Shown here piece after piece: positions 1 through 35,295 of a stretch of 35,295 bases of DNA. Position numbers and translations under genes: made by a program. Each line of letters opens with the position of its first letter. The stretch's first letter is position 1. Source of the stretch: an uncultured bacterium (GTDB lineage: Bacteria > Nitrospirota > Thermodesulfovibrionia > Thermodesulfovibrionales > Dissulfurispiraceae); assembly GCA_937949555.1 (NCBI GenBank), contig CALEDV010000042.1, positions 1 to 35,295 of the forward strand, given 5' to 3'. The notes beneath the pieces are model-generated. The model ran no database searches. It was given only the letters and a program-made list of their open reading frames with translations, and was not told where the DNA came from.

Positions 1-514
1 GTGAAAAATAAAACAATTGCCTTTTGCCCTTATGGTTTTATAACCCTAAAATAAACAGTTGGCCATTGAATCTAATCACCTTGTGCCAGCATTGGCATTG
101 AATCTTCTCAACTCTTCGCTTCACCCATTTGGTGAGTCATCCTTGCCCTGTTTTTTTTAGAGTATCATAGGCTTTGTTATATTTGTATTGCTTATCTGGT
201 TTTTTGAGGGTGTTCTAACAGACGAGACGCCTATCCTACAGGAAACTCCCGTCCTATCGGTGGTCTTCTGTTTTTCATGAAACCTTTGAGACTATCCTTA
301 TTATAAAGGCCCTTTTGCCTGTGATTACAACTAAGAATCATTTGCCTTTATTATCCCCAAAAAAGTGATAATCTCATTAGTTTATCCATGAGAAAAAAAG
401 AGGGGTTTTAGTCAATATAGTGTGAGAGGTGACACCCCACTGCCCTGCTGGTCTAATAAAGCCTTACAGAAGTATTCTGTTGCTTGATAGAAAATCCTTA
501 TAGGCAATCGAGGG
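1..514. other. Gene-free stretch at the window edge
   Basis: I see no open reading frame of useful length on either strand and no tRNA or rRNA. The stretch is AT-rich. It contains a twice-occurring short phrase (GGC(C)ATTGAATCT near 61-73 and 95-106), a degenerate palindromic repeat near 215-262 and a 6-bp hairpin TCTCAT/ATGAGA at 372-393. On the minus strand that hairpin lies downstream of the kinase gene and could take part in its termination, but no clean hairpin-plus-T-run terminator is visible. Confidence 0.6.
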
Positions 515-1792
515 CTATAACTCAATGTTTGCCTTAGATAACCGCTCAATAATCTTTCTCAGAAAGATCTTGTGAAATCTCAACTGACAGGATGAAGAGG
601 ACTGCTCAATAGCTGAGTTATTGACCTCCAGGAGCCTGAGGTCTGTTTGTGCCTTTATAGTTGCCGAATTCTTTGAACGAGATAGAAAGCCCATCTCTCC
701 AAAACAATCATCTTTTTTAATAGCGCCAATGGTCTTGTTACCCTTTATCATAGCTGCCTCTCCAGAGATAATTATATAAAAGGTCTCTTCCAGAGCCCCT
801 TCAGTAATTATCTCGGCCCCGCTTTTGAATTCCCTCACTGTAACTGCCCCAAGGATCTCCCATATCTCCGAATCAATAAAGTCTCTAAAAAACCTCATGC
901 CCCTTAATAGATTAAACTTCTCAGACCGGTCGATGTCCTCTTCCTCTGGCCTCAGATTATTAAAGGCAAGAGAAAGGGCTGTATAAAACTCTTGGGCAGT
1001 ACGGTAACGGGAAGACTTCCTCTTATGCATCGCCTTCTTGACTATTGTCTCTAGTTCAATTGGAATATCGCTACGATAAACACTCAAGGGTGGAGGCTCA
1101 GAATATAAGACCTTCCTGACAACCCCAGAAAACTTCTCTGCATGGAAGGGAGATCTACCAGTAATTAATTCATACATAACCACCCCTAAGGAGAAGATAT
1201 CTGTCTGATTATCCAGAGGCTCTTCTTTGATCTGTTCAGGAGACATATAGGCCGGCGAGCCAATCAGTTCAGCAGGTTGTGTGGTCTCTGACCTCGTGAT
1301 CTGGGCTATGCCAAAATCTGAGAGTTTTACATCACCATCATCGGTCAACAGTATATTTGAGGGCTTTATATCCCTGTGTATCACCGACATCCTATGGGCA
1401 TAATCAAGGGCCTTACAACACTTGAAGATTATCTGGACAATCTTTTCAATAGACAGGAGGTTAGAAAAGGAACAATGGTCCTTTAGTGTCCTTCCACCTT
1501 TTATGTACTCTATAACCATGTAATAACGGTTATTCTCAACACCCGCATCATAGACCTTTAATATGTTTGGATGGTTTAACATGCCTGCTATGCGTGCTTC
1601 ATTAAAAAACATCTTCTCGTACTTTGCAGGACTATCAACATTAACAGGCACAGCTACCTTAATGGCAACCTCTATGCCCTTAAACTTGTCATAGGCAAGA
1701 TAGACTTCAGACATGCCTCCTTTGCCAAGGAGCTTCCTTATCTCATACTGGGCAATGCTCTTAATGTCCTCTGTATTGAGGGATAGACGCAT
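515..1792 (-). CDS. Ser/Thr protein kinase with C-terminal cNMP-binding-like domain
   Basis: This is a Hanks-type kinase of 425 aa with no membrane segment, so probably cytoplasmic. The kinase domain spans about residues 16-280. It has the glycine loop GKGGMSEVY (23-31), Lys45 in VAIK, the catalytic HRDIKPSN (139-146), DFG at 159-161 and an APE-like SPEQ near 184. All catalytic residues are present, so it should be active. Residues about 298-420 form a cyclic-nucleotide-binding fold with FGEMGFL (364-370). The Arg that normally binds the phosphate in the RxA signature is Asn375 here, so ligand binding is doubtful. It is the last gene of a run with a double-FHA protein 6 bp upstream and a PP2C phosphatase before that, the expected writer, reader and eraser of phospho-threonine signalling. 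The substrate is unknown. Confidence 0.9.
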   Translation of the reverse strand: MRLSLNTEDIKSIAQYEIRKLLGKGGMSEVYLAYDKFKGIEVAIKVAVPVNVDSPAKYEKMFFNEARIAGMLNHPNILKVYDAGVENNRYYMVIEYIKGGRTLKDHCSFSNLLSIEKIVQIIFKCCKALDYAHRMSVIHRDIKPSNILLTDDGDVKLSDFGIAQITRSETTQPAELIGSPAYMSPEQIKEEPLDNQTDIFSLGVVMYELITGRSPFHAEKFSGVVRKVLYSEPPPLSVYRSDIPIELETIVKKAMHKRKSSRYRTAQEFYTALSLAFNNLRPEEEDIDRSEKFNLLRGMRFFRDFIDSEIWEILGAVTVREFKSGAEIITEGALEETFYIIISGEAAMIKGNKTIGAIKKDDCFGEMGFLSRSKNSATIKAQTDLRLLEVNNSAIEQSSSSCQLRFHKIFLRKIIERLSKANIEL

Positions 1793-1798
1793 TAAGGG

Positions 1799-2524
1799 CT
1801 ATTCCTTTATGAAAAACTGGAGTTTCAAGCCCGCTATCTCCACTATGTCACCATCCCTGAGGTCTGTCCTCTCAGAGATAGTTTCATTGTTAACCTTAAT
1901 GGGTTTTTTGCTCGCAGGACTTATAAAGTAACCATCCTTCCTGCGATTGACAATAGCTGCTACCTTTGGCTTGAAAAACCCCCTCAACTGTATCTCAGAG
2001 CCTTCTTCCTTACCTATCCTTGAAACACGGTCCTTGAGTATATACTCGGGTTTATCAGAGGACCCCTCAATAACGATAAACCCTCCCAAGGGTTCCTTTC
2101 CCTGAGATAATCCTGTGGGTGATGCAGAGGGAGTCGCAGTACCTTGATTTAAATATCTCTGTTGCACCTCTGGGGAGATGACCAACGTCTCATCCATTGA
2201 TTGTGCCTTTACGGGCTGGGGCGCACTACCTGCTGCCTCAGGTATGTCAAAGAGGATTATGTGTTTTCCTATATTAACCACATCTCCATTTCGCAGTTGG
2301 TGTTTGATGATCTTTACCCCATTGACAAAGGTCCCATTGAGACTATTTGTGTCTTCTATAAATATTGTGTCCTTGCCAACCAGTATCTTGGCATGATATC
2401 CCGATACAGCAAGGTTATCAATCTTTATATCTGTATCAGGTTTTCTACCTATAGTAAGTATCTCTTTGTCAAGTGGATATTCCTTAAGGACACTATCTTG
2501 AAACTTGAGCATTGCCTTTGCCAT
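1799..2524 (-). CDS. Double FHA-domain protein
   Basis: This 241-aa soluble protein has two FHA folds joined by a Pro/Ser/Gln-rich linker. The N-terminal one (about 5-95) is canonical, with Arg27 in IGR, Ser41 and His44 in SGYHA and Asn63 in NSLNGT. These residues bind phospho-threonine in this family. The second (about 145-241) keeps the IGKEEGSEIQL outline but lacks the Ser/His pair and the NG turn, so it is probably structural or has changed ligand. The start ATG has a GGAGGG about 7 nt upstream. It lies between the PP2C phosphatase and the kinase, so it probably reads out phosphorylation by the adjacent kinase. Confidence 0.88.
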   Translation of the reverse strand: MAKAMLKFQDSVLKEYPLDKEILTIGRKPDTDIKIDNLAVSGYHAKILVGKDTIFIEDTNSLNGTFVNGVKIIKHQLRNGDVVNIGKHIILFDIPEAAGSAPQPVKAQSMDETLVISPEVQQRYLNQGTATPSASPTGLSQGKEPLGGFIVIEGSSDKPEYILKDRVSRIGKEEGSEIQLRGFFKPKVAAIVNRRKDGYFISPASKKPIKVNNETISERTDLRDGDIVEIAGLKLQFFIKE

Positions 2525-2575
2525 TTTAACCCTCCATCATCCATAGTTTTTTGACTAAATAATAAGGTTTTAAAC

Positions 2576-4747
2576 TCAGTCTTTAGATCTAACATGGGCT
2601 AAGATAACAGTAATGTTGTCATGACCGCCACGCCTGTTTGCCTCTTGCACAAGGGCGCTACAGGCCTTTTCAGGGTCCCTGTAAGACCTCACAATGCTAT
2701 CTATATCCCTTTCAGATACCATTGAATATAGGCCATCCGTACACAGCAGTAGTGTATCTCCCTTTGTGATATTCATCTCATATGTGTCCACCTCTACCTT
2801 TGACTGTATGCCAATAGCCCTTGTGAGTACATGCCTCATCATCTCGGCCTCTTTAGGAGATATACTCCTTAGACCCTTCTCTGTTGCCACAGTGTGGTCC
2901 TCAGAGAGCTGCTCCAATTGCCCACCCCTGATGAGGTATATCCTCGAATCACCCACATGACCTATAATGAGCCTATTATTTTTAATGTAGGCTGCTGTCA
3001 GTGTGGTTGCCATACCCTTGAGTTTTGGGTTTTCCGATGCAGACCTCAATACCTCTTGATTTGCTGCTTCAATAGCCTCCCTTATAATTTCCGATGCAGG
3101 GTGCGATGGATGCGAAGACCCATGGGTCTTGTCCCTAATAAAATCCCTCATTACATCCAGCGCCATCTTGCTTGCAATCTCGCCTGATGCATGACCTCCA
3201 ACGCCATCTGCAACGGCAAGTATCCCAAGAGATTTGTCTATGCAGAAGGAATCCTCGTTCCTCTCCCTGACCTTGCCAATATCAGACTTAGCGCCTATAA
3301 CAAACCTAAGGTCTTGGGTCTCTAATAGATCCATTGCCTTGCCCTCAAGTCCCTCCTGTGCCTCTATCCTGCCTTTTATGAAAAAGACCACAAACAACAA
3401 CAACGCAAGGGTCCATGGGTAAGACACCTTTAATATTATGCCCTGGTAAATAAGCATGTATGCGCAAAATAGTGTCCATAGGGCAGGCATAACCAATGTT
3501 GTGATTAAAAGTGTCATATGTCTTCTCCTTGCGATCAGCATCATCAGAGCTAAAAACAACAAAAATACTAACTCATAGACAAAGGCCTTCTCTGGCCTGC
3601 TTGAATAACTGTTAGATAGAAGACCCTGTATCACGGCACCGTGAACAAATATGGATGAGACCTCTTGCATCCTTGATATCTTGAAGGTTTCGGCATATCT
3701 CGGATTATTTACACCTATCACAACTATCTTATCCCTTACCTTATCCATGGCGATCGATCCAGAGAGGAGTTCCGCAAAGGAGTAATAGGTTAATCCCTTG
3801 GTGAGGTCATAATCTATAAACACCTCAGTGCCTCTGCCAAGTCCTGGATTATCATTTAAATACTGATGGTACACCTTTTCAACGGAGGTCCTTTGCAGCT
3901 TTATGATCGATTGTAGGGCAAGAGATGGAAATAACCTCTCTCTGTAACATATAAATAGTTGGTGCCGCCTCAATATGCCATCAGGATCAGGTTTTATATT
4001 TATATGTCCAAGTCCATAGGCCTTTACAGCAAAGGACTCAAGGGGCGATGCAACAGCTTGGGCCTCAACGAGATTACCCTTACAGCGATAGGGGATTGAG
4101 TTCTGTAACATAAAGGATGGCATATCGTATGCCTTATCCTTCCTATCAAAATAAAACTCTAGGGGCATCAAGAGGTTCTTTGACCCAGATATCTTCTGGA
4201 TAAAGAGGCTGTCAAAGTCTATCCTCTTTTCTGTATCCGATAGCAAGGCAACAAGGATCTTCTGGCTCTCTGCAACTGATGCATTCAACAGGGCATCGCT
4301 GTATCGTCTTTGTTCTGATTTACTCATTTTGAGATATGAAAACAGGTCAATAACCTCTTTCTCCTTCAATACCTGTAGGGGATCCTCCTTAAGGGCCTTC
4401 AGCAACTTACGGATTTCAGATAGGCCCGGGTTTCTGTCCTTCTCTGAATACAGGATATCAAGGGCCACAACCCTTGCGCCCAGGGATTCAATTTTATTAA
4501 CAGCCTCTGCGATCAATGACCTCTGTAAGGGCCACTGATCTGTCTGCTCTATGCCATGGTCATCGATGCCAATGACAACAACCTGACCCGATGATGGTGA
4601 TGGACTCTTAAGGGGTCTTAGAAGGTCATAAAAGTAGATCTCTACAGTCTCAAGGGGTTTAACTCCAAAATAGGACGAAAGTATAACTACAGACAATAAT
4701 ACTAAGGCAATAGCAAGGTCAGACAGGAGATTCTTTTTGAGTCCCAT
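2576..4747 (-). CDS. CHASE2 sensor fused to PP2C-type Ser/Thr phosphatase
   Basis: This 723-aa membrane protein has an N-terminal membrane segment (about 10-30) and an extracytoplasmic CHASE2 domain (about 35-375, with the family's VVVIGIDD and ARVVALDILYSE strands). Three closely spaced membrane helices follow (about 385-465), then a cytoplasmic PP2C phosphatase (481-723). The metal-binding acids are all present: Asp499 in RNED, Asp514 in DGVGG, Asp600 in GDSR, Asp671 in CTDG and Asp710 in GHDN. It should therefore be an active Mn/Mg-dependent phospho-Ser/Thr phosphatase controlled by an unknown external signal. CHASE2 is more familiar on kinases and cyclases. Coupled to PP2C, it makes the eraser, not the writer, the sensory component. 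Only 3 bp separate it from the upstream GH57 gene. Confidence 0.9.
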   Translation of the reverse strand: MGLKKNLLSDLAIALVLLSVVILSSYFGVKPLETVEIYFYDLLRPLKSPSPSSGQVVVIGIDDHGIEQTDQWPLQRSLIAEAVNKIESLGARVVALDILYSEKDRNPGLSEIRKLLKALKEDPLQVLKEKEVIDLFSYLKMSKSEQRRYSDALLNASVAESQKILVALLSDTEKRIDFDSLFIQKISGSKNLLMPLEFYFDRKDKAYDMPSFMLQNSIPYRCKGNLVEAQAVASPLESFAVKAYGLGHINIKPDPDGILRRHQLFICYRERLFPSLALQSIIKLQRTSVEKVYHQYLNDNPGLGRGTEVFIDYDLTKGLTYYSFAELLSGSIAMDKVRDKIVVIGVNNPRYAETFKISRMQEVSSIFVHGAVIQGLLSNSYSSRPEKAFVYELVFLLFLALMMLIARRRHMTLLITTLVMPALWTLFCAYMLIYQGIILKVSYPWTLALLLFVVFFIKGRIEAQEGLEGKAMDLLETQDLRFVIGAKSDIGKVRERNEDSFCIDKSLGILAVADGVGGHASGEIASKMALDVMRDFIRDKTHGSSHPSHPASEIIREAIEAANQEVLRSASENPKLKGMATTLTAAYIKNNRLIIGHVGDSRIYLIRGGQLEQLSEDHTVATEKGLRSISPKEAEMMRHVLTRAIGIQSKVEVDTYEMNITKGDTLLLCTDGLYSMVSERDIDSIVRSYRDPEKACSALVQEANRRGGHDNITVILAHVRSKD

Positions 4748-4750
4748 TGC

Positions 4751-6928
4751 TTACTGCCACATCATCTTTTCATAATCAGGCGACGGGCGGTTAAAGGTGA
4801 TATATCCCCTCCAGGGACAACGCTCTACCTCGTCACCGTTTTTCATGACCTGCACTGAAAACTGTATCTCCTCCCCTACGGCACAACCAATGTCGTCGAA
4901 GTCTATCTGGAGCTCAAAGATATCCTTGGCCGCTACCTTGACTGTATCTTTTTCCATAACCCATTGGTTGTCTTGCATGACCATTACAGAGGCCTTTATG
5001 TGGTCATTATGTATAAAAACAGCGTATTTGAGTTCCTTGGGTTTGATGAGCTTTACCTCTATGAGTAGTTTGTCAGGCGATTTATCAAAGGGATAGAGGG
5101 GGTCAAGGCGTACAAAGAAGGAGGCCTCGTTGAACCCATAGTGCATACCAACGATAAAACCCTCAGACTTGTGCATACTCCCGCCTGATTGCTTGTGATC
5201 CATAAAGGCTGCATCGAGCCACTCATAATAGCTTGTCACAAGACCTTCAATCTTGGGATATATAAAGCCCTTTATCTCGGTCATTGGCGATACGCCCCTG
5301 TCTTCCAACAGTATGGGTACGTATAAGTGTGGAGGAACCTCCTTGCCTATAACCGAGTATACCTTCATCAGTTGCTTTCTATATAATTCGTCAAACTCCT
5401 GGGCAGTGTCAGTGGAGTGTTCGTCACCATACCACCAGTTCCAATCGCTTCCCTCTGCTGCGTATATTGCCTGCCATGCCTCTGAGAGGTCCTTATCCTT
5501 ATTGTCAGCAGCAAATCTCTCAAGGTCCTCTCTGGTTTGTGCAAGATAGTCCCAGGATAGATTATCCTCCTCGTGACCAAGCCAGACACCAAAGTTTGCG
5601 TTTATCCAAGAGCCTGCATGGAGTCTCTGGAGTTTCTCTCCCTTGCCGCGCTGTGAGAGGAATTCAGACATGGTAACCACCCTGAATCTGTCATCATTGC
5701 TCAAGGTCTTGTATAGTAGGCGCAGGAAGTCTTGACCATCGTTTTTGTAGTACTCCCAAGCATTTTCACCATCGAGGATCACAGGCACTACGTAGTCTCT
5801 GTCTCCCGGTAGTATATCCCTAATGTGCGAAAGCCTACCCATAAAATCACCTACTGCTTTGGTGGCATCCCATCCAGAATACACAAAACCTATCTGGTCA
5901 GAGAGCCTGTGATCCCTAAAGAATATGGATACACCCCCATACTCATAAGGCCTATAAAGGGCAGAGGGGTTGTTGAGATTGCCCTGTTGGTCCCTGAATC
6001 CATAACCCAAAGATGCTGCGAGCACCTCCTCATCGGTGGCTATCCACTTTATGCCCTCTTTACCTATTGCCTTTACTACATCTTCACATACCGAACCCTC
6101 AGAGGGCCACATACCTTGGGGTTTCTTGCCAAAGACATTGGTGAAGAATGTAATGCCAGAGCTGATCTGGGCTATGGCATCTTGGGGATATGAAAAGCGT
6201 CTTCGGGGCAACCTGACCTCTGGCATGGCGATCCTGGCATTATTGGTATCCCAGAGCAAAGGCAGTATAGGATGATAATAGGGTGTAACAGATAGCTCTA
6301 CCTGCCCCCTTTGGTAAAAGCTCTTATAAGTAGGTATTATCTGCCTTAGTATCTCAAGGTGCTTGTTTATGACCGCTTTCTTATCATCCTCTGTGAAGCC
6401 TTCTCCCTTTTTGAATAGGCCATTGATGACTGGGTCTTTGTTGACAAACATCGGGTCGATCCACACGAGATTAAACCACACCTGTAGGTCTCTTAGGTCT
6501 GTGTCAGTAAAATACCTGTGTATCCTACCCAGATCCTGTCTTGAATACCTAAGGCCCCTCTTTATGAGCAGTTCATGGTATCTCTTGTAGGGCCTTACCA
6601 TGGTGTCCCAGTTTGCCAGAAAGAAGTTTTCAATAAGGAATATACGCTCCTGTTCAGTGAGTTCTGAGGGTGTCTTGAGGGTAAGTTCCAAGTGCCTGTC
6701 CATCGCCCCTTTGTCGGTATAGGCTATTAGCTGATCAATCAATGAGGGCACTATGTTGAAGGTCTGATGTATCTTTGGGTAGTCCTCAAGCAGGAGCATC
6801 ATGTCAAGGTAGTCCTTTGTCCCGTGTAGCCTAACCCAAGGGAGGCAGAATTGCCCTGTGAAGGGGTCTCTGTATGAGGGTTGGTGCATGTGCCAGAAGA
6901 AGGCTACATATAGGGTCTTAGTGCTCAT
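4751..6928 (-). CDS. Glycoside hydrolase family 57 (amylopullulanase-like)
   Basis: This 725-aa protein has no signal peptide, so it probably acts inside the cell on alpha-glucans such as glycogen. The five GH57 regions can be followed: HMHQP (13-17), the VTPYYHPILPLL segment (214-225), GMWPSE with the probable nucleophile Glu277, and VILDGENAW with the probable acid/base Asp386. The spacing of about 109 residues and the LDGEN signature match the amylopullulanase type, not the short 4-alpha-glucanotransferases. The remaining 300 residues form a C-terminal domain that also contains beta-rich stretches. The start ATG overlaps the stop of ftsB (TAATG), so the two are translationally coupled. Why a glucan hydrolase sits between a cell-division gene and a phospho-signalling set is not clear. 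The exact substrate cannot be read from sequence. Confidence 0.88.
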   Translation of the reverse strand: MSTKTLYVAFFWHMHQPSYRDPFTGQFCLPWVRLHGTKDYLDMMLLLEDYPKIHQTFNIVPSLIDQLIAYTDKGAMDRHLELTLKTPSELTEQERIFLIENFFLANWDTMVRPYKRYHELLIKRGLRYSRQDLGRIHRYFTDTDLRDLQVWFNLVWIDPMFVNKDPVINGLFKKGEGFTEDDKKAVINKHLEILRQIIPTYKSFYQRGQVELSVTPYYHPILPLLWDTNNARIAMPEVRLPRRRFSYPQDAIAQISSGITFFTNVFGKKPQGMWPSEGSVCEDVVKAIGKEGIKWIATDEEVLAASLGYGFRDQQGNLNNPSALYRPYEYGGVSIFFRDHRLSDQIGFVYSGWDATKAVGDFMGRLSHIRDILPGDRDYVVPVILDGENAWEYYKNDGQDFLRLLYKTLSNDDRFRVVTMSEFLSQRGKGEKLQRLHAGSWINANFGVWLGHEEDNLSWDYLAQTREDLERFAADNKDKDLSEAWQAIYAAEGSDWNWWYGDEHSTDTAQEFDELYRKQLMKVYSVIGKEVPPHLYVPILLEDRGVSPMTEIKGFIYPKIEGLVTSYYEWLDAAFMDHKQSGGSMHKSEGFIVGMHYGFNEASFFVRLDPLYPFDKSPDKLLIEVKLIKPKELKYAVFIHNDHIKASVMVMQDNQWVMEKDTVKVAAKDIFELQIDFDDIGCAVGEEIQFSVQVMKNGDEVERCPWRGYITFNRPSPDYEKMMWQ

Positions 6929-7275
6929 TATTCTGAGTGCTGTTGAAACTGGAAAATATATTCGCCTGGTCTGGCAAGACCAAACTCTTCTCGGGCATGC
7001 TTTTCAATGTAGTAGGGGTCTTCTTTTAGTGCCTTGACCTCTGCCTTTATGCGCCTGTTTTCGCTTTCAAGGGTTACGATATCCTTTTGAAGGGTTGCCT
7101 TGGTTTCTTGGAGCTTGCTGTACTTTATAAGTCCCTTGTCTCCAAAAATTATAGCCCCCATTAGGTACATAGACACAAAGACAATAATCAAGAAAAAAAT
7201 GATGTTATTCCTTCGTTTTATCTTCTCTACATGTCGTTTTAAGGTGTAACGCGGCTTCTGCGGGTGACTCTTCAT
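6928..7275 (-). CDS. ftsB: FtsB/DivIC-type cell division protein
   Basis: This small bitopic protein has a basic cytoplasmic N-terminus, one membrane helix (IIFFLIIVFVSMYLMGAII) and a periplasmic coiled coil rich in Glu/Lys heptads. It ends with the YYIEKHAREEFGLARPGE block typical of septum formation initiators. These proteins join FtsL and FtsQ in the divisome. An in-frame TTG at 7305 would add ten residues. I prefer the ATG at 7275 because GGTGGGG lies 5-11 nt upstream of it. Neighbourhood with enolase is a recurrent arrangement in bacteria and supports the call. Length is about 115 aa, normal for the family. Confidence 0.88.
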   Translation of the reverse strand: MKSHPQKPRYTLKRHVEKIKRRNNIIFFLIIVFVSMYLMGAIIFGDKGLIKYSKLQETKATLQKDIVTLESENRRIKAEVKALKEDPYYIEKHAREEFGLARPGEYIFQFQQHSE

Positions 7276-7404
7276 GATTACCCCACCGCTAAGACGCAGA
7301 GACAATAACAGGACAAGGGCATTTTTCTCACGCTATAAACCCTCAGTCAAAACCATTGTCTTTGTAATAGAATTAGTGTTATCAATGACAAGATACCTGA
7401 GTCC

Positions 7405-8712
<1,308 letters not shown>

Positions 8713-8791
8713 TCAGACCTGCAGTATCTTGGTGCTTTAACACCTGTCCTTCAATCTTAGATTGCCCACTGACAACCAATCTTTGCAAAAA

Positions 8792-10183
8792 TTAGTTGTC
8801 CCTTTTCATGCCATGAATCGCCTCGCCATGGACATCCTCAGCAGCCTCCATTATTGCCTCTGAGAGCGTCGGATGGGCATGTATCATCGCCCCAAGCTGC
8901 CTGCTTGTCATGCCTGCCTGCATTGCAGTTGCACCTTCATGGACTAAGTCTGAGGCGTGGGGACCAATAATATGCACCCCAAGTATCTTATCGGAATTGG
9001 TATCAGCAATAATCTTTACCACACCCACAATATCTCCCATAGCATGAGCCTTACCAAGCCCGCGGAACTGGAAAAGTCCAGTTCTGTATTCTATGCCCCT
9101 CTCCTTGCACTGGTGCTCCCTAAGACCAACAGAACCTATCTCTGGGGTTGTGAAGATAGCTGCAGGCACTACAGAATAATCTATGTGCCTTTCAATGCCA
9201 CAGGCATTGTAGGCAGCTATGATCCCCTCCTTTGATGCCACATGGGCAAGTAACATCCCACCAGTCACATCACCTACGGCATAAAGCCCTTCTATATTTG
9301 TCCTCATCTTACTGTCTACTTGTATCTCACCCCTTTTACCCCTTGCAACGCCCAGCTCTTCAAGTCCAAGGTCTTCAGTATTGTAAGCCCTTCCAATGGA
9401 GACAAGGAGCTTTTCAGCAGTGAGTTCACGGCCATCCTCAAGGGTAACATTAACACCAGAGTCTCCTGTATGAGCCTTTGTTGCCTTGACAGAGACAAGT
9501 AGTTTTATCTTCTTTTTCTTTAGTTCCCTTTCAAGGCACTGGGATATCTCCTCGTCCTCAGTAGAAACAGCGCGAGGCATCATCTCGATCATAGTCACAT
9601 CAGCACCTAATTCTTTAAAGATACAAGCAAATTCACAGCCTATTACACCAGCGCCTACAATTAGGATGCCCTTTGGTATTTCAGTTAAAGACAGTGCATC
9701 GGTGCTTGAGAGAATTCTCTTCCCATCAAAGGGGAATATGGGTATTTGGGCAGGTCTTGAACCTGTAGCTATGATTATCTTGTCTGCAGACAGCGTCTCC
9801 TCAGGGCCATCTTTCTTAGATACCAACACTTCTCTTGGTGATTTCAGTGTGCCTCTGCCTTCAACTACGGTAACACCCCATCCTTTGAAAAGTGCCCTTA
9901 TGCCCTTGACCATAGTGGATATCACCTTGTTCTTACGTTCCATTATCTTAGAGAGATTCACTACTATCTCCCCTTTCAATTCAAGTCCATAGTCAGCGAT
10001 GTTCCTTGCCTTATGGAGCATCTCTGAGGAGGCAGTAAGCGCCTTAGTGGGAATACAGCCCCAGTTTAGACATGTGCCGCCAACCTCCTTTTCCTCAACT
10101 ACTGTCACCTGCGCTCCTAATTGTGCAGCCTTTAGGGCAGCCACATATCCTCCCGGACCAGACCCTATAATTAATAATTTCAT
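8792..10183 (-). CDS. lpdA: Dihydrolipoamide dehydrogenase (E3)
   Basis: This flavoprotein disulfide reductase of 463 aa re-oxidises the dihydrolipoyl arm of lipoyl proteins with NAD. It shows the FAD-binding GSGPGGYVAA at the N-terminus, the redox disulfide CLNWGC followed by IPTK, the NAD-binding GAGVIGCEFA, the second FAD motif with LYAVGDVTGG and the C-terminal HAHPTLSE with the catalytic His/Glu pair. Its ATG overlaps the gcvH stop by 4 bp (ATGA), which ties it to the glycine cleavage H protein. It may also serve 2-oxoacid dehydrogenases, but no E1 or E2 genes are in view. Confidence 0.96.
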   Translation of the reverse strand: MKLLIIGSGPGGYVAALKAAQLGAQVTVVEEKEVGGTCLNWGCIPTKALTASSEMLHKARNIADYGLELKGEIVVNLSKIMERKNKVISTMVKGIRALFKGWGVTVVEGRGTLKSPREVLVSKKDGPEETLSADKIIIATGSRPAQIPIFPFDGKRILSSTDALSLTEIPKGILIVGAGVIGCEFACIFKELGADVTMIEMMPRAVSTEDEEISQCLERELKKKKIKLLVSVKATKAHTGDSGVNVTLEDGRELTAEKLLVSIGRAYNTEDLGLEELGVARGKRGEIQVDSKMRTNIEGLYAVGDVTGGMLLAHVASKEGIIAAYNACGIERHIDYSVVPAAIFTTPEIGSVGLREHQCKERGIEYRTGLFQFRGLGKAHAMGDIVGVVKIIADTNSDKILGVHIIGPHASDLVHEGATAMQAGMTSRQLGAMIHAHPTLSEAIMEAAEDVHGEAIHGMKRDN

Positions 10184-10566
10184 TTTGCCTCTTCTTCTAT
10201 ATAAGCCTCGTATTCCTCTACATCCATAAGGTCATTGATTTCAGAAGGGTTGTCCATTTCAACTACCGCAATCCAGCCCTTGCCGTAGGGTTCTTCATTG
10301 ATGATCTCCGGGGTATCGGAGAGCTTTTCATTTATCTCTACCACAGTGCCGCTTACAGGGGCAATTACAGCAGAGGTTGATTTAGTAGATTCTATCTCCG
10401 CCATCTCGGTGTTTGCCTCTACCGTTGAGTCAATCTCCGGCATATCAATGTATACAATATCGCCAAGGGCATCCTGGGCATAATCGGTTATGCCAATAGT
10501 TGCCCTTTTACCAGTCACCTTTGCCCAAGTGTGTTCCTTATGATACTTGAGGTTCTCAGGGTTCAT
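10180..10566 (-). CDS. gcvH: Glycine cleavage system H protein
   Basis: This small lipoyl carrier protein, about 128 aa, shuttles the aminomethyl group between P, T and L proteins of glycine cleavage. The lipoylated lysine lies in the IESTKSTS loop (Lys62 counting from this start). The N-terminal HTWAK and the IGITDYAQDALGDIV segment are typical. A TTG at 10575 is in frame, but AGGAGG would be only 1 nt from it. The same Shine-Dalgarno is well spaced from the ATG at 10566, so I use that. The rest of the glycine cleavage system is not in this window. H proteins can also take part in lipoate relay. Confidence 0.94.
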   Translation of the reverse strand: MNPENLKYHKEHTWAKVTGKRATIGITDYAQDALGDIVYIDMPEIDSTVEANTEMAEIESTKSTSAVIAPVSGTVVEINEKLSDTPEIINEEPYGKGWIAVVEMDNPSEINDLMDVEEYEAYIEEEAK

Positions 10567-10662
10567 TATTTGCAAGCCTCCTTTTTTTGTTTATGTTGAT
10601 GAAAATTCTTACAATACTACCTATTGTTTGTCAAGCATGGCAGAGGACATTAATCCTTTCAC

Positions 10663-12399
10663 TTACATAAATTTTCTCAAGATAAGGTCAATAGCCCTTG
10701 AATCAATAGGTTTAGATATATAATCATTCATGCCTGAGCTGATGCATCTATCTCTATCCTCTTTCATTGCATAAGCAGTCATAGCAATCACGGGCACAGG
10801 CGTCTTTCCTGATGAAGCCTCCCACTGCCTTATCCTCCTCGTAGCATCTAACCCATCCATCTCAGGCATGTTTACATCCATAAATACGATGTCATATCTA
10901 TTGGCCTTAACCTTTTCTAAGGCCTCGAGGCCAGTTTTTGCAGGTTGCACTACATGCCCCTTTTTTGTAAGCATCTTTGTGGCGATCATTAGATTAAGTT
11001 CGTTGTCGTCTACCACAAGGATTGACAGCGCCCTATGCTTGCCCTCCTCTTTGTCTTGGTGGGAGTCAACAGGACTAACACGCTCCGTTACCAGACCCAA
11101 AGGCAGAGAAAAATGGAATTGACTACCTTCGTTGGGTTTGCTTTCTAAGGAAATAATACCACCCATAAGATCTACAAAACCCTTACATATAGAGAGACCA
11201 AGGCCTGTGCCACCGTATCTCTTGGTTGTTGAGCCATCGGCCTGAACAAAGGCTTCAAAGATCTTCTCCTGTTTCTCATACGGTATACCAATGCCAGAGT
11301 CGGCCACAGAGAACCTGACCCATATCTTTTCTCTGTCCTCAAGTGCTGAAGGGGGAGCCTCTATCCTTTCCACCTTAACCCTTATAAACCCCGAATCAGT
11401 AAACTTGAGTGCATTAGATATGAGATTGATCAACATCTGTCTTATCTTTGATGGGTCTCCAGACAACAGAGTTGGTAGGGTATCATCCACAGAGGTTGTA
11501 AATTCAAGGCCCTTTTTAGAGGTGCCTATGATAAAGAGAAATTTCACTTCCTTAATTAATTTCCTGATATCAAAATCTACGATGTCAAGCTCCATCTTGC
11601 CTGACTCTATCTTTGATAGATCCAGTATACCGTTCAGCAGGTCAAGCAAGGAATTGGCTGCATTCTTGAGCATATCCAGAGACTCTTCATGCTCTTTAGC
11701 AAAACAAGAGTCGAGCAAGATATCGGCAATACCAATTATTGCGTTCATGGGGGTCCTAATCTCATGGCTCATACTGGCAAGGAACTCGCTTTTGTACCTA
11801 CTTGCTATCTCTGCTGCCTCCTTTGCCATAACGAGTTCTTTCTGGGTCTTCTTAAGCTCCTTGACTGTCCTTTCAAGCTCCTTGTTCTTTTCCACCTCGC
11901 TTTCATAGGTTGCAAGCAAAAGGTCAAGTATCTGGATCCTGTTTGAATTAACTAAATACTTCTTGCCGCCAAATACTATCTCTATGCCTATGTCAGCAAT
12001 GGTATTCTTCCTTATCTCCGCATTGACAAGGCAGTATTGAATTCTGGAAATCAAAAAATCATCACTGTAGGGCTTAGTAATGAAATTATCAGCCCCTGAG
12101 GCAAGCCCCTGGATAATGTCCTCTGGTCCAGACAGGGCAGTAAGCATTATAACGGGCACCTTTGCAGTTGAGGGCATCTGTTTGATCCTACGGCACAGCT
12201 CAAAACCTGACATGTTCGGCATAATAACATCCGTTATAATCAAGTGAGGAGTCCTATTTTTCAGGTATTCCAAGGCATCCTGTCCATTATTGAAAGTGTG
12301 AACCGAATAGTTTCGCATCTCAAGCAGGCATCTGAGACACTTCGCCTGGACATCACTGTCATCTACTACAACTATCTCTACGGTGCCATGCTCTATCAT
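10663..12399 (-). CDS. Hybrid sensor kinase REC-HisKA-HATPase-REC
   Basis: This soluble 578-aa protein has no membrane helix. It consists of a receiver domain (phospho-acceptor Asp57), a linker with FGGKK...SNRIQILDLLL (143-162), a coiled coil, a histidine kinase core with His212 in MSHEIRTP, N box NLISNALKF, G boxes DSGIGIP and GGTGLGLS, and a second receiver (Asp508 in FMDVNMPEMDG). All phosphotransfer residues are intact. Its first receiver plus linker is closely similar to the upstream gene product, which suggests a duplication. Its ATG overlaps that gene's TAA by one base (TAATG). Position at the end of the chemosensory operon suggests that CheA phosphorylates its N-terminal receiver, placing a second phosphorelay downstream of the array. 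The final output partner is not in view. Confidence 0.9.
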   Translation of the reverse strand: MIEHGTVEIVVVDDSDVQAKCLRCLLEMRNYSVHTFNNGQDALEYLKNRTPHLIITDVIMPNMSGFELCRRIKQMPSTAKVPVIMLTALSGPEDIIQGLASGADNFITKPYSDDFLISRIQYCLVNAEIRKNTIADIGIEIVFGGKKYLVNSNRIQILDLLLATYESEVEKNKELERTVKELKKTQKELVMAKEAAEIASRYKSEFLASMSHEIRTPMNAIIGIADILLDSCFAKEHEESLDMLKNAANSLLDLLNGILDLSKIESGKMELDIVDFDIRKLIKEVKFLFIIGTSKKGLEFTTSVDDTLPTLLSGDPSKIRQMLINLISNALKFTDSGFIRVKVERIEAPPSALEDREKIWVRFSVADSGIGIPYEKQEKIFEAFVQADGSTTKRYGGTGLGLSICKGFVDLMGGIISLESKPNEGSQFHFSLPLGLVTERVSPVDSHQDKEEGKHRALSILVVDDNELNLMIATKMLTKKGHVVQPAKTGLEALEKVKANRYDIVFMDVNMPEMDGLDATRRIRQWEASSGKTPVPVIAMTAYAMKEDRDRCISSGMNDYISKPIDSRAIDLILRKFM

Positions 12400-13172
12400 T
12401 ATCTATCCTCTTTGACTTTTGTATCCCAGAAATCTGGATAAAGGGATTTCATACATTCGGGACAAAATCCATGGGTAAACTCCGCATTGGCTGCCTCTCT
12501 GAGATATTCTTCAATCTGTTTCCAGTAGCCATTATCATCTCTTATCTTCTTGCACTTTGCACATATAGGTATAAGTCCCTCAAGTCTTTTTATCTTCTCA
12601 TTTGCCCGCCTTAGCTCCCTATTGCTCTCTTGAAGTTCCTTGTTTTTCTGTATAGCATTCTCAAAGGTTGACAAAAGGAGATCCAGGATCTGAATCCTAT
12701 TGGATGTAATAACCTGCTTCTTTCCTCCAAAGAATATCTCTATTGCCATCTCTGTATTAGATATCCTTCTTATATCCCTATTGAGGAGCATGTAATGGAT
12801 TCTCGAGATAAGAAACCTGTTGTCATAGGGTTTTGTTATAAAATTGTCAGCACCACACTCAAGTCCCCTTATAACATCCTCAGGGTCGGACAGGTTTGTT
12901 AGCAGCAATACAGGTATATCCTTAGTTGATTCTCTACCCTTTATCTCCCTGCATAATTCATATCCATTCATGCCCGGCATGACCACATCGGTGATGACAA
13001 TAGTAGGTTTAAAGTTGTCGAGCATTGCAAGGGCATCTCTGCCCTCTGATGCCAAGGTTACCCTAAAACCATTTTCTTCAAGGAGGTATTTGAGGCATTC
13101 TGCCTGGGTAATACTGTCCTCTACGACAAGTATCTGAACATCCTTTTTTTGAGTACCCATAGTTTCGAGCAT
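12399..13172 (-). CDS. Response regulator with C-terminal putative zinc ribbon
   Basis: This is a 257-aa protein with a receiver at the N-terminus (Asp62 in VITDVVMPGMNG, Lys114 in TKP). A linker shared with the following gene (FFGGKK...SNRIQILDLLL, 147-167) is followed by a coiled coil (about 170-200). It ends in a short CAKCKKIRDDNGYWK ... HGFCPEC module with Cys204, Cys207, Cys237, Cys240 and His234, which could bind zinc. There is no DNA-binding, GGDEF or HD output. The module occurs at the ends of some REC and PAS signalling proteins, but its role is unknown to me. I choose the ATG at 13172, with GGAAGGAG upstream and 2 bp after the cheB stop. A longer TTG start would overlap cheB by 52 bp. 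Confidence 0.85.
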   Translation of the reverse strand: MLETMGTQKKDVQILVVEDSITQAECLKYLLEENGFRVTLASEGRDALAMLDNFKPTIVITDVVMPGMNGYELCREIKGRESTKDIPVLLLTNLSDPEDVIRGLECGADNFITKPYDNRFLISRIHYMLLNRDIRRISNTEMAIEIFFGGKKQVITSNRIQILDLLLSTFENAIQKNKELQESNRELRRANEKIKRLEGLIPICAKCKKIRDDNGYWKQIEEYLREAANAEFTHGFCPECMKSLYPDFWDTKVKEDR

Positions 13173-13174
13173 TT

Positions 13175-14248
13175 TTAACTCCTTCCATTTGAACTTGCAC
13201 TTGCTTGTTTCATGTTGCCTCCGCAATACAAAAGCAACTTATTAATAATTTGCTCAGGCGAAAGCACATGGGTGACTCCTCCCAATCTTACTGCCTCGCC
13301 AGGCATACCAAAAATAACACAGCTTTCTTGATTTTGAGCCATAGTTATTGCCCTGTTTTGATGCATCTTCAACATCTCATCAGCCCCGTCTTGACCCATC
13401 CCCGTAAGAAGTATGCCAATAGCATCACCCCCATAGGTCTCAACAACACTCCTAAAGAGGAAAGAGACAGAGGGGCGCACACCATGTTCAGTCGGGGCAT
13501 CAGATAAAAAAACACAACCCTTCCTATCAATGCCCATGTGCTTTTTGTCAGGGGCAAAATAGATATTTCCAGGCTTTATGCCCTCTTTATCCTCAGCAAC
13601 CTTAACTGAGAGCTTGCAGAAGGGCTGAAGCCACCTTACCATACCATCTATAAATCCCGGTGATATGTGCTGAACTACAACTATAGGAACTGGGAAATCA
13701 GCAGGCAATCCTCCTAACAGTGTCTGTAAAACAGGGGGGCCTCCAGTTGAGGCGCCAATGGCAACAATCTTAACACCCCTCTGATAGGAACCATTAAAGG
13801 GGTAGAAACACTTAACAGGACTTTCCAGTTTAGTTTTTCTCCTCTTTATCACCTTCACTTCAGCCATGACCTTTATAGTTCTAACAAATTCTTTATCAAC
13901 ACTATTAACCACAGTACCAATGACTGTAGGTTTAGGCAGTATCGCCAATGCACCAGCCTCGATAGCCCTGTAAGAGAGCTCGACTTCGTCAGGATTATAA
14001 CATGAACTCACAATTACTATAGGAACAGGATACCTTTCCAAGATAGCCCTTGTGGTCTTTATACCATCCATGCCTGCCATTATTATGTCCATAGTAACCA
14101 AGTCTGGCTTGCAGGATTCAATCTTTTCAATTGCCTCCTCACCACTATCGGCAAAACCTACAATCTCTATGTCCTTATCGGAAGACAAAAGATGGGCAAT
14201 ACACTGCTGGGCAGTAGGCGAATCATCAACTATAAAAACCCTGATCAT
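13175..14248 (-). CDS. cheB: Chemotaxis methylesterase CheB
   Basis: This 357-aa receptor glutamate methylesterase/amidase has a regulatory receiver (Asp54 in VTMDIIMAGMDG) linked to the catalytic domain from about residue 158. The catalytic triad is visible as Ser167 in GASTGG, His194 in VQHI and Asp287 in GMGQDGAD. It opposes CheR at the methylation sites of the receptor in this operon and is turned on by phosphoryl transfer from CheA. The ATG overlaps the CheA stop (ATGA). In the Wsp system the equivalent is WspF. Confidence 0.96.
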   Translation of the reverse strand: MIRVFIVDDSPTAQQCIAHLLSSDKDIEIVGFADSGEEAIEKIESCKPDLVTMDIIMAGMDGIKTTRAILERYPVPIVIVSSCYNPDEVELSYRAIEAGALAILPKPTVIGTVVNSVDKEFVRTIKVMAEVKVIKRRKTKLESPVKCFYPFNGSYQRGVKIVAIGASTGGPPVLQTLLGGLPADFPVPIVVVQHISPGFIDGMVRWLQPFCKLSVKVAEDKEGIKPGNIYFAPDKKHMGIDRKGCVFLSDAPTEHGVRPSVSFLFRSVVETYGGDAIGILLTGMGQDGADEMLKMHQNRAITMAQNQESCVIFGMPGEAVRLGGVTHVLSPEQIINKLLLYCGGNMKQASASSNGRS

Positions 14249-16545
14249 AGGAGACCCTTAATTACCTCAAGCAGATTACTCTGCTCAAAACTGCTCTTCA
14301 CTATATAAGCGTTGGCTCCCACCTCTATACCCTTCTCCTTATCCTCTCTTGTCTCAAGTCCTGTAACGAGCACCACTGGCAAGGAATATAGTTTTCTGTC
14401 GTTCCTTATCCTCGCCGTAAGCTCAAAACCGTTCATTACAGGCATCTGCACATCGGACACCAACAGGTCAAATTCGTTGGTTTTAAGGGCATTCCATGCA
14501 TCCATCCCATCAACAGCAGTAGCCACGCTGTATCCTGCGCCTTCAAGAATCCCCTTAAAAAGAGTTCGTGCTGTTATTGAGTCTTCTGCTATGAGGATTG
14601 TTCTCTTCTTCTTTGCACCTGACAGATCATCTATCCTGTAAGAGGATGCAATACCCCTCTTGAAGGCAGACTTCAGAAGGTCTGAGACATTTATAATAAG
14701 AATAGTGCTGCCAGAGCAAAGGGTTGCTGCCCCTGTAAAATTCCTGAACCTTTTGACCTGCATACCAAATCCCTTCAAAAACACATCCTCTTCATTTAAG
14801 ATCTCTTTAACTGAAAAGGCAATGCCTTTACCGTCGCTGTAGAGGATCAGAAGGTTCCTCCAAGCCTCTTGTTTATTGATAACTGAATTTACATGCAGGG
14901 CTTCATCGATGGATATTACCGAAAGTGCGATGCCTCTATAATCAATCGTCTCTTTGCCCTCTATAATTTTTATATCCTCAGGTCTTACCCTCAAAAAAGA
15001 GGTCACATTCCTTGTAGGTATGCCGTAAAAGGAGCCATCAAAACCCCTCACAACAATTATTTTAAAAGTAGCAACATTAACTGGCAGCCTTATTATGAAT
15101 GCCGTTCCCTTTGAAGGCTCACTCCTTACAGAGATAGTCCCCCCAAGGTTTTCTGTCTTCTCATAAGCGATACTCAAACCAAGCCCTCTACCTGATATGT
15201 TTGAGACCATATCTGCTGTGGATATCTCAGGCTTAAAAATGTACTGCATAACCTCATCATCGCCCATTTCCCTGATAACACCCTCTTCAGCAATACCCTG
15301 TCTAATCAGTTTCTCCCTGAGCTTAGCAATATCAATCCCTCTGCCATCATCCATAACGGAAATCATAATCTCATTACCCCTTTCAAGGACAGCCTTTACC
15401 CTAATTGAAGCCGTTGGATTCTTACCCACAGCCCTCCGTTGCTCTGGAGACTCTATGCCATGATCGACAGCGTTTCTAAGGATATGTATCATGGCGTCCT
15501 TGATCTCTTCCAATATCCTGCGGTCAACCTCAATTTCTCCGCCCTCGATTATTGTCTCTACCTGTTTACTCTGCATCTTTGCAATATCCCTAATCATCCT
15601 CGGGAAGGACTCAAAGAGCAATGACAGGGGCATCATTACCACATTCTTTAAGGCAAAGAGTATATCCTCGATCTTTTGATTGATAAAATACTGATCTCTG
15701 CGACACCTCTTTTGGTGTGTCTGAAGCAAATGCCAAATATAATCAAGATTTTTAAAGGGTTCTTCAAAGTCATCCCTCAAACCACTCTGTGCCCCATAAT
15801 CATCCACAATCACATTCGTTGAATTACAGGCATTTCTAAAAACCTTCAACCCTTTCACAAGCATAGATAGACTTGTCTCAATCTCCGAGAGCACCATAAG
15901 ATTGTTGTTCACGAACCCCTTTATGGACACCAATTCTTCCATCTGGTTAAGTAATGCCTCAAATCTCTTTGCATCAATCTTGAGCATCTGTTCTTGTGAT
16001 GCAGAGACATCTAACCCTGATGGGACAGCACGGGCTGTCCCCCCAGAGACTGCCATTACTACCTCAGAAGAGGGGTGTTCAGTAGCCATTACTTTAGCAT
16101 GCAAGAAAGTATCCCTGTTTTTATCAGAAGCCCTTTCTCCAGAGCTAATAGCTCTAAGGTTTTTCAACCTTGAGATAATATCCCTATAGGGGTATGGGAA
16201 ATCAGGCTTAGCGATAATTGCCTCTACTGCAACACAGGCGTCATGAAGCCCTTCAACAATGGATTCTGACAATGATAGCCGTTCTTTTTTGATATCGTAA
16301 AATATGCCTTCCATCTCTTGGCATATCTCCTCTACCGAGAGAAGATTAACAGTGCGAGAAGAGCCTTTTAAACTGTGGGCGTTTCTAAATAGTCTGTCCA
16401 CTATAGCGATTAAGTCACCTTTGAAATCTGATTTTTCTATCTCAATGAGCCCTTCAATTATGCCCTTTATATGTTCTGATGCCTCTGTCTTAAAGATTTT
16501 GAGCAGACGTCTTTGGAAATCTTCTTCTGAGGAATGACTATCCAT
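14245..16545 (-). CDS. cheA: CheA-type histidine kinase with C-terminal receiver
   Basis: This 766-aa hybrid CheA has a P1 Hpt domain with phospho-His57 (NAHSLKG). No obvious P2 CheY-docking domain is present, only a variable linker at about 125-188. A dimerisation region (about 188-340) follows. The ATPase has an N box around His354/Asn358, DDGRGID (399-405) and SGRGLGLS (451-458). A CheW-like coupling domain spans about 490-630, and a fused receiver spans 648-766 with Asp698. Lack of P2 and presence of a fused receiver are typical of alternative-function arrays such as Wsp (WspE) and Frz. The receiver may act as a phosphate sink. Its start is 10 bp downstream of the receptor gene stop. Confidence 0.93.
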   Translation of the reverse strand: MDSHSSEEDFQRRLLKIFKTEASEHIKGIIEGLIEIEKSDFKGDLIAIVDRLFRNAHSLKGSSRTVNLLSVEEICQEMEGIFYDIKKERLSLSESIVEGLHDACVAVEAIIAKPDFPYPYRDIISRLKNLRAISSGERASDKNRDTFLHAKVMATEHPSSEVVMAVSGGTARAVPSGLDVSASQEQMLKIDAKRFEALLNQMEELVSIKGFVNNNLMVLSEIETSLSMLVKGLKVFRNACNSTNVIVDDYGAQSGLRDDFEEPFKNLDYIWHLLQTHQKRCRRDQYFINQKIEDILFALKNVVMMPLSLLFESFPRMIRDIAKMQSKQVETIIEGGEIEVDRRILEEIKDAMIHILRNAVDHGIESPEQRRAVGKNPTASIRVKAVLERGNEIMISVMDDGRGIDIAKLREKLIRQGIAEEGVIREMGDDEVMQYIFKPEISTADMVSNISGRGLGLSIAYEKTENLGGTISVRSEPSKGTAFIIRLPVNVATFKIIVVRGFDGSFYGIPTRNVTSFLRVRPEDIKIIEGKETIDYRGIALSVISIDEALHVNSVINKQEAWRNLLILYSDGKGIAFSVKEILNEEDVFLKGFGMQVKRFRNFTGAATLCSGSTILIINVSDLLKSAFKRGIASSYRIDDLSGAKKKRTILIAEDSITARTLFKGILEGAGYSVATAVDGMDAWNALKTNEFDLLVSDVQMPVMNGFELTARIRNDRKLYSLPVVLVTGLETREDKEKGIEVGANAYIVKSSFEQSNLLEVIKGLL

Positions 16546-16555
16546 TAAATAGACC

Positions 16556-18310
16556 TCATACCTTAAACCTTTCAGTGATAGATTTTAGTTTCTGCGCCGT
16601 ATCGTTGAGATTCCTCGTTACAGACTCAAACATCCTTATGTTATCAGCATTCTGTGCGCTCGCTTGGTTTATACTCTCCATTGCAAAGACAATCTGATCC
16701 ATACCAGTAAGCTGCTGCTGACTTGATGCCACTATCTGAGCTCCAGCATCAGCAACCTCTGATATCTTTAGCGCAAGCTCTCTGATGCTCATACCCGTAT
16801 CTGAAGAACGTTTAAGCCCCTCAGAAACAGCCTTGCTTCCCTGTTCAGTAACAAGCACCGCCTTGTTTGTGGCTTTCTGTATGTCATTTAGAATTGCCCT
16901 TATCTGAACTGTCGCGGCCTTTGACTGTTCAGCCAAAGCCCTTACCTCCTGGGCGACTACCGTAAATCCTCTCCCGTATTCTCCTGCCCTTGCAGCCTCA
17001 ATAGAGGCATTTACAGCAAGCAAATTGGTCTGTTCAGCCAGATCACTGACAGTATTCACTATCTCTCCTATCGCCTGTCCCTGCTCACTAAGCCTAACTA
17101 TGCTCTCAGCTATAGATTCCATCTGTGCCTTTATGCCATTCATACTTTCAATAGTCTCATCTACTGAGGCATAGGTTGACTGGGACGATTCCACAACCTT
17201 CTTTGTAATCTCAGAAACATTATGCGCTCTTGAGGATGATAGCTTTGCTGTTTGGCGGACCTCCTCAGCGGTTACAGTGGTTTCACTCACAGAGGTGGCT
17301 GTCTCAGTGGAGCTTGCGGCAATCTCTGTAGCTGTGGTCATAATCTGTGAAATTGAGGAGACAAGCACATTTACTGCATCAAGTATTGCCTGAGTCTGTT
17401 GCCTTAGATTGTTTGTCATAAGCACGATGGATTTGCCAAGCAGATCCCTATCTGACTTGGGTTTGACCTCTACGTTGAGATCGCCCTTTGCAATCCTCTC
17501 AGCGGCCCTTGATATATCATTCATTGCCGTAACTATCCTTTGCATTGACATAAGCAACATTCCTGTCTCATCCTTGTGATTGACCCTTATATCAATATTT
17601 GACACATCACCCTCAGCAATCAGGTCTGCTGCATGAAGCGCTTTGTTTATGTTGCCCTTTATATGATTTGTCAGCTTAACAAACATTACTGCCGTTATAA
17701 TTAAAAGCATTAGGAACACAATAGCGTCAATCAGCTTATTTGTAAAAAGCTTTCTATCAATGCCTTGTTCGGTTTCTGAAAGTCTATCCATTGCCTTTGT
17801 CCTTATCTTTTCAAAGAACTCCCTTGTCATCATTGTGTCCTGAAGCACCCTTGACTTAAATATCCTATGGGCCTCCTGCAGAGAGGACTTGTCTCCCTTC
17901 TCTAAAACCTCCTTTATTGCAATAGCATTGTCGTGGAGGCTTTTATGTGCCTTTTCTACTTGTTGAAAATAGTCCTTCATCTCAGGAAACTCCTTTAGGA
18001 AGATCTCACTGCCAGCACCGTAATACCACTTACCAAAACTGCAGTTCCTGTGGTTTAATTCAAGCGTCTGCATCTTGCTTACATTGCCTTCGTCAATTGC
18101 GTTTCTAAGGGTATGCCGCCAGTCAAGGTGCGCAATCTCTTCCCTCATTAGGGTTATAACAAGGTTGTACAGGCCGTTCACCCTATTCATATCCTTCTCT
18201 ATTGTTGCTAGGGTTATTGCACCCATAACGCTAATAAGCACAATAAAGAAGAGCACGATTCCAAAGCTCAAAGAAAACTTCCTGCCAATGCTCATATCTT
18301 GCCATCTCAT
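16556..18310 (-). CDS. Methyl-accepting chemoreceptor with CZB-like sensor domain
   Basis: This is an inner-membrane receptor of about 584 aa with TM1 at 13-37 and TM2 at about 194-212. Between them is a helical periplasmic domain bearing the marks of a chemoreceptor zinc-binding (CZB) domain: His61 (HLDW), Cys90 within [12 protein letters not shown], and His122/His126 (AHKSLH). CZB domains bind zinc through three His and one Cys, and some sense oxidants or zinc. A HAMP domain and an MA signalling hairpin follow, whose tip includes [12 protein letters not shown] and a conserved [20 protein letters not shown] stretch. The start is uncertain. An in-frame GTG at 18352 adds 14 residues, but GGGAGG lies 12 nt before the ATG at 18310. 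It is the only receptor in the operon, so it presumably supplies its input. Confidence 0.9.
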
Positions 18311-18355
18311 ACTTCCGTTACACCTCCCATTATTTAAAGACCTAAAGATCACAAA

Positions 18356-18880
18356 TTAGTCCACATAATCACATATCCTCAATCCCTCATCTTTTAAAAT
18401 CACCTCTGCATCTAAGATAATCTCTCTCTCAGCAGTCATACCCTTTACATATCCAGGGGGAAACGAGGCAAGGACAGGCAAGGTTTTCACTAATGAACTC
18501 TCCTGCACTGACCTTACCACTCCTATGGAATCGGCATAGACTGCAAATTCCATATCATGACCCGATAAAAGTATCCACTTGCCCTCAGCTCCAACCTCTC
18601 TTGAGGCAATGTTAAACAACACCCTCAGATCCACTACCGAAAAAATACTGCCCCTGTTATTGAATAACCCCATTAAAAAGTTAGGTGCCCCAGGGACCTT
18701 TATAATGTCCACAGCAGGCAACACCTTTCTAATAAAAGGTGTCTCAAGGGCGTACACTTCTCCAGCAAGCCTGAAATCCATTATAGATATCTCCCTTTCG
18801 GTTTTTATCTTTAAGGTCTTTGCCCTGCTTATGTCCTGCGCCCGCTTTTTAAGTGCTGCCTTTTTATCTCTTTCAATCAT
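18356..18880 (-). CDS. CheW-like adaptor (second copy)
   Basis: This 174-aa protein starts with a charged helical leader of about 32 residues (KKAALKKRAQ...KTEREI), followed by one CheW domain (about 33-170) with DFRLAGEVYALE, NRGSIFSVVDLR and the G(M)T...ILDAE strands. It couples the receptor to CheA. The operon holds two CheW proteins with CheR between them, as in Wsp (WspB and WspD). Its ATG overlaps the cheR stop by 4 bp. Confidence 0.9.
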   Translation of the reverse strand: MIERDKKAALKKRAQDISRAKTLKIKTEREISIMDFRLAGEVYALETPFIRKVLPAVDIIKVPGAPNFLMGLFNNRGSIFSVVDLRVLFNIASREVGAEGKWILLSGHDMEFAVYADSIGVVRSVQESSLVKTLPVLASFPPGYVKGMTAEREIILDAEVILKDEGLRICDYVD

Positions 18881-20376
18881 TGCATCTCTATCTCTCTAAT
18901 AATTGACATTGAAACCTCAATGATCCTCTTGACGCTCATATTGCCAAAATCTTCAAGGGTCTCCTCGTGATCCTTTCTTCCAAGTATAGATACTACACTG
19001 TTAAATTCCCTAAGGGCCTCTTCACCCTTACGGGCATTAAAAAGTATGTTCCCAAGTCTGAAACGGGCAAGGGCAGAATTGTTATCAAGATATAAAACCC
19101 TTTTTAATGCCTCCTCGGCGCCATTTAAATCACCCTTTTCCTCCAAGATAAGCGCCTTCAGGTAGTATAATTCAGGATCAAGCTTATGCTCCTGTGCAAT
19201 AGTCTCTAACAGTGACATTGCCTCATCCAGCATCCCCAGATCAGCCATCTTCCTTGCCTCTTTGAGGGCAAAGGACTTTTCCTTATTCCCCATTAAGGAG
19301 TCTGGGATATTAGTAGCCTGGATAATATCCACCTGTGCAATTGGTTTAGCAGGATTTATTATCTTCCCAAAATTATTCTTCTCTGAGGGATACACATATT
19401 GATTGTAACTGGGTTGTGCCTTATTATTGTTTACAATTGCCTTGTCAAAGGATTCTGTCAAAGACCTATTCCGTTGTGTATTTAATAATTCAGCGGCTCT
19501 TATAGAAAAGTCATCAGATAGACCCTTGCGAAACAAGGTGGTCCCATCAATATTAAGGGTCTCATATCGGCTAAATAACAAAGAAGATGCCTCTACAGGA
19601 GAGACAATTAGCCATCCACCCCTTACAAGAGACCTGTAAAGCATATCTGCAACGGTATGCCTGAGGTCTTCATTGAAGTACATAACTACATTACGGCAAA
19701 ATATGACATCAAAACCTGCAAACACCCTACAGAAATCCTCTGGATTGCAGGCAAGGTTGTAATACTGAAACTGCACCATTGAGCGTATTACCTCAGATAA
19801 TTCATACCCCTCTTTGCCTTTCTTTATGAAATAGTCAGTCTTAAGCCATTCTGGGGCGCCTCTAAAGGACCATTCTCTATACACAGCCCTTCGGGCCTTA
19901 TTAAGGGACTCCTCATTAACATCAATGGCAGTAATATTTATATGCCATTGCCTTAGACTCTCAAAATGCCTATGTAAAAGGACCGCAATTGTATAGGGCT
20001 CCTCTCCTGTAGAACAACCAGCGCTTAATATCCTTATCTGTTTAGATGATTTGATCTTGCTGGATATTACATCGGCCATTATCACATCTTTGAATATACT
20101 AAACATCTTAGGGTCCCTAAAGAAGAAGGTCTCCCCTACAGTAAGGTGCCTGGCTATCAACATCCTCTGCTCTTCTGACAGAGAATTACTAATAAGCATA
20201 TTCTCCAGGACCCTTAAATCAACAATATCCAACTCCTTAGCAATATGATTTATCTTTCTCTCTAATTCTTTAAACCGACTCTCCTTAAAATGAACACCAA
20301 ACCCTTCATTGATTAAAGAACTCAACCTAAACAGGTCAGTCATAGATAAGGTTTTAAGGGGTGTGGTTAAAGACAT
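18877..20376 (-). CDS. cheR: CheR-type receptor methyltransferase with TPR tail
   Basis: This 499-aa protein has the helical CheR N-terminal domain (about 12-75, ending in HLTVGETFFFRDP). The SAM-dependent methyltransferase domain carries LSAGCSTGEEPYTIA and the FDVIFCRNVVMYF strand. A variable linker of about 100 residues leads into tetratricopeptide repeats (about 365-480; EAEEALKR-like AEEALKRVLYLDNN is visible). It methylates receptor glutamates using S-adenosylmethionine. TPR-bearing CheR is the form found in Wsp (WspC) and Frz systems. One base separates it from the cheW stop. Confidence 0.94.
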   Translation of the reverse strand: MSLTTPLKTLSMTDLFRLSSLINEGFGVHFKESRFKELERKINHIAKELDIVDLRVLENMLISNSLSEEQRMLIARHLTVGETFFFRDPKMFSIFKDVIMADVISSKIKSSKQIRILSAGCSTGEEPYTIAVLLHRHFESLRQWHINITAIDVNEESLNKARRAVYREWSFRGAPEWLKTDYFIKKGKEGYELSEVIRSMVQFQYYNLACNPEDFCRVFAGFDVIFCRNVVMYFNEDLRHTVADMLYRSLVRGGWLIVSPVEASSLLFSRYETLNIDGTTLFRKGLSDDFSIRAAELLNTQRNRSLTESFDKAIVNNNKAQPSYNQYVYPSEKNNFGKIINPAKPIAQVDIIQATNIPDSLMGNKEKSFALKEARKMADLGMLDEAMSLLETIAQEHKLDPELYYLKALILEEKGDLNGAEEALKRVLYLDNNSALARFRLGNILFNARKGEEALREFNSVVSILGRKDHEETLEDFGNMSVKRIIEVSMSIIREIEMQ

Positions 20377-20377
20377 A

Positions 20378-20848
20378 CTAAACCTGTGCTGCCTGTAACA
20401 ATTCTTCTTCGCTATTTGATATTAGAGACTCAACATCATGAACAAGTAGCATCCCATTATCAAGCCTGATACAACCACTCAGAGTGCTTCTCTCCCTTTC
20501 ATCTTGCAGTAGATACTTCTCCTCTCTTATAAGATCAGAGTCATCGTATTCTTCAATACCCTGAACACTATCAACCCAGATGCCGAGCGTCCTTTTAGAG
20601 GTCCGCACAATAATTATACAATCCTCTAAGGCTATTTCCCTTAAATCCATTGAAAAAACCTGCCTCATATTAACTATAGGCACAATCTCTCCATAGTAAT
20701 TAATCAGCCCCATGATTGTCTTAGAGGCAAAGGGAATCGGCATCAACTCAACCATTCTAATTGCCTGTTTTACCGTGTAAGCAGGGATAGCAAAGGATAT
20801 CCCGTCAATAGAATACAGGAGAAGTTTAAGCTTTTCATTCATTTGCAT
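20378..20848 (-). CDS. cheW: CheW adaptor protein, first gene of the chemosensory operon
   Basis: This 156-aa single CheW domain (LLYSIDGISFAIPA ... NYYGEIVPIVNMR ... GIWVDSVQGI) bridges receptor and kinase. Two in-frame ATGs (20848 and 20842) are available and neither has a Shine-Dalgarno. A possible promoter, TGGACA (20880-20875) with an 18-bp spacer and AATAAT (20856-20851), would start transcription almost at the second ATG, so the message may be leaderless. This gene diverges from the SRP RNA gene across about 85 bp. Confidence 0.92.
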   Translation of the reverse strand: MQMNEKLKLLLYSIDGISFAIPAYTVKQAIRMVELMPIPFASKTIMGLINYYGEIVPIVNMRQVFSMDLREIALEDCIIIVRTSKRTLGIWVDSVQGIEEYDDSDLIREEKYLLQDERERSTLSGCIRLDNGMLLVHDVESLISNSEEELLQAAQV

Positions 20849-20850
20849 TT

Positions 20851-20880
20851 ATTATTCAAAAATAAATTAACAATTGTCCA
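20851..20880 (-). promoter_or_regulatory. Possible promoter of the chemosensory operon
   Basis: On the minus strand, TGGACA (-35-like) is followed after 18 bp by AATAAT (-10-like). Each differs from the sigma70 consensus by one base. The -10 lies only 2 bp before the first ATG of cheW, so transcription would begin around the second ATG. Confidence 0.4.
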
Positions 20881-20894
20881 CAGAAAAACACCTT

Positions 20895-20924
20895 TTGATT
20901 AAAGTATTTTTGATGTGCTAAACT
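20895..20924 (+). promoter_or_regulatory. Promoter of the SRP RNA gene
   Basis: TTGATT (20895-20900), an 18-bp spacer and TAAACT (20919-20924) form a sigma70-type promoter. The predicted start, about 20931, matches the 5' end of the SRP RNA helix at 20933. Confidence 0.6.
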
Positions 20925-20932
20925 CATAAATC

Positions 20933-21055
20933 TTTTCTGCAGCCAGGGGCTGGCCCTGCGCAACATATGCCTGTGAACCCCGTCAGGTCCGGAAGGAAGC
21001 AGCGGTAAACTTCGCATCTGTGTGCCGCAGCAAGCCGGTCCCTGTCTGCAGAAAA
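20933..21055 (+). ncRNA. ffs: Signal recognition particle RNA (4.5S type)
   Basis: The apical Ffh-binding signature GTCAGGTCCGGAAGGAAGCA is present at about 20982-21001. The ends pair: TTTTCTGCAG at 20933-20942 with CTGCAGAAAA at 21046-21055, and the helix continues as CAGGG against CCCTG. The RNA is a single long hairpin of about 123 nt without an Alu domain. It guides co-translational membrane targeting with Ffh. It lies directly upstream of dnaX, a common bacterial arrangement. Confidence 0.95.
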
Positions 21056-21070
21056 CAGACAAATCAACCT

Positions 21071-22708
21071 ATGTCATATCTAGTATTAGCAAGAAAATGG
21101 AGACCCCAGCGATTCTCTGAGCTTACAGGCCAGGAATCCATAGCAAGGATTCTGACAAATGCTGCAATATCTGGCAAGGTCGCCCATGCCTATATATTTT
21201 CAGGCCCTCGAGGGGTTGGCAAGACCTCTTCGGCAAGGATACTTGCCAAAACCCTCAACTGCCATAACCCCAATGAAGAAGGTCCCTGCGGCAAATGCCC
21301 CTCTTGCATATCAATAAGCGATGGTTCATCTATGGATGTCATCGAGATAGATGGTGCATCAAACAATAGCGTCAATGACATCAGAGAACTTCGTGAAACT
21401 GTAAAATATGCCCCCTCCTCTTCAAAGTATAAAATTTATATAGTAGATGAGGCACACATGTTGTCCTCTGGTGCCTTCAATGCATTTTTGAAGACCCTTG
21501 AAGAGCCTCCGCCTCATGTGGTCTTTGTGCTCGCTACCACAGAACCACGAAAGATCCCTGTAACTATACTGTCCCGCTGCCAGCATTTGCCATTTAAGAG
21601 AATACCTGCCCTAAAGATAAAAAACAGGCTCAAAGAAATCGCCCTGCAGGAGGGTTATGTAAGCGAAGACCTTGCCCTTGACAGGATTGCCCGCATGGCT
21701 GAGGGCAGTATGAGAGATGCCCTTACCATAATGGACCAAATCATATCCTTTTCAGACTCGCTGAAGTATGAAGACCTTAAGGACCTCTTTGGGCTATCGG
21801 ACACAGAAACCCTTGCGGCATTGACTGAGGCAGTGATTACAGGCAATCACAGAGACATTATCAACATCATCAAGGAACTCGTAGATTCTGGTTACGATAT
21901 AAAGACCTTTACCAAAGATCTAATTATGTTTGTAAGAGGACTCATGCTGAGGCTCGCAGCCGAAGACGAGGAGGCAATTTCAGATATGGATGAGACTGAG
22001 AGGATATCTATCAATAGATTGAGCAGCCTGTCCTCCTTGCCACAGGTTGCCCTTTTTATGAATGAGCTTATAAAAATAGAACTTTCCCTAAGACAGACAC
22101 AGCACCCCAGGGTTATCCTTGAGATGGGACTCCTGAAGATTGCAATGATGAGCCATTTTAGGGACATTGAGGAGATTATAAATAAACTCTCTCAGGGCAA
22201 AACATTAGAGACGAATCCTTCCTTGACAATGCAAATAGGCCCTAACCAAAAAGACTACAGCAAAATCATAACCCCTTCTGCTAAATCCAAAAAGGAATAC
22301 ACTGAAGACAGGCACAACCCCCATCCTCATCCCTCAAAAACTTCTACTGATAATGCCCTTGCATGGCAGGAGGCATTAGCAACTATAGAGCAGCAAAAGG
22401 CACTCCTTGCATCAGGGCTTAGAGAGGGGAGGGTTTCTTTTCCTGAGCCAAATACCCTTGAGTTGTCCTTCAAGGGAGGCGCTTCAGTCCACTCCCATTC
22501 CACAGAAGAGGACATACCTTTTATAAAAGAAACCCTGAGAAAGGTTACCGGCAGAGATTTCACTATCAAGATCAATAATTTACAAGGCACAACAACTCAG
22601 AGGGATATACGCACCGAGGCACGGAACAATCCTGTGGTGCAGGAGGTATTGAGGTTGTATGAAGGCATTATAGTTGATGTAAAGGCAAACAAAAACTCAG
22701 GAGGATAA
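21071..22708 (+). CDS. dnaX: DNA polymerase III subunits gamma/tau
   Basis: This clamp-loader ATPase is 545 aa from the ATG at 21071. An upstream GTG-type extension would run into the SRP RNA and is rejected. The N-terminal AAA+ domain has Walker A GPRGVGKT (45-52), a zinc module of Cys64, Cys73, Cys76 and Cys79, Walker B IVDEAH (Asp126-Glu127) and the SRC arginine-finger motif in LSRCQ. The C-terminal 150 residues are variable and may bind other replisome parts. No Shine-Dalgarno is obvious. It leads the dnaX-ybaB-recR operon. Confidence 0.96.
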   Translation: MSYLVLARKWRPQRFSELTGQESIARILTNAAISGKVAHAYIFSGPRGVGKTSSARILAKTLNCHNPNEEGPCGKCPSCISISDGSSMDVIEIDGASNNSVNDIRELRETVKYAPSSSKYKIYIVDEAHMLSSGAFNAFLKTLEEPPPHVVFVLATTEPRKIPVTILSRCQHLPFKRIPALKIKNRLKEIALQEGYVSEDLALDRIARMAEGSMRDALTIMDQIISFSDSLKYEDLKDLFGLSDTETLAALTEAVITGNHRDIINIIKELVDSGYDIKTFTKDLIMFVRGLMLRLAAEDEEAISDMDETERISINRLSSLSSLPQVALFMNELIKIELSLRQTQHPRVILEMGLLKIAMMSHFRDIEEIINKLSQGKTLETNPSLTMQIGPNQKDYSKIITPSAKSKKEYTEDRHNPHPHPSKTSTDNALAWQEALATIEQQKALLASGLREGRVSFPEPNTLELSFKGGASVHSHSTEEDIPFIKETLRKVTGRDFTIKINNLQGTTTQRDIRTEARNNPVVQEVLRLYEGIIVDVKANKNSGG

Positions 22709-22710
22709 TT

Positions 22711-23049
22711 ATGTCTAAGAAGATGCTTGGTGATATCATGAGAGAAGCCCAGAAACTCCAAGAGGAGATGAAACGCATACAGCAGGAGACAAAGGAAAAG
22801 ACCGTTGAGGCAAGCTCTGGAGGAGGGATGGTAACCGTAGTAGTCAATGGAGGCGGCGAGATTGTCTCTATTAAAATAGAAAAAGATGTCGTAAATCCTG
22901 AGGATGTGGAGATGCTTCAGGACCTCATAGTGGCTGCTGCAAATGAAGGCATAAGAAGGTCTCAAGAGATGGCCAATGAAAGCATGTCTAAACTGACTAT
23001 GGGTATGCAGATTCCCGGTCTTGGAGGTCTCGGGAATATTCTGAAATAA
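22711..23049 (+). CDS. ybaB: YbaB/EbfC nucleoid-associated protein
   Basis: This 112-aa protein has an N-terminal Gln/Lys/Glu-rich helix (AQKLQEEMKRIQQ) and the conserved VEASSGGGMVTVVVNGGGEIVSI core, ending in a Gly/Met-rich tail (GLGGLGNILK). Family members form tweezer-like dimers that bind DNA. It starts 2 bp after dnaX with AGGAGG upstream and is followed 1 bp later by recR. This operon is conserved across bacteria. Confidence 0.96.
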   Translation: MSKKMLGDIMREAQKLQEEMKRIQQETKEKTVEASSGGGMVTVVVNGGGEIVSIKIEKDVVNPEDVEMLQDLIVAAANEGIRRSQEMANESMSKLTMGMQIPGLGGLGNILK

Positions 23050-23050
23050 A

Positions 23051-23644
23051 ATGTCCCATGGCATCATTGAAAACCTGATAGCGCAATTGACCAAACTACC
23101 TGGCATAGGGAGAAAGTCTGCCCAAAGACTTGCCTTTTTTATACTCTCAATGGATAAGGACAATGCCCTTGCAATCGCTAAGGCAATAGAGGAAGTAAAA
23201 GAAAATGCACAATTCTGTTCCACCTGTTTTAATGTAACAGACAAAGACCCCTGTGCCCTGTGCTCCGATCTCACCAGAGACCATAAAAAGATATGCGTTG
23301 TTGAAGAGACGAGCAATATCATCGCAATAGAAAGGACAGGTGCCTATAAGGGTCTTTACCATGTCTTGTTAGGAGCCCTTTCCCCTGTGGATGGTATAGG
23401 TCCAGATAAACTCAAGATAAGGGAGTTAGTAGAAAGGGTACACAAAGAAGATATAGATGAAGTTATATTAGCAACCAACCCAAATACCAGGGGCGAAATG
23501 ACCGCAAAATACATAACAGAGCTCATCAAACCCTTTGGTGTTAAAGTAAGCCGCATTGCCTATGGACTGCCCATCGGTAGCGACATTGAATTTGCCGATG
23601 AAGTCACACTCTTGAAGTCCCTTGAAGGCAGAAGGGAGATATAA
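23051..23644 (+). CDS. recR: Recombination protein RecR
   Basis: This 197-aa DNA repair protein works with RecF and RecO to load RecA at gaps. It has an N-terminal helix-hairpin-helix (LTKLPGIGRKSAQRLA), a four-Cys zinc finger (Cys56, Cys59, Cys68, Cys71), a Toprim domain (CVVEETSNIIAIE ... GALSPVDGIGPD) and the C-terminal GLPIGSDIEFADEVTL block. Length and motifs are standard. Confidence 0.97.
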   Translation: MSHGIIENLIAQLTKLPGIGRKSAQRLAFFILSMDKDNALAIAKAIEEVKENAQFCSTCFNVTDKDPCALCSDLTRDHKKICVVEETSNIIAIERTGAYKGLYHVLLGALSPVDGIGPDKLKIRELVERVHKEDIDEVILATNPNTRGEMTAKYITELIKPFGVKVSRIAYGLPIGSDIEFADEVTLLKSLEGRREI

Positions 23645-23675
23645 AGCAGATTTTCTTTGTATCGAATAAAAAAAC

Positions 23676-23703
23676 TTGTTTTTATATTCAGTTTAATTAT
23701 AAT
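23676..23703 (+). promoter_or_regulatory. Promoter of the PilZ-HDOD-like gene
   Basis: TTGTTT (23676-23681), a 16-bp spacer and a perfect TATAAT (23698-23703) lie between recR and the next gene. The leader would be about 20 nt. No Shine-Dalgarno is visible before the ATG at 23730. Confidence 0.55.
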
Positions 23704-23729
23704 TTATACTAACTTGCTTATCATACAAT

Positions 23730-25751
23730 ATGGGACTATTTGATTACTTCTCAAAAAAGGATTCAAATCCTGTAAAACGCCCTGCACAGAGGAATAATGC
23801 CTCTGGGGCAGAAACCGCGGTCTTGTGCGATAAAAGCTGTTTCATCTTCAATAAAAGATCCGTCCTTCGTTACCTCATAGAAACCATAGAAACCCCTATC
23901 GGCAATGTAATTGAGATGAGCAAACAGGGCATAAAGGTCATAAAAAAGGGCGGTATCAAGATAGACTATTCAGAGTTGATAATCGGTCTTGACGCAGCGG
24001 TAAAGCCTATTAAGGCTGAGATAATATGGCAGCACAATAACCTATTGGGCATCAAGTTTTTAGAACCCTTTGATGCCTCATTCTACATCAAGAAAAACTT
24101 CTTAAAACTCAAAGAGGAGGAATTTCTCCCCGATGTATCGCTGACCTATCTGGACATATCTAAATACACCCAATACGATTTCCTAACACCCCTAACCAAT
24201 CTAATGGCTGAATTAGAGAGCGAAGATACCAATATTCCAAGACTGAAAATTTACATTAACAATCTGCACGAGGTCAGACAAAAAATAATAAGGGACGAGC
24301 AGGCTGCTGAGGAGATGCGAAAAAAGATGAAAAAAACTGATGAAGCACCTGTCCCTCAAACAGGCATTAACATGCCTGACCTGAAGGAAAATCTGCTTAT
24401 AAGGGCTGTCTCTGGCAGAACAATAGATATTGAATCCACTGACATTGATCTTGCCATAGCAAGGCTTGGCATTGAGAATGTGAAACGGATATCCAGTGAC
24501 TTTGTAAAGAAGAATATGTCCAAATTTGAAGCTTCTATCTCAGGATTTAGAAACTATCAGCTTTATAACATCCTCAAGACCGTTATGTTCAAAAAAATTG
24601 CCCCATTCTTCGGATACAAAAATGACTATGGCGAAGGCAGCTCACTTTTGTCTTTAGAGAGCACAGGAGTAAAAATACTGACACAAAAGAGAGAAAAGGA
24701 ACTAGGCACCTATTATACCTCGCCAGACCGTTTATACTCAGACATATCAAGACTATATGAACAAATACTCTTTGGACAGGACTTTCTTCAAGTAACAAAG
24801 ACCTATTTTGACAAGGTAGTAGGTATATTTCAGAATGTTATGGACGGTTATCTGATAGCCCATCAGACCCTTAATCCACAGTATCGTATGCACAAAAACA
24901 TGAAGTTAATATTAAATAAAAACAAACTTCTTTATGGCTTCGTTTCATACCTAACCATGTTAGGGACAATCTTCATCATTGATAACAACCGAGAGGTTGG
25001 GGTTACTTTTATAAAAAGACTTTTAAGAACGGGCATAGAAGACAGCAAGGTGATGGACTTTATAAATGAAATAATCACTGAAACGAACTTAGTTGCCTCA
25101 GAAATGGGCTTAAAGGGCAATATAAGACCTGTGCCTATGCCTATAAGCAGCTTTAAGCTTGAAAACTTCATCCCCCAAGAGGTTTATTATGACAACCTAG
25201 TGAAGGCCTTTAAAAGTATGAATATCAATAATGCGATGAGGATGGTTTTAAGATATGACGATGATATGTATTGCCACTATATCCTTAATCGTTTTCTAAA
25301 TATCAATCACTTTGGCCTTGACAACAAGATCTTCACTGTAATCCCCTGCGAGAGTCTTGGAGACAAGGAGTTATTTCTTGAGGACATCTCTAACTTTGAC
25401 TTGGTTATATTTAAAAACATCAATAAACTGCCCTTTATGCATATAAAATCCTTCCTAAGGCTATGGACAAACCATGATGGCAAGATAATAGCAACCATGA
25501 GTAGCGATACCTTCCCAGACTTTGATAGCCCTGAGCTATTTAAAGCCGTTAATTATGCCCTTGTAGATTTTCCTTCTGCCTTAAGAAGTGATATTGTTCA
25601 AAAAAAGATGATCATACACACCCTTAGCAGGCTTAAGTCTTTCATACATAAAAACGACTTTGACCCTTCTACCTACTTAAAGACACCTGTCTCTTCACAC
25701 TTCATACTATCTAACGAACTTTTCTATAATCCACCCTTCATGTATGTCTAA
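23730..25751 (+). CDS. PilZ / HDOD-like protein with degenerate AAA+-like C-terminus (unrecognised family)
   Basis: I do not recognise this 673-aa soluble protein as a named family. The N-terminal part (about 40-120) looks like PilZ, the c-di-GMP receptor fold. Arg43 and Arg47 form RxxxR, Glu62-x-Ser64-x-x-Gly67 matches (D/N)xSxxG with Glu for Asp, and GIKFLEP closes the barrel. The middle (about 215-430) resembles HDOD, with LAIARLGIENVKRISSDFV and helical stretches. Residues about 500-625 follow the outline of an NtrC-type AAA+ domain (IPCESLGDKELF, DLVIFKNINKLP, GKIIATMSSDT, LVDFPSALRSDI). The Walker A lysine/glycines and the Walker B acids are missing, so it should not hydrolyse ATP. A regulatory c-di-GMP-responsive scaffold is my inference. 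Confidence 0.7.
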   Translation: MGLFDYFSKKDSNPVKRPAQRNNASGAETAVLCDKSCFIFNKRSVLRYLIETIETPIGNVIEMSKQGIKVIKKGGIKIDYSELIIGLDAAVKPIKAEIIWQHNNLLGIKFLEPFDASFYIKKNFLKLKEEEFLPDVSLTYLDISKYTQYDFLTPLTNLMAELESEDTNIPRLKIYINNLHEVRQKIIRDEQAAEEMRKKMKKTDEAPVPQTGINMPDLKENLLIRAVSGRTIDIESTDIDLAIARLGIENVKRISSDFVKKNMSKFEASISGFRNYQLYNILKTVMFKKIAPFFGYKNDYGEGSSLLSLESTGVKILTQKREKELGTYYTSPDRLYSDISRLYEQILFGQDFLQVTKTYFDKVVGIFQNVMDGYLIAHQTLNPQYRMHKNMKLILNKNKLLYGFVSYLTMLGTIFIIDNNREVGVTFIKRLLRTGIEDSKVMDFINEIITETNLVASEMGLKGNIRPVPMPISSFKLENFIPQEVYYDNLVKAFKSMNINNAMRMVLRYDDDMYCHYILNRFLNINHFGLDNKIFTVIPCESLGDKELFLEDISNFDLVIFKNINKLPFMHIKSFLRLWTNHDGKIIATMSSDTFPDFDSPELFKAVNYALVDFPSALRSDIVQKKMIIHTLSRLKSFIHKNDFDPSTYLKTPVSSHFILSNELFYNPPFMYV

Positions 25752-26037
25752 AAAAACTGTCTTAGATCAGCATTAGTAAACTGTGAAGATATAACTCCCC
25801 TTGATAAAATTCAGTTGATGCCTGAAATCATAAAGACCGAGATTTGATTGACATCCCCAACAAGGCGCCATAGAACCTTCAAAAGACAGCACATCTTACA
25901 GTGGCGGTGGATTCTCACCAAAACCTCTAAGCCCTTACATCCTTAGGCCTCTATCTGTGATATAGGACAGTAAAAGCTGATACCCTGTAGCTTATCTTAA
26001 AAAAAATAGACAGTGCATTGAGGCCAATTGGTCTCCC
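25752..26037. other. Intergenic region between convergent genes
   Basis: The two flanking genes converge here and no ORF is supported. On the minus strand it holds a cobalamin-riboswitch-like box (25892-25919, listed separately). There is also a run of nine A at 25999-26007, which reads as a T run downstream of the nitroreductase and may help end its transcript. Confidence 0.5.
25892..25919 (-). promoter_or_regulatory. Orphan cobalamin-riboswitch-like core (weak)
   Basis: Read on the minus strand, GGTGAGAATCC is followed by ACCGCCACTGTAAGATG. This resembles the conserved GGTG-A-A-CC and CGCCACTGTxA boxes of the cobalamin riboswitch. The preceding GGGAA box is not convincing and no minus-strand gene lies downstream, so it may be a relic or chance. 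Confidence 0.25.
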
Positions 26038-26805
26038 CTATTTACATACAACATCAATCTTCCCCGCTGATGCCATATAAACAACGAACTCCTCTACACC
26101 GTCCACCTCTATCAGTTTATCCATCAGAGATTGGTTGTAGGCAGCAATTGCACAGACCCCGCAACCTATAGCCCATGCCGAGAGATAAAGATTTTGACAG
26201 ACATGTCCTATATCAATTGCAATAACCTTATGACTTGCCAGTCCATAACGCCATTCCATCCTGTAAGGTATGGTTGACCAGATAAAATTGACTGCTGCAT
26301 TACCTGTAAAGGACTGTCCAAGGCTCCCTGTAGTAATGCCCTTGTCAATGTGTTCATCAAGTCTTATGGTTATTAGGCTGTGTTCAATAGGCAGATATCG
26401 GTATACCCCCTTTGTCAATCCTTCCACATTTATAGCTGTAATATAGGTCTCAAAACTATGTCTGCATCCAGCAGAGGGGACAGTTCTCAAGGCCACTGCT
26501 GGGTTGATTATCTTTTGTATGCCCTGGGTTGTATAAAGCAAAAAGGATAGTTCCTCCAAGGTCAGAGGTTCTTTCTTAAAAACACGGCAACTCCGCCTGT
26601 TATTGATTGCCTCATATAGAGAGGTCTTCTTATCAATGATAGAATGAAAGTCAGGTAGATTTATTAGATTTATGTTTTCATCATAGGGCTTTTCAATTGG
26701 CGGCGGCTCTAATCCTCTACTCTGATCAGTCTGGGAGAAATCAATCATCTGTCTGATCCTGTCCTTTAAAAAGAATCTAAACTCTTCAATATCCTTTCTT
26801 ATCAT
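26038..26805 (-). CDS. SagB/ThcOx-type nitroreductase family protein
   Basis: This 255-aa FMN-dependent oxidoreductase-like protein contains the family start NNRRSCRVFKKEPLTLEELSFLL, with Arg residues expected to hold the FMN phosphate. It continues with RTVPSAGCRHSFETY and the C-terminal IDIGHVCQNLYLSAWAIGCGVCAI block. In the SagB branch these proteins oxidise azolines in peptide products, but no cyclodehydratase or precursor peptide gene is near. A stand-alone flavin reductase role is equally possible. The start ATG has AGAGGAAGG upstream. Confidence 0.82.
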   Translation of the reverse strand: MIRKDIEEFRFFLKDRIRQMIDFSQTDQSRGLEPPPIEKPYDENINLINLPDFHSIIDKKTSLYEAINNRRSCRVFKKEPLTLEELSFLLYTTQGIQKIINPAVALRTVPSAGCRHSFETYITAINVEGLTKGVYRYLPIEHSLITIRLDEHIDKGITTGSLGQSFTGNAAVNFIWSTIPYRMEWRYGLASHKVIAIDIGHVCQNLYLSAWAIGCGVCAIAAYNQSLMDKLIEVDGVEEFVVYMASAGKIDVVCK

Positions 26806-26818
26806 GCCTTCCTCTAAA

Positions 26819-26851
26819 TTCCATCTCGCAAAGATGGAACAATTTAAATTG
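26819..26851 (-). promoter_or_regulatory. Hairpin plus palindrome before the nitroreductase
   Basis: A perfect 7-bp hairpin TTCCATC/GATGGAA (26819-26839) touches a perfect 12-bp palindrome CAATTTAAATTG (26840-26851), just upstream of the nitroreductase ribosome site. It could be a terminator for the S1 gene, an attenuator or an operator. Sequence alone does not decide. Confidence 0.4.
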
Positions 26852-26964
26852 CATAGGTCTTACTTAAACAATACACTTGTAATAACAAGCCAACAAACAG
26901 GGTGTCAGGCATAGAATATCAGAACAAGATGCGTGCCTACTTCTGCGCCTCTCAATGTACCTCT

Positions 26965-28431
26965 TTAACCTATACTAGCTGATTCCTTCTTATTCAGCTG
27001 GGCCTCCAACAACTCCCCGAGCAGACCCATTTTTTTATTTTCCATGCTATTTTGCTCTTGCATGTACTTTTTATATTCCTCATTTTCCTTTTTATTAGCG
27101 TAATCTTTTCTGCTTAATCTAACCCTGCCCTTGTCCACATCAACCTCTTTTACCACAGTATTAATCAGTCTGCCCTCTGTAAAAAACGCCTTAACATCCT
27201 CTCCCCTGGCAAGTCCAGTATCAGACAGTGGTATAAGACCAGTCAAATCAGGGTTAATCTTAACCAGAATACCAAAGGGCATCGTCTTTAACACAGCAAC
27301 CTCTAATACCTCACCAATAGAGGGATATGCAATCTCTTTTTGTTGTTGAGAATTTAAGGACAGGGACATCTTTCTGTTAGCCCTATCTACAGATAAAACA
27401 TAGGCCTCTACCCTCTGCCCCTGCTGCAATACCTCATCAGGATGCTTAATCCTTTTTCCTTCTCCTATATTAGATATGTGGATCAGACCTTCTACTCCTT
27501 CTTCAATAAGAACAAATACACCAAAGGGCATAAGTTTTACAACCTTTCCATCTACCTTGCTGCCCACAGGATAACGTTCTTCAACAGAATCCCAGGGGTC
27601 GCTCTGAAGAGCCTTTAGACTCAGCGTAATCCTCTCAGAGTCAAAGTCAGCTGACAATACTCTCACTTGCAGTCTTTGTCCTTCTGAAAATAATGATTCT
27701 AATTTTTCAGACCTTCCCCATCCAATCTCACTTGCGGGTATCAAACCAGCAATCCCTCCAATATCCACAAAAACTCCGAATTTTCTTATTGACCTTACAG
27801 TAACCTCTATCTCATCACCTTCTTTTATAGTCTCTTTGAGCGACTCAAGGATCTTTTTTTTCTGCTCCTCCAGGATAATCCTTCTTGAAACAATAACACC
27901 CCTACCCTTGTCCTTGTGTTCAAGGATCTTAAAATCAAAGGTCTTCCCCTCATAAACAGACCTGTCAGATGCAGGCCTTAAATCCATCTGAGACTGGGGA
28001 CAGAAACAGCGAATGCCTTTAACAGATACCTCGTAGCCACCCTTAATAGCCCTATTTACTACACCTTCAACGGTCTCCCCCCTTTGCGCCCTCTCCTCAA
28101 TATATCTTATTGCCTGTGAAGAATTGCCGTTTATAAGGGTTGTAAACCTCATCATTCCATCCTGAGTGCCATCAAAATAGGCCTCTATGGTATCTTGAGG
28201 CTTTACAGTAATAACCCCTGACTCATCAATCAATTCAGATACATTGATAAAGCCTTCTCTCTTGCCACCCAGGTCAATAAACACCTGAGAGCCTGATATG
28301 CTGACTACTACAGCAGAGGTCTTTTGGCCGGGGGTAAAATAGATCTGCCCTTGAAAGCTTTTATCAAGCATCTCCTTAAAATCATCGTCCTTATCCTCTG
28401 TTTTGATTTCTTTATCTTCTAATAATGACAT
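26965..28431 (-). CDS. rpsA: S1-domain RNA-binding protein (ribosomal protein S1 family)
   Basis: This 488-aa protein is built of five S1/OB repeats, at about 35-95, 115-185, 203-270, 287-357 and 372-440. Each starts near a Gly-x-x-[VL]-x-[GAV]-V pattern. Repeats 3 and 4 are the most canonical (KFGVFVDIGGIAGLIPASEIGW; PFGVFVLIEEGVEGLIHISN). Repeat 2 is divergent and carries two Cys (CFCPQ). It probably binds mRNA on the 30S subunit, although the E. coli S1 has six repeats. I prefer the ATG at 28431, with AGGAGG 6-7 nt upstream, over the TTG one codon earlier. The gene symbol is by similarity only. Confidence 0.85.
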   Translation of the reverse strand: MSLLEDKEIKTEDKDDDFKEMLDKSFQGQIYFTPGQKTSAVVVSISGSQVFIDLGGKREGFINVSELIDESGVITVKPQDTIEAYFDGTQDGMMRFTTLINGNSSQAIRYIEERAQRGETVEGVVNRAIKGGYEVSVKGIRCFCPQSQMDLRPASDRSVYEGKTFDFKILEHKDKGRGVIVSRRIILEEQKKKILESLKETIKEGDEIEVTVRSIRKFGVFVDIGGIAGLIPASEIGWGRSEKLESLFSEGQRLQVRVLSADFDSERITLSLKALQSDPWDSVEERYPVGSKVDGKVVKLMPFGVFVLIEEGVEGLIHISNIGEGKRIKHPDEVLQQGQRVEAYVLSVDRANRKMSLSLNSQQQKEIAYPSIGEVLEVAVLKTMPFGILVKINPDLTGLIPLSDTGLARGEDVKAFFTEGRLINTVVKEVDVDKGRVRLSRKDYANKKENEEYKKYMQEQNSMENKKMGLLGELLEAQLNKKESASIG

Positions 28432-28474
28432 CAAAATCCTCCTTGTTTATGCAGATATTAAAGACAGAATTTTT

Positions 28475-28503
28475 ATGATAACAGAAAAATACATATCCAT
28501 CAA
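28475..28503 (-). promoter_or_regulatory. Promoter of the S1-domain gene
   Basis: On the minus strand TTGATG (28503-28498), a 17-bp spacer and TATCAT (28480-28475) form a good sigma70-type promoter. It lies directly beside the target-site repeat of the MITE-like element, about 9 bp from its edge. Confidence 0.55.
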
Positions 28504-28516
28504 GAATAATAACTAT

Positions 28517-28731
28517 CCTCAAATTGCCGACAGGAGTAAGGGGGTGTGCTGAAAGGGCTTTATTGCCACACCTTTTTACGAGACCTCTGGACCTTCACAG
28601 ATAATGCCAAACTAATCACCTCTTGGTGACTGAATGACCTATGGCCCTTTTTTTTAATAAACCCTGTGGCAGTATAAAGGCTTTCAGACATGCCCTCTTA
28701 CTCCTTGCAAGTTTCTATCGGCAATCTTGGG
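28517..28731. mobile_element. MITE-like element with imperfect terminal inverted repeats
   Basis: This 215-bp block is bounded by ACTAT on both sides (28512-28516 and 28732-28736), a 5-bp target-site duplication. Its ends are inverted copies: CCTCAAATTGCCGA on the left against the complement of TCGGCAATCTTGGG on the right. A second inverted arm of about 40 bp follows (28533-28571 against about 28664-28703; shared GGAGTAAG, CTGAAAG, CTTTAT, TGCCACA). The right arm has 11-13 extra bases between the two inverted segments. There is no coding capacity. The middle contains a small TCACC/GGTGA hairpin (28615-28629) and an eight-T or longer run at about 28648-28655. It fits a non-autonomous element mobilised in trans. 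An RNA-hairpin role is the alternative. Confidence 0.7.
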
Positions 28732-28924
28732 ACTATATGAGTAGTAATATATCTGCTCACCAATATAATAAAGCAAGACACAACAGGCTTTGACTTTTAA
28801 AGGGGAAATTATAAGGGAAACAACCTAAGGATTGTAAAATATCTATCCTCCAGTGTTACTAAAATTACATTGCAATTTCCACCATAAAACAAAATGTAGT
28901 AGTCACAGCCAAAAGGATTTTTTT

Positions 28925-28971
28925 ATGTCCCACAGGACATCTTTATCATCCTGCCCTCTTTGTGATATTAT
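28925..28971 (+). promoter_or_regulatory. Promoter with overlapping palindromic operator candidate
   Basis: A perfect palindrome ATGTCC-caca-GGACAT (28925-28940) sits just upstream of the expected -35 position. The -10 is TATTAT (28966-28971). The start would be near 28978, three bases before the ATG of the Cys-rich gene, giving a nearly leaderless message. Confidence 0.4.
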
Positions 28972-28980
28972 AAAACCATT

Positions 28981-29175
28981 ATGGAATGCACAGCCGAAAA
29001 AAACAAAAAATACTGTAACTGCACCTATTCATCTTGTCCAAAAAAATTGAAATGCTGTGAATGCCTTCACTATCATCGTATGAACGGAGAACTACCTGCT
29101 TGCTTCTTTAACGCAGAATATGAACGTACCTACGACCGATCTTTAAACAATTTCCTCAGGATGAAAGGTAAGTAG
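28981..29175 (+). CDS. Small Cys-rich protein, DUF6485-like
   Basis: This 64-aa protein has eight cysteines in pairs (MEC, CNC, SSC, KCCEC, ACFF) and a conserved-looking CCECLHYHRMNGELPACFF core followed by AEYERTYDRS. I recognise it as a DUF6485-type protein, a family of unknown function. The Cys/His pattern suggests metal or Fe-S binding. No Shine-Dalgarno precedes the ATG, and a TATTAT -10 element lies 10 bp upstream, so translation may be leaderless. It ends 7 bp before tRNA-Leu. Confidence 0.75.
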   Translation: MECTAEKNKKYCNCTYSSCPKKLKCCECLHYHRMNGELPACFFNAEYERTYDRSLNNFLRMKGK

Positions 29176-29182
29176 TTAATTC

Positions 29183-29265
29183 GCCGGTGTGGTGGAATGG
29201 CAGACGCGGCGGACTCAAAATCCGCTTTCCTCAGGGAAGTGAGAGTTCAAATCTCTCCACCGGCA
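29183..29265 (+). tRNA. tRNA-Leu (anticodon CAA)
   Basis: The acceptor GCCGGTG pairs with CACCGGC, with discriminator A. The anticodon stem GCGGA/TCCGC holds the loop CTCAAAA, so the anticodon is CAA, reading UUG. A long class II variable arm (TTCCTCAGGGAAGT) and the GTTCAAATC T-loop are present. The 3' CCA is not encoded. Confidence 0.97.
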
Positions 29266-29364
29266 CTTTATAACTATAGGGTCAATTCTATTTTTTATTA
29301 ATTGAGATTTCCCTCCCAATAACGACCATACTAACTTACATTGCTTGTATGAATGAGACTTCTG

Positions 29365-29373
29365 TGATAGAAT
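29365..29373 (+). promoter_or_regulatory. Extended -10 promoter candidate of the HD-GYP gene
   Basis: TG-A-TAGAAT (29365-29373) is an extended -10 element. TTGCTT at 29341 is too far (21 bp) for a normal -35. Transcription would start around 29380, four bases before the ATG. Confidence 0.35.
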
Positions 29374-29383
29374 TCATTTAATC

Positions 29384-30610
29384 ATGATTGTCAGAAAGGT
29401 TATTCAAGATCTACCCTTAAAACCTTTTAATATCAATGAATTAAAAACTGGTACACACCTCCCCTTTGATGTCTATATCAAGGACAGGGGCCTACTAATT
29501 CATTATCTGAGCAAGGGGGCCTTGTGCACTGCTGCATCTAAAGAAGAGCTTAATAAAAGGGGTATAAGCACTGCCTTTGTACACAGCAAAAATGAGGCAT
29601 CGCTCCAAGAGTATCTGGAATCTCTGGAAAAACTCAAGGCGCCAAACTTTGAGAACCCTGTGGTTTTCCAAAAATATTCCATAAATAAAGAAAAACATTT
29701 TCAGATAGACCGCTCAATACTTCAATCTGACAAGGTTCTGACCTTTGATATCCTTGTTACCGACAAGTTCCACCTAAAATCCTTGCTTTCAAAGGGTGAG
29801 ATACCTCTAAATAAACTTAAAGATTATTCTGATATTGAAGGAGACCTGCTTATCAAAAAAGAAGATGCCAACCTGTATCTGCAATACCTTGATTCCATGA
29901 CTTCATATATAAATGAAAATTACAATAAAGAGAACATCCAATTTGTTTTCCTGAAAGAAAAGACTAAGCATCTAATGATGTCCCTGCTTGAGGACCCTAA
30001 GCAGGAAGACTACCTAAGAAGGTCCTCAGAGATTATCACTGGCATCATTGAATGCATAATGGACAATAAGAACCGCATTTACGAAGGCTTTGCCTTCAAG
30101 AATATGGATTATTATACCTATACCCACTCTCTCAATGTTGCCCTCCTTTCTATAGGCTTAGCTATTGAATTAGGGCTTAAGAGAACAGATATTGAAAAAC
30201 TTGCATTAGGGGCACTCTTACACGATATTGGCAAGAGCGTCATATCCCCTGAAATAATCAACAAACAGGGAAGACTCAACAGCGCTGAGTATAAAATCAT
30301 AAGAATACATGTAACGGAGGGGGAGAAGATTCTTAGGGAGCACAAGGAACTGCACGAGGACTCCCTTATTCCACTCTTACAACACCACGAGAAACTAAGT
30401 GGCAACGGCTATCCTTCAAGGCTCAAAGGTAAGGAGATAAAGCTCTTTGGAAGGATTACTGCTATTGCAGACTGCTATGACGCCCTCACAACAAGCAGAC
30501 CCTATAGGGTGGCAAATACGCCTTTCTATGCCCTATCTATTATTGCTAAAGAGACCGGTGACTTTGATCCTGCCTTGCTTAAGATATTTATAAAAATGCT
30601 TGGGGCATAA
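29384..30610 (+). CDS. HD-GYP domain c-di-GMP phosphodiesterase-like protein
   Basis: This 408-aa soluble protein has an HD-GYP domain at about 235-400 with all the usual residues: His248 in THSLNV, His280-Asp281 in LLHDIGK, His309, His334-His335 in HHEKLSG, NGYP at 341-344 and Asp363. It should hydrolyse c-di-GMP. The N-terminal 180 residues resemble DUF3391-type regions. They appear to contain two copies of one unit: residues about 18-80, ending LQEYLESL, and about 118-172, ending YLQYLDSM. No receiver domain or membrane helix is present. No Shine-Dalgarno precedes the ATG. Confidence 0.9.
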   Translation: MIVRKVIQDLPLKPFNINELKTGTHLPFDVYIKDRGLLIHYLSKGALCTAASKEELNKRGISTAFVHSKNEASLQEYLESLEKLKAPNFENPVVFQKYSINKEKHFQIDRSILQSDKVLTFDILVTDKFHLKSLLSKGEIPLNKLKDYSDIEGDLLIKKEDANLYLQYLDSMTSYINENYNKENIQFVFLKEKTKHLMMSLLEDPKQEDYLRRSSEIITGIIECIMDNKNRIYEGFAFKNMDYYTYTHSLNVALLSIGLAIELGLKRTDIEKLALGALLHDIGKSVISPEIINKQGRLNSAEYKIIRIHVTEGEKILREHKELHEDSLIPLLQHHEKLSGNGYPSRLKGKEIKLFGRITAIADCYDALTTSRPYRVANTPFYALSIIAKETGDFDPALLKIFIKMLGA

Positions 30611-30840
30611 GATAGATTTAGATCAAAAATTATTACTTGCTTTTGCTTATTGCGGTGCACTCCATTGTTTACTCATTTTTTAAAATTTCTTTAACAAGCC
30701 TGCTAACAAAGAGTTAGTCTTCTTTGACAATGTAGAGGTTAAACTGCATGACAGGCTTAAAGACTCACAGAAAAGGTCATGACTGTTGTTTTTTTTAGTT
30801 CAATCAAGCAGAGGGTTCCCATCAATCAATATTTTTATGC

Positions 30841-30869
30841 TTGACATATAACTCAATTTATTCTAAAGT
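30841..30869 (+). promoter_or_regulatory. Promoter of the hydrogenase operon
   Basis: A perfect TTGACA (30841-30846), a 17-bp spacer and TAAAGT (30864-30869) lie 39 bp before the small-subunit ATG. No sigma54 element was seen. The 230 bp further upstream contain an inverted pair AAGCCTG (30696-30702)/CAGGCTT (30752-30758) of unknown meaning. Confidence 0.55.
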
Positions 30870-30907
30870 TTATGCTACAAAAAGTAATATCCTAAAAGGA
30901 GGGGATT

Positions 30908-31981
30908 ATGAAGGAAGAAAGCCTCTTTGAATCATTGTTGCGAAGAGGGGTCTCAAGAAGAGACTTTATGAAGTTTTGCACCTCTATGGCTGCAACGCTG
31001 GCACTTCCAACGGCATTCTCTGCACAGATAGCAGAGGCCCTTGAGAAGAAGCAAAAACCCTATGTAGTATGGCTTGAATTGTCAGATTGCGCTGGAGATT
31101 CAGAAGCCATTCTGAGAGCTTCAAGACCCACAATTGGTCAATTAGTCCTTGATGTAATCTCATTAGAATACCATGAGACCATCATGGCGCCCTCTGGTCA
31201 CAGTGCTGAAAAATCGCTACAGGATGTAGTGAAAAACCACAAGGGCAAGTACATTGCAATAGTCGAAGGCGCTATTCCTTTGAAAGATGGCGGTATATAC
31301 TGCACCGTAGGAGGAAGGACAGCCCTTGAGATTGCAAAAGAGGTTTGCGGCAATGCAATGGCTACCTTAGCAGTAGGCTCCTGTGCAAGCTTTGGCGGGG
31401 TAGCAGCAGCCAAACCAAACCCCACACAGTGTGTAGGCGTAAAAGAAGCCCTGCCTTCAGCAACGGTGGTAAATCTGCCTGGCTGTCCAGTGAACCCAGA
31501 AAATGTTACGGCCACAGTTGTCCATTTCTTAACCTTCGGCGCACTTCCAGCCCTTGATAAAAACCATCGTCCTCTTTTTGCATACGGCAAAAGGATCCAT
31601 GACAACTGCGAGAGAAGACCTCACTTTGATGCCGGCCAGTTCGTGAAGAAATGGGGCGATGAAGGGCACAGATTAGGATGGTGTCTCTATGAGGTAGGTT
31701 GTAAAGGGCCTCAAGCCTATATGAACTGCCCAACAATCAGGTATAACGAAGGCACAAGTTGGCCTGTAATGGCAGGACATCCTTGTTTTGCCTGTGCAAT
31801 GCCTCAAAGTTGGGATGCCCTAGGCCCTATATACAGCAGGCTTCCAAATGTACCAGGCGCAAGCTATCAGGCAACGGCTGACAAGGTCGGTGTAGCCGTA
31901 GTAGGAGCAGCAGCAGCAGGTGTTGCAGCCCATGCAATAATCAGAGCCTCTACTTCAAAGGGAAAGCAGGAAGATAAATAA
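30908..31981 (+). CDS. hyaA: [NiFe] hydrogenase small subunit with Asp in the proximal cluster site
   Basis: This 357-aa electron-transfer subunit starts with a twin-arginine signal SRRDFMKF (16-23) and a hydrophobic stretch, and ends with a membrane-anchoring helix (about 327-347). It is therefore exported folded and faces the periplasm. Fe-S ligands are visible. Proximal: Cys61, Cys159 (GSCASFGG) and Cys193 (PGCPVNP). Distal: His231, Cys234, Cys259 and Cys265. Medial: Cys274, Cys293 and Cys296. The fourth proximal ligand of the usual CxxC is Asp64 here (CAGDSE, codon GAT). A 3Cys-1Asp proximal cluster is known in the actinobacterial-type hydrogenases, so this is a plausible functional variant. 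AAAAGGAGGGG precedes the ATG. The large subunit follows 44 bp later. Confidence 0.95.
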   Translation: MKEESLFESLLRRGVSRRDFMKFCTSMAATLALPTAFSAQIAEALEKKQKPYVVWLELSDCAGDSEAILRASRPTIGQLVLDVISLEYHETIMAPSGHSAEKSLQDVVKNHKGKYIAIVEGAIPLKDGGIYCTVGGRTALEIAKEVCGNAMATLAVGSCASFGGVAAAKPNPTQCVGVKEALPSATVVNLPGCPVNPENVTATVVHFLTFGALPALDKNHRPLFAYGKRIHDNCERRPHFDAGQFVKKWGDEGHRLGWCLYEVGCKGPQAYMNCPTIRYNEGTSWPVMAGHPCFACAMPQSWDALGPIYSRLPNVPGASYQATADKVGVAVVGAAAAGVAAHAIIRASTSKGKQEDK

Positions 31982-32025
31982 GGATAAAAAAATACAAAAG
32001 GAAAACATAAAAGGAGGTTTACTTC

Positions 32026-33735
32026 ATGGCAAAAATAGCAATAGACCCAGTAACAAGGATTGAAGGCCACCTTAGATTAGAAGTTGAGATTGACGGAGGC
32101 AAGGTAAAAGATGCCTGGGCATCAGGAACGATGTGGAGAGGCATGGAACTTATTGTAAAAAACAGGGATCCCAGAGAGGTCTGGGCAATACTATCCCGTA
32201 TATGAGGGGTCTGAACAACGGTTCATTCCACCAGCTCCGTGAGAGCTGTAGAAAACGCCCTTGGAATCACAATCCCAGAGAATGCAAGGATTATAAGAAA
32301 CATTATTTCAGGCATACAGTACGTACAGGACCATGTTATTCATTTTTATCATCTTCATGCCCTTGACTGGGTAGATGTTACAGGTGCATTAAAGGCTGAC
32401 CCTGCAAAGACAGCAGCCCTTGCACAGACAATCTCAGATTGGCCCAACAGCTCCCCTGTATATTTCAAGGCAGTCCAGGGGAAGGTCAAGGCGCTTGTGG
32501 AGAGCGGACAATTAGGCATATTCGCCAATGGATACTGGGGGCATCCAGCATACAAGCTTCCACCTGAGGCAAACCTAATGGCAGTAGCGCATTACCTTGA
32601 GGCATTAGAGTGGCAGAAAGAGGTTATAAAGATGCAGGCATTCCTGGGCGCCAAAAACCCCCATCCTCAGACCTTCCTTGTAGGCGGTATGGCAATGCCC
32701 ATTGATCCTAACAGCCAAAATGCCATAAATGCAGGTTCTTTGGCTTTAATGCTTGATCTTGCTAAGAAGGCTCAAGACTTTGTGGAAAAGGTATATATCC
32801 CTGATCTCCTTGCTGTGGCAAGCTTCTATAAGGATTGGGCATCCATAGGTGGCGGAGTTCCTAACTATTTATCCTATGGCGAGTTTCAGCAAGACACAAA
32901 GAGCAACACTACAAATTGCTGGCTTCCTGCAGGCTTTATACGCAACAGGGACCTCAGCAAGGTAGAACCAGTGGACCACAAAAAAGTCACAGAAGATGTT
33001 GCCTATGCATGGTATAAGTACAGCGACGATGACAAGAAGGGCAAACATCCTTGGGATGGCGAATCTACACCTAACTACACAGGGCCCAAACCGCCCTATG
33101 AGTTTCTCGATACATCCAATAAATACTCCTGGGTAAAGGCAATAAGGTACGACGGACTATCTACAGAGGTTGGACCCCTTTCAAGGATGTTAGTTGCTTA
33201 CGCAAGCGGTCATAAGAGGGTGAAGGAAGTGGTTGATATGGTGCTTGGCAAACTTGGTGTGGGTCCTGCAGCCCTGTTCTCCACATTAGGGCGTACCGCA
33301 GCAAGGGGTATTGAGACACTGGTAACTGCTGAGATGCTCCCTGTATGGATAAATGAGCTTGCAGCCAACATGAAAAAGGGCGACCTAAAGATACACAGCG
33401 GCGACAAGTGGGATCCCTCTACCTGGCCCGCAGAGGCAAAGGGTTATGGTTTTCATGAGGCGCCTCGTGGCGCCCTATGTCATTGGGTGGTAATCAAAGA
33501 CAAGAAGGTTGCCAATTATCAATGTGTAGTGCCAGGCGGATGGAACTCAGCTCCACGGGACGCAAAGGGGCAAAGGGGACCCTTTGAGGAATCACTCATT
33601 GGAACACCCATAGCAGACCCTAAGAAGCCTATTGAGATTCTGAGGACTATCCATTCCTTTGACCCATGTATGGCATGCGCTATCCATATTGTTGATAAGG
33701 AAGGCAACGAGTTAATCAAGGTAAGGGCAAAATAA
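32026..33735 (+). CDS. hyaB: [NiFe] hydrogenase large subunit with two in-frame TGA codons (putative double selenocysteine)
   Basis: This is the catalytic H2-activating subunit, 569 residues if both TGA codons are read. The ATG at 32026 has AAAGGAGG upstream. The frame is continuous with the ORF opening at 32239 (213 nt, 71 codons), so there is no frameshift. Codons 60 (32203-32205) and 63 (32212-32214) are TGA. They occupy the two cysteines of the L1 nickel-ligand motif, RIxGVxTTVH (58-67), which normally reads RxCGxCxxxH. The flanking sequence is intact: RIEGH with Glu13 upstream, SSVRAVENALG downstream. The C-terminal L2 motif DPCMACAIH (546-554) has normal Cys codons, TGT and TGC. The 15 residues after His554 are the maturation peptide removed by the protease encoded downstream. 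Selenocysteine at both sites is my inference. A pseudogene is the alternative. Confidence 0.85.
32226..32253 (+). promoter_or_regulatory. SECIS-like hairpin after the hydrogenase TGA codons
   Basis: A perfect 6-bp stem CAGCTC/GAGCTG (32232-32237, 32243-32248) closes a five-base loop CGTGA with G as its second base. It extends through A-T and TTC/GAA pairs with a bulged C and one mismatch. The loop begins 23 nt after the second TGA and 32 nt after the first, within the distance range expected for bacterial SECIS elements. Confidence 0.5.
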
Positions 33736-33747
33736 GGAGGCTATAAA

Positions 33748-34401
33748 ATGGCACGAGAATATATCTGGGAAGTGCCTGTAAGGGTAACACACTGGGTAAA
33801 TGTAATAAGCATCCTTGCCCTTTCAATAACAGGCCTGTACATAGGAGATCCCTATGCACAAGGGGCTGACGAGCACTCAATGCTAATGGGCAAGATGAGG
33901 TTCTTTCACTTTATATTTGCTTATATCTTTATTGCCAGCCTGATTGTTAGGGTCTACTGGTGGTTTGTGGGCAACAAGTATGCCCGTCTTGACCAGTTTA
34001 TACCCTTAAGTGGAGAGCGATGGAAGAACCTAATTGACACAGCTTTGTTTTATGGTTTTATGAAGAAGGACCTGCCTCACTCCCCTGGACATACAGGGCT
34101 AGCGGGATTTACCTACTTCTTCTTAATTCTGCTCTTTGTATTAGAGATAATAACGGGATTTGCACTCTATTCACAGAGTCATGAAGGAGGGGCTATATGG
34201 ACACTGCTTGGTGGATGGATGTTGCCAGTGCTTGGTGTAGGCATGGTGCGTTTTATACATCATGTTATAATGTGGCTTATTGCAGTGTTTGTGATAATCC
34301 ATGTGTATATTTCAGTGCACAACAATATCATTGAGAAAAACAGTCTTGTAATGTCCATATTCAATGGATACAAAAACTTCCAGGACAGGCAGCATCATTG
34401 A
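33748..34401 (+). CDS. hyaC: Hydrogenase cytochrome b subunit
   Basis: This 217-aa integral membrane di-heme cytochrome b of the HyaC/HupC type passes electrons from the hydrogenase to the quinone pool. Four membrane helices are visible, at about 15-33, 52-74, 118-141 and 168-191. Candidate heme ligands are His15, His54, His171/His172 and His185. It starts 12 bp after the large subunit with AAGGAGG upstream. Its TGA stop overlaps the TTG start of the protease gene. Presence of this subunit argues for respiratory H2 uptake at the membrane. Confidence 0.94.
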   Translation: MAREYIWEVPVRVTHWVNVISILALSITGLYIGDPYAQGADEHSMLMGKMRFFHFIFAYIFIASLIVRVYWWFVGNKYARLDQFIPLSGERWKNLIDTALFYGFMKKDLPHSPGHTGLAGFTYFFLILLFVLEIITGFALYSQSHEGGAIWTLLGGWMLPVLGVGMVRFIHHVIMWLIAVFVIIHVYISVHNNIIEKNSLVMSIFNGYKNFQDRQHH

Positions 34402-34886
34402 AAACTGTCCTAATTGGTCTTGGAAATATAGTTCTCAGTGATGAAGGTATCGGGGTCCATGCAATAAACGTCATTAAGCAAAGGTGTACCTTTGAACCTC
34501 CTGTGGAGGTAGTGGATGGCGGCACACTGGGCCTCGACCTTCTCTCCTATTTTGAGGGAAAAGATGCGGTAGTCATTGTTGATGCCGTAAACTTCAATAG
34601 AGAGCCAGGATTCATTTCAATCCTAAGAGATGAAGAGATACCTTCTACCATTAATATGAAACTGACAGTGCATCATATAGGGCTTTCGGATATACTTTCC
34701 TCTCTGCGTCTGCTTGGCAAAAGCCCAAAGCAAATTATCCTTGTGGGCATTCAGCCTGAATCCCTTGAGATGGGGCTTGAGATGACCCATACCCTAAAAT
34801 CAAGACTAAAAGAGGTTGTAGATACAACAATAGAACAATTAAAGGAGATAGGCCACAGATGTGTCTCGCAATCCCCTCAAAGATAA
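34398..34886 (+). CDS. hyaD: Hydrogenase maturation endopeptidase
   Basis: This 162-aa HyaD/HybD-type protease cleaves the C-terminal extension of the large subunit after nickel insertion. GLGNIVLSDEGIGVH at the N-terminus carries Glu16, and Asp62 (VDAVNF) and His92/His93 complete the nickel-sensing site. The start must be the TTG at 34398, because no other start precedes the conserved GIGN-like motif. It overlaps the cytochrome stop by 4 bp. Its presence fits the intact 15-residue extension of the large subunit and argues that the latter is a working gene. Confidence 0.93.
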   Translation: MKTVLIGLGNIVLSDEGIGVHAINVIKQRCTFEPPVEVVDGGTLGLDLLSYFEGKDAVVIVDAVNFNREPGFISILRDEEIPSTINMKLTVHHIGLSDILSSLRLLGKSPKQIILVGIQPESLEMGLEMTHTLKSRLKEVVDTTIEQLKEIGHRCVSQSPQR

Positions 34887-35158
34887 TAAGCATTGACAAC
34901 CTTATGGCAACTGTTGATATCTATGGTGCCCGTAGAGATGTTAGTCTTATGTTAATGCCTGAGGAGGCACAGGTAGGAGAGTATGTGCTCGTTCATGCAG
35001 GCTTTGCCCTCCAGAAGATAGATGAGGAGGCAGCCATGGAGTCCCTTAAACTACTAAAAGAATATGAAGAACTCCTTGCCCAAGAAGAAGAGAACTACTT
35101 TAATACCCAGGAGGATCCCTATCCCAAGGGAAATACTATTTCCGAGATCCAGCGATAA
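34859..35158 (+). CDS. hypC: Hydrogenase assembly chaperone HypC/HupF family
   Basis: This 99-aa chaperone begins MCLAIPSKI, with the essential Cys2 that carries the Fe(CN)2CO precursor with HypD. His46 lies in VHAGFALQKID. The C-terminal 35 residues are an acidic extension (EYEELLAQEEEN). It overlaps hyaD by 28 bp in another frame. HypA, B, D, E and F are not in the window and may lie elsewhere. Confidence 0.93.
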   Translation: MCLAIPSKIISIDNLMATVDIYGARRDVSLMLMPEEAQVGEYVLVHAGFALQKIDEEAAMESLKLLKEYEELLAQEEENYFNTQEDPYPKGNTISEIQR

Positions 35159-35215
35159 GGATAAGTCTCTTTCCTTCAGAAGCTCTGTTTTGACAGTTCT
35201 AATGCTCCTTACGCT

Positions 35216-35259
35216 ACAGCAGTAAAACTCACCCTTGGGGTTCAAACAACTACTGCTGT
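35216..35259 (+). terminator. Inverted repeat after the hydrogenase operon
   Basis: ACAGCAGTA (35216-35224) and TACTGCTGT (35251-35259) form a perfect 9-bp stem around a 26-nt loop, 57 bp after hypC. No clear T run follows, so termination is possible but not certain. Confidence 0.35.
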
Positions 35260-35295
35260 TTAACGCTTCAGTCGCAAAGAACCGTTGCCAAAACA

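Follow-up and report, generated by a model that had tools for sequence, protein, structure and literature searches.

A [NiFe] hydrogenase class with two predicted selenocysteines at the L1 nickel ligands, probably served by a single SECIS hairpin

The [NiFeSe] hydrogenases, such as HysAB of Desulfovibrio vulgaris and Desulfomicrobium baculatum and FrhA/VhuU of methanogens, use a UGA-encoded selenocysteine (Sec) as a nickel ligand. In their alpha subunits a single Sec sits in the UxxC (L2) motif near the C terminus (PMC13188914). Single Sec residues have also been placed at nickel ligands in the laboratory: E. coli Hyd-2 variants with Sec at Cys61, 64, 546 or 549 were all active, at lower levels (PMC11212049), and in Hyd-1 Sec lowered H2 oxidation at any position and raised O2 tolerance at its natural place (PMC9961374). 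According to a 2025 review, Sec occasionally substitutes one of the cysteines in hydrogenases (PMC12134894). Bacterial UxxU selenoproteins (Prx-like, FmdB-like and a putative mercuric reductase) also have two UGAs two residues apart; they belong to other families, with no hydrogenase among those described in the available text (PMC13188914, PMC2398784). In the synthetic complex [NiFe('S2Se2')(CO)3], a selenolate links the Ni and Fe atoms and a second one is a terminal Ni ligand, the very set predicted below, but it is a small molecule with thioether donors and a mimic of the one-Sec enzyme (PMC4510704). We found no natural hydrogenase carrying Sec at L1 in the full-text literature searched; as this covered a minority of subscription papers and preprints, an earlier mention is possible. 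Nor did such an enzyme appear in the available parts of PMC9312934, PMC9499178, PMC12013277, PMC11227280, PMC9469722, PMC1794560, PMC10779653 and PMC6258894.

We analysed a 35,295-nucleotide stretch of DNA from an uncultured Nitrospirota bacterium (the window). An earlier note on this DNA had described a hydrogenase large-subunit frame running from ATG 32026 to 33735 and broken by TGA at codons 60 and 63 only, both at L1 nickel-ligand cysteines, with Cys codons in the C-terminal DPCxxC motif and with matched maturation genes following. Translation, alignment and profile matches bore out each of these points (Table 1). The note had further held that known [NiFeSe] enzymes carry one Sec in the C-terminal motif and that no natural enzyme with Sec at both L1 positions had been described, in agreement with a 2026 review of prokaryotic selenoproteins (PMC13188914) and with the literature searched, within the limits given above.

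Table 1. Features of the hydrogenase locus in the window and of the second-branch UGA genes
Feature	Position	Strand	Evidence or remark
Hydrogenase small subunit with twin-arginine signal	30908-31981	+	TIGR00391 451 bits; TIGR01409
[NiFe] hydrogenase large subunit	32026-33735	+	569 residues with both UGAs read through; PF00374 777 bits; nearest solved chain 3myr_B
UGA codon 60, first L1 ligand position	32203-32205	+	translation and relatives
UGA codon 63, second L1 ligand position	32212-32214	+	translation and relatives
Predicted SECIS hairpin	32220-32259	+	-10.5 kcal/mol; loop starts 23 nt (UGA63) and 32 nt (UGA60) downstream of the two codons
Hairpin core CAGCUC-CGUGA-GAGCUG	32232-32248	+	family conservation
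GTG codon 72 in hairpin loop	32239-32241	+	false start of 498-residue ORF 32239-33735, which lacks L1
L2 motif CMAC, TGT and TGC codons	33667-33678	+	sequence and alignment of relatives
b-type cytochrome of hydrogenase	33748-34401	+	TIGR02125 168 bits, cut-off 121.5
Maturation protease, HyaD/HybD type	34398-34886	+	TIGR00072 144 bits; PF01750
HypC-type maturation chaperone	34859-35158	+	PF01455 97 bits
Branch-2 UGA genes	L131:2130-3815; L132; L134-L142; L040:2077-3762		codon reading

Translated with TGA as U, the frame contains exactly two in-frame stops, ends with TAA and reads SRIUGVUTTVHS in the L1 segment, with U60 and U63. A ribosome-binding-like sequence, aaaggaggt, lies just 5' of the ATG. 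The L1 motif supplies two of the four nickel ligands, and codons 60 and 63 are its cysteine positions: U60 and U63 align with the RICGVC cysteines of 3myr_B, the Allochromatium vinosum chain. By the ligand roles in [NiFe] hydrogenases, position 60 is presumably a terminal Ni ligand and position 63 presumably bridges Ni and Fe. PF00374 covers the whole protein (profile positions 1-508 of 508) and 3myr_B aligned to residues 3-554 (697 bits), from which the fold is plain. The in-frame UGAs thus stand opposite Cys of homologues, as is typical of selenoproteins, and the L1 motif matches RxCGxC only if Sec is counted as Cys. L2 is intact as DPCMAC, with TGT at codon 548 and TGC at codon 551.

These features set the enzyme apart from both described types. 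The [NiFeSe] enzymes have a single Sec at L2, whereas the window enzyme has two UGAs at the N-terminal L1 and Cys at both L2 positions; the first L2 codon, where HysA-type enzymes have Sec, is the TGT of codon 548. Its large subunit scored 407 bits with the HysA-type model NF045518 (cut-off 780) and 550 bits with NF033181 (cut-off 600). The all-Cys Group 1 [NiFe] enzymes (3myr_B, E. coli Hyd-2) share the fold, the operon, the L2 motif and the rest of L1, but they have TGT/TGC at both L1 codons. In engineered Hyd-2, Sec was tolerated at each L1 position (PMC11212049), but these were single laboratory substitutions made through UAG, whereas the window has both positions naturally as UGA.

The last five genes of the window form a hydrogenase operon comprising the small subunit, the large subunit, the cytochrome, the protease and HypC. 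Among related genes with UGA at both L1 codons, the small subunit lay directly upstream in 71 of the 72 with enough sequence, and the genes that could be tested were followed by a cytochrome in 77/82, a protease in 52/59 and HypC in 30/53 cases. Because the small subunit has a twin-arginine signal and the operon includes a b-type cytochrome, the window enzyme is likely membrane-bound and H2-oxidising, feeding the quinone pool. Elsewhere in the window, a bacterial small SRP RNA (20947-21044, plus strand; Rfam RF00169, 66 bits) overlaps GTG 21020 of a dnaX-like ORF (21020-22708), the true start of which is probably further in, and a gene on the minus strand (26038-26805) encodes a SagB-family nitroreductase-like dehydrogenase (TIGR03605, 115 bits).

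We then asked how UGA is used beyond this gene. Among the 28 window ORFs taken as genes, the large subunit was the only one with in-frame stops, and TGA terminates 6 of the 28. TGA is therefore an ordinary stop in this genome, and genome-wide reassignment of UGA is ruled out.

The earlier note had argued that two random nonsense changes were unlikely to land on just these codons. Given two random nonsense codons in 569, the chance of hitting exactly codons 60 and 63 is about 6e-6; the recurrence of both TGAs in relatives is more telling. We collected relatives from a one-genome-per-species scan (best 80 loci of at least 581 confirmed stretches) and from 150 same-class genomes searched whole, took tblastn matches with E ≤1e-40 that span codon 60 and have all four ligand codons readable, and merged identical genes. 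In the resulting 144 distinct large subunits, codons 60/63 were UGA/UGA (UU) in 84, Cys/UGA (CU) in 17 and Cys/Cys (CC) in 43; the UGA/Cys state was found in 0 of the 144. Both L2 codons were Cys in all 144 genes, and none of the 101 UGA genes had a further stop in the aligned stretch. The alignment of relatives that the note had proposed thus gave TGA or Cys at both columns and no stops elsewhere. Purifying selection acts downstream of the UGAs: when the window gene was compared with six relatives, dN was 0.05-0.13 over codons 64-565, with dS saturated, and 0.02-0.18 over codons 3-59. The window comes from a draft assembly of 85 contigs, and a pseudogene or a sequencing or assembly error might be suspected on that ground. 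However, the same two codons recur in the 84 distinct genes from many assemblies, other stops are absent and selection persists downstream; recurrence and selection rule this explanation out, and we give it practically no credence.

In the class, a large subunit (E ≤1e-100) was present in 108 of the 150 genomes, 63 of which have the form with two TGAs and 14 the form with one (codons were read for 62 of the 63, G017 being left out, and for all 14). Besides Nitrospirota, UU genes occurred in seven Chloroflexota records. UU or CU genes also occurred in four records titled Proteobacteria, Deltaproteobacteria or Thermodesulfobacteriota (L007, L008, L025 and L044; titles as deposited, and the bins may be misnamed). 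The L1-UGA trait is thus common to dozens of relatives in at least two bacterial phyla. Plasmid records gave 149 matches, every one below 60% identity. In a search for Sec at L1 of other [NiFe] groups, the partial-profile matches listed in 81 class genomes were without stops, except for a fragment in G067. The large subunit of G067 lies in two distant pieces (C1:668865-669329 and 248053-249255), the N-terminal piece with 2 TGA; this split is either a rearrangement or an assembly fault.

A quickly built maximum-likelihood phylogeny of the 144 proteins, with 39 of its 141 forks open, required at least 11 changes among the three L1 states, versus a mean of 52 after shuffling. UU and Cys genes formed sister pairs (L048 with L059, support 100; L055 with L061, support 86). 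Because both forms interleave on the tree, UGA and Cys have replaced each other at the L1 codons more than once, a repeated exchange as expected of Sec and Cys.

A second branch of the tree comprises 12 UGA genes with 47-50% identity to the window protein. Eleven have UGA at codon 63 only and one, L131, has it at both codons; L130, L133 and L143, beside them on the tree, are Cys/Cys. The operon of L139 is of the Hyb type, with genes for a small subunit, a ferredoxin-like protein, an NrfD-like protein, the large subunit and a protease. The ferredoxin-like gene of this operon (L139:6753-7880, minus strand) reads through two TGAs near its end when TGA is translated as U, probably its real stop and then an accidental continuation into the part shared with the following gene.

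If the UGAs are decoded as Sec, a SECIS element is expected downstream. The hairpin predicted in the window has both of its loop distances, 23 and 32 nt, inside the 16-37 nt that published criteria allow (PMC13188914), is more stable than -7.5 kcal/mol (at -10.5 kcal/mol) and has a G in the first two positions of its loop, CGUGA. To see whether it is conserved, we scanned synonymous codon identity in 83 main-branch UU, 38 CC and 11 branch-2 CU genes (6 main-branch CU genes, L131 and 5 distant CC genes were left out). In the 83 UU genes, identity reached 0.72 at codons 63-72, the top of 554 windows, against a gene mean of 0.425 outside codons 55-85. The best windows of the 38 Cys genes start at codons 144 (0.64) and 486 (0.62), and of their eight highest windows just one is near the motif, beginning at codon 51, ahead of it. 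The loop was GGUGA, CGUGA or CGUGC in 88 of the 89 main-branch U genes. Codons 70 and 74, on opposite arms, covary as AGC/GCT, TGC/GCA, GCC/GGC and GCT/AGC, and also as GCC/GCG, where the register is shifted and a C bulges out; these changes partly alter amino acids.

We measured this covariation on the 30 distinct stems of the 89 main-branch U genes. Total stem pairing exceeded that of all 5000 shuffles of the 3' arms in each of three ways of counting, with shuffles that ignore the kinship of the rows and with a measure, total pairing on distinct stems, chosen after the result of a threshold shuffle was known; that shuffle, in which the register could be chosen freely, gave no significant result (148/1000). 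Folding with the hairpin constrained gave a median of -8.2 kcal/mol in the 89 U genes versus -3.5 in the 38 Cys genes, and the constrained hairpin beat synonymous resampling at the 5% level in 50/89 of the former versus 3/38 of the latter. Unconstrained folding of codons 65-79 showed no excess in the main set (significant at the 5% level in 1/83 UU, 0/6 CU and 2/38 CC genes) and was significant in 9/12 branch-2 genes. A loose bSECIS model, applied from codon 63, was passed by 73/83 UU, 6/6 CU and 12/12 branch-2 U genes, but discriminates poorly, being passed also by 24/38 main-branch and 4/5 distant Cys genes. The case for the hairpin thus rests on codon freezing, the fixed loop and total covariation. 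Freezing and covariation are specific to the UGA genes, and the Cys relatives lack a frozen hairpin.

The second branch has a very stable stem of its own, GCACUG-GCUU-CAGUGC, that differs from that of the main branch (median -12.5 kcal/mol). The constrained hairpin beat synonymous resampling in 12/12 branch-2 U genes versus 0/3 Cys genes, and synonymous codon identity in the 11 scanned genes peaked at 0.91 at codons 67-76, the top of 525 windows.

One hairpin might still serve one codon. Only UGA63 could be usefully read as Sec, with UGA60 poorly read or the true product carrying one Sec; the 17 genes with Cys60/UGA63, the lack of any gene with the reverse arrangement, and the shorter distance from the hairpin to codon 63 (23 versus 32 nt) would fit. 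However, both distances are inside the published 16-37 nt (PMC13188914), UGA60 is kept in 84 genes though a Cys codon is one base away, and without decoding of UGA60 there would be no full-length protein. We consider it very improbable that UGA63 alone is usefully read. The occurrence of UGA63-only but never UGA60-only genes points either to the chemistry of the likely Ni-Fe-bridging position or to the better hairpin distance.

The hairpin loop also contains a GTG, and translation might stop at the UGAs and restart there (GTG 32239), so that the real product would be a 498-residue protein without L1. This is what the gene finder predicts. Of the best 120 matches among 8000 candidates scored in a predicted-protein database, 70 begin after codon 63 (48 at codon 72, 19 at codon 75 and 3 elsewhere), and the 48 agree with a restart at this GTG. 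Against a restart, codons 1-59 show in most comparisons the same degree of constraint as the remainder of the gene, codons 60 and 63 are only ever UGA or Cys, two of the four nickel ligands would go, and the conservation of the GTG is explained otherwise by its place in the hairpin loop. A restart is thus extremely unlikely. The other 50 of these 120 matches are full-length, and both of their L1 residues are Cys. U and X are absent from all 120, although a U recorded as C would escape notice, and their source names are plain hydrogenase large subunit. Gene predictions therefore hide the UGA hydrogenases, because the predicted proteins start after the TGAs.

We next looked for the machinery of Sec insertion. 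A search of the window genome for selA, selB, selC and selD, which the earlier note had proposed, found all four: selA scored 608 bits (cut-off 268), selB 355 (cut-off 242), selD 320 (cut-off 125) and the tRNA-Sec 67 (cut-off 47), with the anticodon tca according to ARAGORN. The selD gene itself has an in-frame TGA, at SAGUAGK (L224:393-1397, minus strand; G000:C48), and is likely a selenoprotein gene too, a second sign of Sec insertion in this genome. Across the class, selA matched in 74 of the 77 genomes that carry a UGA hydrogenase (above the cut-off in 73; no match in G051, G093 and G120) versus 65 of 73 others (above it in 64). Its presence is thus consistent with Sec insertion but hardly specific, being nearly as common without a UGA hydrogenase. 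In the named records, selA was over the cut-off in 11 of 12 UGA carriers, with a fragment only in G154, and in 2 of 3 Cys carriers. The tRNA-Sec model matched 126 of the 150 class genomes, a count that says little because it also matched all 14 control genomes, 5 of them over the cut-off.

Some bacteria are reported to possess UCA-reading tRNA-Cys variants, and such a suppressor could read the UGAs as cysteine, making the enzyme an ordinary [NiFe] hydrogenase. Relatives with Cys at both codons are compatible with this. Our scan of all 35 tRNA matches in the genome found no UCA-reading tRNA other than tRNA-Sec, and the tRNA-Cys has the anticodon gca. This argues weakly against the suppressor: the assembly reaches 88.9% completeness, and since Trp and Tyr tRNAs are likewise absent from the matches, the tRNA set is incomplete and a missing tRNA proves little. 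A hairpin conserved at SECIS distance would, however, be purposeless under cysteine suppression, which we regard as very unlikely.

Taken together, the window very probably encodes a [NiFe] hydrogenase with two selenocysteines at L1, and a single predicted SECIS likely acts on the two UGAs; of the readings considered, this one has by far the strongest case. Both L1 UGA codons would be read as Sec, the one hairpin, with its loop 23 and 32 bases downstream, recruiting SelB and tRNA-Sec for each UGA in turn. The mature enzyme would hold nickel by two selenolates (Sec60 and Sec63) and two thiolates (Cys548 and Cys551). By homology with solved hydrogenases and their ligand roles, Sec60 would be a terminal ligand of nickel, and the bridge between Ni and Fe would be formed by Sec63. 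The selenolates would likely tune redox behaviour and recovery from oxidation, at another place than the single Sec of the [NiFeSe] enzymes.

The window genome also keeps an all-Cys large subunit (L147:4641-6335, minus strand; G000:C39; 73-74% identical), as do G050 and G108. This paralogue is followed by genes for a b-type cytochrome, a C_GCAxxG_C_C protein and a YedE-type sulphur/selenium transporter-like protein; no small subunit gene lies beside it, or beside its relatives L186 and L187, within the sequence examined. Our guess is that the UGA and all-Cys forms are used according to selenium supply.

With considerable confidence, we see here a natural and widespread class of di-Sec [NiFe] hydrogenases, in which one terminal and one bridging ligand would be Sec, two UGAs nine bases apart would share one covarying SECIS, and members occur in Nitrospirota, Chloroflexota and a Hyb-type branch, unnoticed because of where gene finders place the starts. 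Public gene sets accordingly seem to contain, as a truncated protein, a hydrogenase that is common in Nitrospirota. For the study of translation, the class provides a natural example of two UGAs that lie nine bases apart and possibly depend on a single hairpin. Hydrogenase chemists have probed the role of every nickel ligand by introducing Sec singly; the original study of Hyd-1 Sec variants is reportedly that of Evans in 2021. Nature has apparently run a different experiment, in which the two L1 positions, of which one is a likely Ni-Fe bridge, are Sec together across dozens of lineages, with Cys sister enzymes as controls. Such natural L1-Sec enzymes with Cys sisters would make it directly testable why selenium sits where it does.
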